Part shown: in pieces, positions 1 through 64,000 of the stretch | How positions within the stretch are numbered: position 1 is the stretch's first letter | How the letters are laid out: each line of letters starts with the position of its first letter | NCBI RefSeq assembly: GCF_000732535.1 | Contig: NZ_APNK01000004.1 | Coordinates: 1 to 64,000 of the forward strand | DNA length: 64,000 bases | Direction of reading: 5' to 3' | Source of the DNA: Salinisphaera hydrothermalis C41B8 | Lineage (GTDB): Bacteria; Pseudomonadota; Gammaproteobacteria; Nevskiales; Salinisphaeraceae | Notes under the pieces: generated by a model | Database searches by the model: none | What the model saw: only the letters and a program-made list of their open reading frames with translations | Told to the model about the DNA's origin: nothing | Translations under genes and position numbers: made by a program

Positions 1-89
1 CTTAAGCCATGCGGTCACCGCCGCCTTTCACGCTTATCTGCGAAGAACCTTTTTTTATGCGCGATTGCCCCACCCGCGGCGGTCGACGA

Positions 90-1052
90 TCAGCTGCCGA
101 AATGCTGGCGCAGAAGCTCGGCCGCAGGCTGCCCGTCCGCGGCCTTGACGCCCTTCAGCCAGCCGGCCACTTCGTCGAGATGGGCCGCGATCCACTGGTC
201 GGCGACCTGTTGATGATCCTGTTTCTTGTAGCTCGATTGATACACCCACTGACTCTGGGTGGCTGAATCGACCTGAAACTGGCGGAAAAAGCGCGCCAGA
301 TTCGGATCACGCTTGACGAAACCGGCGCTCGCCAGCGTCAGCACCTGACTGTGGCCGCCGTTCGGCCCCCACAGGCTCTTCGGATCCTTGAGGATTGTCA
401 TATCCAGCGCGACGTTCATCCAGTGCGGCTGCCAGCCACAGAACACGATCGGCTTGTGCTGATCGATCGCGCGCTTGGCCTCGGCCAGCATGGCCGCCGT
501 GCTGCTGTGCTTCATGTGCCAGTCGCCGAGACCGTACGTGTTGTTCTTGATCGCCTTTTCGACGATGTTGTTCGCGCCGCTGCCCGGCTCAATGCAGTGC
601 ACGGTGGCATCCACATCCTTGGCGTGTGCCGCGAGCTGGGTGTCGCTGGTCAGACCCTGCTTGACCATGTAATTCGGCACGGCGAAACCGGATGTCGCGC
701 CGGTGAGATTCTCGCCCAGCTTCACGATCTTGTGCTGCTTCACATAGGGCATGAAGCTCGAAGCCTGCCCCGGAGACCAGGCGGACAGGTTCACGTCGAC
801 CTTGTCCTGCGACAGGCTGAGATAGATGATCGGAGCGCTCGCCTTGGTGTACTCGACCGGGTAGCCGAGCGGCTTCAGGATCGCCGCCACGACCTGGCTC
901 TTGATCGTGGCACCCGGCCACGGCGGCATGCCGATATTGACCGTGTCGGCCGACGACGAGTCGGCGGCCAGCGCCAGCGACGAACACCCCAGAGCCGTGG
1001 TTGCGGCCAGCAACAGCGCCGCGAACCCACGACAGATCACTTGTTTTCTCAT
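90..1052 (-). CDS. Glycine betaine/proline-type ABC transporter substrate-binding protein
   Basis: 320 residues. A signal peptide is evident (residues 1-29, KQ start, hydrophobic core, SLALA-A cleavage type), so the protein is periplasmic. The family is OpuAC/ProX: the WPGATIKS segment near residue 45, SAWSPGQ near 92 and FCGWQPHWMN near 205 supply the tryptophans that form the aromatic cage for quaternary ammonium or sulfonium ligands. A good ribosome-binding site (AAGGGG) lies just upstream of the ATG. No permease or ATPase lies beside it inside the window; they may lie beyond the left edge, or this may be an orphan receptor. It is in line with the downstream-reading oxygenase/M24 cluster on the same strand, 293 bases away, so joint use of the same betaine-like substrate is an inference. 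Exact ligand cannot be read from sequence. Confidence 0.9.
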   Translation of the reverse strand: MRKQVICRGFAALLLAATTALGCSSLALAADSSSADTVNIGMPPWPGATIKSQVVAAILKPLGYPVEYTKASAPIIYLSLSQDKVDVNLSAWSPGQASSFMPYVKQHKIVKLGENLTGATSGFAVPNYMVKQGLTSDTQLAAHAKDVDATVHCIEPGSGANNIVEKAIKNNTYGLGDWHMKHSSTAAMLAEAKRAIDQHKPIVFCGWQPHWMNVALDMTILKDPKSLWGPNGGHSQVLTLASAGFVKRDPNLARFFRQFQVDSATQSQWVYQSSYKKQDHQQVADQWIAAHLDEVAGWLKGVKAADGQPAAELLRQHFGS

Positions 1053-1345
1053 ACTCGATTCCCCTTTTGTTATGTCATCAATACGCGCCGCCCTCGACCG
1101 ATCGACCAGCGGAGTCGCGGCGCAAACCTATCTGCGGGACACGCTAACCATAGCCCAATGATGTGACGCGGATTGGCGCCACTCTGATCGGACCGAGTCC
1201 GAGCCAACCGTGTATGACGGCCTTCCCGGTGGCGACCCATTGCGTCGCGCCGGTGATCGGACAGGTCTGTCTCAACCGCTGGGCTCGATATCGTCGGGCC
1301 GAGCCCGCCCGCTCCTGGCCCAATCGAGGGCGTCCAGGAACAGGC

Positions 1346-2347
1346 TCATGCGTCCGCGACTGGCGTCCGCTCCAGCCCCTGGAATTCGACGAACGCCTGC
1401 ATGCGCTCCCATAACCGATCGCCGTAGATATAGCCGCCGTCGCCAGCCGCATCAGGGGCCGCGATATGCGCATCGACTGCCGGTTCGAAGAAGAACGGGA
1501 TCGAGTGCCGCGATCGGGTGCCGCCAACAATGCGGTGCTCCGTGGCCTGAATACGATCGCTCGACCAGTCGGCCAGCAGGCGCCCGAAATTCACCACCAG
1601 CGCATTATCGCGCGGCGGCACGTCCTCCCAGCCGCCGGCGGGCGTGCGGACCTGCAGCCCGCCGACCTGGTCCTGCCACAGCAGCGTGATGAAGCCGTTG
1701 TCACAATGAGGCACGCCGACCAGCCAGCGTCGGGCGTCGCCTTCACCGTCCACCGCGGGCATGGCCTCGAGTGTCTCGACCCGCCGCTCGGGATAATGAA
1801 TCAGGCGCAGCGTGGAATTACCGTGGTCGAAGGGCCGCAGCAACGTCTCACGATCGACGCCGAGCCCTTCAGCCAGTGCGCCCGCGATGACTCGGCCCAG
1901 CGCTTCCATCGCGCGGTAATAAGCCGCGATATCGTCAGCCCAGCCCGGCAGCGCGGCTTCCGGCGGCCGCGGCGTCGGTTCGCGCAGCGGATCGCCGCTG
2001 GCGTTGTCCGCGCGCTCGGGATGCGCGATATCCGGGCCCAGGTCGATGCCCTCTTTCCAAGTCGGATCCTCGTCCTGCGGCGGGAAATAGCCGCGATAGA
2101 CATTGCGGTTGGCGGCCACGAACTTGTGCCGTGCCAACTGCTGCTTGTGGTCCTCGTCGAGTTCGAAGAAGCGCAGCAGCCGGCCGTGGATATCGTCGGC
2201 GAGATCCAGCTGGCCCGGCGCGATGCCGATCGTCATGAAGCCGGAATCACAGGCGGCGTCGACGATCGCGGCGACCGTCTCGGCACGCCCGGCGGTATTG
2301 GCAAGCAACGGCGTCAGATCGATATGGGGGATCAGGGTCTGGCTCAT
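1346..2347 (-). CDS. 2-oxoglutarate/Fe(II) oxygenase, isopenicillin N synthase-like
   Basis: 333 residues from the ATG giving MSQTLIPHIDL, which matches the usual N-terminus of the family; an upstream in-frame ATG would add 18 poorly conserved residues. The Fe(II) ligands are visible as His214-x-Asp216 (PHCDNG) and His271, and the 2-oxoglutarate/cosubstrate anchor as Arg280-x-Ser282 (RHS). The N-terminal DIOX_N region covers roughly residues 5-120. Homologues hydroxylate or desaturate small molecules; plant ACC oxidase and bacterial IPNS share this fold. It lies 71 bases after the DddP-like gene on the same strand, and a second, unrelated oxygenase sits upstream, so an oxidative pathway with two dioxygenase steps is suggested. 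Substrate unknown. Confidence 0.88.
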   Translation of the reverse strand: MSQTLIPHIDLTPLLANTAGRAETVAAIVDAACDSGFMTIGIAPGQLDLADDIHGRLLRFFELDEDHKQQLARHKFVAANRNVYRGYFPPQDEDPTWKEGIDLGPDIAHPERADNASGDPLREPTPRPPEAALPGWADDIAAYYRAMEALGRVIAGALAEGLGVDRETLLRPFDHGNSTLRLIHYPERRVETLEAMPAVDGEGDARRWLVGVPHCDNGFITLLWQDQVGGLQVRTPAGGWEDVPPRDNALVVNFGRLLADWSSDRIQATEHRIVGGTRSRHSIPFFFEPAVDAHIAAPDAAGDGGYIYGDRLWERMQAFVEFQGLERTPVADA

Positions 2348-2418
2348 GGTGTCGCGTCTCGGCTGGATGTCGGACCCGGCGATGGCCCGGGCTGCGATCA
2401 TGGATTGAGGCGCGCTGG

Positions 2419-3678
2419 TCAGTCGCCCAGCAGACGCACATCAAAAGGATAGTCGGACAACAATTCGACCTGCCCATCGTCGCGGATATAGACCTGCTCT
2501 TCGAGCTTGGCGCCCTCACCGCCGTCTTCGTGACCGATATAACTTTCCACGCAGAGCGTCATGCCCGGCTCCATGACGCCGTCGTAGCCCTTGTCGTCGA
2601 TATCCTCGCGATGAACGATATAGGGATACTCGCCAGTCATGCCGACGCCGTGGGCCAGCGCGAAATAACGCCGGGCCTTGTAGGCCGGCGGGATCTGCCA
2701 GGCTTGCTCGGCGTACTCCTTGAACGACACACCGGGCGCGATCTTCGCCATATTGGTCTGGATCTGATCGAAGGCCATGCGATACAGATCGCGCTGCGTC
2801 GCGGTGGCCGGCTGATCGCCGCAGAGGAAGGTGCGCGAGAAATCCGCGTAGTAGCCGTAGCGGCCGACCACATCGGTATCCAGTGCCACCAGTTCGCCGG
2901 CCTGCATGACCCGGTCCGAGCATTCCTGGAACCAGGGATTCGTTCTAGGTCCCGAATTCATAAGCCGGGTTTCCACATAATCCGCGTCGGTGGCGATAAT
3001 GTGCTGGTGCAGGTTCGACCACACCTCGTTTTCGGTCGCCCCCGGCCGGATGGCCGCCTCCAGCTTGTGCACGCCGGTTTCGACCGCCCGTAGCGAGCTG
3101 CGGATCATCTTGATTTCGTTGGGCACCTTGATCGCCCGCGCTCGTTCCAGCGGCACCTGGGCATCGCAGATACGCCAGCCGCGCTCGGCCAGCGCAAAGG
3201 CCGCGTTCGAGGTCGCGCTTTCAATCGCCACAAAGTCGCCGTCGGTCCCGCCGCAGTCGCGTACCAGCCGGTCGATCTCGTCGGCCCAGGCGTGGGTGGT
3301 CTGCTTGAGATGGTCGTCGCAGAAGTAATAAGAGATCGCGGTCGCCGGGCGGATCTCGTCGATCGTGGGTAGATCCGCCGCCAGATGCTCGCAGCCGGAG
3401 AACTCGAACAGCACCACCGGCCCTTCCGCCGGCACGAAGGCATAGCGCGCCGGGTTACGCGCCGAATATACCTGCATATTGCGCGAGCCGGTGGCATAGC
3501 GCACATGAGTCGGGTCGAACAATACCGCGGCCACGATATTGCGAGCCTTGAGCTGGGCGCGTGTGGCGGCCAGGCGGTCGCACAGGATCTGCTCAATCTC
3601 GGCGGACGTGGGCTCGCATAACGCCGGATCGTGGGCCGGGGGCAGGATATCGTCGTACTGAAGGGCCGTGGTCGTCAT
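2419..3678 (-). CDS. M24-family metalloprotein, DddP-like (candidate DMSP lyase or related C-S/C-N lyase)
   Basis: 419 residues with the creatinase/aminopeptidase (pita-bread) fold: N-terminal domain about 30-175, catalytic domain about 180-410. The six metal-site residues expected in DddP are present: Asp267, Asp269, Asp279, His343, Glu378 and Glu393. Tyr338, five residues before the histidine, corresponds to the tyrosine reported to act on DMSP in Ruegeria DddP. Local blocks shared with DddP as I remember it are RYATGSRNMQ, ETRLMNSGPRTNPWFQEC, LAHGVG and EPGMTLCVE. Unlike true prolidases it is next to oxygenases and a betaine-binding protein, not protein turnover genes. Assignment to the DddP-like branch is firm from motifs; actual DMSP lyase activity is an inference, and a different sulfonium or betaine substrate is equally possible. 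The chosen ATG is the first in-frame start. Confidence 0.8.
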   Translation of the reverse strand: MTTTALQYDDILPPAHDPALCEPTSAEIEQILCDRLAATRAQLKARNIVAAVLFDPTHVRYATGSRNMQVYSARNPARYAFVPAEGPVVLFEFSGCEHLAADLPTIDEIRPATAISYYFCDDHLKQTTHAWADEIDRLVRDCGGTDGDFVAIESATSNAAFALAERGWRICDAQVPLERARAIKVPNEIKMIRSSLRAVETGVHKLEAAIRPGATENEVWSNLHQHIIATDADYVETRLMNSGPRTNPWFQECSDRVMQAGELVALDTDVVGRYGYYADFSRTFLCGDQPATATQRDLYRMAFDQIQTNMAKIAPGVSFKEYAEQAWQIPPAYKARRYFALAHGVGMTGEYPYIVHREDIDDKGYDGVMEPGMTLCVESYIGHEDGGEGAKLEEQVYIRDDGQVELLSDYPFDVRLLGD

Positions 3679-3740
3679 AACATCTCGTCGGTTTTTGGGC
3701 CGTGGCGGGCCGGTTTATTGGCGCTGCAGGCAGTCTCCAG

Positions 3741-4634
3741 TCAGTCCAGCAGCCCGTCGGCGCGCTCGACGCGCTCGCGCTCGGCCTGGATATGCGCTTC
3801 CGAAACCCGCCCGTAGAGCTGACGGGTGCGCTCGAGCCGACCGACCACGCCCGGCTGCTGCGAATAGGCAAAGATGGCGGTGTGCCGCTCGCGCTCGCCA
3901 CCGACCTCGGTCACGCGGTGCAGCGAATACCGGCCCTTGAACAGCTGCAGGTCGCCGGGCTCCAGGCGCAGCGTCTTGGACGTGGCCATATCCTCACCGC
4001 GGATCACCGCGCCCACGCGATCGTAGTTCTCGCCGGCCGCCGAGCGGATGTTCGGGCAGTATTCGAATTCGCCGCCGACCTCCGGCTTCTCGGTCATCAT
4101 GGTGACGATGTATTCATTAGTGTCGTAGTGCCACGGCTGCGACGTGCCCGGCGGCAACACGTTCTGTACCAGGCCGGCGAAGGGGTCAGCGTATTCAAAG
4201 ACTTCGTCTTCACCAATGCAGGCCGCGACCAGCCGCTTCATCGCCGGCGAGACATAAATCTGCTGAATGACCATGTCGGCTGGGATCATGTCGCGGGTCA
4301 CGAAACCGCTGGTGCGATCCATGAATATGCGCCGCGGGTCGTCGTCCCCCAGACTCGGATCGTCGCGGGTGAACCAGGCGTTGACCCGGGCACTGGAAAA
4401 AAACGTCTTCCTCGCGAGCTCGCGGCCCTCGGCGCTGGCACGCTGCAATGCAGCGGGGCGCATGAAACCGCGCAACACGGCACAGCCATCCTCGGCCAGA
4501 TCGTCCTGCACCCGACCGATGACGTCCTGCATCCGCGGACCGTTGAAATCCTCGAGCGGATAGCACTCGGTATCCACCAGATCGCTCAGATCCGTGCGCT
4601 CGGCATCGGCCAGCGCCAGGGCTGTCTCGCTCAT
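3741..4634 (-). CDS. Phytanoyl-CoA dioxygenase-like 2-oxoglutarate/Fe(II) oxygenase
   Basis: 297 residues from the ATG giving MSETALALAD, which is preceded by AGAGGA at good spacing; a longer reading frame exists but would run into the divergent regulator. The double-stranded beta-helix iron site reads His169-Tyr-Asp171 (QPWHYDTNE) with the distal His239 in YSLHRVTEV, followed by basic residues (REREH region around 247-251) that can bind 2-oxoglutarate. Members of this branch hydroxylate free amino acids and other small polar compounds. It is the first gene of the minus-strand cluster after the regulator gap, with the DddP-like gene 62 bases downstream. It is not closely similar to the IPNS-like enzyme, so two distinct oxidations are likely. 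Substrate unknown. Confidence 0.85.
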   Translation of the reverse strand: MSETALALADAERTDLSDLVDTECYPLEDFNGPRMQDVIGRVQDDLAEDGCAVLRGFMRPAALQRASAEGRELARKTFFSSARVNAWFTRDDPSLGDDDPRRIFMDRTSGFVTRDMIPADMVIQQIYVSPAMKRLVAACIGEDEVFEYADPFAGLVQNVLPPGTSQPWHYDTNEYIVTMMTEKPEVGGEFEYCPNIRSAAGENYDRVGAVIRGEDMATSKTLRLEPGDLQLFKGRYSLHRVTEVGGERERHTAIFAYSQQPGVVGRLERTRQLYGRVSEAHIQAERERVERADGLLD

Positions 4635-4743
4635 CTCATCCTCTTTCGATCGCCTGCGTTGGAACATATCGGCCGAACCGCGATGGCCCGATGCGCCGAC
4701 GTCCCTTATGCTGCGTTCGAGCGATCGATTTGATAAACGAGTT

Positions 4744-4756
4744 ATTCCAATGGAAT
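4744..4756. promoter_or_regulatory. 13-bp palindrome over the lysR start codon, candidate LysR operator
   Basis: The sequence ATTCCAATGGAAT is a perfect 6+1+6 inverted repeat and contains the ATG of the regulator. It fits the T-N11-A pattern of LysR-type operators, so autorepression and control of the divergent oxygenase gene 110 bases away are plausible. Chance occurrence of one 13-bp palindrome in 64 kb is not negligible. Confidence 0.4.
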
Positions 4757-5661
4757 CCATCGGCATCACTCATGGATCAACGGCCGGTGGGCTGGATGGC
4801 GACCTGCTGGCCGCTTTTGTGGCGGTCGCCGAGACCGGCGGCTTCACCGCAGCGGCGCAATATCTGCACAAAACCCAGTCCACCATCAGCCTGCGCATTC
4901 GCACGCTGGAAACCCGGCTGAACGCGCGGCTACTGCACCGCACCAGCCGCCAGCTGTCGTTGACCGCCGACGGCCGGACGTTTCTGGTCTATGCCCGCCG
5001 CCTGTTGCAGCTCCAGCGCGAGGCCATGAGCGCCGTGGGACCGTCGGCCCAGCCGACGACGCTGCGCTTCGGCCTGCCCGAGGATTACGCCGAAACCTGG
5101 CTGCCCGAGATGCTGCGGGCCTTCGCCGCTTCGCATCCCTCGGTGCGCCCGCATATCCATTGCCGCATGTCGACCGAACTGGTCGAACAACTCGAGGCCG
5201 GCGCACTGGATCTGGTCCTCACGGTCCGCCACTCGGCGGCCAGCAACGCGCAGCGCGTAGCCACCGAGTCGCTGGTCTGGGCCGCACATCGCGATTTCGA
5301 ACTGGCGCCCGACCAACCCGTGCCGCTGGCTGTCTTTCCGGAACAATGCATCTATCGCCGCCGCGCGCTGGAAGCGCTGACCGGCATCGATCGCGCTTGG
5401 CAGATCGATTACACGAGCCAGAGCCCCACCGGACTGCGTGTGGCCGTGGATCAGTGCCGGGCAATCACCATCACCGGCCGACGCACGCTGCCGGAAGCGT
5501 GGCGTGTTCTGGGCGAAGACACCGGCCTGCCACCGCTACCAGAGGCTGTGCTGGAAATTCATCGGTCGCCGAGTGTTCAACACCCGGCGTTCGATGCTTT
5601 CACGACGCTGGTCGAACAAACCCTCAACGAGGGCATAACAGGTTCAGCCCTGCCCGGCTGA
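4750..5661 (+). CDS. LysR-family transcriptional regulator
   Basis: 303 residues. The N-terminal winged helix-turn-helix (about residues 12-75) contains the usual LysR run from LLAAFVAVAETGGFTAAA to the TISLRIRTLE recognition helix; the C-terminal periplasmic-binding-like effector domain follows (about 100-290). The start was set at ATG giving MESIGITHG; upstream extension would read through the intergenic region. It is divergent from the phytanoyl-CoA-dioxygenase-like gene, the classic layout for a LysR protein that controls its neighbour. The co-inducer is therefore probably a substrate or product of the oxygenase/DddP-like cassette (inference). Confidence 0.88.
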   Translation: MESIGITHGSTAGGLDGDLLAAFVAVAETGGFTAAAQYLHKTQSTISLRIRTLETRLNARLLHRTSRQLSLTADGRTFLVYARRLLQLQREAMSAVGPSAQPTTLRFGLPEDYAETWLPEMLRAFAASHPSVRPHIHCRMSTELVEQLEAGALDLVLTVRHSAASNAQRVATESLVWAAHRDFELAPDQPVPLAVFPEQCIYRRRALEALTGIDRAWQIDYTSQSPTGLRVAVDQCRAITITGRRTLPEAWRVLGEDTGLPPLPEAVLEIHRSPSVQHPAFDAFTTLVEQTLNEGITGSALPG

Positions 5662-5693
5662 ATATCCGGAACGAGAAAAGCCGGACCGCGACC

Positions 5694-7262
5694 TCAATAG
5701 ACATCGCGCAGGTATCGACGCTCGGCGGTCAGTCGCTCAACGTAGCGCGTAGCACCAGCCGCGTCGAAGCCGCCCTGCTCGGCCACGATTCGGTGCAGGG
5801 CATGGTCGACGTCGTTGGCCATGCGCGACGCATCGCCGCAGATATAGATCACCGCCCCCGCCTGCAGCCAGACCCAGAACTCGCGCGCCTGTTCGAGCAT
5901 CCGCGTCTGGACGTACACCTTTTCTTCCTGATCGCGCGAAAACGCCAGCGTCAGCCGGCTGAGCAGCCCCTGCTTGCGCCAGGCCTCGAGTTCGCGGCGA
6001 TAGATATGGTCCTTGGCCGACTCCGGATTGCCGAAGAACAGCCAGTTGCGGCCGGCGTCGCCGCGTGCCTCGCGTTCCTGCAGAAACGCCATGAATGGGG
6101 CAATGCCCGTGCCCGGGCCGATCATGATGGCCGGATGGTCGGGATCGGCATGGACCCGGAATTCTTCCGAACGCTGGATGTAGATTGGTACCTCGCCGTG
6201 CAGCGACAGCCGCTTGGCCAGAAACGTCGAGGCCACGCCCTTGTAGCCGCGGCCGTAGACCGCCGTTTTCACCACCGCGACCGTGGTATGGATTTCGGTC
6301 GGGTATCGCTTCGATGACGACGCGATCGAATACAGCCGCGGCTGCAGCGGACCGAGTGCGTCGACCAGTGCCTGCAGCGGCGGCCGCGCGCTCGGATAGA
6401 CCCGCAGCAATTCGAGCAGCGTCTGGCCTTCGGCCGCGCCCTGGCCGGACAGCATCCGCAGGTCTTCAGCTTCGTCGGCATCACCGGCGTGCTCGGCCAG
6501 CAGCGCGATCGCTTCGTCGGACGGCTTGGTGACGTCCAGATCCTTGAGCAGCGCCTGGCGCAACCGTTTACTTTCGCCGGCAGCTGTCGTGACCATCTCG
6601 CCGCCCGACACCTCGAGATCAGCCAGGATCGCGTCCACTGTGCGCGGATCGTTCTCGGGATAGATGCCCATCGAATCCCCGGCTTCGTATTCGATCCCGG
6701 AATCGCCCAGATCGATCACCACGTGGCGGGTGTCCTTGGTCGATCCTTCGGCATTGAGCGGCGTGCTCGACTTGAGCCGGGCCATATAGGGATTATCGCG
6801 GCTGCCCAACGGGGCAGCCTTTTTCGGCTTCGCAGCCGGCTTCTCGGCTGGCTCTTCTGCAGCGGGCCCGGCGTTGGCGGCCTGGTGCGCGGCCCCCAAT
6901 TCCTTGAGTGTGCGTTCGGTTTCCTTACCCCCTGGCACACAGCGATTGAGCGCTTCGCCCTCGAAGGCAATGGCCTCAGCGTAGGTCTTGCACAAATAGC
7001 CGCACTGGCCGCAGTCGAGCTGGGCCATGGCCGCCATCAACTGGCGCTCGTAAGGTTTGCCCTCAGCGAGCGCCATGCGTTCGTCCATCTCCAGCGCCGG
7101 ATCGTGCCAGGGGAAACTCTCTTTCGCCTCGCCGCTGTCCTGGGCGGCACCGCCGAGCGACCCTTCCCAGCCCGCCAACGCCGACAGCAGGCCATTGAGC
7201 CATTCGCGCTGCCCCTCCTCGAACGGCGCGTCTTCGGGGATCAGATTGACTTGTGTGGGCAT
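5694..7262 (-). CDS. NADPH-FAD oxidoreductase with N-terminal 4Fe-4S motif, electron donor for nitrite reduction
   Basis: 522 residues. Residues about 165-520 form a CysJ/ferredoxin-NADP reductase-type module: FAD-binding domain with RLYSIASS (about 310) and a NADP domain with MIGPGTGIAPFMAFLQER (about 380) and a C-terminal aromatic Tyr. The flavodoxin domain of normal CysJ is absent. In its place an N-terminal region carries Cys84-x2-Cys87-x3-Cys91-x16-Cys108, a 4Fe-4S-type pattern, followed by an Ala/Lys/Pro-rich linker (about 125-165). It is the last gene of the nitrate assimilation operon, 132 bases after the siroheme reductase, so it probably passes NADPH electrons through FAD and the cluster to that enzyme. 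The annotation sulfite reductase alpha subunit is the likely automatic name; context favours nitrite. Start ATG has GAGG upstream. Confidence 0.85.
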   Translation of the reverse strand: MPTQVNLIPEDAPFEEGQREWLNGLLSALAGWEGSLGGAAQDSGEAKESFPWHDPALEMDERMALAEGKPYERQLMAAMAQLDCGQCGYLCKTYAEAIAFEGEALNRCVPGGKETERTLKELGAAHQAANAGPAAEEPAEKPAAKPKKAAPLGSRDNPYMARLKSSTPLNAEGSTKDTRHVVIDLGDSGIEYEAGDSMGIYPENDPRTVDAILADLEVSGGEMVTTAAGESKRLRQALLKDLDVTKPSDEAIALLAEHAGDADEAEDLRMLSGQGAAEGQTLLELLRVYPSARPPLQALVDALGPLQPRLYSIASSSKRYPTEIHTTVAVVKTAVYGRGYKGVASTFLAKRLSLHGEVPIYIQRSEEFRVHADPDHPAIMIGPGTGIAPFMAFLQEREARGDAGRNWLFFGNPESAKDHIYRRELEAWRKQGLLSRLTLAFSRDQEEKVYVQTRMLEQAREFWVWLQAGAVIYICGDASRMANDVDHALHRIVAEQGGFDAAGATRYVERLTAERRYLRDVY

Positions 7263-7303
7263 GGTTCAAACCTCGTTTTTGCGGACGCGATGGGTCTCGT
7301 TGA

Positions 7304-7386
7304 GTCCGCAAATAAACGCTAATACGCGCAAATGAGAACAGATAATTCTTCTTCACCATTTGCGACTTTTGCGTTCATTTGCGGAC
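7304..7386. repeat. Large inverted repeat A between nirA and the FAD reductase gene
   Basis: Arms of about 30 bases (7304-7334 and 7357-7386) pair almost completely; both begin/end with GTCCGCAAAT and contain AACGC and CGCAAATG blocks. The 22-base loop is AT-rich. It fills most of the 132-base gap between two genes read in the same direction, so the transcript should carry a long hairpin there. It could act as an mRNA processing or stability element, or be a dispersed intergenic repeat. Confidence 0.75.
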
Positions 7387-7394
7387 TTTTCTTC

Positions 7395-9335
<1,941 letters not shown>

Positions 9336-9371
9336 TTTGTACTCCGATCTCTTCGATCATGAGTCTTGGTT

Positions 9372-9557
9372 GATCCGCAGATTTCGCAGATGACGCAGAT
9401 TTGAAGACAGCAAGTTTCAGATTGCGCCTCAGTACCGCGAAGCGCTCGCCTCAGGGCACAGCAGTGTTTGGGCCGGAAATGGCAAAGAATCGCGCCACGC
9501 ATAAACAAGCCATAAAACCACTGCGCTCCATCTGTACAATCTGCGAAATCTGCGGAT
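9372..9557. repeat. Large inverted repeat B between nasA and nirA
   Basis: Left arm 9372-9402 (ATCCGCAGATTTCGCAGATG and onward) and right arm 9521-9557 are complementary over about 20 bases (TCTGCGAAATCTGCGGAT on the right). The arms enclose about 130 bases without a reading frame. Same arm sequence as repeat C, so the two are members of one dispersed family. It occupies nearly the whole 231-base gap between nasA and nirA. Confidence 0.75.
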
Positions 9558-9566
9558 GAAAATGTC

Positions 9567-12245
9567 TTAGTCCTTGCTCGCTTCGGCCAGGATCTCGGCG
9601 ATCTCCGGCTTGCATGAACCGCAATTGGTGCCGGCCTCGACCGCCCGCCCGACGGCCTCGACGCTGTCCAGTCCTTCGGCCTCGATGGCGCGACGGATCG
9701 TCTTGCGGCCGACGCCGAAACAGGAACAGACCAGCGGGCCGGTATCCGCACTGGCATCCGCCGGCCGACCGGCGAGCACGGCCATGCGTTCGGCCTCTTG
9801 CATCGGCTCGCCCGTGAACAGGCCGGCCAGCCAGCTGCGATCGGGCAGCCGCTCGGGCGTGGGTGCGATGAAAACCGCGGCTTCCAACGTGCCGCCGTCG
9901 ATATGGGCCGCCCGATACAAGCCGCTCGCCGGGTCGCTCGCGTCCAGCCAGTCGACGTCGCGGCCCTCAACGCTGAGCCAGCGTCCGACTCGGTCCGTCC
10001 AGTCGCCCGGCCTATCGATGCCGGCGATTTCATAGCGGTTGAAACGCGCGCCCGGTACTCGCGTCCAGTGATCGATGCCGGGCTGTGCTTGCATGCGCAG
10101 CGGCCGCGCGGCGTAGACGAAGCCATACCAGACCGCCTCATACGGCGCGATCGACGCCGGCGTGTGCTTGAATTCCGGTTCGCCGGCAATCGGACAGACG
10201 GCGGGATTCGCCGCAGCGCCCACGCGGGCTGCGGAGGCAAACTGTCGATTCCAGTGGATGGGCGCAAACAGGCTGCCCTGGCGCTGTCGGTCGGTCACCA
10301 CCGCGCGCATCGTGACCTGGCCCCAGTCGGTGGTGACGGTGGCCAGTCGCCCGTCGACAATCGCGTGGGTCTGGGCGTCCTCGGGATGAATCTCCACGAA
10401 CGGCTCGGCGATGTGAGCGGCCAGCCGCTCGGACTTGGCGGTCCGTGTCATCGTATGCCAGTGATCGCGCACCCGGCCGGTGTTGAGCGCCAGCGGCCGC
10501 GACGTGCTCGGCCGATTCGCCGGGCCGCGCGGCGCTACGGGCACCAAATGGGCACGCCCGTCGGCATGCGGATATGCGTCGTCGGTGAACAGCCGATCCG
10601 CGTCCGCCCTTGCCGGCATGGCGCCGGCCGCCCGCATCGCCTCGGGCGACGACAACGGCCAGCGGATGGGCGACAGCGTCTCGTATTCGGCGTCGGTGAT
10701 GCTGGCCAGCGCGCCGAGATCGAGCACGCGCTCGCCGTTGTTTTCAAATGCCGTCAGGGCCGCGTGTTCACGAAAGATATCGGCCGCCGATTCATAGGCG
10801 AAATCGTCGCCGAAGCCCATGCGTCGGGCGACCTCGCTAATGATCCGCCAGTCGGCGCGGGCCTCGCCCGGCAGCGGCAGAAAAGCGCGCTGGCGCGAGA
10901 TCATGCGTTCGGAATTGGTCACCGTGCCGGATTTCTCGGCCCAGGCCGCGGCCGGCAACAGTACGTCGGCACAATCGACGGTGTCGGTATGACGCATCAC
11001 GTCCGACACCACCACCAGCGGGCAGGCGGCCAGCGCCCGCCGGGCGCGATCCGCATCCGGCAGGCTCACGACCGGATTGGTCGCCATGATCCAGATCGCC
11101 TTGATGCGCCCGGCCTCGATCGCCTCGAACAGCTCGACCGCCTTCAATCCCGGTTTGCGCGCAATGGTCGGCGAACCCCAGAAGCGCTGCACGGTATCGG
11201 CTCGATCGAAGCCCATGTGCGCGGCCAGCGTGCTGGCCAGCCCGCCGACCTCACGCCCGCCCATGGCGTTCGGCTGCCCGGTGATCGAGAACGGGCAGGC
11301 GCCGGGCTTGCCGATGCGATCGGTCAGCAGATGGCAGTTGATGATGGCGTTGACCTTGTCGGTACCGGCCGATGACTGATTCACGCCCTGCGAGAACACG
11401 GTCACCGCGCGCTCGGTGGCCGCGAACCAAGTGAAGAACTTGGCCAGATCGTCGATGTCGACACCGACGGCTTGTGCGACCGAGGCCGCATCGCCCATCC
11501 TCTGGGCTGCCTCGATCGCCGCATCGGCCCCGGGCAGCTCGGAGGTGATGCCCTGCCCGGCAAGATACGCCAGCAAGCCATTGAACAACGCGACATCGCT
11601 GCCAGGCGCGATCGGCAGATGCAGATCGGCGCTGTCGGCCGTCGCGGTACGCCGTGGATCGATCACCACCAGCGTCTTTTTCGGGTCGGGCTCGCGGGCT
11701 GCCATCAGACGCTGATAGACCACCGGATGACACCACGCCAGATTGGAGCCCACCAGCACCACCAGATCGGCGATCTCCAGATCGTCGTAACAGCCGGGCA
11801 CGGCGTCCTCGCCGAACGCCCGCTTGTGGCCGGCCACGGCCGAGGACATGCACAGCCGCGAATTGGTATCGATGTTCGCCGAGCCGATGTAGCCCTTCAT
11901 CAACTTGTTGGCGACGTAGTAATCCTCGGTGAGCAACTGGCCGGAGACATAGAAGGCGACCGCATCCGGGCCGTGCTCGGCAATGATCTCGGCAAAACCA
12001 CCGGCGACCCGGTCGAGCGCACTGTTCCAGTCGGCGCGATGGCCGTCGACGCGCGGATGCAGCAGGCGATCGGCCAGCCCGACCGTATCGGCCAAGGCCG
12101 TGCCCTTCGAACACAGACGGCCACGATTGGACGGATGGCCTTCGTCGCCGGTAACGGCCACCGTGCCGGCATCGTCCACCGAAGCCGCCACGCCGCAGCC
12201 GACGCCGCAATACGGGCACGTGGTACGCGTGGTCTGCCCTGTCAT
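9567..12245 (-). CDS. nasA: Assimilatory nitrate reductase catalytic subunit with C-terminal BFD-like 2Fe-2S domain
   Basis: 892 residues. The N-terminal 4Fe-4S motif is Cys10-x2-Cys13-x3-Cys17-x27-Cys45 (CPYCGVGC and RLCSKG). The Mo-bisMGD domains follow: SRLCMSSAV near the active site with Cys in place of Ser/SeCys, DPRRTATADSADLHLPIAPG, and the C-terminal molydopterin dinucleotide-binding fold. The last 55 residues are a BFD/NirB-like 2Fe-2S domain with CSC and CGSC cysteine pairs. Start set at the ATG that overlaps the stop of the preceding FAD reductase (TGATG); a longer open frame reads into that gene and was rejected. It reduces nitrate to nitrite in the cytoplasm for assimilation, receiving electrons from the upstream flavoprotein. 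Confidence 0.95.
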   Translation of the reverse strand: MTGQTTRTTCPYCGVGCGVAASVDDAGTVAVTGDEGHPSNRGRLCSKGTALADTVGLADRLLHPRVDGHRADWNSALDRVAGGFAEIIAEHGPDAVAFYVSGQLLTEDYYVANKLMKGYIGSANIDTNSRLCMSSAVAGHKRAFGEDAVPGCYDDLEIADLVVLVGSNLAWCHPVVYQRLMAAREPDPKKTLVVIDPRRTATADSADLHLPIAPGSDVALFNGLLAYLAGQGITSELPGADAAIEAAQRMGDAASVAQAVGVDIDDLAKFFTWFAATERAVTVFSQGVNQSSAGTDKVNAIINCHLLTDRIGKPGACPFSITGQPNAMGGREVGGLASTLAAHMGFDRADTVQRFWGSPTIARKPGLKAVELFEAIEAGRIKAIWIMATNPVVSLPDADRARRALAACPLVVVSDVMRHTDTVDCADVLLPAAAWAEKSGTVTNSERMISRQRAFLPLPGEARADWRIISEVARRMGFGDDFAYESAADIFREHAALTAFENNGERVLDLGALASITDAEYETLSPIRWPLSSPEAMRAAGAMPARADADRLFTDDAYPHADGRAHLVPVAPRGPANRPSTSRPLALNTGRVRDHWHTMTRTAKSERLAAHIAEPFVEIHPEDAQTHAIVDGRLATVTTDWGQVTMRAVVTDRQRQGSLFAPIHWNRQFASAARVGAAANPAVCPIAGEPEFKHTPASIAPYEAVWYGFVYAARPLRMQAQPGIDHWTRVPGARFNRYEIAGIDRPGDWTDRVGRWLSVEGRDVDWLDASDPASGLYRAAHIDGGTLEAAVFIAPTPERLPDRSWLAGLFTGEPMQEAERMAVLAGRPADASADTGPLVCSCFGVGRKTIRRAIEAEGLDSVEAVGRAVEAGTNCGSCKPEIAEILAEASKD

Positions 12246-13552
12246 CACGCCGCCTCTCGATTCGGTTCGACATGGTCGTCGGTGTCGACGAAAGCCCGGC
12301 CGAAGATCAACGCATCGCGAAACCACGACACATCCGTGCCGGCCCGCATATGCTTGAAATACCAGGACCCATCGGCCGTGTCGCCGTACAGCACGACGCC
12401 GGCGATACAACCGTCTCGCAGTACAATGCGCTTGTAGACACCACGGCGTATGTCGGAAAAAGTCAGCGTTTCGGTGTGCTCGTCCTCGGCGAAATCGCCG
12501 GCCGAGTACATATCGATACCGGTGACCTTGAGCTGGGTCGCGGTGACCGAGCCGCCGTACTGACTGTGCCCGCGCCAGGCCAGATGATTGGCGCAGACCC
12601 GCGCCTGATCCCACAGCGGCGCCACCAGCCCGTACACTGCCTTGCGATGCTCGACGCACTCACCGACCGCATAAATGCGCGGGTCGAAAGTCTGCATGGT
12701 GTCGTTGACCACAATGCCCTTGTCGCAATGCAGCCCGGCCGATCGGGCCAGCTCGATGTTCGGCCGGATGCCCACGGCCATCACCACCAGATCGACATCC
12801 AGCGTCGACGCGTCATCGTCCTTGAAACGCAGCCCGGCCACGCGTCCCGCCCCGTCGGAGACGATCGCCGCGGTTTCCGCGCCCATACGGAACGACAGGC
12901 CGCGCTGGGCCAGCGAATGCTGCAACAACGCAGCCGCGGTGGCATCGAGCTGGCGCTCCATCAATTGCGACTGGAGATGCACGACGGTCACCTCCATGCC
13001 GCGCCGATGCAGCCCGTACGCCGCTTCCAGACCCAGCAGCCCGCCGCCGATCACGGCCGCTCGGCCGCCGCGGGCACTCGCCTCGACCATGCGCTCGACA
13101 TCGCCGATGGCACGGAAACTGATCACACCGTCCAGATCGTGTCCCGGCACCGGAATTACGAACGCCGTGGAGCCGGTGGCAAGCACGAGCCGGTCGTAGG
13201 GCACTTCCCGGCCGCTGTCCGAGATGACCATGCGCCGACGACGGTCTATGTCGACCACCGATTCGCCGGTATACAAGGCGATACCGTGCTGGGCATACCA
13301 GGCGCGATCGCGACTCTGGATCTCATCGAACGTCTTGTCGCCGGCCAGCACCGGCGACAGCATGATCCGGTTGTAGCTGGCCTGGGGTTCGGCGCCGAAC
13401 ACGGTGACGTTGTAGCGCTCCGGCGCGAGTTCGAGCAGATCCTCGATCACCCGCAGTCCGGCCATACCGTTACCGATGACCACCAGATCCAGCCGCGGTT
13501 GCACCGCGTCGGTCCGATCGGCGTGTCGACGAAGCGTGTGGTAGGCGGGCAT
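12245..13552 (-). CDS. FAD-dependent NADH reductase of nitrate assimilation (NirB N-terminal-like, NasC/NasB type)
   Basis: 435 residues. Pyridine nucleotide-disulfide oxidoreductase fold: first Rossmann motif LVVIGNGMAGLRVIEDLL near residue 22, second nucleotide-binding motif AAVIGGGLLGLEAAYGL near 150, ATG-type motif LVLATGST near 110, and IYAVGECVEHR near 285. This is the part of NirB that accepts electrons from NADH; the siroheme domains of NirB are missing. In Klebsiella the equivalent NasC passes NADH electrons to the nitrate reductase; naming differs between species, so I give no symbol. It ends one base into nasA and begins three bases after the 50-residue membrane protein, so these three are translated from one message. 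Start at MPAYHT; an upstream start overlaps the small gene. Confidence 0.88.
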   Translation of the reverse strand: MPAYHTLRRHADRTDAVQPRLDLVVIGNGMAGLRVIEDLLELAPERYNVTVFGAEPQASYNRIMLSPVLAGDKTFDEIQSRDRAWYAQHGIALYTGESVVDIDRRRRMVISDSGREVPYDRLVLATGSTAFVIPVPGHDLDGVISFRAIGDVERMVEASARGGRAAVIGGGLLGLEAAYGLHRRGMEVTVVHLQSQLMERQLDATAAALLQHSLAQRGLSFRMGAETAAIVSDGAGRVAGLRFKDDDASTLDVDLVVMAVGIRPNIELARSAGLHCDKGIVVNDTMQTFDPRIYAVGECVEHRKAVYGLVAPLWDQARVCANHLAWRGHSQYGGSVTATQLKVTGIDMYSAGDFAEDEHTETLTFSDIRRGVYKRIVLRDGCIAGVVLYGDTADGSWYFKHMRAGTDVSWFRDALIFGRAFVDTDDHVEPNREAA

Positions 13553-13554
13553 GG

Positions 13555-13707
13555 CTACTTGCCGGGAAACCCGCCGAGGCCGGCAAAGGCCATGTACAGC
13601 GAATAGCCGCACACACAAAGGGCAATGCCCATCTCAGCGAACAATACGCCGACGCCGTACTTGTACCAGCCGTCGCGTTCGGTCTTCTCGATTGCTTGTT
13701 GTGCCAT
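13555..13707 (-). CDS. Small membrane protein (50 residues) in nitrate assimilation operon, unknown function
   Basis: A short reading frame begins at ATG 13707 with AAGGAG eight bases upstream and ends at TAG 13555. The product starts MAQQAIEKTERDGWYKYGVG, then has one hydrophobic segment (about residues 19-43, with two Cys in ALCVCGY), and ends GGFPGK. N-terminal charged residues suggest a cytoplasmic N-terminus. It sits between the nitrate transporter and the FAD reductase, three bases from the latter, so translational coupling is likely. It might assist the transporter or anchor the soluble reductase at the membrane; both are guesses. I do not recognise a family. Confidence 0.75.
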   Translation of the reverse strand: MAQQAIEKTERDGWYKYGVGVLFAEMGIALCVCGYSLYMAFAGLGGFPGK

Positions 13708-13756
13708 GACTTACTCCTTGCGTTATTCCGGATCGTGGCTGCCCGTTTCCTGGTTT

Positions 13757-13940
13757 ATCCGCAGATTTCGCAGATGAAACAGATGGGCGGTCAGCCAGGA
13801 GTCATTGTTGTCGCCGGGCGCCCACAGCCCCCCGCGCTCCGTGTCTTTGAGCTCAGCCGGAAAGCCGATGGCGCCCGCAGGCAAACCAACAGCCCGGCCG
13901 CCCAACCGCCCTCTGCGTCATCTGTGTGGATCTGCGGATC
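13757..13940. repeat. Large inverted repeat C between the nitrate transporter and the 50-residue protein gene
   Basis: Left arm 13757-13785 (ATCCGCAGATTTCGCAGATG and onward) and right arm 13911-13940 (TCATCTGTG then GATCTGCGGAT) are complementary with a few mismatches; they enclose about 125 GC-rich bases with no convincing gene. The arms match those of repeat B. It fills the 250-base gap in the operon. Confidence 0.7.
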
Positions 13941-13957
13941 CATGCCTTTCCATACCT

Positions 13958-15262
13958 TCACTCCGAAACCGGCTTGAACTCGCCGATGCCGTGCTCGGCC
14001 GGGCTGCGCTCGTAGCGCGCGGCCCAGAAGAAAAACAGCACGAAGGGAATGAACAGGAATATGGCGGTATAGGCATAGCCCATATGGATGTTGGCCCCGC
14101 CGGAGAAGATGAGCGGATAGACGATGCCACCGGCGCAGGACACGCCGCCGATGAAGCCGGCCGCCACGCCGGGGCGTTCCGGGAACAGCAGCGGCACGAG
14201 CGCGAATGTGCCGCCGGTACCGAAGCTGATGAACAGCCCCAGAGCGACAAGCGCGACGATCGAGCCCGGCAGGAAACCGGCGAGGCCGGCGAGCGTGAGC
14301 GCGAGCATCGCGACCACGATCAGGATCAGCGCAATACCGAGCCAGTGCAGACGCGGCGCATAGGGCAGGGTCTTGGCCACGATCGGCAGCGGCGTCCAGT
14401 TCTTGCGCTGGAAAGTATCGGACATGAAGCCCGAGAACGGCCGGAACAGCGAGGCCATGAACGACTGCACCGCGGCGAACGTGCCGGCCGCGACCTGAAC
14501 GCCCGCGACCGAGGTAAAGCCGAGCGCGGCGATCTGGGCATGGAAGCCCTTGTCGAAATAGCCCGGCAGCCAGGAGTTCATCGCGATCTCCAGGCCGAAC
14601 GACATGGCATAAGCCAGCATCAGCGCAATGGCGATATACCGGCTCCAGACGAACACGGCCCCGCGCCAGTCGCCGGCCTCTTTCGCCGTACCGGCGCTGG
14701 TGGCCGCGTCGCGGGCGGCTTCGCCGCGTATCAGATACCAGGCCGCAAGCCCGAGCGCGACCACGCCGAGCAGAATGAACGCGGTCTGGTAGTCGACGCC
14801 AAAGATCCGCGGCAGTAGCAGCGCACCCACGCCGGCCCCCACATTGCCAGTACCGGCATACAGGCCTTCGGCGGTGCCGATCTCGTCGGCATCGAACCAC
14901 TGGGCTACGTGCTGGATGCCCACCACGAACGAGATGCCGGCGATAGCCACGATCACGCGCTCGATGAACAGCTCCGTGTAATCGGTGGTGAAGCCCGAGG
15001 CGATCGAAACCGCGCCGCAGACCGCGAGAATCACGGCGAAGGTCCGCGGGGCCCCGAAGCGATCGGCAGCCCAGCCGGCGATGATGCGCCCGATCGGTGC
15101 CATCCACAGCGCCGAGCTGGCGAGCAGTCCGAGCGCGGCGATCGACAAGCCGTAATGGTCCGCGATGCTTGGCGAGAACGCCGCCGTCGAGAACCACATC
15201 AGGAAACACCAGAAAAAGCCGACCGTGGCGATGATCAGCTGTTCGACCTTGTGTGTTGTCAC
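13958..15262 (-). CDS. NarK/NasA-type MFS nitrate transporter
   Basis: 434 residues with about 12 membrane segments. The MFS motif between TM2 and TM3 appears as GWAADRFGAPR (about 64-74); the nitrate signature regions are GNVGAGVGALLLP (about 147) and FISFGTGGTFALVPLLFPERPGVAAGFIGG (Gly-rich, about 345-375; shown here as separate blocks FISFGTGG and AAGFIGG). Arg in TM2 region and conserved Gly patches fit nitrate/nitrite porters. The start is GTG at 15262, overlapping the nasS stop (GTGA), with GGAGG seven bases upstream inside nasS. It imports nitrate for the downstream reductases. Confidence 0.9.
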   Translation of the reverse strand: MTTHKVEQLIIATVGFFWCFLMWFSTAAFSPSIADHYGLSIAALGLLASSALWMAPIGRIIAGWAADRFGAPRTFAVILAVCGAVSIASGFTTDYTELFIERVIVAIAGISFVVGIQHVAQWFDADEIGTAEGLYAGTGNVGAGVGALLLPRIFGVDYQTAFILLGVVALGLAAWYLIRGEAARDAATSAGTAKEAGDWRGAVFVWSRYIAIALMLAYAMSFGLEIAMNSWLPGYFDKGFHAQIAALGFTSVAGVQVAAGTFAAVQSFMASLFRPFSGFMSDTFQRKNWTPLPIVAKTLPYAPRLHWLGIALILIVVAMLALTLAGLAGFLPGSIVALVALGLFISFGTGGTFALVPLLFPERPGVAAGFIGGVSCAGGIVYPLIFSGGANIHMGYAYTAIFLFIPFVLFFFWAARYERSPAEHGIGEFKPVSE

Positions 15263-16542
15263 TGCAAACCTCCTTCCAGAATATGCGCGCGCGATGGCCC
15301 GGCGCCGTGTACCCTCGGGGCGGCGACCATCGGGTCGAACGTCCCGCCGTCAAAGAATCGATCCGGGCCGAGGGTGATATCAGCGCCGAGCGTGACGTCC
15401 GACCAGGCCTGGCCATGTCGGCCTTCGGTCTTGTAGTCAACAACCGGAGCGGGACGCTCGAGCTCGGCGCAAACCTCGCGATAGAGCTCGGGGCGATAGA
15501 CCGCCGCGGCGACCGCGTGGACGTCCGTGGCCGGATGCAGCTGACCCCAGCGCTGCATCTGACGCAGAAACCAGACCGCGTGCGAGCGCCATGGAAAATT
15601 GCTCTGGTGGCGGGCAAAAACGAGATGATCGGGATGCCACTCGATCGCGGCCTCTCGCTGGCGTCGAATATGCCCGGCGTAGACCGCTGCCAGCTGCGCG
15701 GCATCGCAATCGACAAACCCCGCGCCGGCCACGTGCGGCGCGATGCGTTCGCGATGCTTGGGCTCATCGAGCCAGATACAGGCTTCGAGCAGCGCGCACA
15801 GCACGGCGCGATGCGTATTGGGATAGACTTCCGCCCAGTCGCGGGCCACGCCGAATACTTTCTCCGGCGCGTTATTCCAGAGTTCGTGGCCGGTAATCGC
15901 CACATGGCCGATGCCCTCGGCGACCGCGGCCTCGCTCCAGGGCGCGCCCACGCAGTAGCCGGCGATACGGCCCGCACGCAGATTGGCCAGCATGCGCGCC
16001 GGCGGCACCACGATCAGACGGACATCGCGATCGGGATCCAAGCCGCCCGAGGCGAGCCAGTAACGCAACTGATAGTGATGCGACGACACGGGATGAACCA
16101 TGGCGAACGTCATCGGCGCGAGGCCGGCGTCACGATCGGCCGCCACGACCCGGGCCAGCGTCTCGGCGCTGGCCGGCGCGCTCCCGGGCCGGCCAACATC
16201 GAGCTCGGCCATGCGCTGCGACAGCCCCGCATCGAGCGTGATCGAGTTGCCGTTCGCGCCCAGCGCAAGCCCGGTAAGCATCGGCACCGGCGCTGTGCCG
16301 TGACCGAGCGTGGCCGCCAGCGGCAGGCCCGCCAGCATCTGCGCCCCGTCCAGCCGGCCGATCGCCACGTTATCGCGAATGGCGGCCCAGGACGCCTGGC
16401 GTTGGAGCCGGACATCCAGCCCCTGCTTGGCAAACAGTCCGAGCTCGACCGCCGCCACCAGCGGCGCGCAGTCGGCCAGCGCGACGAAGCCGAGGGTCAG
16501 CCGGGTCTTTTCCAGCGCGCGAGCGCTCGTTATATGCCGCAT
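15259..16542 (-). CDS. nasS: NasS, cytoplasmic nitrate sensor (NrtA/CmpA-like)
   Basis: 427 residues of the NrtA/CmpA periplasmic-binding fold but without any signal peptide (it begins MRHITSARALEKTRLTLGFV), which separates the sensor NasS from true transport receptors. Conserved blocks include LGFVALADCAPLVAAVELGLF near residue 17 (first 20 residues only quoted in part), WAAIRDNVAIGRLDGAQML, VHPVSSHHYQLRYWL and GYCVGAPWSE. Known role: in the absence of nitrate NasS holds NasT inactive; nitrate binding releases NasT to act on the leader RNA. nasT is the next gene upstream, and the predicted NasT target lies in the gap between them, directly before nasS. Only a weak ribosome-binding site precedes the ATG. 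Confidence 0.88.
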   Translation of the reverse strand: MRHITSARALEKTRLTLGFVALADCAPLVAAVELGLFAKQGLDVRLQRQASWAAIRDNVAIGRLDGAQMLAGLPLAATLGHGTAPVPMLTGLALGANGNSITLDAGLSQRMAELDVGRPGSAPASAETLARVVAADRDAGLAPMTFAMVHPVSSHHYQLRYWLASGGLDPDRDVRLIVVPPARMLANLRAGRIAGYCVGAPWSEAAVAEGIGHVAITGHELWNNAPEKVFGVARDWAEVYPNTHRAVLCALLEACIWLDEPKHRERIAPHVAGAGFVDCDAAQLAAVYAGHIRRQREAAIEWHPDHLVFARHQSNFPWRSHAVWFLRQMQRWGQLHPATDVHAVAAAVYRPELYREVCAELERPAPVVDYKTEGRHGQAWSDVTLGADITLGPDRFFDGGTFDPMVAAPRVHGAGPSRAHILEGGLQ

Positions 16543-16572
16543 CCGTTATCGATCCTGTCGGGCTCCGGACAC

Positions 16573-16621
16573 AAAAAAAGCCCGACAGCACTCGCGCGGT
16601 GGTTGCGCGGTGCCGCCGGAC
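16573..16621 (-). terminator. Intrinsic attenuator terminator in the nas leader
   Basis: On the minus strand the hairpin spans 16621 to 16580. Its outer stem pairs GTCCGGCGGCAC with GTGCTGTCGGGC (12 pairs, three of them G-U), the inner stem pairs CGCGC with GCGCG (one bulged A), loop AACCACC, followed at once by seven U (16579-16573). It ends 30 bases before the nasS start, so transcription from the upstream sigma-54 promoter would stop here unless antiterminated. Its 5' strand begins with the GTCC that closes hairpin P2. Confidence 0.85.
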
Positions 16622-16651
16622 TTCGGTGTCCCTGAGCGAATTGTCGTTCAG
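16618..16651 (-). promoter_or_regulatory. ANTAR (NasT) antiterminator target: tandem hairpins P1 and P2
   Basis: P1 (16651-16632) is CUGAACG/CGCUCAG with one A-C mismatch around hexaloop ACAAUU. P2 (16631-16618) is GGAC/GUCC around hexaloop ACCGAA, with A at position 1 and G at position 4 as in the described ANTAR consensus (two adjacent hairpins with six-base loops). P1 loop keeps A1 but not G4. P2 shares GUCC with the terminator stem, so formation of P2 stabilised by NasT would break the terminator. This is the arrangement known for NasT/NasR leaders. Confidence 0.8.
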
Positions 16652-16711
16652 CCCCGGCTCGATGTTTCGATGGCCCCCGTTGACCGCATCGAACCGTGAC
16701 GGAGATTAACC

Positions 16712-16727
16712 AGCAGAAACCGTGCCA
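16712..16727 (-). promoter_or_regulatory. Sigma-54 (RpoN) promoter for the nas operon
   Basis: The minus strand reads TGGCACGGTTTCTGCT, which matches the consensus TGGCAC-N5-TTGC(A/T) except for one base, with the essential GG and GC exactly 10 bases apart. Transcription would begin near 16701, about 50 bases before hairpin P1, giving a leader of about 160 bases. Confidence 0.8.
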
Positions 16728-16813
16728 AATGGCTTTCCAATCGATTTTTCAAGCGCAATCAGAGGATTGGCTAATCGTTCGAATATCACCGCAGCCACCA
16801 GGACGAGCGTCAT

Positions 16814-16830
16814 GCACTCCGGCTGTGCAT
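16814..16830. promoter_or_regulatory. NtrC-type enhancer site upstream of the nas sigma-54 promoter
   Basis: TGCACTCCGGCTGTGCA is a 17-bp dyad with TGCAC and GTGCA ends and the N7 core spacing of NtrC sites. It lies about 95 bases upstream of the sigma-54 promoter, a normal distance for an activator that works by looping, in the gap after nasT. Confidence 0.7.
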
Positions 16831-16874
16831 CGGCACGGCTGCGACCTCGGGCAGCCTCGTCCTGGTGCAATACC

Positions 16875-17441
16875 TCAATCGACGGCCCGCTGCATGATCT
16901 GGCGCGCAATCTCGACCATAGGCTGGGCTTGATCCATGGACACCCGCCGCATCGCGCGATAGGCGTCCTGCTCGCTCAGCGATTCGTGCTCCATCAACAG
17001 GCATTTGGCGCGATGAATGACCTGGCGATCGGCCAGCGTCTCGCGGGCGGCGGTGAGTTCGGCGCGCAGGTTCTGCACCTGCTGGAACTGGCGCACGGCC
17101 ACATCCACCAGCGAGCGCACCAGCGCCGGCGACAGCCCTTCCATGACATAGGCCGCAATCCCGGCATCCGATGCCTCGGCCATCAGTCGCCGGTCGTCCT
17201 GCGAGGACAGCATGAGCAAGGGCTTGGGATAAGAGCGACCCAGCGTCGCGACGTCGTCGAGCACGTCGCGCGAGGGCGAATCGGCGCCGACGATGATGGC
17301 ATCCGGCGCCAGACGCTCGACGGCGGCATACAGATCGTCCTGGTCGCTGACGACGGCGGCCACGTCGAACCCTGCGTCCTCGATGACGGCGCGCAGGGTC
17401 GACAGGCGGGCGGAATGGCGATCGACGAGAAGCACACGCAT
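16875..17441 (-). CDS. nasT: NasT, ANTAR-domain RNA-binding antiterminator
   Basis: 188 residues from the ATG giving MRVLLVDRHS; an upstream start would add 15 residues outside the family alignment. Receiver-like domain residues 1-115 (VLLVD, DAIIVGADSPS as the phosphoacceptor region, LMLSS), then a coiled linker (RQFQQVQNLRAEL) and a C-terminal ANTAR domain (about 128-185) with RQVIHRAKCLLMEHESLSEQ and DAYRAMRRVSMD. It binds two-hairpin RNA and prevents termination when released by NasS. The predicted target lies 220 bases downstream. It is not within the sigma-54 operon itself, because that promoter lies after its stop codon, so it is probably expressed independently. Confidence 0.92.
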   Translation of the reverse strand: MRVLLVDRHSARLSTLRAVIEDAGFDVAAVVSDQDDLYAAVERLAPDAIIVGADSPSRDVLDDVATLGRSYPKPLLMLSSQDDRRLMAEASDAGIAAYVMEGLSPALVRSLVDVAVRQFQQVQNLRAELTAARETLADRQVIHRAKCLLMEHESLSEQDAYRAMRRVSMDQAQPMVEIARQIMQRAVD

Positions 17442-17601
17442 ACGGGCATGCCGGCTGAAGACATCGACTCCAACCTTGCAATGCACGTGCCGTATCGGCG
17501 CGACAAGACGCCCGGCCGGCTGGCGCTCCCCTGGCGAAACGCACTAACGTGTGCGGCGTCGATGGGGCCAGCTGCGGCGCCCCGATAACTCGGAGTACTG
17601 C

Positions 17602-19578
17602 ATGAGTGAATTTCGTCTGGGCGTGGATGTGGGCGGCACGTTCACCGATCTGGTGGCGATCGGCGGCGGCCGCGTCATCACCGCCAAGGTGCCCTCCACG
17701 CCGGCCGATCAATCGAAAGGGGTGGTCGATGCGATCGAGGCCAGCGGCCTCGACGCCGACGCCATCAGCGCCCTGGCCCACGGCATGACCGTGGCCACCA
17801 ATGCCCTGCTGGAACGCGCCGGCGCGAAAATCGCGCTGATCACCACCGAAGGCTTTCGCGACATCCTCGAGATCGGCCGCCAGAACCGCCCGGCCCTGTA
17901 CGACCTCACGCAGCGCCCGCCGGAGCCGCTGGTCGCACGCGAACATCGCTTCACCGTGCGCGAGCGCACCGGCCGCGACGGCGTGATTACGCCGCTGGAC
18001 GAGGCCAGCGTCGATGTCGCGATCGAGGCGATCCGTGCGGCCGGCGATATCGAGGCCGTCGCCATCTGTCTGTTGTTCTCGTTCGAATACCCCGAGCACG
18101 AGATCGCGGTCGCCGAGCGCGTCGCCGCTGCCCTGCCCGATCTGCATATCTCGCGCTCGTCGGCGGTGCTGCCGGAATTCCGCGAATACGAACGCTTTGC
18201 CACCACCACCGCGAACGCCTATCTCTCGCCGCGGCTGAATCGTTATCTCGACAATCTAGCCCGGCATCTGGAATCCGCCGGCCTGCCCGAGCCGACGGTC
18301 ATGCAATCCTCCGGCGGCGTCATCGATATCGCGAGCGCGGCAGCCAACGCGGCGAAATGCGTGTTGTCCGGCCCGGCCGGCGGCGTGGTCGGCGCGGCCT
18401 GGCTGGGCCAGCTGTCCGGCGAGGCCGACATGCTCACCTTCGACATGGGCGGCACCAGCACGGACGTCGCCCCGATCGCGAACGGCGAAGCGCCGACCAC
18501 CACCGACAGCATCGTGGCCGGCGTGCCGATCAAGCTGCCGATGGTGAACGTGCATACCGTCAGCGCCGGCGGCGGCTCGATCGCCTGGGCCGATGCCGGC
18601 GGCGCGCTGCGCGTCGGACCGGCATCGGCTGGCGCCGAGCCGGGGCCGGCGGCCTATGATCTGGGCGGCGAGCGCGCGACCGTCACCGACGCCAACGTTT
18701 TCATGGGCCATATCGCCAACGGCACCGAACTCGGCGGGCGCGTGGTCATCTCGCGCGAACGCGCTGCCGAAGCGCTCGAACACCTGGGCAGCGAACTGTC
18801 GCTCGACGCGGAAGCCACCGCTCGCGGCATCATCGATGTCGCCAACACCGAAATGGCCAACGCCCTGCGCGTGATCAGCGTCGCCCGCGGCGTCGACCCG
18901 CGCGACAACGCACTCATGGCCTACGGCGGCGCCGGGCCGCTGCATGCCTGTGCGCTCGCCGAGCAGCTCGGCATGACCAAAATCCTGGTGCCGCGGGCCT
19001 CGGGCGTGCTGAGCGCGCTCGGCCTGGCGGTTTCCGATGTACGCCGCGATCTGACCCGGCCGGTGCTCAGCGGGCTCGACGCGGCCAATTCGGCTACGGC
19101 CGAAGCGCTGTACGACGATATGATCGCCGAGGCGTGCGCTGAGCTGGATCAGCCCGACATCGAGCGCACCGCCGATCTGCGCTATCGCGGGCAGTCCTTC
19201 GAGCTGGGTGTCGCCGCCGACGACTGGGACGCGCTGGCCGAGCGCTTCCACGACGCCCACGAAACCCGCTACGGCTATGCCATGCGCGACGACCCGATCG
19301 AACTGGTCAACCTGCGTGTGACCGCGCGCGTGGCGGTCGACAAACCCGAACTGTCCGAGGCCGCGCCGGAACACGAACCCGAGGCCGACACGCGTGCGGT
19401 GCTGGTCGACGGCGACTGGCGCGACATCCCGGTCTACGCGCGCGAAGAGCTCGGCCGCGGCAGCCGTGTCGTCGGCCCCGCGATCGTGGAATTCGCCGAA
19501 ACCACCTGCATGGTACGGCCGAACTGGCATGGCGAAATCGACGCCGCCGGCACCCTGATCCTGGAGCACAGCGCATGA
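17602..19578 (+). CDS. Hydantoinase/oxoprolinase family subunit A (ATP-dependent)
   Basis: 658 residues. ASKHA-type N-terminus FRLGVDVGGTFTDLV (ATP-binding, residues 4-18), HGMTVATNALLER near 62, GPAGGVVGA near 258, DMGGTSTDVAP near 285 and AYGGAGPLHACALAEQLG near 440 are all diagnostic of HyuA/5-oxoprolinase. It opens ring amides such as hydantoins, N-methylhydantoin or 5-oxoproline with ATP. Start at MSEFRLG with GGAG upstream. Subunit B overlaps by four bases. No carbamoylase lies nearby, so the ring substrate cannot be inferred from context; adjacent convergent genes import betaine-like compounds, which may hint at creatinine/N-methylhydantoin or simply be chance. Confidence 0.92.
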   Translation: MSEFRLGVDVGGTFTDLVAIGGGRVITAKVPSTPADQSKGVVDAIEASGLDADAISALAHGMTVATNALLERAGAKIALITTEGFRDILEIGRQNRPALYDLTQRPPEPLVAREHRFTVRERTGRDGVITPLDEASVDVAIEAIRAAGDIEAVAICLLFSFEYPEHEIAVAERVAAALPDLHISRSSAVLPEFREYERFATTTANAYLSPRLNRYLDNLARHLESAGLPEPTVMQSSGGVIDIASAAANAAKCVLSGPAGGVVGAAWLGQLSGEADMLTFDMGGTSTDVAPIANGEAPTTTDSIVAGVPIKLPMVNVHTVSAGGGSIAWADAGGALRVGPASAGAEPGPAAYDLGGERATVTDANVFMGHIANGTELGGRVVISRERAAEALEHLGSELSLDAEATARGIIDVANTEMANALRVISVARGVDPRDNALMAYGGAGPLHACALAEQLGMTKILVPRASGVLSALGLAVSDVRRDLTRPVLSGLDAANSATAEALYDDMIAEACAELDQPDIERTADLRYRGQSFELGVAADDWDALAERFHDAHETRYGYAMRDDPIELVNLRVTARVAVDKPELSEAAPEHEPEADTRAVLVDGDWRDIPVYAREELGRGSRVVGPAIVEFAETTCMVRPNWHGEIDAAGTLILEHSA

Positions 19579-21128
19579 GCGATTCCCAGCCGACTCTCGA
19601 TGCCATCACCCTGTCGATCATGGCGCGCGCCCTGGCCGGCATCGCCGAGGAAATGGGCGCGGTGCTCATCCGCGGGGCCTACTCGTCCAACATCAAGGAA
19701 CGCCGCGATTGCTCGGCCGCGCTCACCGACGCCAACGGCCGGATGATCTGCCAGGCCGAGCACATCCCGGTACATCTCGGCGCGATGCAGGATTCAGTGC
19801 TGGCCGTGATCGAGAAGAACCCGGTACCCGGCGACGTGTTCATGCTCAACGACCCGTTCGCGGGCGGCAATCACCTGCCGGACATCACGCTGGTCTCGCC
19901 GATCACGTTGGGCGACGACGATGAGATCCTCGCCTATGCCGTCACCCGTGCGCATCATTCGGATATCGGCGGCATGCGCCCCGGCTCCATGCCGGCCGAC
20001 TCGCGCGAGATTTATCAGGAAGGGCTGGTGATCCCACCCGTGCGGCTGGTGGCGGCCGGCCTCGACAATGACGAGATCATGTCGATCGTGCTCGCCAACG
20101 TCCGCACGCCGGATGTCCGGCGCGGCGATCTACGCGCCCAGCTCGCGGCCAATCATCGGGCCGGCGTGCGCCTGCGCGAACTGGCCGAGCAGCGCGGCGA
20201 ACCAACGCTGCGCGCGGCCTTTACGGACGTGCTGGCCTATACCGAACGTTGGACGCGCCACGTGATCGCCGAGCTGCCGGACGGCGTCTATCGCGCCGAG
20301 TCGGAAATCGAAGGCGACGGCGTGACCCTGGACGACATCCCGATCCGGGTGGCGGTGACGGTCGAGGGCGATGCGCTGCATGTCGACTTCACCGGCACCG
20401 CCGACGCCGTGGCCGGCAACGTCAACTGCCCACTCACCGTCACCCGAGCGGCCTGTTATTTCGCCCTGCGCACGCTTCTACCCGCCGACGTGCCGGGTAA
20501 TGCCGGCGCCTACGCGCCAGTCTCGCTGCATGCGCCGGAAGGCTCGTTCGTCAACGCCCGGCGCCCGTCGGCCGTGGTCGCCGGCAACGTCGAAACCAGC
20601 CAGCGCCTGACCGATACCGTCCTGCTCGCGCTCGGCCAGGCCACCGAGGTGCCCGCACAGGGTCAGGGCACGATGAACAACCTCATTATCGGCGGCGCCG
20701 ACTGGAGCTACTACGAAACGCTGGGTGGCGGTCAGGGTGCCTCGCGCGCCGGCCCCGGCGCCTCCGGCCGCCACGTCGGCATGACCAACACGCTCAACAC
20801 GCCGGTCGAAGCCTTCGAGCTGGAATACCCGATGCGCGTGGCGCGCTACGAACTGGCTTACGACACCGGCGGCGCCGGCCAGCACCGTGGCGGCGACGGC
20901 TTCTATCGCGATATCGAAGTCCTCGCCCCGGCCACGCTGTCGCTGATCAGCGATCGCCGCCGCCATGGCCCAGCCGGCCGTAACGGCGGCGGTAACGGCC
21001 AGCCCGGCGAGAATCGTCTCAACGACGAATTGCTGCCCGCGAAGGCCAGCCGACAGCTCGAGCCTGGCGATGTCATCTCCGTTCGTACGCCGGGCGGTGG
21101 CGGTTGGGGCGAAGCCGACAAGCGTTAA
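19575..21128 (+). CDS. Hydantoinase/oxoprolinase family subunit B
   Basis: 517 residues, beginning at the ATGA overlap with subunit A. Conserved HyuB blocks are visible: [20 protein letters not shown] near residue 8, [12 protein letters not shown] near 37, HLGAMQDSV near 66, [18 protein letters not shown] near 85, [15 protein letters not shown] near 120 and the C-terminal [13 protein letters not shown] with [11 protein letters not shown]. HyuA and HyuB form the ATP-dependent ring-opening enzyme. A GC-rich hairpin follows immediately and the next gene is convergent, so this is a two-gene transcription unit. Confidence 0.92.
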
Positions 21129-21133
21129 ACGCC

Positions 21134-21156
21134 GCGGCGGCCTTATCGGCCGCCGC
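21134..21156. terminator. Hairpin between convergent hyuB and substrate-binding protein genes
   Basis: GCGGCGGCC - TTATC - GGCCGCCGC is a perfect 9-bp stem placed 6 bases after the hyuB stop and 16 bases after the convergent gene end. There is no clear U-tract on either side, so termination efficiency is uncertain, but the position suits a bidirectional terminator. Confidence 0.6.
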
Positions 21157-21171
21157 CATTACTTGGGCCTG

Positions 21172-22056
21172 CTACTTGCCGAGGTGGTGCTGCTTGACCC
21201 AGTCCTCGGCGACCGCTTCCGGGTCGTCGTGCTTGACGCTCACGCGCTGGTTCATGCGCTGGAGGTCTTCGGTCGTAAGCTGGGCGGAGATGGCGTCCAG
21301 CGCCTTGCGGATCTTCGGCGTCAGAATCGCCTTGCGCGCGACCGGCAGAATGTTCTGCGCCGGCACGAGGTTCTTGTTGTCCTTGAGCAGCACCCAGCCG
21401 CGATCGGGAATCACGCCCTGGGTGGTAAACATGCGCGCCGCATCGATCGCACCGCTCGCCAGCGCGCTCTGGGTGAGCGGGCCGCCGGCGTCGAGCGAGC
21501 GGAAGTTCTTGAACTGCACGCCGTAGACCTGTTTCAGCCCGGGTACGCCGACATAGCGCGTCTTGGTTTCCGGCGGGCCGCCAAGGGTCAGTTTGCCGGC
21601 CACCGGCTTGAGATCGGCGATGGTCTTGAGATGGTATTTCTTGGCCGTCGCGGCGGTGACCACGATGCCGTCCTTGTCCTGTGCCGAGGAGGCCTTGAGC
21701 GCGACCAGCCCTTTCGGCAATTTCTGACGCAGTTCCTTGAGCACGGCCTGTTGCGTATGGGCCTTGGATTTGCCGTTGGTCAGAAAGCCGAGCAAGGCGC
21801 CGGAATATTCCGGCAGCACGTCCAGTTCCCCGGCTTTCAGTGCCGGAAACACGACTTCGCGTGAGCCGAGATTCAGGCGTTTCTTCACGTCGACGCCGCG
21901 TGCTTCCAGCACGTCGGCGTAAATGTTGGCGAGGATCAGCTGCTCGGTGAAGTTGGTCGAGCCGACCACGACCGGCTTGCCGTCGGCGGCCAGGGCCGGC
22001 GCGGCGATCGCACCCGCCAGTACGGCGGCGGCAACGAGAAGAGAAAATTTGCGCAT
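21172..22056 (-). CDS. OpuC/OsmF-type osmoprotectant ABC substrate-binding protein
   Basis: 294 residues with a signal peptide (residues 1-23, PALA-A). Family features: VVVGSTNFTEQLILANIYADVLE (first 20 residues GSTNFTEQLILANIYADVLE, about 31-50), FPALKAGELDVLPEYSGALL near 70 and a C-terminal LTTEDLQRMNQRV. It binds choline, glycine betaine or related compounds in the periplasm. It is the last gene of a four-gene unit (ATPase-permease-permease-receptor) reading on the minus strand. It lacks the double-Cys lipid-anchor site of Gram-positive OpuCC. In E. coli the OsmF/YehZ system has low betaine affinity, so the true substrate may be another osmolyte. Confidence 0.9.
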   Translation of the reverse strand: MRKFSLLVAAAVLAGAIAAPALAADGKPVVVGSTNFTEQLILANIYADVLEARGVDVKKRLNLGSREVVFPALKAGELDVLPEYSGALLGFLTNGKSKAHTQQAVLKELRQKLPKGLVALKASSAQDKDGIVVTAATAKKYHLKTIADLKPVAGKLTLGGPPETKTRYVGVPGLKQVYGVQFKNFRSLDAGGPLTQSALASGAIDAARMFTTQGVIPDRGWVLLKDNKNLVPAQNILPVARKAILTPKIRKALDAISAQLTTEDLQRMNQRVSVKHDDPEAVAEDWVKQHHLGK

Positions 22057-22133
22057 GCGTTGTTATCCGTTCGTCCGATTGAACTCGATGAAATGATGAT
22101 GACAGAAACTGCCCGGACGGTCTGTCCGGGGCG

Positions 22134-22886
22134 TCAGCGGGCGAGCCCGGGGGATTGCACCAGTTTCTGGACGCCGGCCAGCCCGATCTCGGTGCACACC
22201 GCCAGGATCGCGACCACGATGGCGCCGCCGACCACCTGCGCCAGCTGCTGCTGGGCCAGGCCGTCGATCAGATAGCGCCCCAGCCCGCCGAGACCGACGT
22301 AGGCGGCGAGCGTGGCCGTCGACATCACCTGCACGGCCGACGTCCGCACGCCGGCCATGATGAGCGGCAGCGCGATGGGCAACTCCACCTGCCAGAGCCG
22401 TTGCCAGCGCGTGAGCCCGAGCGCCGCCGCCGACTGACGCACGGCCGGATCGACCGACTGCATGCCGACATAGCTGTTGGTGACCATCGGCGGGATGGCA
22501 AGGGCCACCAGCGCGACCAGCACCGGCACCACGCCAAAACCCACCAGCAAAAACATGAGGATGATCAGCCCGAACGACGGGATCGCGCGGCCGATATTGG
22601 CGATATTGATCGCGAGCAGCCCGCCGCGCCCGTAGTGGCCGAGCCCGATGCCGACCGGCAACGCGATGGCAGCCGCGATCGCGGTCGACACCGCCACGTA
22701 ATAGATATGCTGGCCGATGCGATGCGGCAGACCGTCCGGGCCTTGCCAATGCATCGGATCGACGAACCAGTGCCAGACCTGGGCCACGGTATTCGCGCCG
22801 TCGGATTCCAGGCCGAGCGCATAGGCCGAGCCGGCCGCCAGCCACCAGAGCGCCACGAACAGCGCAACACGCGTCATGACGCTCAT
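22134..22886 (-). CDS. OpuC-type ABC transporter permease (second permease)
   Basis: 250 residues with about six membrane segments. The ABC permease EAA loop is seen as QSAAALGLTRWQRLWQVELP near residue 150, and the AAYVGLGGLGRYLIDGL segment near 195 is typical of OpuCB/OpuCD/YehW. The start is at ATG 22886, overlapping the stop of the first permease by four bases (ATGA). A much longer frame upstream is an artefact of reading the first permease in another frame. It forms a channel with the other permease. Confidence 0.88.
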   Translation of the reverse strand: MSVMTRVALFVALWWLAAGSAYALGLESDGANTVAQVWHWFVDPMHWQGPDGLPHRIGQHIYYVAVSTAIAAAIALPVGIGLGHYGRGGLLAINIANIGRAIPSFGLIILMFLLVGFGVVPVLVALVALAIPPMVTNSYVGMQSVDPAVRQSAAALGLTRWQRLWQVELPIALPLIMAGVRTSAVQVMSTATLAAYVGLGGLGRYLIDGLAQQQLAQVVGGAIVVAILAVCTEIGLAGVQKLVQSPGLAR

Positions 22887-23524
22887 GTCCGCCGCCCCCG
22901 ATTCCACGGGGTGGCCAGCCAGAGGACCCCGGCCAACGACAGATCGACGGCCACCGCGAGCGCGATCGACAACACGAACCCCACCAGCAGCGGCGTGGTG
23001 AAATGCAGGGTGAAACCGGTGATGAACAATCGCCCCAGCCCGCCCTGGCCGATCAGCGCGGTGACCGTAACCAGCCCGATGGTGGTGATCGCCGCGATAC
23101 GCAGCCCGGCCATGATCACCGGCAGCGCAATCGGCAGCTCGACCGTCAGCAATTGACGCGATTTGGAATAACCCAGCGCGCGCGAGGCCTCGCGCACCTC
23201 GAACGGCACGCCGCGCAGCCCTTCCACGATATTGCGGAACAGAATCAGCAACGTGTAGATCGTCAGACCGATCAACGAAGTGGCCATCGACAGCCCGGTG
23301 AACGGAATCAGCAGGATGAACAAGGCCAGCGACGGCACCGTGAACAACACACCGGTGGCCGCCAGCGACGGCCCGTAAAGCCGCGGCCAGCGAATCGCCG
23401 CCAGCGCCAACGGGAAAGCGATCGCGAAACCGAACAGCAGCGCGAATCCGGTCAGCTCCACGTGTTGCAGAAGCTGGGCGAGAATGTCGTCGGCATGCCG
23501 GCCGATCCAGTCCCAGCGAATCAA
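22883..23524 (-). CDS. OpuC-type ABC transporter permease (first permease)
   Basis: 213 residues beginning at TTG 23524 inside the stop of the ATPase gene (TTGA overlap), giving LIRWDWIGRHADDILAQLLQ; no suitable ATG exists. About five membrane segments; permease EAA-type motif is EASRALGYSKSRQLLTVELP near residue 118, followed by TALIGQGGLGRLFITGF. It is a typical OpuCB/YehY-class permease. The short overlap on both sides shows translational coupling along the unit. Confidence 0.85.
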   Translation of the reverse strand: MIRWDWIGRHADDILAQLLQHVELTGFALLFGFAIAFPLALAAIRWPRLYGPSLAATGVLFTVPSLALFILLIPFTGLSMATSLIGLTIYTLLILFRNIVEGLRGVPFEVREASRALGYSKSRQLLTVELPIALPVIMAGLRIAAITTIGLVTVTALIGQGGLGRLFITGFTLHFTTPLLVGFVLSIALAVAVDLSLAGVLWLATPWNRGRRT

Positions 23525-24603
23525 GACAGCGCCCGATGCAGGCTGGACTGGGCCAGCAGGCCGCCAAAACGGCCGTCGGCATCGACACGCGCCACCACGC
23601 CCAGCGGCGAGATCACGAGCGCGCCGAGCGCGGCGCGCAGCGTATCGCCGGCGCCGACCACGGCATCGAAGGATTCCGGCGCGCGCGCCGTATCGGCCGC
23701 GTAGTCGGCGACGCGATGCCAGCCCAGAATCCGGCGCTCGCCGTCGACGACCAGCACCCAGTCGGTAGCGGCCGTATCGGCGGCGGATGTGGCCTCGGCA
23801 GCGGTCGCGCCCGTCGCGATCAGCGGCGCCTCGATCGTGGCCGCGGCGCTCACCGGCAACAGCGACAGTCGCTTCAACTGGGGCTCCGCGCCGAGAAAAT
23901 CGACCACGAAATCGCTCTTGGGCGCGGCCAGCAATTCGTTCGGCGTGGCGAACTGGGCGAGCCGCCCGCCTTCGCCGAACACGGCAATCCGGTCGCCGAG
24001 ACGAATCGCTTCGTCGATGTCGTGAGTGACGAACACAATGGTCTTGCCGAGACGTGCCTGCAGCGCGAGGAACTCGTCCTGCAGGCGCTTGCGCACGATC
24101 GGGTCGACCGCGGCGAACGGCTCGTCCATAAGCATGATCGGCGGATCGGCCGCGAGCGCACGAGCCACGCCCACACGCTGTTGCTGGCCGCCGGACAGCT
24201 GATGCGGATAGCGCTTGGCCATGTCGCGTTCCAGCCCGACCGTCTCGATCAGCTCGTCCACCCGGGCGGCCACGCGTTTTTTGTCCCAACCGAGCAGACG
24301 CGGCACCGTGGCGATGTTGTCGCCGATGGTGCGATGCGGGAACAGGCCGGAGTGCTGCATGACATAGCCGATGCCGCGCCGCAGCTCGGTCACCGGATGC
24401 TGACGGATGTCCACGCCGTCGATGGCGATGGTGCCGGCGCTGGCTTCGTCGAGGCGGTTGATCATGCGCAGCGACGTGGTCTTGCCGCAGCCCGACGGGC
24501 CGACCAGCACGGTCAGCTCGCCCGTCGCCAGAGTCAGGTCAAGCGCATCGACCGCGACCGTGCCATCGGGAAAACGTTTGGTCACCGAGGAGAACTCAAT
24601 CAA
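23521..24603 (-). CDS. OpuC-type ABC transporter ATP-binding protein with C-terminal CBS-like region
   Basis: 360 residues from TTG 24603 (product begins IEFSSVTKRFPDG after the initiator), which matches the usual family N-terminus; a GTG 48 bases upstream is an alternative. Walker A GPSGCGKTT near residue 36, Q-loop MQHSGLFPH, signature LSGGQQQRVGVARAL near 135, Walker B IMLMDEPFAAVD and H-loop FVTHDIDEA are all intact. The C-terminal 120 residues resemble a degraded CBS pair (DWVLVVDGERRILGWH and GVVARVDADGRFGGLL), the region that senses ionic strength in OpuA-type ATPases. It energises the two following permeases. Confidence 0.9.
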   Translation of the reverse strand: MIEFSSVTKRFPDGTVAVDALDLTLATGELTVLVGPSGCGKTTSLRMINRLDEASAGTIAIDGVDIRQHPVTELRRGIGYVMQHSGLFPHRTIGDNIATVPRLLGWDKKRVAARVDELIETVGLERDMAKRYPHQLSGGQQQRVGVARALAADPPIMLMDEPFAAVDPIVRKRLQDEFLALQARLGKTIVFVTHDIDEAIRLGDRIAVFGEGGRLAQFATPNELLAAPKSDFVVDFLGAEPQLKRLSLLPVSAAATIEAPLIATGATAAEATSAADTAATDWVLVVDGERRILGWHRVADYAADTARAPESFDAVVGAGDTLRAALGALVISPLGVVARVDADGRFGGLLAQSSLHRALS

Positions 24604-24700
24604 GACGGGATCCGGTCGACAACAGAGAAAAATAAAACAAAGGAGTCGCACACAAGGCGGCGCCTATCGACATACGGGGCTTCATAGTCGCGGGATGCAA

Positions 24701-25420
24701 TCAATCGTCGCCGATTCCGGCCAGGCGTTCCAGTGCACGCCGATCCAGACATCGATACGCGAACGCCGGCCGGCCGATCTGACCATAGGCAAAGGTCTCG
24801 TCAAGGATGTCGCAAGACACGAGATACCGCAGATACTTGCGCACCGAAACCCGGGACATCCCGGTACGCTCGGTGACCGTTTCCGTGGCAAAGGTTTCGT
24901 CGGGCGCCGCCAGCAGCGCCGACGCCACCTGCGCGAGCGTGCGCGCAGTCAGCCCCTTGGGCAGCTCGTCGGACCGCAGGCTCGGACGCGAGCGCGTGCG
25001 GAACAGAGCATCGAGCGCGCGCTGATCGACCGGGCCCGCCAGATCGGCCAGCGCATGACGACGCCGGCGCGCGGCATCGATGGCATCCGCGAAACGCTCG
25101 AATGTGAACGGCTTGATCAGATAGTCGGTCACGCCCAACCGGCGGGCCGCACGCACGGTCTCAGGCTCGCCGGCGGCCGTGATCAGCACGATATCCACCT
25201 CCGGCCGATGCGCATACAGCCATTCGGCGATTTCCAGCCCGCTGCGCCGGCCGAGATAGACGTCCAGCAGCACCAGATCGATGGCTTCGCGCTCGAGCAC
25301 GGCGAGCGCGCTCACCACGTCGCTGCAGCGGCTGATCAGATGCATGCCGGCGACCCGCGCCAGATAGGCCGCGTTGAGCTGGCCGACCATCGGGTCATCT
25401 TCGACGATCAGCACATTCAT
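24701..25420 (-). CDS. CitB/DcuR-type response regulator
   Basis: 239 residues. Receiver domain 1-120 with acidic pair Glu7-Asp8-Asp9, phosphoacceptor Asp in LVLLDVYLG (about 53) and Lys in YLIKPF (about 103). The C-terminal part has a winged HTH of the CitB/DcuR class with TARTLAQVASALLA and TERTGMSRVSVRKYLRYL as the recognition region. Starts at the ATGA overlap with the sensor kinase. Partner kinase and the divergent 2-hydroxycarboxylate transporter suggest it activates uptake of citrate or malate-type acids. It ends 97 bases before the ABC transporter unit and may run into it. Confidence 0.9.
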   Translation of the reverse strand: MNVLIVEDDPMVGQLNAAYLARVAGMHLISRCSDVVSALAVLEREAIDLVLLDVYLGRRSGLEIAEWLYAHRPEVDIVLITAAGEPETVRAARRLGVTDYLIKPFTFERFADAIDAARRRRHALADLAGPVDQRALDALFRTRSRPSLRSDELPKGLTARTLAQVASALLAAPDETFATETVTERTGMSRVSVRKYLRYLVSCDILDETFAYGQIGRPAFAYRCLDRRALERLAGIGDD

Positions 25421-27039
25421 GGCGCCGTCCTGTAGCTGCAGGTGATTTCAACCAGCGTGCCGCGCTCCGGCTCGGAATAGATGGCCAGCGTACCGCCCGC
25501 CTCGGCCAGCCGCGTCTCGACCAGATGCAGCCCGAGCCCGCGCTGCTCGCCCTTGGAGGAGATGCCGGCCTCGCGCACGCGTTCCAGCCACTCGGCGGTC
25601 ATGCCGTGGCCGTTGTCCTGCACCGCGATCGCGAGCGTATCGGCCTCGAGCGCGAGCGTCAGCGCCACCACGGGGCGGTCATAGTCGGCGGTGGCCTCGA
25701 AGGCGTTATCGAGCACGTTGCCCAGAACGCTGACGAGCCCGTGCACGTCGTAATTGCCCGCGGCCGGCGGGATGACCGTCTCGGCCTCGATGCGCAGCTC
25801 GATGGCCTGCTCGCGGGCTTCGTTCTGCTTGTCGATCAGAAAACCGGCGAGAATCGGTTCGGCGACGCGCTCGACCAGCGATTCGGTCGCCGCCTCGCGT
25901 AGATCCACGAGTTCGCGCACATAGGTCGACAGCGTCGGAATATCGCCGTTCTGGGTCAAACCGAGAATGACATGCAGCTTGTTCTTGAAGTCGTGCGTGG
26001 TGGCCCGTAGCGCCTGGGCATAGCGGCGCACGCCGGTCAGTTCCTCGCCGAGGCGCTGAAGTTCGCGGCTGTCACGGAAGGTGATGACCGTACCGGCGGC
26101 CGGCGACGTCGCCCCCATCGGCCGGACCGTCCCCAGGAATCGCCGCCCGCCAATTTCCAGATCGAGATCCACATCCTGGCGGCCGCGGCCGGCATCGCGA
26201 CGCGGATCGGCCATGCGGGCGCCGACATCCGGGGCGTGCGCACCGGCCGCTTCCAGCAGGTGCCGCGCCGCCGGGTTAACAAGACGCACGCGATGCGCGG
26301 CGTCGCGCACGATCACGCCCTCGTGCATGGCATCGAGCACTGCGCGATGCTCGGCCACCAGATGGGCGATGTCGTCCGGCTCCATGCCCATGAGCCGTCG
26401 CTTGATCGTGGCTGCTAGCCACGCCGCCCCACCGCCGCCGAGCAACAACACCAGTCCGAGCCAGGCCAGCAGCCGCAGCCGGGAATCCCCTCGCAGCGGC
26501 GCCAGGCGCGATTGCGTCACGCCGACCGATACCGCCCCAATGACGTCGCCTGCCGTATTTTTCACCGGCGCGAACCCACGCACGCTCTGGCCGAGCGTTC
26601 CTTTCGCCACCGACACATAATGCTGCCCCGCCAATGCCGGGCCTTCGTCGCCGCCGCGGAAATGGTGCCCAATGCGTGACGGGTTCGGATGCGTGAGCCG
26701 CCGCGCCCGACGGTCCATGACCACGATGAAATCCACGCCGAGCCGTTGGCGCAGGCCGTCGAGATGCTGCTGGATCGGCGCCGCCGGATCGTAACCGTGC
26801 GGGCCGGACAAGGCGTTTACCACCAGGGGCAGGCTCGCCACGGTCATGGCGATATTCTCGACCCGCTCGCCCTGTACCCGGTCGACCGTCTGCGACAGCT
26901 GGCTGCTGAAGAGAAACCAGGCCAGCAGCAGCGACGACAGGATCATCGCAAAAGCCAGACACGCGGTCAGCGCCCCCAGGCTGATTCCGCGCCGGCGCGT
27001 CGTCCCCGGCCTCGCCGCACCGTGCGACGAAGGTGTCAT
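25417..27039 (-). CDS. CitA/DcuS-type sensor histidine kinase
   Basis: 540 residues from ATG 27039 (MTPSSHG); a GTG two codons upstream is possible. TM1 about 18-45, periplasmic sensing (PDC/Cache) domain about 50-175 with TVDRVQGERVENIAMTVA and FIVVMDRRARRLTHPNPSRIG (shown in part), TM2 about 180-205, cytoplasmic PAS domain about 225-330, and a kinase domain with the CitA-type His box RATTHDFKNKLHVILGLTQN. N, G1 and G2 boxes are NVLDNAFEA, DNGHGM and RGLGLHLV. The periplasmic PDC domain of this class binds di- or tricarboxylates. Divergent from the 2-hydroxycarboxylate transporter gene, which is the obvious target. Confidence 0.92.
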   Translation of the reverse strand: MTPSSHGAARPGTTRRRGISLGALTACLAFAMILSSLLLAWFLFSSQLSQTVDRVQGERVENIAMTVASLPLVVNALSGPHGYDPAAPIQQHLDGLRQRLGVDFIVVMDRRARRLTHPNPSRIGHHFRGGDEGPALAGQHYVSVAKGTLGQSVRGFAPVKNTAGDVIGAVSVGVTQSRLAPLRGDSRLRLLAWLGLVLLLGGGGAAWLAATIKRRLMGMEPDDIAHLVAEHRAVLDAMHEGVIVRDAAHRVRLVNPAARHLLEAAGAHAPDVGARMADPRRDAGRGRQDVDLDLEIGGRRFLGTVRPMGATSPAAGTVITFRDSRELQRLGEELTGVRRYAQALRATTHDFKNKLHVILGLTQNGDIPTLSTYVRELVDLREAATESLVERVAEPILAGFLIDKQNEAREQAIELRIEAETVIPPAAGNYDVHGLVSVLGNVLDNAFEATADYDRPVVALTLALEADTLAIAVQDNGHGMTAEWLERVREAGISSKGEQRGLGLHLVETRLAEAGGTLAIYSEPERGTLVEITCSYRTAP

Positions 27040-27077
27040 TTCCACCGGCTCGTTCTTGCGTCCGCCGTGACCGGTTC

Positions 27078-27089
27078 ACTTTTTAAAGT
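27078..27089. promoter_or_regulatory. AT-rich dyad in the divergent kinase/transporter promoter region
   Basis: ACTTTTTAAAGT (5+2+5 inverted repeat) stands out in a GC-rich gap and is followed by TTTCAAAACG. CitB/DcuR-class regulators bind AT-rich sites, so this is a reasonable operator candidate, but one short dyad is weak evidence. Confidence 0.3.
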
Positions 27090-27215
27090 TTCAAAACGAT
27101 TGCTCAACTTGCGAAACCCTTCCCCCGCGCCGGTCTTCTCATAGGCTGACGTCACGGCCGGTCAGCAGCCACATCGCGGCGCCGGCGCGACACAACCATA
27201 AACGAGGAGATAACA

Positions 27216-28538
27216 ATGAGCGACACCACATCGTCAACGTCGGCGCCCGCCGTGCCACGGTTCATCGAGAATCTGTCCGAAACCCGAATCTTCGGACTCG
27301 GCCTGCCGATCTTCGGACTGTTCTTCGCCATCATGCTCCTGGCCATCGCGACCGATACGCTCCCCAAGAGCATGATTGGCGCCTTCATCGTGATCATGCT
27401 GTTCGGCGAGCTTTTTGGGCATATCGGCGACCGGTTGCCGATCGTACGCACTTATCTCGGCGGCGGCGCGATTCTGGCGATCTTCTCAGCCGCGACGCTG
27501 GTGTATCTACATTGGCTGCCTGCCGATGTAGCAGCTAACGTGACGACGTTCATGAAAAGCGGCGGCTTTCTCAATTTCTATATCGCGGCGCTGATCACCG
27601 GCAGCATCCTCGGCATGGATTCGCATATTCTGGTGAAGGTTGGCGCGCGCTTTGCGTTGCCGCTGATCAGTGCGGTGGCTTTTGCCGCCCTGTTCGCGGT
27701 CATCGTGGGCTGGTGCCTCGGGTTTTCGGCGCAGGATGCGATCGTGGTGATCACCCTGCCGATCATGGGCGGCGGCATGGGCGCCGGCGCGGTGCCGATG
27801 AGCCAGATCTACCAACAACTCCTCGGTCAGCCGGCGAGCTACTACATCTCGATTCTCGTACCGGCCCTGGCGCTCGGCAACGTCTTCGCGATCATCATCG
27901 CCGGCCTGCTGGATGGCGTCGGCAAACGCTTCCCGTCGCTGACCGGCGGCGGGCAGATGATGCCCGGGGTCGAAATCACCGAAAACCAATCCAAGCCGAC
28001 GCTGGAATTGCTGGGCATTGGCCTTGTCGCCGCCCTGTCGTTTTATGTGGCCGGCCAGATCCTCGGCGCCGTGGTTCCCCTGCATCCGTACGCGCTGATG
28101 ATCATCCTGGTCGCAGCGGTCAAGATCAGTGGCCTCATGCCGGGTCGGATCAACGACGCCGCCGCGCAATGGTTCCAGTTCGTGGCGCGCAACTGGACGT
28201 TCGCCCTTCTGTTCGGCATCGGCATCGCCTACACCGATCTCGGTCAGGTCATCGATGCGATCTCGATCACCTATGTGCTGATCGTACTCGCGGTAGTCGC
28301 CGGGGCCGCGGTCGGCGCGGGCGTAGTCGGCAAGTTCATGGGCTTCTACCCGATCGAGTCGGCCATCACTGCCGGGCTGTGCATGGCCAACATGGGCGGC
28401 ACCGGCGACGTGGCCGTGCTGTCGGCCGCCAATCGGATGCAGCTCATGCCGTTTGCGCAGATTTCCTCGCGCCTGGGCGGCGCACTGATCCTGCTGCTCG
28501 CGAGCCTGCTCGTGCCGCTTTTGTTCGGCGGTCAATAA
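27216..28538 (+). CDS. 2-hydroxycarboxylate transporter family symporter (CitS/MaeN-like)
   Basis: 440 residues, GAGGAG upstream of the ATG. Eleven or so hydrophobic segments; two conserved Gly-rich re-entrant loops are visible as LPIMGGGMGAGAVPMSQIY near residue 186 and AGLCMANMGGTGDVAVLSAA near 388 (quoted segments are 20 or fewer). These are hallmarks of the 2HCT family, which carries citrate, malate or lactate with Na+ or H+. The gene is divergent from a CitA/CitB-like two-component pair, so induction by the external acid is likely. The specific substrate (citrate versus malate) cannot be separated by eye. Confidence 0.9.
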   Translation: MSDTTSSTSAPAVPRFIENLSETRIFGLGLPIFGLFFAIMLLAIATDTLPKSMIGAFIVIMLFGELFGHIGDRLPIVRTYLGGGAILAIFSAATLVYLHWLPADVAANVTTFMKSGGFLNFYIAALITGSILGMDSHILVKVGARFALPLISAVAFAALFAVIVGWCLGFSAQDAIVVITLPIMGGGMGAGAVPMSQIYQQLLGQPASYYISILVPALALGNVFAIIIAGLLDGVGKRFPSLTGGGQMMPGVEITENQSKPTLELLGIGLVAALSFYVAGQILGAVVPLHPYALMIILVAAVKISGLMPGRINDAAAQWFQFVARNWTFALLFGIGIAYTDLGQVIDAISITYVLIVLAVVAGAAVGAGVVGKFMGFYPIESAITAGLCMANMGGTGDVAVLSAANRMQLMPFAQISSRLGGALILLLASLLVPLLFGGQ

Positions 28539-28548
28539 GTCGGCGCGG

Positions 28549-28578
28549 GCCGCGGGCACCCAATACGGTGCCCGCGGC
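28549..28578. terminator. Hairpin between convergent transporter and benE genes
   Basis: GCCGCGGGCACC - CAATAC - GGTGCCCGCGGC is a perfect 12-bp stem 11 bases after the transporter stop. The following bases are TCATGGCTTT rather than a U-tract, so this may be a weak or Rho-assisted terminator. Confidence 0.6.
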
Positions 28579-28640
28579 TCATGGCTTTGCTCTGCCCTGA
28601 TTCCACGCGCCCGCGGCAGGGCCCGATGTCGGCCGCGATA

Positions 28641-29870
28641 TCAGACGCTCTTGGCTCTGCGCTGCATCCGGCGTAAAGCCGAGCGCCCGACCGCACCCGA
28701 GCGCCGAGGCGACCGCCAGATCCACAAGGCCAGCGCGCCCACCACCAGGCCCCAAAACGGCGCGCCGATACCAGCGATATGCAAGCCGGACCCGGTGACG
28801 AGAAATGTCAGGGTCGCCGCATCGCGTTCATCTGCCGTATTCATCGCCGACGCGAGCGAGCTCGCAATGGCCGGCAGCAGCGCCAGGCCGGCGAGCATGG
28901 CGATCAAGGCATCGGGCAAAGCCTGCAGCCCGGTCACGATCGATCCGCCGAACACGCCGGCGACGGTATAGGCCAGGCTTGCAAAAACCGTGGCCAGATA
29001 GCGTCGTTCCGGATCCTCGTGTGCTTCGTCGGTCAGGCAGATACCGGCGGTGATCGCGGCCAGACAAATCACGAAACCGCCGACGGGCGCGAGCAATAGT
29101 GTCATGGCGCCCGTGACCACCAGCGCCATGGAAACCGGCGGGCGATAGCCGGCGTTTTCCAGCATGGCCACCCCGGGCGCGTTCTGAGACGCCATGGTGA
29201 CCACGAACAACGGCACCCCGATGCCAAGCAGCGCTGAAACCGAGAATACGGGCGCTACGGCTTTCGGCGTTGCCATGACGCCATGAAAGCCGACCGCACC
29301 GAGTTGTCCGTCGAAAAAAGCGGCCATGGCGCCGGCGACGAGCATCCCGAGCATCGCATAGCGAGGGATCAGGCGACGGCCCAGCAACCAGGCCGTCAGC
29401 GCCGCTGCCATGATCCACCCGTCGTGCTGACCGGTCGTGAAGGCGTCGAGCCCGAATTCCAGCAACACCCCGGCCAGCATAGCGGAGGCCAGCGAACGCG
29501 GAACATGCGCCATCAAACGAGCGAACGCGCCGGTCAAACCGCAGATCAGCGTCAGTACGCCGCAGAGCATGAACGCGGTGACGGCTTCGCCGAGCGAATG
29601 ACCATGCAGTCCCACCACAAGAAGCGCCGCGCCCGGCGTCGACCATGCTGTGAGAATCGGTTGCCGATACGTCAGAGATAGCGCGAGCGTGCTGGCCGCC
29701 ATGCTCCATCCGAGCACGGTCATCCAGCTGCCGACGACGCTGGGCGAAGCGCCCGCCGCTTCGAAGGCTTTGACTACAATGATCGCCGCGCCGGTATAAC
29801 CGACCAGGACGGCGACAAAACCGGCAACGGTTGGCGGGAGAACATCCGTTAATGAGAAACGCGGGCGCAT
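28641..29870 (-). CDS. benE: BenE-family benzoate/H+ symporter-like transporter (YdcO-like)
   Basis: 409 residues from ATG 29870 (MRPRFSLTDV). About 11-12 membrane segments; the family blocks VGYTGAAIIVVKAFEAAG near residue 27, WSTPGAALLV near 78 and MASQNAPGVAMLENAGY near 237 match BenE/YdcO. The substrate need not be benzoate: the E. coli homologue ydcO stands next to the XRE-cupin regulator sutR (ydcN), and the same pairing is seen here with a divergent XRE-cupin gene. The shared perfect palindrome in the gap supports direct control by that neighbour. Confidence 0.88.
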   Translation of the reverse strand: MRPRFSLTDVLPPTVAGFVAVLVGYTGAAIIVVKAFEAAGASPSVVGSWMTVLGWSMAASTLALSLTYRQPILTAWSTPGAALLVVGLHGHSLGEAVTAFMLCGVLTLICGLTGAFARLMAHVPRSLASAMLAGVLLEFGLDAFTTGQHDGWIMAAALTAWLLGRRLIPRYAMLGMLVAGAMAAFFDGQLGAVGFHGVMATPKAVAPVFSVSALLGIGVPLFVVTMASQNAPGVAMLENAGYRPPVSMALVVTGAMTLLLAPVGGFVICLAAITAGICLTDEAHEDPERRYLATVFASLAYTVAGVFGGSIVTGLQALPDALIAMLAGLALLPAIASSLASAMNTADERDAATLTFLVTGSGLHIAGIGAPFWGLVVGALALWIWRSPRRSGAVGRSALRRMQRRAKSV

Positions 29871-29892
29871 GCGGAGTCGTTGGCTCGAGATT

Positions 29893-29912
29893 TTGTGCGT
29901 TATAACGCACAA
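29893..29912. promoter_or_regulatory. 20-bp perfect palindrome, likely XRE-cupin operator
   Basis: TTGTGCGTTATAACGCACAA is a complete 10+10 inverted repeat located 23 bases upstream of the benE ATG and 68 bases upstream of the divergent regulator ATG. Its centre GTTATAAC would overlap a benE promoter, fitting repression. The length and perfection make chance very unlikely. Confidence 0.75.
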
Positions 29913-29979
29913 CGCTCGTCGAATCCACCTCCGGCGCGTGACTTAGTATCATGCGGCCAGAGCAAACAAAGGTCGCTTC

Positions 29980-30546
29980 ATGCGTGCCAATTCGTCTGCC
30001 GAGCCATCAATCGGCGATCGGCTTCGACAGCTGCGCCGCCACGCGGAGCTGAGCCTCGACGCCTGCGCCCAGCGCACCGGTATCAGCAAGGCCATGCTCG
30101 GGCAGGTCGAACGCGGCGAGTCGAGCCCGACCATCGCGACGCTCTGGAAGATCGCGACCGGTCTCGACGTCTCGCTATCCTATTTTCTATCCGCGGCGAG
30201 CGAAGGCGGCGCCGATCGGATTCATTACGCCGCGGCCGATGGCGGGCACGCCGACAGCGCCGGGATGCGCACAGAGACGTTATGGCCCTACGATGCTGCG
30301 CTCGGCTTCGAGATGTTCGCGGTCGAATTCGCGCCGGGCTCATCCAGCGCATCGAGCCCGCACGCCGCCGGCACGGTCGAACACGTTGTGATGCTCGAGG
30401 GCGAACTCACCATCGAGGTCGGCGGACAGATACATGAGCTTACCGCAGGCGACGTGCTCCAATTCGCCGCCGATCGCACGCATCGCTATCACAATCCGGG
30501 CTCACACCCGGCACGCGCCCACGATCTGATTCACTATGCGCGTTGA
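29980..30546 (+). CDS. XRE-family regulator with C-terminal cupin domain (SutR/YdcN-like)
   Basis: 188 residues. N-terminal helix-turn-helix (about 11-66) with IGDRLRQLRRHAELSLDACA and SKAMLGQVERGESSPTIATL, then a cupin domain (about 105-185) with GTVEHVVMLEGELTIEVGG and HELTAGDVLQFAADRTHRYH. In this class the cupin senses a small molecule and the HTH dimer binds a palindrome such as the one in the upstream gap. It is divergent from benE, mirroring E. coli sutR-ydcO. The ligand is unknown. Confidence 0.9.
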   Translation: MRANSSAEPSIGDRLRQLRRHAELSLDACAQRTGISKAMLGQVERGESSPTIATLWKIATGLDVSLSYFLSAASEGGADRIHYAAADGGHADSAGMRTETLWPYDAALGFEMFAVEFAPGSSSASSPHAAGTVEHVVMLEGELTIEVGGQIHELTAGDVLQFAADRTHRYHNPGSHPARAHDLIHYAR

Positions 30547-31592
30547 TCATCGATACAACGCGACCACGAATCACGCGCAAATTATCAAAATCGAGCCGAA
30601 ATCTGCATAAATTCGGTACTTCTACTGAATGACACAGCAATCTCTGGTGATACAGTGACCTCGGTGCTTGAGACACGCTGAGCCTGCGGGAAACCAGAGG
30701 CACTCCCAACCCGCCTTCCGTTACTGCGCGCAGGATTTGCGACCTTCGCCGGGCGCCACCAATTTTCGCTGCTTTGACCGAGCCCACGAATCGCTGGCTC
30801 GGTCAAAGTAACGCGGCGACCCAGACGGAAATCTCCACGATAAAACCGGCTTTATACTGGCAATACATCGCGGGATCGCGTTTCTGGCTCATTTTTCATA
30901 TCCGGACCTCGTAATTTAACGTAGTGGGCACTCGCCTGCCCGATTACTTCAGTGCCCGCAGACAAAGCCCGACAGGTCGCTCGCTTGGCTCCTCCCAGCA
31001 CAAAAGCGCACGGGGGCTGCATTCTTCAGAACCCTCCACGACATTCGGCATGCCCCCGAATACTCATGATCCGGCCGGCGATCGGCAGGTTGGCGACGGC
31101 CACAATGGCGTTCGAAAGCAACGCGATCGCAGCATATGGTCGCGGGGCCCGGTTCCGAGCCGCGAGGCTCACCTCGGGCACACGATAAATTTCGACAGAC
31201 AGCACGACGACCTCTCGGGCGTGCTTTTCATGGCTTAACCGGGCTCGTCGTCGACGGCCCGCCAATCATCAGGCTCTTGTTTGGCTCAAAGACGGGTTAC
31301 CTGCGGCTGCCCCGCCCGACCATCGTCATCGACTAGGTGGGCGCATCCCGCCGGCAGTACGCCTCGCCGTGAACCGGCGAAGCCGGCGCCGTGCCGCGTG
31401 CTCTTCTCTTGGTTACATCTGCCGAGCAAGCAAGAGACGTGACTCGCGCTGCAGCGCGAAACCAAGGGTTGGCGAAAACGCGAAGGGGTTTCCGAGTCCT
31501 TGGTCGGCGATGCTGACCCGGTGCATGACTTAGTCGTGTCTACCCATGCCTGACGCCCCGGGACTCATGGCCCCGCTAATCCGCGATGAACC

Positions 31593-31641
31593 AAAAAAGC
31601 CCGCGCGAGGCGGGCTTTTGTTTGGCTGGGGATGAGGGATT
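31593..31641. repeat. Direct repeat copy 1: terminator plus 3' end of tRNA-Gln
   Basis: These 49 bases are identical to 31758-31806 and comprise the GCCCGC hairpin with flanking A/T tracts followed by TTTGGCTGGGGATGAGGGATT, i.e. the last 18 or so bases of the tRNA-Gln gene in reverse. The offset is 165 bases. Copy 1 lacks the remainder of the tRNA. Confidence 0.85.
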
Positions 31642-31645
31642 GCTC

Positions 31646-31693
31646 GCGGCTTCGCCGCTCGGCCCTTCGGGCCCAGTCGAGCACGCTCGACTG
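31646..31693. repeat. Cluster of compact hairpins inside the duplicated tRNA-Gln segment
   Basis: Three adjoining inverted repeats: GCGGC-TTC-GCCGC (31646-31658), GGCCC-TTC-GGGCC (31661-31673) and CAGTCGAGC-AC-GCTCGACTG (31674-31693). A fourth, GCGC-TGC-GCGC, follows near 31701. Together they separate the two tRNA-end copies. Confidence 0.7.
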
Positions 31694-31755
31694 TCCTCAC
31701 GCGCTGCGCGCGCTCGTCGAACCGAGGGCTTCTCATCAGGACCGCAACGCCAGCC

Positions 31756-31780
31756 AAAAAAAAGCCCGCGCGAGGCGGGC
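31756..31780 (-). terminator. Intrinsic terminator after tRNA-Gln
   Basis: On the minus strand GCCCGC-CTCGC-GCGGGC (31780-31764) is followed by eight U (31763-31756). It begins eight bases after the encoded CCA of the tRNA. With the A-tract on the other side it can also work on the plus strand. Confidence 0.85.
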
Positions 31781-31787
31781 TTTTGTT

Positions 31788-31861
31788 TGGCTGGGGATGA
31801 GGGATTCGAACCCCCACTGACGGAGTCAGAGTCCGTAGTCCTACCATTAGACGAATCCCCA
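31788..31861 (-). tRNA. tRNA-Gln (anticodon CTG)
   Basis: A full cloverleaf is found on the minus strand. Acceptor TGGGGAT pairs with ATCCCCA, discriminator G, and the CCA is encoded (31790-31788). The anticodon arm is ACGGA-CTCTGAC-TCCGT with anticodon CTG at loop positions 3-5, decoding CAG. The T arm is GGGGG-TTCGAAT-CCCTC with one mismatch-type pair. The first U and second base pairs are typical glutamine tRNA identity features. It lies 53 bases after rpsI on the same strand and may be cotranscribed with it. Confidence 0.93.
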
Positions 31862-31873
31862 GTAACCTGAGTT

Positions 31874-31903
31874 GATGGACGGGCAGGACCAGACCCGTCC
31901 ATC
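31874..31903. terminator. Hairpin between rpsI and tRNA-Gln
   Basis: GATGGACGGG - 10 bases - CCCGTCCATC is a perfect 10-bp stem 12 bases beyond the rpsI stop. No U-tract follows, so it may serve in processing between rpsI mRNA and the tRNA rather than in termination. Confidence 0.5.
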
Positions 31904-31914
31904 GACAAGTCGCT

Positions 31915-32307
31915 TTAGCGCTTGGAGTACTGCGGCGACTTGCGGGCCTTGTGCAGGCCGACCTTTTTCCGTTCCACTTTACGGGCATCGCGGGTCAAAT
32001 AACCGGCGGCGCGCAGAGCGGGACGCATGCCTTCATCATAATCGACCAGCGCACGCGCCAGACCGTGGCGGATGGCGCCGGCTTGGCCGTTCGGGCCACC
32101 ACCGTTAACGGTGACGGTGATATCGAAACGATCAACCGACTCGGTGGCTTCCAACGCCTGACGCACGATCATGCGCGATGTGGGACGACCGAAGTACTCG
32201 TCCAGCGTCTTCTTGTTGACCGTGATCTGGCCGGAGCCCGGCTTGATGAACACGCGGGCGGAAGCGGTCTTGCGACGGCCGGTGCCGTACGACTGTTCGG
32301 TAGCCAT
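31915..32307 (-). CDS. rpsI: 30S ribosomal protein S9
   Basis: 130 residues, the usual length. The N-terminal [15 protein letters not shown], central [20 protein letters not shown] and the very basic C-terminal tail [18 protein letters not shown] are diagnostic. The C-terminal Lys-Arg tail reaches the P-site tRNA in the ribosome. It is three bases downstream of rplM, as in nearly all bacteria, and shares its promoter. Confidence 0.98.
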
Positions 32308-32310
32308 GCT

Positions 32311-32739
32311 TTAAATCTCCAGCGTCTGAGGCTGTTGAGCGGTATGCGGATGATCGGCGCTCGGGTAAACGCGCAGTTTGCGAAACATCTGGCGACCCAG
32401 CGGGCCCTTCGGCAGCATGCCCTTGACCGCATGCTCGATGACGCGCTCCGGATGCGTTTCCATCTGCTTCTCGAGCGTGATTTCCTTCAGGTTACCGACG
32501 TAGCCGGTGAACCGATAGTACTTCTTCTGCTCGGCTTTCTTGCCCGTCGTCTTCACATTCGAGGCGTTGATCACCACGATGTGATCGCCGACATCCATAT
32601 GCGGCGTATATTCGGGCTTGTGCTTGCCGCGCAGGCGAAAAGCGATCTCGGAGGCCAGTCGACCGAGCGTCTTGTCGGTCGCATCCACGACGTACCAGTC
32701 GCCGGGCACCTCGTCTTTCTTCGCGGAAAACGTCTTCAT
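32311..32739 (-). CDS. rplM: 50S ribosomal protein L13
   Basis: 142 residues, exactly the E. coli length, from ATG giving [20 protein letters not shown]. Conserved [48 protein letters not shown] and [12 protein letters not shown] are present. L13 is an early 23S rRNA-binding protein. A longer open frame upstream is not supported. A clear sigma-70 promoter lies 56-84 bases upstream. Confidence 0.98.
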
Positions 32740-32794
32740 TGCAATACTCGTAAGCCGTAGCGGGAGGCAGCGACCCGGGCTGCGAAAGCGCGCA

Positions 32795-32823
32795 ATTCTA
32801 TATCCGTCGCAGGGGTTTTGCAA
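32795..32823 (-). promoter_or_regulatory. Sigma-70 promoter of rplM-rpsI
   Basis: Minus-strand TTGCAA (32823-32818), 17-base spacer, TAGAAT (32800-32795). Both hexamers match four or five of six consensus bases at ideal spacing, and the site is in the only gap before rplM. Confidence 0.7.
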
Positions 32824-32863
32824 TGCCCTGTTGGAACAGAATTCGAATTGCCGGATTCGAGCG

Positions 32864-33451
32864 TCAGTCCAGCGTGCGGACGATGTTCTCGACCGCCTGG
32901 CGCTGGGACCTCGGACGCCGCTGGGCGTAACCATACCAGATCAGGCCGACGCAGTATTCCCCCGGCCCGGCATCCAGCAGTTCCAGGAACTCGGGCTCGC
33001 GCGTCACCGCCCCGCTCGCCCACTTGGTGCCGACCCCGGCGCTATGCAGATACAGCATGAGATTCTCGATCGCACAGGCGCAGGCGGCGTAGTCCTCGCG
33101 TGCGGTGATCGGGTCGTCGTTCGGGGTACAAGTGACGGCCAGCCAGCCGGGCATGCTCTGCCAGCGCTCGCGCTTGGCCTCGGCCACTTGCGCACCTTTG
33201 CTCGCCGTCAGCAAGCGCGTATTGAGTTCGATGATGCCGGCCTTCGTGCGCTCGCCGATGAGACAGAAGCGCCAGGGTTCGGTGGTGTGATGGTTGGGCG
33301 CCCAGCGCGCCAGCTCGATCGCTTCGTGCACGAGTGCCATATCCGGCACCTCGTCCGTTTTGAAGCGATCGATCGTGCGACGCCCGCGGATGAGCGCCGC
33401 AGCCTCGGCCGGCGATACCGGACTGTCCGTCAAAGCCGCGCGATCCGTCAT
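32864..33451 (-). CDS. Nitroreductase-family flavoprotein
   Basis: 195 residues. FMN-binding nitroreductase features: [17 protein letters not shown] near residue 21 (RR-Ser/Thr-x-R FMN contact), [16 protein letters not shown] near 47, and the C-terminal [13 protein letters not shown]. It is expected to be a homodimeric NAD(P)H-dependent reductase; physiological substrate unknown (YdjA-like members are close in length). It lies 4 bases after lptE in the place where holA and nadD stand in E. coli, which is an unusual neighbour. Confidence 0.85.
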
Positions 33452-33455
33452 GGCT

Positions 33456-34019
33456 CTAGCCTCCAGCCTGGCTCGAAGTGTCGAGTTTCTGGTTGGCCTG
33501 GGCGATACGTTCCAGAATCAGGTTGGCCAGATCCTGTTGCATACCCTTGAGTAGCTCGTCGCGCTCGCCCTCGGAGGACAGACGCTGGTTGGCCGACACG
33601 CTGTAATTACGCGTCGTCGACAGCGTCGCACCCGAGAGCTGCTCGGCCCCATTGACACTGTAATTGAACACGACCTGGGTGGTGACCGCATATTCGGCGG
33701 CATTGCCATCGACGGGGCTCACCGAGACCACGCGCTGGCTGTTCTCGACATTGACGATGTCGAGCTGCGCCGGCGCATCCGCATCGCCCAGCAGATGCTG
33801 ACGCCGCAGACGCTGCTTGAGCGCGGCCACCACCGGCGGATCGCCGACGCGGTAGTTGTCGTGATACGACACGTACATCGACGAAATGCCTTTCGGCAAC
33901 GGCGAAGCGCCCTGCAGGTGGAAACCGCAGCCGGCCAACGCGCACAGCGCCAGCACGGCGAGGACCCACACGGCGTGACGCGCGGCGGCGGCGGCGGAAA
34001 ACGAAGCGTGACCGGTCAT
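33456..34019 (-). CDS. lptE: LPS-assembly lipoprotein LptE
   Basis: 187 residues. Signal peptide with lipobox LCALAGC, mature protein starting at Cys31 and continuing GFHLQGASPLPKGI, a classic LptE N-terminus (GFHLRG in E. coli). The rest is the alpha/beta plug domain that sits inside the LptD barrel and helps deliver LPS to the outer membrane surface. Position directly after leuS is the conserved one. Confidence 0.93.
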   Translation of the reverse strand: MTGHASFSAAAAARHAVWVLAVLALCALAGCGFHLQGASPLPKGISSMYVSYHDNYRVGDPPVVAALKQRLRRQHLLGDADAPAQLDIVNVENSQRVVSVSPVDGNAAEYAVTTQVVFNYSVNGAEQLSGATLSTTRNYSVSANQRLSSEGERDELLKGMQQDLANLILERIAQANQKLDTSSQAGG

Positions 34020-34040
34020 GTGTTGTCCCTGTCCGGGTGT

Positions 34041-36569
<2,529 letters not shown>

Positions 36570-38126
36570 TCAGATGCGTTCGCGCAGCGTTCGACGACGA
36601 TCATCGCGCCGGCGCTGACGCCGTGTTTGCCAAGCCAGGGCCCCGCTGCCGAGCAGTGCCAGCAGCACGACGGCCGCACTTGCCCACCACAGCGGCCGGT
36701 TGCCATAAGCGACATACGGTGTCGCGCCGGCGCGTGGCACCAGCGCGCCGAGCAGACGGGCGCGCTGGCCGGCCGGCGCGACATGCAGCAGTCGGCCATC
36801 GAAGCCGATCATCGCGCTGATGCCCGCATTCGCCGCCCGTACCAGCGGCCGACCGCTCTCCAGCGCGCGCATGCGGGCGATTTCCAGATGCTGGGCAAGC
36901 GCGGTCGTGCCGGCGAACCAGCCGTCGTTAGTGATGTTGACCAGCAATTGCGCCGCCGGCAGATCGCGGCGGACCTCGTCGCCGAACACGTCCTCGAAGC
37001 CGATGGAGACGCCAAGCGCCGTCCCCTGCGCATGAATCAACGGCTGCGCCGACGCGCCGGCAACCGCATGGCCGTCGTCCCCGCCGATCAGGCGTTCCAA
37101 CCAGGACGGCCCCGGCACGATTTCGCCGAACGGCACGAGATGGCGCTTGTCGTAGCGCCCGCGATCCGCACCCAGCGCCAGTACGCTGTTATATAGATGA
37201 CGATGATCGCGCGTGGGCCAGAACAAGCCGGCTAATACCGTCTGGCCGCGCCGTGTCGCTTCGGCGTTCAATGGCGCCAGATCACCGTCGACCCGCGTGG
37301 CCGAGACCGGCATTGCCAGCTCCGGCCAGACCACCAGCGCGGCGTCGGTGCGCTGCGTCATGTCGCGGTATCGGCGTAGCGTGGGCGCAAACAGCGCCGG
37401 GCGCCACTGGTTCGCCGGCGCGATATCGCCCTGGAGTACCGCCACCTGCAACGTCTTGTGCAGCGGTCGGGTCCAGTGAGCCGGCGACGGCACCGACCAG
37501 ACCAGCAGCGGCAAAAGCGCGATCAGGACCAGCGCGACGAGCCGTGCCCATAGCGTTCCGGCATACAACAGCCAGAGCGTACCGGCCGCCATCATGAGCG
37601 CCAGGCTCAGCCCGTGCACGCCGACCAGCGGCGCCAGCCCGTTGAGTGGCGCTGCGATCGTGACATAGCCCAGCGACAACCAGGGGAACCCGGTGAACGC
37701 CCAGCCACGCAGCAGCTCGGCCAGACACCAGGCTCCGGGGACCACGACGAGCGCCCAGAGCGTCGGCGCGAACCGATTCGTGGCTCCCGCGATCGCCCCG
37801 GTCAGCGCCGGAAAACAGGCGAGATAAACCACCAGCGCCCCTGTGGCCAGGCCGGCCAGCACGACATGGGCACCGGCATGGTCGTGAACGGCGACATAGA
37901 CCCAGTAAAGCCCGGTGCCGAAATGCGCGGCACCGAATACGAAGCCGCGCCAGGCCGCACGCCCGGGCCCCACCGAGCGCCAGAGCGCCAGCACGCCGAT
38001 CAGCGCGGCGATGGTGGCGGGATAGATATTCCAAGGCGCGAAGCCGAGCGTGACCAGAGCGCCGAGCGCACCCGGCACCAGCAGGTCGGCGAACAGACGC
38101 CGCATCGGCGCGAATCGCGTCGTCAT
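36570..38126 (-). CDS. lnt: Apolipoprotein N-acyltransferase
   Basis: 518 residues. N-terminal membrane segments (about 12-210) and a periplasmic nitrilase domain (about 225-480). The catalytic triad is visible as Glu in WPELAMPV (about 270), Lys in RYDKRHLVPFGE (about 330) and Cys replaced region SIGFEDVFGDEVRR (about 382), where E. coli has CYE; here the nucleophile position appears as F-E in GFED, which deserves a check. It transfers the third acyl chain to lipoproteins. Conserved neighbour of ybeX and leuS. Confidence 0.9.
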   Translation of the reverse strand: MTTRFAPMRRLFADLLVPGALGALVTLGFAPWNIYPATIAALIGVLALWRSVGPGRAAWRGFVFGAAHFGTGLYWVYVAVHDHAGAHVVLAGLATGALVVYLACFPALTGAIAGATNRFAPTLWALVVVPGAWCLAELLRGWAFTGFPWLSLGYVTIAAPLNGLAPLVGVHGLSLALMMAAGTLWLLYAGTLWARLVALVLIALLPLLVWSVPSPAHWTRPLHKTLQVAVLQGDIAPANQWRPALFAPTLRRYRDMTQRTDAALVVWPELAMPVSATRVDGDLAPLNAEATRRGQTVLAGLFWPTRDHRHLYNSVLALGADRGRYDKRHLVPFGEIVPGPSWLERLIGGDDGHAVAGASAQPLIHAQGTALGVSIGFEDVFGDEVRRDLPAAQLLVNITNDGWFAGTTALAQHLEIARMRALESGRPLVRAANAGISAMIGFDGRLLHVAPAGQRARLLGALVPRAGATPYVAYGNRPLWWASAAVVLLALLGSGALAWQTRRQRRRDDRRRTLRERI

Positions 38127-38189
38127 GGCCGAACCGGGCCGGGCATCAGCGCCGGCCCGTACGCTAGTGCCATCACCGGCGGCCCGAGC

Positions 38190-39044
38190 CTACTCCGGGG
38201 CCTCGGGCAACACGGTCATCTGGAACAGATGAATCCGGCGCGAGTCAGCACGCTGCACATTGAATTGAAAGCGATCGATGATGGTCGTTTCGCCGCGCTT
38301 GGGCATATGACCGAACTCGTGCATCACCAGGCCGCCCAGCGTATCGAATTCGTCGTCCGAGAAATCGGTGCCGAAGTAGCGATTGAATTCGTCGATCGGC
38401 GTCAATGCGTTGAGCTGATAACGATTCTTTTCCTGGCGCAGGATATTGGCGCCCTCGTCCTGGTCGTACTCGTCGTCGATCTCGCCGACGATCTGTTCCA
38501 GGGCATCCTCGATTGTGACCAGTCCGGCCACCCCGCCGTATTCGTCCACGACCACCGCCATGTGGTTGCGCGAGGCCTTGAATTCCTTGAGCAGCACGTT
38601 GACGCGCTTGGCCTCGGGAACATAGACCGCTGGACGCAGTACGGTGGCCAGGTCGAACGCCTTATCCTCGCCGTCCGACTCGGTCAGGCTGAGCATATCC
38701 TTGGCCAGCAGGATGCCGATGACCTCGTCGCGCGATTCACCGATCACCGGGAACCGCGAATGGCCGGATTCGGTGGCTACGGCCAGAATCTGCGCGGCAT
38801 CGGCATCGGAATCGATGACCACCATCTGGGAGCGCGGCACCATAATGTCGCGGACCTGGAGTTCGGACACCTTGAGCACGCCCTGCATCATCCACAGGGC
38901 ATCGACATCGAGCAGCGCGTTCTCCTGGGCTTCGCGCAGCACCTCGATCAGTTCATCGCGATCGCGTGGCGGACCCGCCAGACTCATGCCGATCTGGCGC
39001 AGCCAGCCCCGACTAGACTGATCGCTGTCGTCGTCGTCGCTCAT
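38190..39044 (-). CDS. ybeX: CorC/HlyC-family CBS-domain protein YbeX
   Basis: 284 residues. Two CBS domains (about 70-190) with RDIMVPRSQMVVID and DEVIGILLAKDML, then MAVVVDEYGGVAGLVTIEDALE (leading 20 residues quoted in part) and a C-terminal CorC_HlyC transporter-associated domain (about 205-280). No membrane segment, as in E. coli YbeX, which is linked to magnesium efflux and ribosome metabolism. Ordered with ybeY and ybeZ as usual. Confidence 0.94.
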   Translation of the reverse strand: MSDDDDSDQSSRGWLRQIGMSLAGPPRDRDELIEVLREAQENALLDVDALWMMQGVLKVSELQVRDIMVPRSQMVVIDSDADAAQILAVATESGHSRFPVIGESRDEVIGILLAKDMLSLTESDGEDKAFDLATVLRPAVYVPEAKRVNVLLKEFKASRNHMAVVVDEYGGVAGLVTIEDALEQIVGEIDDEYDQDEGANILRQEKNRYQLNALTPIDEFNRYFGTDFSDDEFDTLGGLVMHEFGHMPKRGETTIIDRFQFNVQRADSRRIHLFQMTVLPEAPE

Positions 39045-39112
39045 GGTTCACGCGGCGCGAGCCGCCTCCTCTCCACTGATGTTGTCGTCGGCGCGGTGCC
39101 CGCGCATGGGTT

Positions 39113-39574
39113 CTACTGCGCGTAGGGGTCCGCGTAGCCGAGCCGCGCCATGACGCGGCGCTCGGCCGCTTCCATGATCTCGGCTTCATCGTCGCCGATA
39201 TGGTCGAAGCCCAGCAAGTGGAACCCCCCGTGCACGACCATGTGCAGCAGATGTGCCACGACGGTCTTGCCCTGCACGGCCGCTTCTTTCTCGACCACCG
39301 GCATGCAGATGACCAGATCGCCGAGCGCAAAGAAACCCGGCAGCCGGGCATCGGCCGGAAACGATAGCACGTTGGTGGCATAGGGCTTGTCGCGGAACCG
39401 GCCGTTGAGATCGGCGGATTCGGCCTCGTCGACCAGGCGAACGTCCACGCTGACGTCGTCGCTCTCGCGCTCGATGCCGGCGTCGTCCAGCACCGCGGCC
39501 AGGGCTTCGATGAGCTGTTGTTCGTCGCAGTCGACTGTCACGCCGGGCGCGGCGACGAGATTGAAATCGATCAC
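39113..39574 (-). CDS. ybeY: Endoribonuclease YbeY, rRNA maturation factor
   Basis: 153 residues from GTG 39574, two bases after the ybeZ stop. The zinc site motif appears as [15 protein letters not shown] (about 115-129), matching H-G-x-x-H-x-x-G-x-D-H. It takes part in 16S rRNA 3' end maturation and 70S quality control. The only unusual feature is GF-H in place of L-H in the motif. Confidence 0.94.
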
Positions 39575-39576
39575 CG

Positions 39577-40578
39577 TCAGCCGGCTCCTCCGCCGTCGCC
39601 CTCGGTATCCTGCTCGTAGGCCGCCACGATGCGCTGCACCAGCGGATGACGCACCACGTCGCGCCCGGCAAACCGGGTCACGCTGATGTTGTCGATCCCC
39701 GACAGCAACTTCACGGCATGCGACAACCCCGACTGCTTGGACGGCGGCAGATCGATCTGCGTCATATCGCCCGTCACGACCGCCGTGGAGCCGAAGCCGA
39801 TGCGCGTCAGAAACATCTTCATCTGTGCAACGGTGGTGTTCTGGGCTTCGTCGAGGATGATGAAGGCCTCGTTGAGCGTCCGCCCGCGCATGTAGGCCAG
39901 CGGCGCGACCTCGATCACCTGACGCTCGATCAGACGGCTGACCCGGTCGAAGCCAAGCATTTCGTAGAGCGCGTCGTACAGCGGGCGCAGATAGGGATCG
40001 ATCTTCTGCGCCAGATCGCCCGGCAGAAAGCCGAGATTCTCCCCCGCCTCGACCGCCGGCCGCACCAGCATGAGCCGGCGCACGCGCTCGGATTCCAACG
40101 CATCCACCGCGGCCGCCACGGCCAGATACGTCTTGCCGGTGCCGGCTGGCCCGATGCCGAAGTTGAGATCGTTGTCGGCCATCCGCGCCAGATAACGGCG
40201 CTGGTTCGGGCCGCGCCCGCGCACAAGCCCCGTGCGCGTCTTGATCACGACTTCTCGCGGGGACTTATCGTCGGCGCCGGCGGAAGCCGCGGCGTCCTCA
40301 CGCTCCTGCTCCGCGGTACGCGCGACCACATGAACGCGATCGGTCGCGATCGGGCCACTGGCCGTCGCCGCATACAATTCGTTGAGCGTGTCGATCGCGG
40401 CGTCGGCGGCCGCGTCCGAGCCATCGACCTGGAACAGATGGCCGCGGTTATGCACCGCCACGTTCAAGGTCTTCTCGATCAGGCGCAGATGCTCGTCCTG
40501 CGGTCCACACAAATGCGCGAGCCGCGCCATGTCGGGCGGCTCGAGCTCCAATGTCTTTCTAACGGTGTTGTCGGCCAA
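39577..40578 (-). CDS. ybeZ: PhoH-like ATPase YbeZ
   Basis: 333 residues with a TTG start (40578) and GAGG just upstream; no better ATG exists. Walker [13 protein letters not shown] (about 146), [22 protein letters not shown] with Walker B (IILDEAQN) and [10 protein letters not shown] (sensor) are typical of PhoH. It acts with YbeY in RNA metabolism. The N-terminal KH-like extension (about 10-75) is normal for YbeZ. Confidence 0.94.
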
Positions 40579-40621
40579 ATTGCCTCGGCGTGGTTAGTGC
40601 ACGTATGTCGCGATCTTCTCG

Positions 40622-42016
40622 TCAGCCGATCGCGGCCATGTCCGGCGCCTCGGCGACCGGCTCTGTCGTCTTTATGCGGCCGCGTAGCGAATTATCCAAG
40701 GCCTCGGTGATCTCGATCTCGACGAAATGACCGGCCATCCGCGGATGGCCCTCGAAATTCACCCAACGATTGGAATCGGTCCGACCGGCCATCTGGCCGC
40801 CGCCGCGCTTGGATTCGCGCTCGACCAGCACGCGCTGGGTGGTACCGACCATGTTCGCCATGTACTGACGATTGAAATCGGCAATGCGGTCCTGCAGGCG
40901 TTTGAGCCGCGCTTTCTTGACGTCGCGCGGTTCGTCGTCGGCCATCTCCGCGGCCGGCGTGCCCGGGCGCTTGCTGTAGACAAACGAAAACGCCGCATCG
41001 AAACCGATGGCCTCGACCAGATCCATGGTCGCCTCGAATTCGGGCTCACCCTCGCCCGGATGACCAACGATGATGTCCGTCGACAGGCTGATGTCGGGGC
41101 GTACCGCGCGCAGTTTCTCGATGCGCTCGATGAAATGCTCGACCGTGTAGCCGCGATTCATCGCCTCCAGCACCGCGTTGGAGCCGGACTGCACCGGCAG
41201 GTGCAGATAGTTGGCCAGCTTCGGCACGCGGGCATAGGCCTCGATCAGCGCATCCGAGAATTCCAGCGGATGGCTGGTGGTATAGCGGATGCGTTCGATG
41301 CCCTCGATTTCGGCCACGAACTCGACCAGCATCGCCAGATCGCAGATCGAGCCGTCTTCCATCGGCCCGCGATAGCCGTTGACGTTCTGGCCCAGCAGCG
41401 TGATTTCCTTCACGCCCTGCTCCGCCAGCTCGGCGACTTCCAGAATCACGTCATCAAATGGCCGCGAGATTTCCTCGCCGCGCGTATACGGCACCACGCA
41501 GAAGCTGCAGTATTTGGAGCAGCCTTCCATGATCGACACGAACGCGGTCGCCCCCTCGGCGCGGGCCGGCGGCATGTGATCGAACTTGTCGATCTCGGGA
41601 AAGGCGATATCGACGATGCCGGCGCCGTTGTCGTTGATGTCGTCGAGCAGCTGCGGCAGCCGATGCAGCGTCTGCGGGCCGAACACCATGTCCACGAACG
41701 GCGCACGCTCGCGAATCGCGTGGCCTTCCTGGGACGCCACGCAACCGCCTACACCGATCACCAGGCTGGGGTTGGCGTCCTTGAGCGGTTTCCAGCGACC
41801 GAGCTGCGAGAACACCTTCTCCTGTGCCTTCTCGCGGATCGAGCAGGTGTTGAGCAGGATGATGTCGGCCTCTTCGGGCGTGCCCACGCGGGTCGCACCG
41901 CGATCCTTGGCCAGCACGTCGACCATCTTGGCCGAGTCGTACTCGTTCATCTGGCAACCCCAGGTCGCCACGAATACCTTGGGCGCATTGACGCTGTGTT
42001 CCACCGTTTCGGACAT
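40622..42016 (-). CDS. miaB: tRNA-2-methylthio-N6-dimethylallyladenosine synthase
   Basis: 464 residues. N-terminal MTTase domain cysteines in [21 protein letters not shown] and GGCVAS (auxiliary 4Fe-4S), radical SAM motif [15 protein letters not shown] (about 160), and a C-terminal TRAM domain (about 385-450). It adds the methylthio group to i6A37 of tRNAs reading UNN codons. First gene of the conserved miaB-ybeZ-ybeY-ybeX-lnt-leuS-lptE order. Confidence 0.96.
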
Positions 42017-42061
42017 CGCGTGAACCGTCGGGGTCGGAAATTGACCCGCCAGTTTAACGCA

Positions 42062-43285
42062 TTAAGAGCCGTAGCGGCGCGCAGTGCCGGCCGATCTATG
42101 TTGCGTCATCGCCTGGTAAAGCGCGCCGACGCGTTCGGCCGCGATCCGGGACAATTCCACGGCCGGCTGCTCGATCGTACGATACGCGAGATCGCTGACC
42201 ACGAAACACAGCCCGAAGGTCACCACCAGCAGCCAGCCGAGCGGCATCCGACCAGCAAAACCATGCAGCATCGCCAGCAGCACGAGCGGGTGAAACAGAT
42301 ACAGGCTGTAGGAAATCCGGCCCAGATACTGGCAGACCGGCGCCTCGAGCGCGCGCCGGAATCCCGGCTCGGCTGCCGCGGTGACCAGCAGCAACGCGGC
42401 CGCGGCCATCATCGGCCAGTCGTAGGGCATCATCGTGGCGAGGCCCGTGATATGCAGCGCCCGGCCGCCATAGACATAGAGCATGAAGGTGAGCACCCCC
42501 AGCAGAATTCGCGTACGCCCCGGCAGACGGCCGTACGCCGCGAATAACGTGTCGCGATGATGGGCCAGGCTCGCGCCGATGGCGAAGGCCAGCATGTAGT
42601 GCACGGTCAGCACGTACGCCGTCAGCCCGCCATGCGCGGCAAAACCGGCGATGTTCATGGACTCGCGTATCGCCGGCTGGCGCAGCACCACCATGGTCGC
42701 GCTGGCGACCACGAACGGCATGAGCGCGGCCCACCAGCGCATCCGCCGCACCATGAAAAAGATCAGCGGAAACACGAGGGAGATGCGCATCTCGTGTACC
42801 AGTGTCCAGATCGTGAAGTCGTAGCGATCGGAGTTGAACTGGCCGACGAACAACAGATGCTCGCCGATCGAGGGCCAGGTCACCGGCCATGACCAGAACT
42901 TGTTGATCCAGCTGTTGAAACCGGCCAGCGTGTCGCCGGTTACCGCATGTGCGCCGATGATGCCGAGCACGATCGCCGCCAGATACGGCACGTACAGCCG
43001 CACCACCCGCTTGGCCACATAGGCCGGCATCGACAGCTTGGCCCGCGCCAAAAGCAGATACAGCACGAAGCCGCTCAGCACGAAGAACAGCACCACCGCG
43101 GCATGCCCCTGGAAGAGCACGTCCAGCGGAGTCTGTTTGGCCACGCGTGTCCATTGGAAGAACCGATCGTAGACCGCCGCCTGCTGGCCCCGCATGACGA
43201 TGAAAAAATGGCCGACGATCACGCTGCAGGCCGCCAGACCGCGCAACGAGTCGAATGCGTGGATACGTGCCGAGGAACCGGACAT
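42062..43285 (-). CDS. Acyltransferase-3 family membrane O-acyltransferase
   Basis: 407 residues from ATG 43285 (MSGSSARIHAFDSLRGLAAC). About ten membrane segments. Diagnostic blocks are AFDSLRGLAACSVIVGHF with the catalytic His, FFVLSGFVLYLL, and WTLVHEMRISLVFPL; the C-terminus has YLGRISYSLYLFHPLVLL. Members of this family (OafA, NodX, MdoC-like) acetylate surface polysaccharides or lipids. The neighbouring divergent ECF sigma gene gives no clear link. Upstream extension would overlap that gene. Confidence 0.88.
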   Translation of the reverse strand: MSGSSARIHAFDSLRGLAACSVIVGHFFIVMRGQQAAVYDRFFQWTRVAKQTPLDVLFQGHAAVVLFFVLSGFVLYLLLARAKLSMPAYVAKRVVRLYVPYLAAIVLGIIGAHAVTGDTLAGFNSWINKFWSWPVTWPSIGEHLLFVGQFNSDRYDFTIWTLVHEMRISLVFPLIFFMVRRMRWWAALMPFVVASATMVVLRQPAIRESMNIAGFAAHGGLTAYVLTVHYMLAFAIGASLAHHRDTLFAAYGRLPGRTRILLGVLTFMLYVYGGRALHITGLATMMPYDWPMMAAAALLLVTAAAEPGFRRALEAPVCQYLGRISYSLYLFHPLVLLAMLHGFAGRMPLGWLLVVTFGLCFVVSDLAYRTIEQPAVELSRIAAERVGALYQAMTQHRSAGTARRYGS

Positions 43286-43449
43286 GGGCAAATCTCGCGT
43301 TCGAAGCTTGCCGGATGTAACGACGTCCACGGCCGCGCGGTTCCACAATGAATCGTCATGGAACCGATCGCGTTTTTCGTCGTTATTGGACTACGGAACC
43401 GACGAACGACCGAGCGCGCTATGAGCGAGGCCCTGTGATCGAGCCCGGC

Positions 43450-43953
43450 ATGATCGAAGCCGAAATCCCGCATCTGCGGCGCTATGCGCGTGCCTTGCTG
43501 CGGGACCGCGAAGCCGCCGACGATCTGGTGCAGGACACGCTGGAGCGCGCGTGGCGCAAACGTCATCTCTGGCGTCCGCACGGCCGACTGCGAGGCTGGT
43601 TGTTCCGCGTGTTGTACCGGCTGTATCTGGACGGCCACCCGGCCCCCACGCGGGATCGGGACAAGCTGATCGCGCTGGATGCCATCGCGCTCGATCCGCG
43701 CGACCGCGCGGCCTCGAACGGCCTGCAGCTGCATTGCCGGGATGTACTGGCCGCCATGGACCGGCTATCGCCGGAGCATCGGGCGATCCTGATGCTGGCG
43801 GCTCTGGAACAGCCGAGCTACCGCGACGGCGCGCGCATGCTCGGCATTCGCGTCGGCACATTCCGCTCGCGGCTGTCGCGGGCACGCCAACAGCTCAACG
43901 AGCTGATGGAAACCGACGACTACACGAGCGCATCGGCGGAGGCCCGGGGATGA
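43450..43953 (+). CDS. ECF-type RNA polymerase sigma factor
   Basis: 167 residues from ATG 43450; a GTG at 43435 with GAGCGAGG upstream is an equally good candidate and would add five residues. Region 2 is IPHLRRYARALLRDREAADD with LVQDTLERAW (about 5-45), region 4 is DRLSPEHRAILMLAALEQPS and GTFRSRLSRARQQLNELM (about 105-160). The stop overlaps the start of the membrane protein downstream (ATGA), the usual sigma/anti-sigma layout. Target genes and stimulus are unknown. Confidence 0.9.
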   Translation: MIEAEIPHLRRYARALLRDREAADDLVQDTLERAWRKRHLWRPHGRLRGWLFRVLYRLYLDGHPAPTRDRDKLIALDAIALDPRDRAASNGLQLHCRDVLAAMDRLSPEHRAILMLAALEQPSYRDGARMLGIRVGTFRSRLSRARQQLNELMETDDYTSASAEARG

Positions 43954-44804
43954 GATCGAAAAACAGAGCGACAATCGACTACGAACAGTGTGTCGCCTAC
44001 TACCGGGCCGGCCGTCGTATTGCCGGCGCGGCGGCCATCGAACGCTATCTGACCGCCAATCCGCGAACGGCCGAGCGCGCCGAGCGCGACGCCCAACATG
44101 ACCTGGCCCTGGCCCATCGTTACGACCCGGTGCTGAACGAACCGATCCCGCCGCGGCTGTTGCACGGTCACGACAGCTCGCCCGCGAGCTGGCTGGCGGG
44201 CGCCGGCCTGGTTGCCATGATCGGCCTGTCCGCGGCCGGCGGCTGGTGGCTACGGGGACTGGAATTCGGCGCCGCGTCGCCGACTGCGCAGACGAACACC
44301 TTCGGCCAGCAGGTTGCGCGCCTGTCGGACCGCCAGCCCGCGGTCGACGCGGCAGCGCGGGTCGCGGCCCGGCCGACGCCGCCGGATCTATCGCGCGCCG
44401 GCTACCGATTCAGCGGCCGGCGCGTGGTACCGACCGCCGGCGGCCAGCCGCTAACCGCCTACGATTATCGCAACAACGCCGGCAAGCACGTCACGATCTA
44501 TGCCCGGCCGGAGCCCGGTGCCGGCCGACGGACGCCGGATGTCATCTCACCGTCCGGCGTGTCGCTGGCCCGCTGGCAAGCGCACGGGCACGATTACGCG
44601 CTTACGGGCGATCTGCCGCCGGCCACGCTCAACGAACTCGCCGAAATCGCCGCCCAACCGACAAGCCAGGACCCGGCCGACCAACAGACCCCGGCCGCCC
44701 CGTCGGTCAAAATGCCGCAGCAAACCCAGGCTCCGGCGGCGACCGTCGGACAGCCGGTCGAGCGCACGGTCACGCCACGACAACAGCCCGCCAGCGGGCT
44801 CTGA
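43950..44804 (+). CDS. Anti-sigma factor-like membrane protein
   Basis: 284 residues. Cytoplasmic N-terminus about 1-79 (with ERYLTANPRTAERAERDAQ resembling the helical anti-sigma domain), one membrane segment about 80-101, and a periplasmic part with a folded-looking region 135-215 then a Pro/Gln/Thr-rich tail. There is no zinc-binding His-x3-Cys-x2-Cys motif; only one Cys (residue 14) is present in the N-terminal domain, so it is not of the ZAS type. Coupled to the ECF sigma gene, which makes an anti-sigma role likely; similar proteins are annotated as transmembrane regulators of the PrtR/FecR-like group. Confidence 0.75.
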   Translation: MRSKNRATIDYEQCVAYYRAGRRIAGAAAIERYLTANPRTAERAERDAQHDLALAHRYDPVLNEPIPPRLLHGHDSSPASWLAGAGLVAMIGLSAAGGWWLRGLEFGAASPTAQTNTFGQQVARLSDRQPAVDAAARVAARPTPPDLSRAGYRFSGRRVVPTAGGQPLTAYDYRNNAGKHVTIYARPEPGAGRRTPDVISPSGVSLARWQAHGHDYALTGDLPPATLNELAEIAAQPTSQDPADQQTPAAPSVKMPQQTQAPAATVGQPVERTVTPRQQPASGL

Positions 44805-44821
44805 TCCGGCAAGGTGCACGG

Positions 44822-44861
44822 TTGATTCAGATCAACCCGTGCCCGCGGGCCCGGCCTACAG
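44822..44861 (+). promoter_or_regulatory. FNR/Anr box and -10 element upstream of the persulfide-dioxygenase-like gene
   Basis: TTGATTCAGATCAA (44822-44835) is a perfect TTGAT-N4-ATCAA box. A -10 hexamer TACAGT lies at 44856-44861, so the start point would be near 44869, placing the box centre at about -41, the position of class II FNR-activated promoters. The gene starts at 44905. Confidence 0.75.
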
Positions 44862-44904
44862 TGAAGCAATGGCGCGTCCATCCGCGTAGGCCAGGAGAGC
44901 TGTC

Positions 44905-45789
44905 ATGGCGACGTCCGATCTCATCGAGGAAGTCCGGGTTCAATCCTTCTTCGACCCGGCGACCAACACCGTCAGCTATATCGTCAGTGATCCGGCCACG
45001 CGCCACTGCGCCGTGATCGATTCCGTGCTGGATTACGATCCCAGCGCCGGGCGCACGAGTACCGAAAGCGCCCAGCGCATCGTCGATGCCATACGCGAAC
45101 AGCACCTGACCGTGGACTGGCTGCTGGAAACACATGCCCATGCCGATCATCTATCGGCTGCACCGTGGATTCAGGATCAGGTCGGCGGCAAACTCGCCAT
45201 CGGCGAACACATCAAGACGGTGCAGGAAGTCTTCGGCAAAATCTTCAACGCCGGCACCGAATTCGCACGTGACGGCAGCCAGTTCGACCAGTTGTTTGCC
45301 GACGGCGTGGAATACAGCGTCGGCTCGATCGCCGCTCGCGCTATTCATACGCCGGGCCATACCCCCGCCTGTATGAGTCATATCATCGGCGACGCGGTGT
45401 TCGTCGGCGACACGCTGTTCATGCCGGACTACGGCACCGCACGCTGCGATTTCCCCGGCGGCGACGCGCGGACGCTGTATCGCTCGATCCAGAAGCTCAT
45501 GGCCCTGCCGGACGAAACCCGCATGTTTCTCTGCCACGACTATCTGCCCGAGGGGCGGACCGAATATCGCTGGGAAACCACTGTGGGCGAGCAGCGCCGC
45601 CACAATATTCATGTGCACGAAGGGATCACGGAAGACGAATTCGTCGCCATGCGCGAAGCCCGCGACGCGACGCTTGGCATGCCTCGGCTGATTCTGCCGT
45701 CAGTGCAGGTCAACATGCGCGCCGGCCATTTGCCGGAACCGGAAGCCAACGGCACGCGTTACCTGAAGATCCCGGTAAACGCACTTTAG
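44905..45789 (+). CDS. Metallo-beta-lactamase-fold persulfide dioxygenase-like protein (paralogue 1)
   Basis: 294 residues, AGGAG upstream of the ATG. Metal site residues: His77-x-His79-x-Asp81-His82 (THAHADH), His in HTPGHTPACM (about 151), Asp in FVGDTLFMPDYGTAR (about 171) and His in CHDYLPEG. The strings FMPDYGTARCDFPGGDARTL and YLKIPVNAL are typical of the Blh/ETHE1-related branch that oxidises glutathione persulfide to sulfite. The perfect FNR box upstream suggests expression at low oxygen, which is odd for an oxygen-consuming enzyme. A second homologue lies at 57.9 kb. Confidence 0.85.
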   Translation: MATSDLIEEVRVQSFFDPATNTVSYIVSDPATRHCAVIDSVLDYDPSAGRTSTESAQRIVDAIREQHLTVDWLLETHAHADHLSAAPWIQDQVGGKLAIGEHIKTVQEVFGKIFNAGTEFARDGSQFDQLFADGVEYSVGSIAARAIHTPGHTPACMSHIIGDAVFVGDTLFMPDYGTARCDFPGGDARTLYRSIQKLMALPDETRMFLCHDYLPEGRTEYRWETTVGEQRRHNIHVHEGITEDEFVAMREARDATLGMPRLILPSVQVNMRAGHLPEPEANGTRYLKIPVNAL

Positions 45790-45803
45790 GCGAAAGCGTT
45801 TCT

Positions 45804-47141
45804 TTAATCGGCCCGGCGGCGCTGATCGGTGTCTGTCGCCAGTAACGATAGTTCGGTCTGCAATCCACCGCCCGGGCGTGCCTGCAAAACAAGCCCGCCG
45901 CCGAAACGCTCGGCCACGGCCGCGGCAATGGCCAACCCGAGGCCACTGCCGCCCTGCGCGCGGCCGGTGCCCTGGCGTGCAAAGCGTGGAATCAACACAT
46001 CGGGGTCCACATCGGCCGGCCAGTCGCCGCGGTCACGCACGATGAATACGATATTTCGACCCCGTCGTTCGACGTCGAGTGTGATCGGCTGACCGGCCGG
46101 CGTATGTCGACAGGCGTTTTCCAACAGATTGCGCAACGCGCCTGCGGTCAGTGCCAAGGGCGCAACCACCTCGGCCGCCGCATCGAACGGGCCGACTTGA
46201 ACCCGCGTCTGTTCGCCTAGATCGGCCAATGCGGCCGCAATCACGTCCGATACGGCCGCTGTCGACACGGGCCGATCGCTTTGATCGTTTTCGATCCGCG
46301 CCAACAGCAGTAGTTGCTCCAGCGTATGCTGCAAGCGCGCGATGCCGGCCTCGGCATCGACCAGTGCCTGGCGCGCGCGCTGTCCATCGGCACGAGCGGC
46401 CAGCTGGACGTGGGTCTTAATCGCCGTCAGCGGTGTGCGCAGCTCGTGCGCGGCATCGCTGGTGAAACGCTGCTCCCGGGTCAGCGCCTGGGCGGTGCGA
46501 TCGAGCAGATGATTGAGCGTGGCGATGGCCGGCTGCAGTTCGGCCGGTGCGGATTCGACCACGATCGGCACCAGCGTCTCCGGGTTACGCCGCGCCAGCT
46601 CCCGCCGCAGACGCTCCAGCGGCGCCAGCCCGCGCGAAATACTCCACCACACCGCAATCAGGCTGCCGAGCAACGCCAGCACGAACGGTACCGCCGCTGC
46701 GAGCACGATGCCCCATTGCAGATGCCGTCGCTCGTCGACCCGGTCGGCAACGGTGATCACCAACCCGTGGTCGAACTCGGTATAGAGCCGCCAGCGTTGA
46801 CCGTTGCGGCTGCGCTCGGAAAAGCCCGGCGGCGCGCGATTGAGTACGCTCGCCAGATCGCCCCGCGTGCGCAGCAGCACATCGCCCCGCATCGAGCGGA
46901 TCTGACAGGCCACCCCGGCACCCGGCGGCGATGACAGCTGCGGCCCAACGGTCTGCTGCCAGGTCGACTCCGGCACCTGCGACAACAGACCTGCGACCAT
47001 ATGCGCGGAGGCGACCAGCCGCTGATCGAGTGTATCCCGAACGCGTCGATCAAGGTCGAACAGCATCCAGGCCGAGGCCGCGAACCACAGCAGGCACAGC
47101 GAGGCCACCAGCGTGATCAGCAGCCGGCGGCGCAGGCTCAT
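45804..47141 (-). CDS. Sensor histidine kinase (DsbS/QseC-like)
   Basis: 445 residues. TM1 about 8-28, periplasmic sensor about 29-145, TM2 about 146-168, HAMP about 170-222, His box FTSDAAHELRTPLTAIKTHV (about 229-248) and ATPase domain with NLLENACRH, DRGDWP-type degenerate G1 and GSGLGLAIAAAVAERFG. Begins at the ATGA overlap with the regulator gene. Location beside dsbD/E/G matches DsbS, the copper-sensing kinase described for P. aeruginosa; the periplasmic region has few cysteines (CQI around residue 79), so the signal is only inferred. Confidence 0.88.
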   Translation of the reverse strand: MSLRRRLLITLVASLCLLWFAASAWMLFDLDRRVRDTLDQRLVASAHMVAGLLSQVPESTWQQTVGPQLSSPPGAGVACQIRSMRGDVLLRTRGDLASVLNRAPPGFSERSRNGQRWRLYTEFDHGLVITVADRVDERRHLQWGIVLAAAVPFVLALLGSLIAVWWSISRGLAPLERLRRELARRNPETLVPIVVESAPAELQPAIATLNHLLDRTAQALTREQRFTSDAAHELRTPLTAIKTHVQLAARADGQRARQALVDAEAGIARLQHTLEQLLLLARIENDQSDRPVSTAAVSDVIAAALADLGEQTRVQVGPFDAAAEVVAPLALTAGALRNLLENACRHTPAGQPITLDVERRGRNIVFIVRDRGDWPADVDPDVLIPRFARQGTGRAQGGSGLGLAIAAAVAERFGGGLVLQARPGGGLQTELSLLATDTDQRRRAD

Positions 47142-47806
47142 GCCCCACCCGCCGGGCCAAGCCGGTAACCGACGCCGCGCACCGTCTCCACAACATCGCG
47201 CCCTAGCTTGCGACGGAGATTATGGATGTGCACCGACAAGGCATTGCCCTCGATCTCGGCGTCGAAGCCGTAGAGGCTGTCCTTGAGCTGATCGGCCGAA
47301 ACGATGCGCGGACCGGCATGCAGCAGTCGCTCGAGCAGCGCGGTTTCGCGGCGCGTCAGCGTGATCGGCCGGCCGGCGACCGTGGTCTGGCGGCTGGCCG
47401 TATTGAAACACAGCGCGCCATGTTCGAGCACGGGCGTGGCGAACCCGGCCGCACGACGCAGCAGAGCCCGAACCCGCGCGAGCAGTTCGTCCAGATCGAA
47501 TGGCTTAAGCAGATAATCGTCGCCGCCGGCCGATAGACCGGCCACACGATCGGCCACCGCATCGCGCGCCGTGAGCACCAGCACCGGCTCGCGCCGTCCG
47601 GCGGCACGCCAGTCGCGCAGCAACGACAGGCCGTCGCGATCCGTCAAGCCGATATCCAGGATCACCAGATCGGTGGTCAGCGCGATCAGCGTCGCGTCGG
47701 CCTCGGCCGCCGTCGCCACGCGATCGACCGCAAACCCTTCGATTTCCAGCGCCGAGCCGATCCCCGACGCAACGAGATCATCGTCTTCGACCAGCAGAAC
47801 GTGCAC
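47138..47806 (-). CDS. OmpR-family response regulator (DsbR/QseB-like)
   Basis: 222 residues from GTG 47806 (VHVLLVEDDDLVASG), preceded by GAGG; an upstream in-frame start was rejected because it extends past the family N-terminus. Receiver domain with Glu-Asp-Asp near 6-8, phosphoacceptor Asp in LVILDIGLTD (about 51) and Lys in YLLKPFDLDELL (about 100). C-terminal winged helix with TRRETALLERLLHAGPRIVS and VSVHIHNLRRKLG-type recognition region. Likely target boxes CTAAT-N5-CTTAAT lie on both sides of the divergent gap. Confidence 0.9.
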   Translation of the reverse strand: MHVLLVEDDDLVASGIGSALEIEGFAVDRVATAAEADATLIALTTDLVILDIGLTDRDGLSLLRDWRAAGRREPVLVLTARDAVADRVAGLSAGGDDYLLKPFDLDELLARVRALLRRAAGFATPVLEHGALCFNTASRQTTVAGRPITLTRRETALLERLLHAGPRIVSADQLKDSLYGFDAEIEGNALSVHIHNLRRKLGRDVVETVRGVGYRLGPAGGA

Positions 47807-47848
47807 TTCTCGACCTCGATGAATACATCGCCATGATCCGTGCGCCAC

Positions 47849-47864
47849 ATTAAGTGGGGATTAG
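47849..47864 (-). promoter_or_regulatory. Response-regulator box 1 (CTAAT-N5-CTTAAT)
   Basis: The minus strand reads CTAATCCCCACTTAAT, a direct repeat with 11-base pitch as used by QseB/PmrA-class regulators. It is 43 bases upstream of the regulator start. Confidence 0.65.
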
Positions 47865-47903
47865 CCCATCTGCCAGCGCGCATCGAGTCCCGGCTCTGCG
47901 CAG

Positions 47904-47919
47904 CTAATACGGACTTAAT
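47904..47919 (+). promoter_or_regulatory. Response-regulator box 2 (CTAAT-N5-CTTAAT)
   Basis: The plus strand reads CTAATACGGACTTAAT, the same 5-5-6 arrangement as box 1 but facing dsbD, 24 bases before its ATG. Two copies in mirror orientation in a 136-base gap are unlikely to be chance. Confidence 0.7.
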
Positions 47920-47942
47920 CCGGCACGCCGACTCTGTGCGCC

Positions 47943-49787
47943 ATGATCGAGAACGCGTCCACTTTTCGATATCCGCGCCGGTGGCTTCTAGCCGCCGTTG
48001 TATTCATGTTGTTGTGCGGTTCCGGGGCGGCCGCCGCCGGTGCGGATACCCAGCAATCATTCCTCGCGCCCGGCAAGGCCTTCTCCTATACCGCCTCGGC
48101 TGGCCCGAACGGCAACGTCAGGCTGCACTGGCATGTGGCCGCCGGCTATTACCTCTATCGATCGCGGCTCAACATCCAGGGCGTCGAGGGCGCGGTTGGC
48201 CACGTCGACAAACCGGCCGGCCAACTCATCCACGATCCCTACTTCGGCGACGAACACGTCTATCGACACGATGTCACGATCACCGTCGCCCCCGGCCACG
48301 CGCGCCGCCTGAAACTCACCTGGCAGGGCTGCGCAAAGGCCGGCCTGTGCTACCCGCCTCAGCATGCCACCATCGACGTGCCCACGAGCGAGAGCGCTGC
48401 TGCCGCGCCGGGCGATAACCGCGCCAGCGCCAGACCGACCGCTGATGCTGCAGCCAAGACACCGCCGGCCGCCGACTCAGACCAGGCGTTCGCGACTAGG
48501 CTCGCCGACGGCGCGCTCGGCTGGACGCTGGCCGCGTTCTTCGGCATGGGCTTGCTGCTGGCGTTCACGCCCTGCGTGCTGCCGATGGTCCCGATTCTGT
48601 CCGGCGTCATCGTCGGCGCCGGCGCACGCGGCCTGCGCGGTGCCGCGCTCTCGCTCGCCTTCGTGCTGCCGATGGCCATGACCTATGCCCTGCTCGGCGT
48701 CGCGGCCGCGCTCGCCGGCGCCAATCTGCAGGTCGCGCTGCAGACACCGGCCGTACTCGGTGCCTTCGCGGCCGTCTTCGGCGTGCTGGCGCTGGCTATG
48801 TTCGGTGTGTTCGAGCTGCAGCTGCCGGCGCCGCTGCGTGATCGTTTGCATCGGGCCAGCGCCAACCGGCGTGGCGGGCACCTCGCAGGCGCGGCCGCCA
48901 TGGGCGTGATTTCCGCGGTTCTGGTCGGTCCGTGCATGACCGCTCCGCTGGCCGGCGCACTGCTGTATATCGCCGACAGCGGCCGCGTGGCGACCGGCGG
49001 CTTGGCGCTGTTCGCGCTCGGTCTCGGCATGGGCGCGCCGCTGATGGTGGTCGGCACGCTGGGCGCCCGGTTCATGCCCCGCCCGGGGCCATGGATGAAT
49101 GCCGTGAAAACGGTGTTCGGCTTCGTGCTACTGGCGACCGCCATCTGGATGATCGCACGGGTGCTGCCGGGCGCCGCCACGCTCATGCTCTGGGGCACCC
49201 TTGCCATCGCAGCCGGCCTTGCCCTCGGCTTCGCCGCTCGCTCGAGCCCTGGCGCCAAGAGCGGCCGTATTGCCGCTGCTACCGCCGCCATACTGCTCAT
49301 GCTCTGGGGTGGCGTGCTTGTGATCGGCGCGGCGGGCGGTGCGCGCGATCCCTTTCAACCACTGGCGTTCGCCGGCGCCTCGAAGCCACGAGCCGACGGC
49401 CTGAACGAGCGGTTCCAGACGGTTTCCGATCCCCGAGCGCTCAGGGCCGCGCTTGCCGACGCCCGAGAGAACCACCAATGGGCCGTGGTGGATTTCTATG
49501 CCGATTGGTGCGTGTCGTGCCAGGTGATCGATCGCACCGTGTTCGGCAACACCCGAGTTGCCAATGCCTTGAACAACGCCGCCCTGATCCGCCCGGACGT
49601 GACCGACGACAACGCCGCCACGCGCCGGCTGATGAAGCACTTCAACGTCGTCGGCCCGCCCACGATTATCTTCATTGCCCCGGACGGCCGAGAACAGCGC
49701 AGCGCGCGCGTCGTCGGCGAACTGGGGGCCGATGCATTTCTCCGCCACTGGCGCCGGGCCCACCAGAGCGCGGGCGACGCCTCATGA
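47943..49787 (+). CDS. dsbD: Thiol:disulfide interchange protein DsbD
   Basis: 614 residues. Signal peptide (to about residue 32), periplasmic alpha domain with Cys130 and Cys136 (GCAKAGLCYPPQ), eight-TM beta domain (about 180-480) with Cys in FTPCVLPMVPI and GPCMTAPLAGALL, and C-terminal thioredoxin domain with Cys523-x2-Cys526 (WCVSC). It carries electrons from cytoplasmic thioredoxin to periplasmic partners, here probably the TlpA-like and DsbG-like products of the next two genes. Start lacks a strong ribosome-binding site. Stop overlaps the next ATG. Confidence 0.93.
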   Translation: MIENASTFRYPRRWLLAAVVFMLLCGSGAAAAGADTQQSFLAPGKAFSYTASAGPNGNVRLHWHVAAGYYLYRSRLNIQGVEGAVGHVDKPAGQLIHDPYFGDEHVYRHDVTITVAPGHARRLKLTWQGCAKAGLCYPPQHATIDVPTSESAAAAPGDNRASARPTADAAAKTPPAADSDQAFATRLADGALGWTLAAFFGMGLLLAFTPCVLPMVPILSGVIVGAGARGLRGAALSLAFVLPMAMTYALLGVAAALAGANLQVALQTPAVLGAFAAVFGVLALAMFGVFELQLPAPLRDRLHRASANRRGGHLAGAAAMGVISAVLVGPCMTAPLAGALLYIADSGRVATGGLALFALGLGMGAPLMVVGTLGARFMPRPGPWMNAVKTVFGFVLLATAIWMIARVLPGAATLMLWGTLAIAAGLALGFAARSSPGAKSGRIAAATAAILLMLWGGVLVIGAAGGARDPFQPLAFAGASKPRADGLNERFQTVSDPRALRAALADARENHQWAVVDFYADWCVSCQVIDRTVFGNTRVANALNNAALIRPDVTDDNAATRRLMKHFNVVGPPTIIFIAPDGREQRSARVVGELGADAFLRHWRRAHQSAGDAS

Positions 49788-50629
49788 ATACGCTGAGCGT
49801 CGGCCCCTTCACGCTTGCCGTCGATCATGCGCTGATGATCCTTTCGCTGATCGCGGCCATGATCGCCGGGCGCTTGGCAGCACGCGATCGCAACGTTCCA
49901 ATTATCGATACGCTGATATCGCTCGCGCTGGCCGGCATACTCGCCGCCCGCCTGATCTTCGTGCTGCGTTACTGGAACCCGTACAGCCTTTCGCCTGTTT
50001 CGATCATCGATATCCGCGACGGGGGCTTCGATGCCGTCGGCGGTCTGGTCGGCATGGCGGCTTATGCCAGCTTTGCGGTATGGCGACGGCCACGACTGCG
50101 TCGTCCGCTGGGCCTAGCGATTCTCGCCGGCAGCCTGGTCTGGGGCGCGACCGGCGGTGCGCTGCAGCTGATCGGATCGAGCCGCATGATGCGGCCCGAC
50201 GTGCCCTTGCAGACCCTGACCGGCCGGACCACAACGCTCGACGCTCTGGCCCGCGCCCACCCCGGCGCGCCCATGGTGGTCAATCTCTGGGCAAGCTGGT
50301 GCCCGCCCTGCCGCGCCGAAATGCCAATGCTGGCCGCCGCCCAGCGTGCACACCCGGGCGTGCTGTTCATCTTTGCCAACCAAGGCGAATCGCCCGCGAA
50401 GATCGAGGCATTTCTCCGGCGCGAGTCGCTCAGCCCAAATCATGTCCTGGTCGACGCTGGGCAGCGCCTGGCGCGCGCTGCTGACGCCCGGGCTTTTCCG
50501 ACCACCTTGTTCTTCGATGGCACGGGTCACCTGGTCGAGCGCCATCTTGGCCTGTTATCGCGCGCCACTTTGGCCCGCGGCCTCGACCGCCTGTCTGTTC
50601 ATGCCCCAACCAAGGATTCCGGCTCATGA
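49784..50629 (+). CDS. TlpA/DsbE-type thioredoxin with N-terminal Lgt-like membrane domain
   Basis: 281 residues. The N-terminal half has four membrane segments (about 12-30, 42-62, 80-100, 108-128) whose pattern SVGPFTLAVDHALMILSLIA, ARLIFVLRYWNPY and RDGGFDAVGGLVG resembles the first half of prolipoprotein diacylglyceryl transferase (Lgt), without the catalytic C-terminal half. A thioredoxin domain follows (about 140-270) with active site WASWCPPCRAEM (Cys173, Cys176) and cis-Pro in RAFPTTLFF. It matches the middle gene of the dsbD-dsbE-dsbG module. Probably reduced by DsbD and active in the periplasm. Confidence 0.85.
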   Translation: MNTLSVGPFTLAVDHALMILSLIAAMIAGRLAARDRNVPIIDTLISLALAGILAARLIFVLRYWNPYSLSPVSIIDIRDGGFDAVGGLVGMAAYASFAVWRRPRLRRPLGLAILAGSLVWGATGGALQLIGSSRMMRPDVPLQTLTGRTTTLDALARAHPGAPMVVNLWASWCPPCRAEMPMLAAAQRAHPGVLFIFANQGESPAKIEAFLRRESLSPNHVLVDAGQRLARAADARAFPTTLFFDGTGHLVERHLGLLSRATLARGLDRLSVHAPTKDSGS

Positions 50630-51402
50630 TCAAATGCCTCACATGTCTGGGCACCCTGCTGCTCATCTTCGCCGCCAGCACCAACGCCGCTATCGCAGCA
50701 GACCATACCCCCGCCCCCATTCAGGCCCTGAAAAAACAAGGGCTGACGATGCACGGCACGTTCAAGGCGCCGGACGGCCTCACCGGCTATGCCGCGAGCT
50801 ACCAGGGCAGCCCGGTGGCGATCTATCTCACGCCGGGCGGACAACACGCGATCGTGGGCACCCTGGTCGATGGCCAGGGCGAGGATATGAGCGCCGACCC
50901 GTTATCGCGCCTGGTCGCCAATCCCGGCCATCAGAAAGCCTGGAAAAAGCTGGAGAACGCGACCTGGGTGCGCGATGGCGACAAGAACGCGCCGCGTACG
51001 ATCTATATGTTCACCGACGCCAACTGCCCGTACTGCCACAAGTTCTGGCAGGCGGCCCGGCCGTGGGTGAAAGCCGGCAAGGTCCAGATCCGGCATGTGC
51101 TGGTGGGCCTGCTCAAGCCATCGAGCCTGCCCAAGGCAGCAACCATCCTGGCCGCGAAGAATCCGTCCGCAACGCTCGACCGATCGGCGCGACACTACGA
51201 CAGCGGCGGCGTAACGCCGATGGCCCACGTCCCGGCCGGCCTGGTGCGCAAGGTCGGCGACAACACCAACTTGATGAAGTCGCTGGGGCTGTACGCCACG
51301 CCCACGATCTTCTATCGGACCCCGAACGGGCACGTCGCAGTAAAACAAGGATTGCCGCAGGGCCAGGCTCTGATCGACGTGATGGGCTCGCCGAAGCCCT
51401 GA
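50626..51402 (+). CDS. dsbG: DsbG/DsbC-type periplasmic disulfide isomerase/chaperone
   Basis: 258 residues. Signal peptide (about 1-25), N-terminal dimerisation domain (about 28-95), linker helix and thioredoxin domain with active site ANCPYCHKFW (Cys134, Cys137) and cis-Pro in YATPTIFYR (about 228). DsbG protects single cysteines from oxidation, with electrons from DsbD. Start overlaps the TlpA-like gene by four bases. Last gene of the module, followed by a long hairpin. Confidence 0.9.
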   Translation: MIKCLTCLGTLLLIFAASTNAAIAADHTPAPIQALKKQGLTMHGTFKAPDGLTGYAASYQGSPVAIYLTPGGQHAIVGTLVDGQGEDMSADPLSRLVANPGHQKAWKKLENATWVRDGDKNAPRTIYMFTDANCPYCHKFWQAARPWVKAGKVQIRHVLVGLLKPSSLPKAATILAAKNPSATLDRSARHYDSGGVTPMAHVPAGLVRKVGDNTNLMKSLGLYATPTIFYRTPNGHVAVKQGLPQGQALIDVMGSPKP

Positions 51403-51424
51403 TCGTGTCGAGACGCGAGCGGGG

Positions 51425-51478
51425 CTAGGGTCTGTCGAGGTTTCGTGCGCGTCCGCGCCAAACTTCAACAGACCCTAG
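51425..51478. terminator. Long hairpin between convergent dsbG and cydC genes
   Basis: CTAGGGTCTGT (51425-51435) pairs with ACAGACCCTAG (51468-51478); inside, GGTTT pairs with AAAC and GCGCG with CGCGC, giving a nearly continuous 54-base foldback. The right arm contains the cydC stop codon. There is no U-tract, but the placement suggests a bidirectional block to transcription. Confidence 0.6.
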
Positions 51479-53199
51479 GCCAGACGCAGATGCGCCCAGA
51501 AACGAGCGTCGGCCGCATCGGCACCACGTGGATTGATCTGCTCGATCACCCGCCCGTCTTCGATCACAGCGATTTCATCGACATAGCGCAGCACCGAGGG
51601 CCGATGCGTGATGACGAGCGTGGTCGCGCGCCTCATCAGGGGCGCCAATGCCGCGAGCACCTCGGCCTCCGAGGCCGGATCGAGGCCCTCGGTGGGCTCG
51701 TCGAGAATCAGAATCGGGGCGTTCTTGAGCACGGCGCGCGCGATCGCCAGCCGGCGCGCTTCGCCGCCGGACAGCTGCAGCCCGGCCTCGCCGACGAACG
51801 TATCCAGTCCGCGTGGCATGCGGGCAACACGCTCGGCCAGCCCGGCGCGGGCCAACGCGGCGTGAAGCTGTTCGTCGTTGGCCTCGGGGGCCGCGATACG
51901 CAGGTTGTCCGCGATGGTCGCGTTGAATAGATGCGTGTGCTGGGCCACAACCGCAAACCATTGTCGCAGCGTGGCCGTCGTATAGCGCTCGATGGGCACG
52001 CCACCGATTTCGATCGCGCCCGCCTGATAAGGCCAGAATCGCAGCAGCAGGTTCACGACGCTCGTCTTGCCCGCCCCGCTCGGCCCCACCAGACCGATCG
52101 CGCGGCCGGGCGACAGCGTCAGATCCGCCCCCGCGAGCGCCCAGGGCGCGGCGTCTTCGTAACGGAAATACACGTCGCGGAGCACGATATCGAACGTCGC
52201 AGGCGGCGCCGACTCGCTGGCCGGCTCGGCCACCGCGGGCTCGGCGTCCATGATTTCGAACACGCGCCGCGCGGCCGCTTTGGTTTCCGCCAGCGCGCGC
52301 AGCGCCGCAGGCAGCGGCGCCACGGCCTCGAAGCTGGCCATGACCAGAAACACGAGCATGGCCAGCTCGGGACCACCGATCACCCCGCGCGCGACCAGCG
52401 GAATCGCGAGTATTAGCGCGCCCCAGAGCGCGAGCCGCGACACCGTGGCCGAGGCTGCGTTGACGACGGCGTCGGCCCAGGCATCCCGACGCTGGGCCGC
52501 AATCAGCCCGCGCGAGAGCCGACGAATCCGCTGCGCCTGACGGCCGGTGACCTGGAAGGCCCACAGCTCGCCCATGCCGCCCACACTATCGGCCACCGTG
52601 GCGCGAAGATCGGCCAGCGCCTGGCGACGCTCGACGCCGCGCGCCCGGCTGGTTCGATACGAGATCCAGGGCAACAAGATGCCGGCCACGAGCAACGCGG
52701 CCACGTTGACCATTGCCACGGCCGGGCTGAATACGGCCGCAAACGCGTTGACCACGACGACACACAGCGCGGCGGCAATCGTGGGGGCGATGACGCGCAA
52801 ATAGAAGTTGTCCAGCGTATCGATATCCGCGCGCATGCGGCTGAGCAGATCTCCGCCGCGGTATCGCTGCAAGCCGGCCGGCGCCAACGGCTCCAGGCGC
52901 GCATAGAATGTGACCCGCAGCGTACTCAGCACGCGCAGCGTGGCGTCGTGGGTGATCAGACGTTCCAGATAGCGCCCGCCGGTGCGCACGATCGCCAGCC
53001 CCCGGATGCCGGCCGCCGGCGCGAAATAATTGATCGTGCCGAGGCCGAGCCCGGCCAGCGCCATGCCGGTGATGAACCAGCCGGCCAGCGCCATCAGCGC
53101 GACATTGGCCACAATCACGAGCGTGGCCAACCCGATGCCGAGCGCCAGCACGCCTCGATACGGGCGCAGCAGGCCGAACAGACGCCGCCAGTCGCTCAT
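51475..53199 (-). CDS. cydC: Heterodimeric cysteine/glutathione ABC exporter subunit CydC
   Basis: 574 residues, beginning at the ATGA overlap with cydD (MSDWRRLFGLLRPYR). Six-TM exporter domain (about 15-310) and ATPase domain with Walker A GPSGAGKTS (about 363), signature LQLSGGEARRLAIARA and Walker B ILILDEPTEGLD. CydDC exports reduced thiols (reported also for heme) and is needed to assemble cytochrome bd. Last gene of the cyd operon. Confidence 0.92.
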   Translation of the reverse strand: MSDWRRLFGLLRPYRGVLALGIGLATLVIVANVALMALAGWFITGMALAGLGLGTINYFAPAAGIRGLAIVRTGGRYLERLITHDATLRVLSTLRVTFYARLEPLAPAGLQRYRGGDLLSRMRADIDTLDNFYLRVIAPTIAAALCVVVVNAFAAVFSPAVAMVNVAALLVAGILLPWISYRTSRARGVERRQALADLRATVADSVGGMGELWAFQVTGRQAQRIRRLSRGLIAAQRRDAWADAVVNAASATVSRLALWGALILAIPLVARGVIGGPELAMLVFLVMASFEAVAPLPAALRALAETKAAARRVFEIMDAEPAVAEPASESAPPATFDIVLRDVYFRYEDAAPWALAGADLTLSPGRAIGLVGPSGAGKTSVVNLLLRFWPYQAGAIEIGGVPIERYTTATLRQWFAVVAQHTHLFNATIADNLRIAAPEANDEQLHAALARAGLAERVARMPRGLDTFVGEAGLQLSGGEARRLAIARAVLKNAPILILDEPTEGLDPASEAEVLAALAPLMRRATTLVITHRPSVLRYVDEIAVIEDGRVIEQINPRGADAADARFWAHLRLA

Positions 53200-55001
53200 C
53201 GCGCACCGCCAAAGACATCGTCCGCCCGATACAACGACCACAGCCGGGCATAATCCGCGCCGGCCGCCATCAGGGTCTCGTGATCGCCCCGCTCGGCCAC
53301 GCGGCCCTGATCGAGCAGCAGAATTTCATGCGCCCGCCGTACCGTATCCAGCCGATGGGCGATCATCAGCACCAGCCGATCCGCCGCCAGGCGTTCCACC
53401 GCCTCAGTGACGGCCGCTTCGCTGGCCGGATCCAACGCCGCGCTGGGCTCATCCAGTACCACGAGATCGGCCTCCTTGAGAAACGCCCGGGCGAGCGCGA
53501 CACGCTGGCGTTGCCCGCCGGACAGACCCTGGCCGTGGTCGCCGATCTGGGTGTCGTAGCCGGCCGGCAGCGCGTCGATGAAGGCGTCCGCATTGGCCTG
53601 GCGCGCGGCCTGACGCACCGCGGCGTCATCCGCATCCGGTCGGCCGAGCCGGATATTGTCGGCGATGGTGCCGTGAAACAGCGTGGGCTCCTGCGGCACC
53701 CAGGCGACGCGCTGCAGCCAGACCTCCGGCGAGATCGCGGCCAGATCGATACCGTCAACTTCGATCGAACCCGCCTGCGGCCGCAGAAAACCCAGCAGCA
53801 GATACGACAACGTGGTCTTCCCTGCCCCGCTCGGCCCGACCAGCGCCACCGGCCGGCCACGGCGCAACGTGAGATCGACGCCCTCCACCACCGGCGCGGC
53901 GCCGTCGTAAGCAAACGAAAGACCACGACAGGCCAGTTGCTGCGGCGGCTCGGTCAAGCCGCTCCGATCATCGCCTGCGCCGCGATCGACCGGCTCGAGC
54001 GCGGCTGTTTCAATCAACCCCTCGGCGGCGCCGATCGCTTCCATGCGGGCGTGATACTGCGCGCCCATATCACGCAACGGCCGATAGAATTCCGGCGCCA
54101 ACAGCAACACGAACAAGCCGGGCCAGAACGCCATCTCGCCGTAGTACAGCCGGAAGCCGATATACACGGCGACCATGGCGATACCCAGCGTGGTGAGAAA
54201 TTCCAGCACCAGCGAGGACACGAACGCCAGCCGCAGCACGGCCAGCGTGTCGCGCCGGTAGCCTTCGGCCATCGCGGCCACGGCCTCGAGTTCGCGCCGG
54301 CTGGCGCCGAACAGCTTGAGCGTGGTCAGGCCCTCGATGGCATCGAAGAAATGCGCGCTCATCCGGGCCAGCCGTCGCCACTGGCGCTGGTTGAGCGTTT
54401 CCGTGCCTTTGCCGATCAGCACCATGAAGAACGGCGCCAGCGGCGCGGTGATCAAGAGTATGACCCCGGACACCCAATCGCTGGGAAAGATCACCAGCAA
54501 CAGCACGATCGGCAGCATCGCCGCCAGCAGCATCTGCGGCAGATAATCGCGATAGTAGCGATCCATGGCTTCGACCGCGTCGGCGAGTCCGTGGGCGACG
54601 GCCCCGCTACGCTGCTTGCCGGCCGCGGCCGGACCGGCCGCGACGAGGCGCGCAAACAGGTCATCGCGCAGTCGTTGCTTGATCCGCGCCGCGCTCTCGA
54701 ACGCCAGCCCGTCCTTGAACACCGAGATCGCGGCACGCGCTGCGAACAGCCCGAGCAACCCCCAGAGCCACGGCATGACGGCGGCCAGCCCGTGCTGTTC
54801 GATCGCCACGGCATTGACGATCAGTGCCAGCAGCCAGGCTTGGCCGATCATGAGCGGCGCATCGAGCACCCCCACCGCGAACACCACGGCCAGCCCGCCG
54901 CGCTCCCCGGCCAGCCGAGCCCGCAGCCAGGCTTCGATACCACGGCGCTGGCGACTGGCCTGGCGGCTTGTCTTGCCCTGCGTGCGCGATTCGTCGCTCA
55001 T
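53196..55001 (-). CDS. cydD: Heterodimeric cysteine/glutathione ABC exporter subunit CydD
   Basis: 601 residues. Six-TM domain about 35-320 and ATPase domain with Walker A GPSGAGKTTLSYLL (about 398), signature GLSGGQRQRVALARAF and Walker B LVVLDEPSAALD, H-loop IAHRLDT. Partner of CydC, separated from the small upstream protein by 27 bases. Needed for cytochrome bd maturation. Confidence 0.92.
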   Translation of the reverse strand: MSDESRTQGKTSRQASRQRRGIEAWLRARLAGERGGLAVVFAVGVLDAPLMIGQAWLLALIVNAVAIEQHGLAAVMPWLWGLLGLFAARAAISVFKDGLAFESAARIKQRLRDDLFARLVAAGPAAAGKQRSGAVAHGLADAVEAMDRYYRDYLPQMLLAAMLPIVLLLVIFPSDWVSGVILLITAPLAPFFMVLIGKGTETLNQRQWRRLARMSAHFFDAIEGLTTLKLFGASRRELEAVAAMAEGYRRDTLAVLRLAFVSSLVLEFLTTLGIAMVAVYIGFRLYYGEMAFWPGLFVLLLAPEFYRPLRDMGAQYHARMEAIGAAEGLIETAALEPVDRGAGDDRSGLTEPPQQLACRGLSFAYDGAAPVVEGVDLTLRRGRPVALVGPSGAGKTTLSYLLLGFLRPQAGSIEVDGIDLAAISPEVWLQRVAWVPQEPTLFHGTIADNIRLGRPDADDAAVRQAARQANADAFIDALPAGYDTQIGDHGQGLSGGQRQRVALARAFLKEADLVVLDEPSAALDPASEAAVTEAVERLAADRLVLMIAHRLDTVRRAHEILLLDQGRVAERGDHETLMAAGADYARLWSLYRADDVFGGAR

Positions 55002-55028
55002 GATCGTGGGCGGCCCGAGCCTGGCGCG

Positions 55029-55262
55029 TCAGCGCGGGCGCCCCGCCGGCGCGCGGGCCAGCCGCGCGAACCCGACGATCAGCACGACCGCAAACAAGAA
55101 CACGCCGCCGGCCAGCCACCACAGGCCGGCGCTCATGCCGCCGAAGAAATGCGCGATCATGGCCAGACCGGCCAGCGGCGGCACTAAAAATGCTGCCGTC
55201 ATCGCCAGCATGGACCAGCGCAGCGCCGGAACGCGCGACTCGTTTCGGGGCTCGTGGGGCAT
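55029..55262 (-). CDS. Small two-TM protein in the cyd operon, unknown function
   Basis: 77 residues, two hydrophobic segments (about 17-39 and 45-68) separated by HFFGGMSAG; basic C-terminus RLARAPAGRPR. It starts one base into the cydB stop (TGATG), so translation is coupled. Position matches that of the small proteins (CydX, YbgE) found after cydB, but at 77 residues it is longer than CydX (about 37) and I see no clear homology. A role in oxidase assembly or stability is an inference from place only. Confidence 0.7.
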   Translation of the reverse strand: MPHEPRNESRVPALRWSMLAMTAAFLVPPLAGLAMIAHFFGGMSAGLWWLAGGVFLFAVVLIVGFARLARAPAGRPR

Positions 55263-56305
55263 CAGTGGCCGTAGCCGGTAAGCTTGGAAATCCGCGCCCG
55301 GAACACCCAGATCTGATACCAGTTATAGACCAGCATCACCGGCAGGAAGCCGCCCATCGCCATGGTGAACGTCACCAGCGACACCGATGGGCTGGCCGCG
55401 GCATAGATCGTCCAGGTGTTCGGCACCAGCCACGGCAGCATGGTGACCATCATTGCCAACCACATGATCGCGATGGCGGCGTTGAGCCAGAGGATGGCGA
55501 ACAGATCGCGGCCGAGCCGCGAGGAACGGCGCATGCGAAACACCGTATAAACCACGGCGACCGCCACCAGCGCCCAGGCCCAGACATACGGCCCGAGCCA
55601 TTTCTCGGCCGCCCAGGGAAACTTGAGCAGACTCCAGACGACGGTCACTACAACCGCCACCAGCGAGGCATAGAACGAGCGATCGACCCAGACCGCGGCC
55701 TGCTTGCGGATGTCCTCGGTGCGCTCGAAGCGCGCCCGCACAAACAGGCTGCCGGCCAGCGACGCGGCGATCACAGCGCCAATACCGGTCCAGACGGAAA
55801 ACGGCGATACGAAGCGCCACATGCCACCGGCATATGTCGGCACCGGGCCGCTGGTCAGCGGATAGCCTTCGAGCACCGCGCCCATCGCCATGCCGGCAAA
55901 GAACAGGGTGGTGAGGCTGGCGACGCCGAACAGGCCATCCCAGAGCTGGGTCGAGCGGTTCGCGTGATGCCGGAACTCGAGTGCGATGGCCCGCATCATG
56001 ATGCTCCACAGCACGATGACGAGCGGCACCAGCAGATAGTGGAACGCCGAGCCGTAAACCAGCGGGAAGGTACCGAACAGCACGCCGCCGGCCACCACCA
56101 GCCAGGTTTCGTTGGCGTCCCAGGTACCCGCCATGGCCGCCATCACACCGCCGCGCGCGTCCGGATCGCGCACGAACAGCGAGAAGACGCCGGCGCCCAG
56201 GTCGGCGCCATCGAGCATGATATAGAGCAGTAGACTGAACCCCAGCGCGAACCACCAGGCATAGATCACGAACAGCCGCAGATCGGAGATATCGGTAGGC
56301 ATCAT
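55262..56305 (-). CDS. cydB: Cytochrome bd ubiquinol oxidase subunit II
   Basis: 347 residues from ATG 56305 (MMPTDISDLRLF) with GAGGTGG upstream. Nine membrane segments; conserved LYIMLDGADLGAGVF near residue 27, RDPDARGGVMAAMAGTWDAN near 46 and FRHHANRSTQLWD near 110. Subunit II supports the heme-bearing subunit I. Ten bases separate it from cydA. A longer upstream frame overlaps cydA and was rejected. Confidence 0.94.
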   Translation of the reverse strand: MMPTDISDLRLFVIYAWWFALGFSLLLYIMLDGADLGAGVFSLFVRDPDARGGVMAAMAGTWDANETWLVVAGGVLFGTFPLVYGSAFHYLLVPLVIVLWSIMMRAIALEFRHHANRSTQLWDGLFGVASLTTLFFAGMAMGAVLEGYPLTSGPVPTYAGGMWRFVSPFSVWTGIGAVIAASLAGSLFVRARFERTEDIRKQAAVWVDRSFYASLVAVVVTVVWSLLKFPWAAEKWLGPYVWAWALVAVAVVYTVFRMRRSSRLGRDLFAILWLNAAIAIMWLAMMVTMLPWLVPNTWTIYAAASPSVSLVTFTMAMGGFLPVMLVYNWYQIWVFRARISKLTGYGH

Positions 56306-56315
56306 CGGCGCCACC

Positions 56316-57752
56316 TCAGGGTCGTTCGTAGGCCGGATGGGCCCGGTCGTCTTCGGGTTCGGCCTCAAGATGACCGAGCGATTCGTGGCCGCCGCGCAGC
56401 ACCGGCGCTTCCAGATCCGGGCCGTGGCGGATCACCTTGGCCATGAAGTACCAGGTGAAGTACCAGACCACCAGCTCGAAGATCATGAAACCCACCAGCC
56501 AGATCGTGGCTTCGAGCACGGTCATCCGGCTCACCCCGTCCTCGACGCGCATCATGCCGTCGACCAGCCACGGCTGGCGTGCGACCTCACGCGTCCACCA
56601 GCCGGTCCAGATCGCCAGAAACGGGAGAAACCCACTGAACACGGCCACGCGCAGGAACCATCGCGACGCGCCGGTATAGGGCGCGGTCAACCGCCGCTTG
56701 TAGATCAGCCACGCGCCGTAGAACGCGACCAGCATCAGGAAGAAGCCGATCGCTACCATGACGCGGAAGCCATAGAACGGCACCCAGACCGGCGGCCGGT
56801 TTTCGGCCGGCAACTGATCCAGCCCCATCACCTTGCCGTCGAGGGTATGGGTCTCGATCAGGCTCAGCGCATGCGGGATGGTGATGGCCCAGCGATTATC
56901 ACCCGCGGCGGCGTCCGGCCAGGCCACGATGTGCCAGCCGGTATTCACGCTGCCGTCCTTGTTATAGGTGTGGTAATGCCCTTCCATCGCGGCCAGCGCC
57001 GCCGGCTGGTGTTCGCCGATCACCTGGCCCAGATCGTCGCCCAGATAGACCTGTAGCGGCGCGACCACGGCGGCTGCCACCAGCGCATACTTCAGCGGCT
57101 TGGCAAAGATGCCCTCGTGCCGCCGCTTGAGCAGCTGCCAGGCACACACGCCGATGACGAAGAACAATGCCAGCTCCACCGCCGCGACCCACATGTGGGC
57201 GAACGACGACAGAAAGCTGGGGTTGAAGATCGCCTTGCTCCAGTCGGTGACGTGAAAGATGCCGTTGCGCAATTCGACGCCGGAGGGCGTCTGCATCCAC
57301 GAGTTGGCGTTCATGATCCAGAACGCCGACAGCGTCGACGACAGCATGACGTTGAACGTCGCGAACAAGTGCATGCCGCGGCTGATCTTGCCCCAGCCGA
57401 ATATCATCAGGCCGATGAAGCCGGCCTCGTACATGAATGCGGTGATCGTCTCGTAGCCCAGCACGTTGCCGAAATACGGCCCGGCCGCCTGGGAGAACGG
57501 CCCATAGAGAATGCCGAAGGCCATCTCCATGGTGACGCCAGTCGCCACGCCGGCGCCGAAGTTGATGATGAACAGCTTTTCGAAGAACCGGGTCAGCCGA
57601 TACCAGGCCTCATCGTCGGTTCGCATCCAGCGCCATTCGGCAAAGAACAACAGCAGCGCCAGCCCAATGGTGAGCGGCGGGTAAAGAAAGTGCATGCTCG
57701 CTACCCATGCAAAATCCAGACGGGACAGCAGGATCGCGGTTGCACTTTCCAT
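56316..57752 (-). CDS. cydA: Cytochrome bd oxidase subunit I, short Q-loop (CIO-type)
   Basis: 478 residues, short for subunit I (E. coli 522), because the Q-loop after residue 240 lacks the long insertion. Heme ligand His21 (MHFLYPPLT) and His in SSFAHMWVAAVE (about 189) are present; GRGPW-type signature is replaced by RQPWLVDGMMR (about 388), as in cyanide-insensitive oxidases. It couples quinol oxidation to oxygen reduction at high affinity and resists sulfide. First gene of the operon; a -10-like TATTAT lies at 57789-57794 on the minus strand. Confidence 0.93.
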   Translation of the reverse strand: MESATAILLSRLDFAWVASMHFLYPPLTIGLALLLFFAEWRWMRTDDEAWYRLTRFFEKLFIINFGAGVATGVTMEMAFGILYGPFSQAAGPYFGNVLGYETITAFMYEAGFIGLMIFGWGKISRGMHLFATFNVMLSSTLSAFWIMNANSWMQTPSGVELRNGIFHVTDWSKAIFNPSFLSSFAHMWVAAVELALFFVIGVCAWQLLKRRHEGIFAKPLKYALVAAAVVAPLQVYLGDDLGQVIGEHQPAALAAMEGHYHTYNKDGSVNTGWHIVAWPDAAAGDNRWAITIPHALSLIETHTLDGKVMGLDQLPAENRPPVWVPFYGFRVMVAIGFFLMLVAFYGAWLIYKRRLTAPYTGASRWFLRVAVFSGFLPFLAIWTGWWTREVARQPWLVDGMMRVEDGVSRMTVLEATIWLVGFMIFELVVWYFTWYFMAKVIRHGPDLEAPVLRGGHESLGHLEAEPEDDRAHPAYERP

Positions 57753-57869
57753 GTCGCACCAACCTTATTCAGTTCTTGGCGGGGCCAGATAATACCATCG
57801 TCTAATGTTCATTACGGTGCGACCTCGTGTCGCAGTTGCACACTACAACGAACTTCGCCCGATCGCCGA

Positions 57870-58739
57870 TCAGAACTGGTTCAATGGGATCTTGAGATAC
57901 GAGCGCCCGTTGTCTTCCGGTTCCGGCAAACGTCCACCGCGGGTATTGACCTGAAGCGCCGCCAACATGAGCGCCGGCAGAGGCAGCGTGGCATCGCGGG
58001 ATTCGCGCATGGCGACGTATTCGTCCTCAGACGGATCGTCGCGCAGGTGGGTATTGGTCGCTCTCTGCTCCGCCACGGTGGATTCCCAGCGCGCTTCGCG
58101 CCCGTCCGGCCGATAATCATGCCCCACAAAAATGCGCGTGGCGTCCGGCAGCTCTAAAATACGTTGTATCGAGCGAAACAGGGTTCGCGCATCGCCGCCC
58201 GGGAAATCGGCACGTGCCGTGCCGCTATCGGGCATGAACAGCGTGTCGTGCACGAACGCGGCGTCGCCGATGACATAAGTGATCGACGCCAGCGTATGAC
58301 CGGGGGACAACATGACATGGGCATCGAGATTGCCAAGCTGGAACGTCTCGCCATCGGCGAACAGCCGGTCCCATTGCCGCCCGTCGGTGGGATAGTCGTC
58401 ACCGAAGTTGTAGATACGCTTCCAGAGCTTCTGCACTTCGACGACTTTCTCGCCGATCGCGCGCGGCGCGCCGTAGCGCTCGCCCAGCAATACGCCCGCC
58501 GAAAAATGATCGGCGTGCGGATGCGTATCGAGAATCCATTCAACCGTCAGGCCACGCGCGTCAATGAAGGCGGTTATGGCATCGAACGACTCGGTGGAGG
58601 TTCGCGCGGCCGTTTCGTCGTAGTTCCAGACGGGATCGATGATCGCGCAGCGCGCGGTCGACGGGTCGACCACCACGTACTGAACGCTACCGGTCTTGTC
58701 GTCGTAGAAGCCGGTGACTTCGGACGTGACTGCCGCCAT
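57870..58739 (-). CDS. Metallo-beta-lactamase-fold persulfide dioxygenase (Blh type, paralogue 2)
   Basis: 289 residues. Metal site: His73-x-His75-x-Asp77-His78 (THPHADH), His148 (SPGHTLAS) and Asp165. The usual GDTLF is HDTLF here (His164) and HTPGHT is LSPGHT, both deviations from paralogue 1. FMPDSGTARADFPGGDARTL and YLKIPLNQF are shared. Divergent from the sulfide:quinone oxidoreductase gene across a promoter with a CsoR-family operator, so it likely oxidises the persulfide made by that enzyme. Confidence 0.88.
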   Translation of the reverse strand: MAAVTSEVTGFYDDKTGSVQYVVVDPSTARCAIIDPVWNYDETAARTSTESFDAITAFIDARGLTVEWILDTHPHADHFSAGVLLGERYGAPRAIGEKVVEVQKLWKRIYNFGDDYPTDGRQWDRLFADGETFQLGNLDAHVMLSPGHTLASITYVIGDAAFVHDTLFMPDSGTARADFPGGDARTLFRSIQRILELPDATRIFVGHDYRPDGREARWESTVAEQRATNTHLRDDPSEDEYVAMRESRDATLPLPALMLAALQVNTRGGRLPEPEDNGRSYLKIPLNQF

Positions 58740-58805
58740 GGACTATTCCTCGGGTTTACGGCGCGCGCGGCTATGACCAGAGCGACGAGCCTTATTAATA
58801 CTCAT

Positions 58806-58830
58806 ATATGCAATCTGGTTATTTGCATAT
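58806..58830. promoter_or_regulatory. Inverted repeat ATATGCAA-N9-TTGCATAT upstream of sqr
   Basis: A perfect 8-bp dyad with 9-base spacer that covers the -35 hexamer of the sqr promoter. It is separate from the CsoR-type operator downstream and may be bound by a second regulator. Confidence 0.5.
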
Positions 58831-58851
58831 TCCATTTCTTTAATTTATACC
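58823..58851 (+). promoter_or_regulatory. Sigma-70 promoter of sqr
   Basis: TTGCAT (58823-58828), 17-base spacer, TATACC (58846-58851). The -10 overlaps the operator at 58847-58862. A start point near 58858 leaves a short leader to the ATG at 58886. Confidence 0.65.
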
Positions 58852-58862
58852 CTAAGGGGTAT
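58847..58862. promoter_or_regulatory. CsoR/CstR-family operator over the sqr -10 element
   Basis: ATACCCTAAGGGGTAT is a perfect ATACCC/GGGTAT dyad with TAAG centre, the known operator shape for the CsoR/CstR/RcnR family. It lies in the divergent gap between the persulfide dioxygenase and sqr, and a CstR-type gene closes the same cluster at 61.0-61.3 kb. Confidence 0.8.
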
Positions 58863-58885
58863 CGTTTCAACTCAACGGAGCGATC

Positions 58886-60133
58886 ATGAGCGACGCCAGT
58901 CAGACCCACTACAAACATCGCGTCGTCATCGCGGGTGGCGGCACGGCCGGCATTCCGGTGGCCGCCGCGCTGCTGCATGCCGACCCGGCGACCGACGTCG
59001 CCATCATCGAGCCGAGCGAAACGCACTACTACCAGCCGGGTTGGACGCTGGTTGGCGGCGGTGACATGCGCGCCAAGGACACCAAAACGGACACGGCGAG
59101 CGTGATGCCCGAGGGCGCGACCTGGATCAAGGATGCGGTGACCGGTTTCGACCCGGAGCACAATCGCGTCACGCTCGTCTCCGGCAACATCCTGGAATAC
59201 GACTATCTCGTGGTCGCCATGGGTCTGCAGATCGACTGGGACGCCATCGAAGGGCTGACCGAAACGCTGGGCAAGAACGGCGTGACCTCGAACTATCGCT
59301 ACGATCTGGCGCCCTACACGAACGAGCTCGCGCAAAGCCTGGGCAATGGTGCGAACGCGTTGTTCACTCAGCCGGCCATGCCGATCAAATGCGCGGGCGC
59401 GCCCCAGAAAGCGCTGTATCTCACCGCCGACACCCTGCGCCGTCGTGGCGTGAAGGCGCACATCGGCTTCTACAATCAGGGCGGTGCCATGTTCGGTGTG
59501 CCGGCCTATGCGCGCGAGCTCGACAAAGTGATCGCCGGCTACGGTGCCACACCCTACTTCGGCCATAATCTCGTGGCGGTCGACGGCACAAAGAAACAGG
59601 CCACGTTCGAAACCCAGGACGGCCGTGTTACGGTCGATTTCGACATGCTCCACGTGGTGCCGCCGCAGTCCGCGCCGGATGTGATCAAGCACAGCCCGCT
59701 GGCCGGCGAGGCCGGCTGGGTGACGGTCGACAAGAACCGCCTTACGCACACGCGCTATGCCAATATCTTCGGGCTTGGCGATTGCACGGACACCCCCAAC
59801 GCCAAGACGATGGCCGCCGTACGCCGACAGTTTCCGGTCGTGGTTGCAGCGCTGCGGCGCGCCATGGGCACCTTGGGTGCCACAGCAGCGCCACTCGAGT
59901 ACGACGGCTACGGCGCCTGCCCGCTGACCGTCGCCCACGGCAAGGTGCTGCTGGCCGAGTTCCGCTACAACGGCGAAGTGGTCTCGAGCTTTCCGCTCGA
60001 TCCGACCCAGCCGCGTCGTATCCACTGGCCGCTCAAGAAATATTTTTTCCCGTGGCTGTACTGGCACGTGATGCTCAAGGGCAAGGCATGGTCCCTGCCC
60101 GCCCCGAAACCGCGGCCGACTTCGACCGCCTGA
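58886..60133 (+). CDS. sqr: Sulfide:quinone oxidoreductase (SQOR-like)
   Basis: 415 residues. FAD motif HRVVIAGGGTAGIPVAAALL (residues 11-30), redox-active Cys169 (MPIKCAGAPQKALY) and Cys345 (YGACPLTV), and GLGDCTDTPNAKT near 297. The spacing and PIKCAGAP resemble the SQOR group (type II) that also occurs in mitochondria. It oxidises sulfide at the membrane, passes electrons to quinone and yields persulfide or polysulfide. C-terminal amphipathic region (PLKKYFFPWLYW) should mediate membrane attachment. Confidence 0.92.
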   Translation: MSDASQTHYKHRVVIAGGGTAGIPVAAALLHADPATDVAIIEPSETHYYQPGWTLVGGGDMRAKDTKTDTASVMPEGATWIKDAVTGFDPEHNRVTLVSGNILEYDYLVVAMGLQIDWDAIEGLTETLGKNGVTSNYRYDLAPYTNELAQSLGNGANALFTQPAMPIKCAGAPQKALYLTADTLRRRGVKAHIGFYNQGGAMFGVPAYARELDKVIAGYGATPYFGHNLVAVDGTKKQATFETQDGRVTVDFDMLHVVPPQSAPDVIKHSPLAGEAGWVTVDKNRLTHTRYANIFGLGDCTDTPNAKTMAAVRRQFPVVVAALRRAMGTLGATAAPLEYDGYGACPLTVAHGKVLLAEFRYNGEVVSSFPLDPTQPRRIHWPLKKYFFPWLYWHVMLKGKAWSLPAPKPRPTSTA

Positions 60134-60150
60134 ACCCTGAGGACGCGATC

Positions 60151-60588
60151 GTGAGCTACATCACCGACTTCACACCGGCCGTCGCGCTCGGCGGCGGCCT
60201 GCTGATCGGCGCCGCCGCCGTGCTGCTCATGGCCGGGATCGGCCGCATCGCCGGCATATCGGGGATGTTGCACGGCCTGGTGTCAGACGGCGGCAACCGT
60301 GGCTGGCGTGCCAGCTTTCTCATCGGCCTGGTGGCCGGCGCTGCGTTGTATGTCCTGATCTGGCCGGGCGACATCCCGGCCCGCCACGGCTTTCCGACGC
60401 TGGCGCTGATCGTGGCAGGCCTGCTGGTCGGCGCCGGCACTCGGCTGGGCTCCGGCTGCACCAGCGGTCATGGTGTCTGTGGCATTGCCCGTCAATCGCC
60501 CCGCTCGATGACGGCAACGGGCATTTTCATGGCCTGCGGCGTCGTCACCGCGATCGTCGTCCGCCATCTGCTGGGGATCGGATCATGA
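60151..60588 (+). CDS. YeeE/YedE-family sulfur transporter, first half
   Basis: 145 residues from GTG 60151 with GAGGA eight bases upstream (VSYITDFTPAVALGGG); a longer frame starting inside sqr was rejected. Four membrane segments and the signature GSGCTSGHGVCGIAR (about 107-121) with cysteines that relay sulfur species in the TsuA/YeeE group. Coupled by ATGA to the second half. It probably moves thiosulfate or a related sulfur compound. Confidence 0.85.
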   Translation: MSYITDFTPAVALGGGLLIGAAAVLLMAGIGRIAGISGMLHGLVSDGGNRGWRASFLIGLVAGAALYVLIWPGDIPARHGFPTLALIVAGLLVGAGTRLGSGCTSGHGVCGIARQSPRSMTATGIFMACGVVTAIVVRHLLGIGS

Positions 60589-60995
60589 AACGCCATATCC
60601 TTGCTGCCGCCGCCGGGGTGATCTTCGGCTTCGGCCTGTGCCTGTCGCATATGGCCGATCCACAGAAAGTCCTGGCCTTTCTCGATCCGGTCGGCCATTG
60701 GGACCCGAGCCTGGCGCTCGTCATGGGCGGCGCCCTGCTCGTGACCTTCCCAGGTTTTCTGGTGCTGCGTCGCTGGCAACGCCCATGGGCCGACAAGATC
60801 ATGCACTGGCCAAGCGCCACACAGATCGACCGGCCGCTGGTGATCGGCGCCGCGCTGTTCGGGATCGGTTGGGGGATCGGCGGTTATTGCCCCGGTCCGG
60901 CGCTTGCCGCGCTGACGTTCAATCCGCGCGAAGCGATTATCTTTCTGATCGCGCTGATCGTCGGCGGGCTGGCGGCCGACCGGCTCGCACGCTAA
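60585..60995 (+). CDS. YeeE/YedE-family sulfur transporter, second half (DUF6691-like)
   Basis: 136 residues with four membrane segments. HMADPQKVLAFLDPVGHWDP near residue 22 and GWGIGGYCPGPALAAL near 98 are characteristic of the second half of split YeeE transporters. Its stop overlaps the convergent CstR-like gene by four bases. The pair acts together with sqr and the dioxygenase in sulfide handling. Confidence 0.88.
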   Translation: MKRHILAAAAGVIFGFGLCLSHMADPQKVLAFLDPVGHWDPSLALVMGGALLVTFPGFLVLRRWQRPWADKIMHWPSATQIDRPLVIGAALFGIGWGIGGYCPGPALAALTFNPREAIIFLIALIVGGLAADRLAR

Positions 60996-61291
60996 CCGTA
61001 GCGCGCGAGCAGCTCGGTGGCGTATTTAAGGCGCTCGCGCGCGTCTTCCCCATTCAGCTGGCTACAGCTGAGCTCACGCTCGATCACGCAGGACAACATG
61101 TTGTAGAACGTGCGATCGAGCGCCTTGCGCGCGGCCGACATCTGAACCGCGATGTCCTCGCATTCCGCCTCGCGCTCGATCATCGCCTGCAGACCGCGCA
61201 CCTGCCCTTCGATGCGCTTGAGCCGGCGCACCAGCGCGGCCTTGTTGGATTCCCAGTCCGGATCGTTCGAGGTCTGTGCGGTATCGGCCAT
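60992..61291 (-). CDS. CstR-type persulfide-sensing repressor (CsoR/RcnR family)
   Basis: 99 residues from ATG 61291 (MADTAQTSND); an upstream start adds 18 residues beyond the family. All-helical CsoR fold with RLKRIEGQVRGLQAMIERE. Cys44 and Cys68 occupy the two sensing positions, while the metal-binding His of CsoR (four residues before the second Cys) is Asn64, as in CstR persulfide sensors. An extra Cys76 is present. The operator over the sqr promoter is the likely target; the gene is convergent with the operon it would control. Confidence 0.85.
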   Translation of the reverse strand: MADTAQTSNDPDWESNKAALVRRLKRIEGQVRGLQAMIEREAECEDIAVQMSAARKALDRTFYNMLSCVIERELSCSQLNGEDARERLKYATELLARYG

Positions 61292-61363
61292 GGCAAGCTC
61301 CGGCACGGAAGCGGCGAGGACACCGGCGCGCTTATCGGGCGTCAACCGGCGCTCGGCAGCCCG

Positions 61364-61897
61364 CTAGAAGGGAATGTCGTCGTCCAGATCGTCGTCGAAA
61401 CCCGGATCGCCGCCCGCCGGCTGCGGCTGCTGATACTGCGGCTGCCCGCCGCCGCGCTGCTGCTGGCCACCGCCATAGTTCTGGCCGCCGCCCTGGCCGC
61501 CCGAACTGCGCTGCTGACCGCCGCCGCCGAACGGAGCACTGCCGCCCTGGCCGCCGCCGCGCGAATCCAGCATCTGCATCTCATTGGCCACGATTTCCGT
61601 GGTGTAGCGGTCCTGGCCATCCTGACCCTGCCATTTGCGGGTCTGGATGCGGCCTTCGACATACACCTTGGAGCCCTTGCGCAGGTACTCGCCTGCGACT
61701 TCGGCCAGACGGGCAAAAAACACCACCCGATGCCATTCCGTCTTTTCCTGCATCTCGCCGGAAGACTTGTCGCGCCAGGTTTCCGAGGTGGCGATATTGA
61801 CATTGGTCACCGCCGTGCCACCCGCGGTATAGCGCGTTTCCGGATCGGCTCCGAGATTGCCGACGATGATGGCCTTGTTGACGCCTCGACTTGCCAT
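61364..61897 (-). CDS. ssb: Single-stranded DNA-binding protein
   Basis: 177 residues. OB fold about 1-110 ([50 protein letters not shown]), Gly/Gln-rich linker, and the acidic C-terminal tip [10 protein letters not shown] that binds partner proteins. Length and layout are normal for gammaproteobacteria. It is separated from uvrA by the yajR-like gene. Confidence 0.97.
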
Positions 61898-62109
61898 GGC
61901 GGGACTCCGTGCGTGTGCGATGTAGCGCTTAGAAAGTATCGATCCGCACCGATTCTACATGGGAGCGCACGATCGTGATGGCAGGCCGTGCCAAAGCCGC
62001 GACAACGCGCGACTTTCGTACAGACGCCGTCACGAGCCTGCGCAACGCGGCCCGCGTGCGCGGTGCGGCCAACTCGGCCCGGGCCCAACCGGCCGAGCCG
62101 AACAGACGG

Positions 62110-63480
62110 CTAAGAAGCAGCCGCCGCGTGCTGCGTGCCGAACGGCGTGAACGCCTCAGTATCGACGACCTTGCCGTCGTACTTGATATAGGCTACGCCG
62201 TCGTCGGGCACCACAACGGCCTCGAACACGCCCTCGATGGCCTCGATCTCGCCGGCCAGACGGCGTGCCTCGTCGTCGTTCACGTCACCAACGTGCACCA
62301 TGTAGGTTCGCGCGAAGCGGGGCTTGGGCATGGTCGCGGCGACGAACAGCCAGACCAGCGCCGCCAGGGCACAGAAGCCGAACACGCCGGAATAGCCACC
62401 CATGCTGTAGGCCCAGCCGCCGACCGCGCCGCCGACAAAGATGCCGAAGAACTGCGCGCTGGAATACACGCCGAGCGCGGTGCCCTTGGCGTCGGCCGGC
62501 GCGACCTTGGAGATCAGCGAGGGCAGCGTCGCTTCCATCACGTTAAAGGCGGTGAAGAACACCACCATCATCACGATCAGCTCGACGAGGCTGGCGTGAT
62601 AGAACGTCAGGATGATCTGACTCACAAGCAGCGCGGCGATGGAACCGACAAACACCGGCTTCATCTGACGCTTGGCCTCGGCGACGATGATCACGGGCAG
62701 CATGGCTGCGACCGAAACCGCCAGCACCGGCAAATAGACCACCCACTGGTAGTCCTCGTGCACGCCACCGACGTTGTGCAGCAACCGCGGCAGCACGATG
62801 AAGCTGGCGGTGAGAATGGTGTGCAGGATAAAGATGGCGAAATCCAGCCGCAGCAACTCGCCGTTGGACAGCACGCGCTTGAACAGCGCCGGGACGGCCT
62901 CGGCGTCGCGATGCGAGCGGGCGGCCTTGGGCTCCGGCGTGGCGCCGTAGAGCACGAACAGCCCCAGCAGCGACAGCAACGCAGTGAACCAGAAGATGCC
63001 GGGCACGCCGACCCAGCCGCTGATCAACGGCCCGACCACCATCGCCACGGCAAAGGCCAGGCCGATGCTGATGCCGATCATGGCCATGGCCTTGGTGCGC
63101 GTTTCCTCGCGGGTGAGATCGGCATTGAGCGCCAGAATGGTCGAGCCGACCGCCCCGGAGCCCTGCAGAATACGCCCGAAGATGACGCCGTAAATCGAGG
63201 TCGACAACGCAGCCACCACGCTGCCGATGGCCAGAATCACCAGCCCGCCGGCGATGATGTGCTTGCGCCCGAAGCGATCCGAGGCAAAGCCCAGCGGGAT
63301 CTGCAGCAGCGCCTGGGTCAGCCCGTAGGCGCCCAGCGCCAGACCGACCAGCACGGGCGTCGAGCCCGTGAGCTGCTTCGAATAGAAGGTGAACACCGGA
63401 TAGATCATGAACAGGCCGAGCATCCGCAGGGAGAAGATGCTCGCCAGCGCCATGGCTGCGCGTTTTTCGAACTGGTTCAT
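62110..63480 (-). CDS. yajR: MFS transporter with C-terminal ferredoxin-like domain (YajR type)
   Basis: 456 residues from ATG 63480 (MNQFEKRAAMALASIFSLRM). Twelve membrane segments with MFS motif GFASDRFGRKHIIAGG (about 63) and the YajR-type FSLRMLGLFMIYPVF start. After TM12, residues about 390-450 (ARTYMVHVGDVNDDEARRLA onward) form a small alpha/beta domain like the YAM domain of E. coli YajR. Proton-driven drug or metabolite exporter of unknown substrate. An upstream in-frame extension is not supported. Confidence 0.88.
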   Translation of the reverse strand: MNQFEKRAAMALASIFSLRMLGLFMIYPVFTFYSKQLTGSTPVLVGLALGAYGLTQALLQIPLGFASDRFGRKHIIAGGLVILAIGSVVAALSTSIYGVIFGRILQGSGAVGSTILALNADLTREETRTKAMAMIGISIGLAFAVAMVVGPLISGWVGVPGIFWFTALLSLLGLFVLYGATPEPKAARSHRDAEAVPALFKRVLSNGELLRLDFAIFILHTILTASFIVLPRLLHNVGGVHEDYQWVVYLPVLAVSVAAMLPVIIVAEAKRQMKPVFVGSIAALLVSQIILTFYHASLVELIVMMVVFFTAFNVMEATLPSLISKVAPADAKGTALGVYSSAQFFGIFVGGAVGGWAYSMGGYSGVFGFCALAALVWLFVAATMPKPRFARTYMVHVGDVNDDEARRLAGEIEAIEGVFEAVVVPDDGVAYIKYDGKVVDTEAFTPFGTQHAAAAS

Positions 63481-63760
63481 ACGTCGCCCGTGGTTTGGCC
63501 ACGGCGCCCGTTCCCGATCCCCCTCGGGGAGGCGTCGCAGCACGGTTTGCATTCGGACCGCGGCGCGTCGTGCCCAACGCGTCCGGCGACAAGGCGCGCA
63601 AGATTATCACAGCCTCCGGGTTGGCCACGGAACCTCTGCCAGCGGTCGTATTCGCCACCCCGGACTCGACGTCAAGGATTCAGACAGCGATTCTCCGGAT
63701 TACGATGCGCTTGCCGCGCTGGGTATACTCAGCGGTTGACCTTTTCCGATGCAGCCATTC

Positions 63761-64000
63761 ATGGAAAGTCATATCCGCATCCGCGGTGCGCGGACGCACA
63801 ATCTCGCCAATATCAACGTCGACCTGCCCCGCGATCAACTGATCGTCATCACCGGCCTGTCCGGGTCGGGCAAGTCGAGCCTGGCTTTCGACACGATCTA
63901 TGCCGAGGGCCAGCGGCGCTATGTGGAATCGCTGTCGGCGTATGCCCGGCAGTTCCTGTCGATGATGGAAAAGCCGGATCTCGATTCCATCGAGGGGCTG
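63761..64000 (+). CDS. uvrA: Excinuclease ABC subunit A, 5' part (runs off the window)
   Basis: The first 80 residues are present: [20 protein letters not shown], then Walker [16 protein letters not shown] and [21 protein letters not shown] second in-frame ATG at 63749 would add four residues. UvrA recognises bulky DNA lesions. A -10-like TATACT lies at 63724-63729 within a near-palindrome (GCTGGGTATACTCAGC); I see no good LexA box. Confidence 0.96.

Follow-up and report, generated by a model that had tools for sequence, protein, structure and literature searches.

The nas locus and its control elements

The window, i.e. the whole stretch of 64,000 nucleotides analysed here (Salinisphaera hydrothermalis C41B8, contig NZ_APNK01000004.1, positions 1 to 64,000), carries a nitrate assimilation cluster whose features lie on the minus strand unless otherwise indicated. 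Its regulator gene nasT (16875..17441) encodes a protein of 188 aa from ATG 17441 with Pfam Response_reg and ANTAR domains, and no further ANTAR protein is encoded in the genome; the closest solved relatives of NasT are Rv1626, EutV and NasR, and the alignment suggests that the residues with which EutV contacts RNA, namely R142, K149, E160, Y164 and M172 (PMC8934654), are retained. Translation probably begins at ATG 17441 because the start of the longer ORF, GTG 17486, falls inside a likely sigma-54 promoter of nasT (CGGCACGTGCATTGCA, 17477..17492), for which relatives have TGGCACGTTTGTTGC or TGGCATGTTTGTTGC in the corresponding position. The nitrate sensor gene nasS (15259..16542; Pfam NMT1_2, sole genomic match) is the first gene 3' of the leader described below; no signal peptide was seen in NasS as judged by eye, and its nearest named relatives are mostly Salinisphaera records. 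A REC-ANTAR NasT adjoining a cytoplasmic, NrtA-like NasS within a nitrate assimilation cluster corresponds to the NasS-NasT system. Downstream follow a narK-type nitrate/nitrite MFS transporter, as assigned from sequence (13958..15262), a NirB-like FAD oxidoreductase belonging to the nas operon (12245..13552), an assimilatory nitrate reductase with molybdopterin and Fer2_BFD domains (9567..12251), the starts of these last two being assigned by eye, and a NirA-family nitrite reductase (7395..9335; 807 bits, above the cut-off). Besides, an ORF of 50 codons (MAQQAIEKTERDGWYKYGVGVLFAEMG..., ~13710-13555, minus strand) with one apparent membrane span lies between narK and the FAD reductase and has relatives at loci L021 (82%), L185 (58%) and L196 (52%). 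On the other side, nasT is adjoined by a hydantoinase/oxoprolinase-like gene pair (17551-21128 on the plus strand and 21172-24651 on the minus strand), beyond which lies an ABC transporter of the glycine-betaine/osmoprotectant type, both as read by eye from the translations. No plasmid relatives were found.

From the nasT stop (16875) to the nasS ATG (16542), a dyad, a promoter, a leader of ~129 nt and a terminator succeed one another. The NtrC-type dyad TGCACAGCCGGAGTGCA (16813..16829) is a perfect match to the pattern TGCAC-N7-GTGCA, centred ~120 bp 5' of the predicted start; 4 perfect dyads occur in the 4.28 Mb genome, the other three lying away from classic nitrogen genes except for one that adjoins an ABC transporter gene, and most Salinisphaera relatives have a perfect or near-perfect dyad at a comparable distance. 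The sigma-54 promoter TGGCACGGTTTCTGCT (16712..16727) has one mismatch, with transcription predicted to start at ~16701, and a matching element with the GG and GC kept stands 5' of P2, the antiterminator hairpin, in 10/10 Salinisphaera leaders. A -24/-12 element, an NtrC dyad upstream of it and genes for both NtrC and RpoN in the genome together make up an NtrC/sigma-54 promoter. The dyad, the promoter, P2 and the terminator are thus all present where the original prediction had placed them, and its proposal that an NtrC/sigma-54 start and NasT antitermination at P2 and the terminator act in series is supported, the genome encoding NtrC, RpoN, one NasT and one NasS.

Hairpins of the Salinisphaera leader

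The leader as a whole folds better than its shuffled versions (z -4.3), while an Rfam covariance-model search of the region gave no relevant match. Its antiterminator hairpin P2 (GGAC-ACCGAA-GUCC, 16618..16631) exhibits the A1, the G4 and the C-G closing pair of ANTAR loops and overlaps an intrinsic terminator (16573..16621), made of a hairpin (16621-16580) and a U7 tract (16579-16573) ending 30 bases before nasS, an overlap characteristic of ANTAR-target antiterminator RNAs. The terminator was missed by a simple terminator scanner, probably owing to a bulge, and RNAfold was used instead, giving a fold of -31.5 kcal/mol. As the 3' arm of P2 is the 5' arm of the terminator (shared GUCC), the two structures are mutually exclusive, and enforcing P2 costs ~7 kcal/mol relative to the terminated fold, so that a bound protein is needed. 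This exclusivity, predicted beforehand, was tested on homologous leaders and held: P2 is fully paired in 10/10 Salinisphaera leaders, with a single covarying pair (A-U/G-C/G-U), and 98.6% of the pairs of the terminator basal helix are kept across the ten. Promoter, P2 and terminator are kept together in 10/10 of the nas-bearing Salinisphaera genomes tested. When genomes were searched with a model of the leader, each of the ten having a full nasS match gave exactly one strong hit, and the four without such a match gave none (best E 0.006). One Salinisphaera genome carries only fragments of nasS, without a leader, i.e. a decayed nas cluster (G007:C1:2609381-2609689).

Farther 5', the predicted MFE fold includes an extended hairpin (16651..16700) that bears at its tip P0, a canonical ANTAR hexaloop hairpin (GGUC-AACGGG-GGCC, 16672..16685) with A1, G4 and the C-G closing pair; the original prediction had overlooked it. 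The features of a second ANTAR hexaloop are therefore found in P0, at a linker of 40 nt from P2. Published linkers span 5-12 nt in eut leaders (PMC3369931) and 2-25 nt in actinobacteria (PMC8164766); because 40 nt is outside these ranges, the leader is classed as a variant of ANTAR-target RNA. The extended hairpin is present in 10/10 Salinisphaera leaders (z -0.6 to -3.2) and an A1/G4 hexaloop 5' of P2 in six of them, for 0.5 expected from shuffles. By the criteria used, no such hexaloop is recognisable in the remaining 4/10 (L005, L006 and L008, as well as L007, which has a seven-base loop); P0 is therefore not universal even within the genus, which is a real weakness of its assignment.

Between both hairpins, 11-15 nt before P2, Salinisphaera leaders present the octamer ACAAYNNG, here ACAAUUCG (16637..16644), invariant in 10/10 of them. 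It is found in 0/137 of the other NasT-linked leaders and was consequently rejected as a general NasT element.

Leaders at other NasT-linked loci

For a broader view, P2-type hairpins that overlap a terminator were looked for in 1.35 Mb of sequence from 133 regions surrounding nasS or nasT, and this pattern gave 124 matches vs 13 in the reversed control sequence. Among 87 nonredundant leaders, A1/G4 hexaloops 5' of P2 show two linker peaks, a proximal one at 0-14 nt (22 vs 0.67 in shuffles) and a distal one at 30-49 nt (26 leaders vs 0.92, with a maximum of 6 among 200 shuffles); other bases at loop positions 1 and 4 gave no such peaks in these 87 leaders. Both peaks were repeated in a held-out set of 41 new leaders, obtained from sixty loci fetched later (proximal 19 vs 0.26; distal 13 vs 0.39). 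At positions unused in the selection, the distal loops display a P2-like consensus, with C-G closing in 43/44, A2 in 39/44, G5 in 29/44 and C6 in 29/44. Frequently, a hairpin stands between the distal hexaloop and P2; its loop is an ANTAR hexaloop in leaders of the two-site class and of a different kind in distal-only leaders. Such a long-linker class was not found in the main texts of the ANTAR papers searched, and at the level of sequence evidence this long-spaced layout common to many relatives appears to be new.

Whether this amounts to a widespread second layout among pseudomonadotal NasT leaders is a proposition given even odds: the partner hexaloop would lie 30-49 nt 5' of P2 with a hairpin in between, sometimes with three ANTAR hexaloops in a row, NasT would thus read a long-range or three-site RNA, unlike EutV, and the Salinisphaera octamer ACAAYNNG would occupy the would-be middle site.

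The survey also brought up a second P2 class at loci L043-L085, from Porticoccaceae, Cellvibrionales and related groups, where a single locus often carries two leaders. Its P2 loops (for example AACGAA, AATGAA or AACGAT) have a terminal A or U instead of the GC ending of other P2 loops, and a partner hairpin with A1 and G4 was not recognisable in these leaders. Regarding the gene downstream, a leader 5' of a nasS lacking a signal peptide occurs not only in Salinisphaera but also in Inquilinus and two more lineages. Three rhodobacteral loci (L072, L080 and L090) match nasS but were not counted in this arrangement, the start of the L072 protein being signal-peptide-like, as in NrtA-like proteins.

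Proposed antitermination and known systems

The reading put forward, with a probability of roughly 0.7, is that of an attenuated leader of the nasS-narK-reductase operon, where an NtrC/sigma-54 start would be followed by NasT antitermination via P2 and the distal P0, under feedback from NasS. Upon nitrogen limitation, NtrC-P at 16829-16813 would drive the sigma-54 promoter. As long as nitrate is absent, NasS would hold NasT, the terminator would form and transcripts would end at ~16573; with nitrate, NasS would release NasT, which could then bind both P2 and the P0 hexaloop that caps the 5' hairpin, withholding GUCC from the terminator and letting RNA polymerase read on. The nitrate-dependent dissociation of NasS-NasT was shown biochemically in Paracoccus denitrificans (PMC3795266). 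Since the switch is followed directly by nasS, NasT activity would also lead to the production of its own inhibitor, that is a negative feedback. The participation of P0 is supported by its A1, its G4 and its C-G closing pair, the latter found at the top of the stem by NasR SELEX (PMC7496416), as well as by the excess of distal hexaloops in both the initial and held-out sets. Since EutV activity is destroyed by a longer linker (PMC3369931, PMC8934654), a linker of 40 nt would need folding that brings P0 near P2. Counted against this reading are the single covarying pair of P2 and the sigma-54 pattern, which taken alone is not enriched genome-wide (23 matches vs 23 in the control).

Several alternatives were weighed. 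P2 alone, or P2 with a single-stranded ACAAYNNG, could suffice for NasT, in which case the P0 hexaloop would have arisen by chance on a 5' hairpin with a structural role; this is considered unlikely, as hexaloops of the P0 type exceed chance expectation by far in both position and loop sequence, even though P2 lacks a recognisable partner in 4/10 Salinisphaera leaders and in many Pseudomonadales leaders, and a single P2 is bound by NasR, albeit ~12-fold more weakly (PMC7496416).

More doubtful still is the binding of NasT to P2 and the hairpin next to it under relaxed loop rules and without a linker. The original prediction had taken this weak middle hairpin (CUGAACG-ACAAUU-CGCUCAG, 16632..16651; -4.8 kcal/mol, A-C mismatch) for P1 and had seen in its loop without G4 and its abutting stems a possible extension of the ANTAR range. 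The hairpin can indeed form on paper beside P2, a middle hairpin at this position is common in NasT leaders and the octamer is invariant within Salinisphaera. Against it, the loop lacks G4, it is closed by G-C instead of the C-G of ANTAR loops (PMC7496416), RNAfold predicts an A-U pair across the ACAAUU loop, and the hairpin is not conserved among Salinisphaera relatives, where L002, L005, L006 and L008 fold nothing of the kind. On the grounds of loop, closing pair and non-conservation, it was rejected as an ANTAR P1, for which it was probably mistaken; with a canonical A1/G4 hexaloop 40 nt upstream, neither the absence of a linker nor the extended range is supported.

Comparably improbable is that NasT oligomers touch three sites, namely P0, the middle hairpin and P2. 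NasT is oligomeric once released from NasS (PMC3795266) and distal and proximal hexaloops co-occur in 11/87 leaders for 0.04 expected, but the middle loop in the window is not an ANTAR loop. Finally, an ordinary terminator behind nasT, devoid of antitermination, would account for the strong hairpin and U tract but is most improbable, as it has a sigma-54 promoter of its own upstream and nasS downstream, with a conserved A1/G4 P2 and a P2-plus-terminator pattern far more frequent than in the reversed control.

To come back to antitermination through P2 and P0, searches for ANTAR targets assume two hairpins and a short linker, so that long-linker leaders would be missed or mis-drawn, as happened with the P1 of the original prediction. 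If it is true that NasT joins P0 and P2 across the middle hairpin, the EutV spacing rule would not be general. Besides, a nasS gene placed behind the antiterminator of its partner NasT would provide a simple and measurable negative feedback.

Series control, in which NtrC/sigma-54 initiation is followed by antitermination through NasT or NasR, has been described before in Pseudomonas putida and Klebsiella (PMC12830290, PMC5424462). As proposed here, NtrC-P and sigma-54 start the NalA leader of P. putida, where NasT blocks termination and nitrate acts via NasS (PMC12830290), but that leader precedes nirBD whereas the Salinisphaera leader precedes nasS. The NasR/nasF leader of Klebsiella oxytoca likewise associates Ntr control with a nitrate-responsive ANTAR antitermination, A1/G4 loops and a P2 overlapping the terminator (PMC3369936, PMC5424462); there, however, NasR is a single protein with a NIT domain, while Salinisphaera has NasT plus NasS and a P0-P2 distance of 40 nt. 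The EutV two-hairpin motif has the same A1/G4 hexaloops and P2-terminator overlap (PMC3369931, PMC8934654) but differs in its linker of 5-12 nt, lengthening of which is not tolerated. In P. denitrificans, NasT binds the nasA leader RNA and NtrBC control is shared (PMC5424462, PMC3795266), but nasTS are cotranscribed, with the NtrC site 5' of nasT and the leader after nasS, whereas in Salinisphaera it is the leader that splits nasT from nasS.
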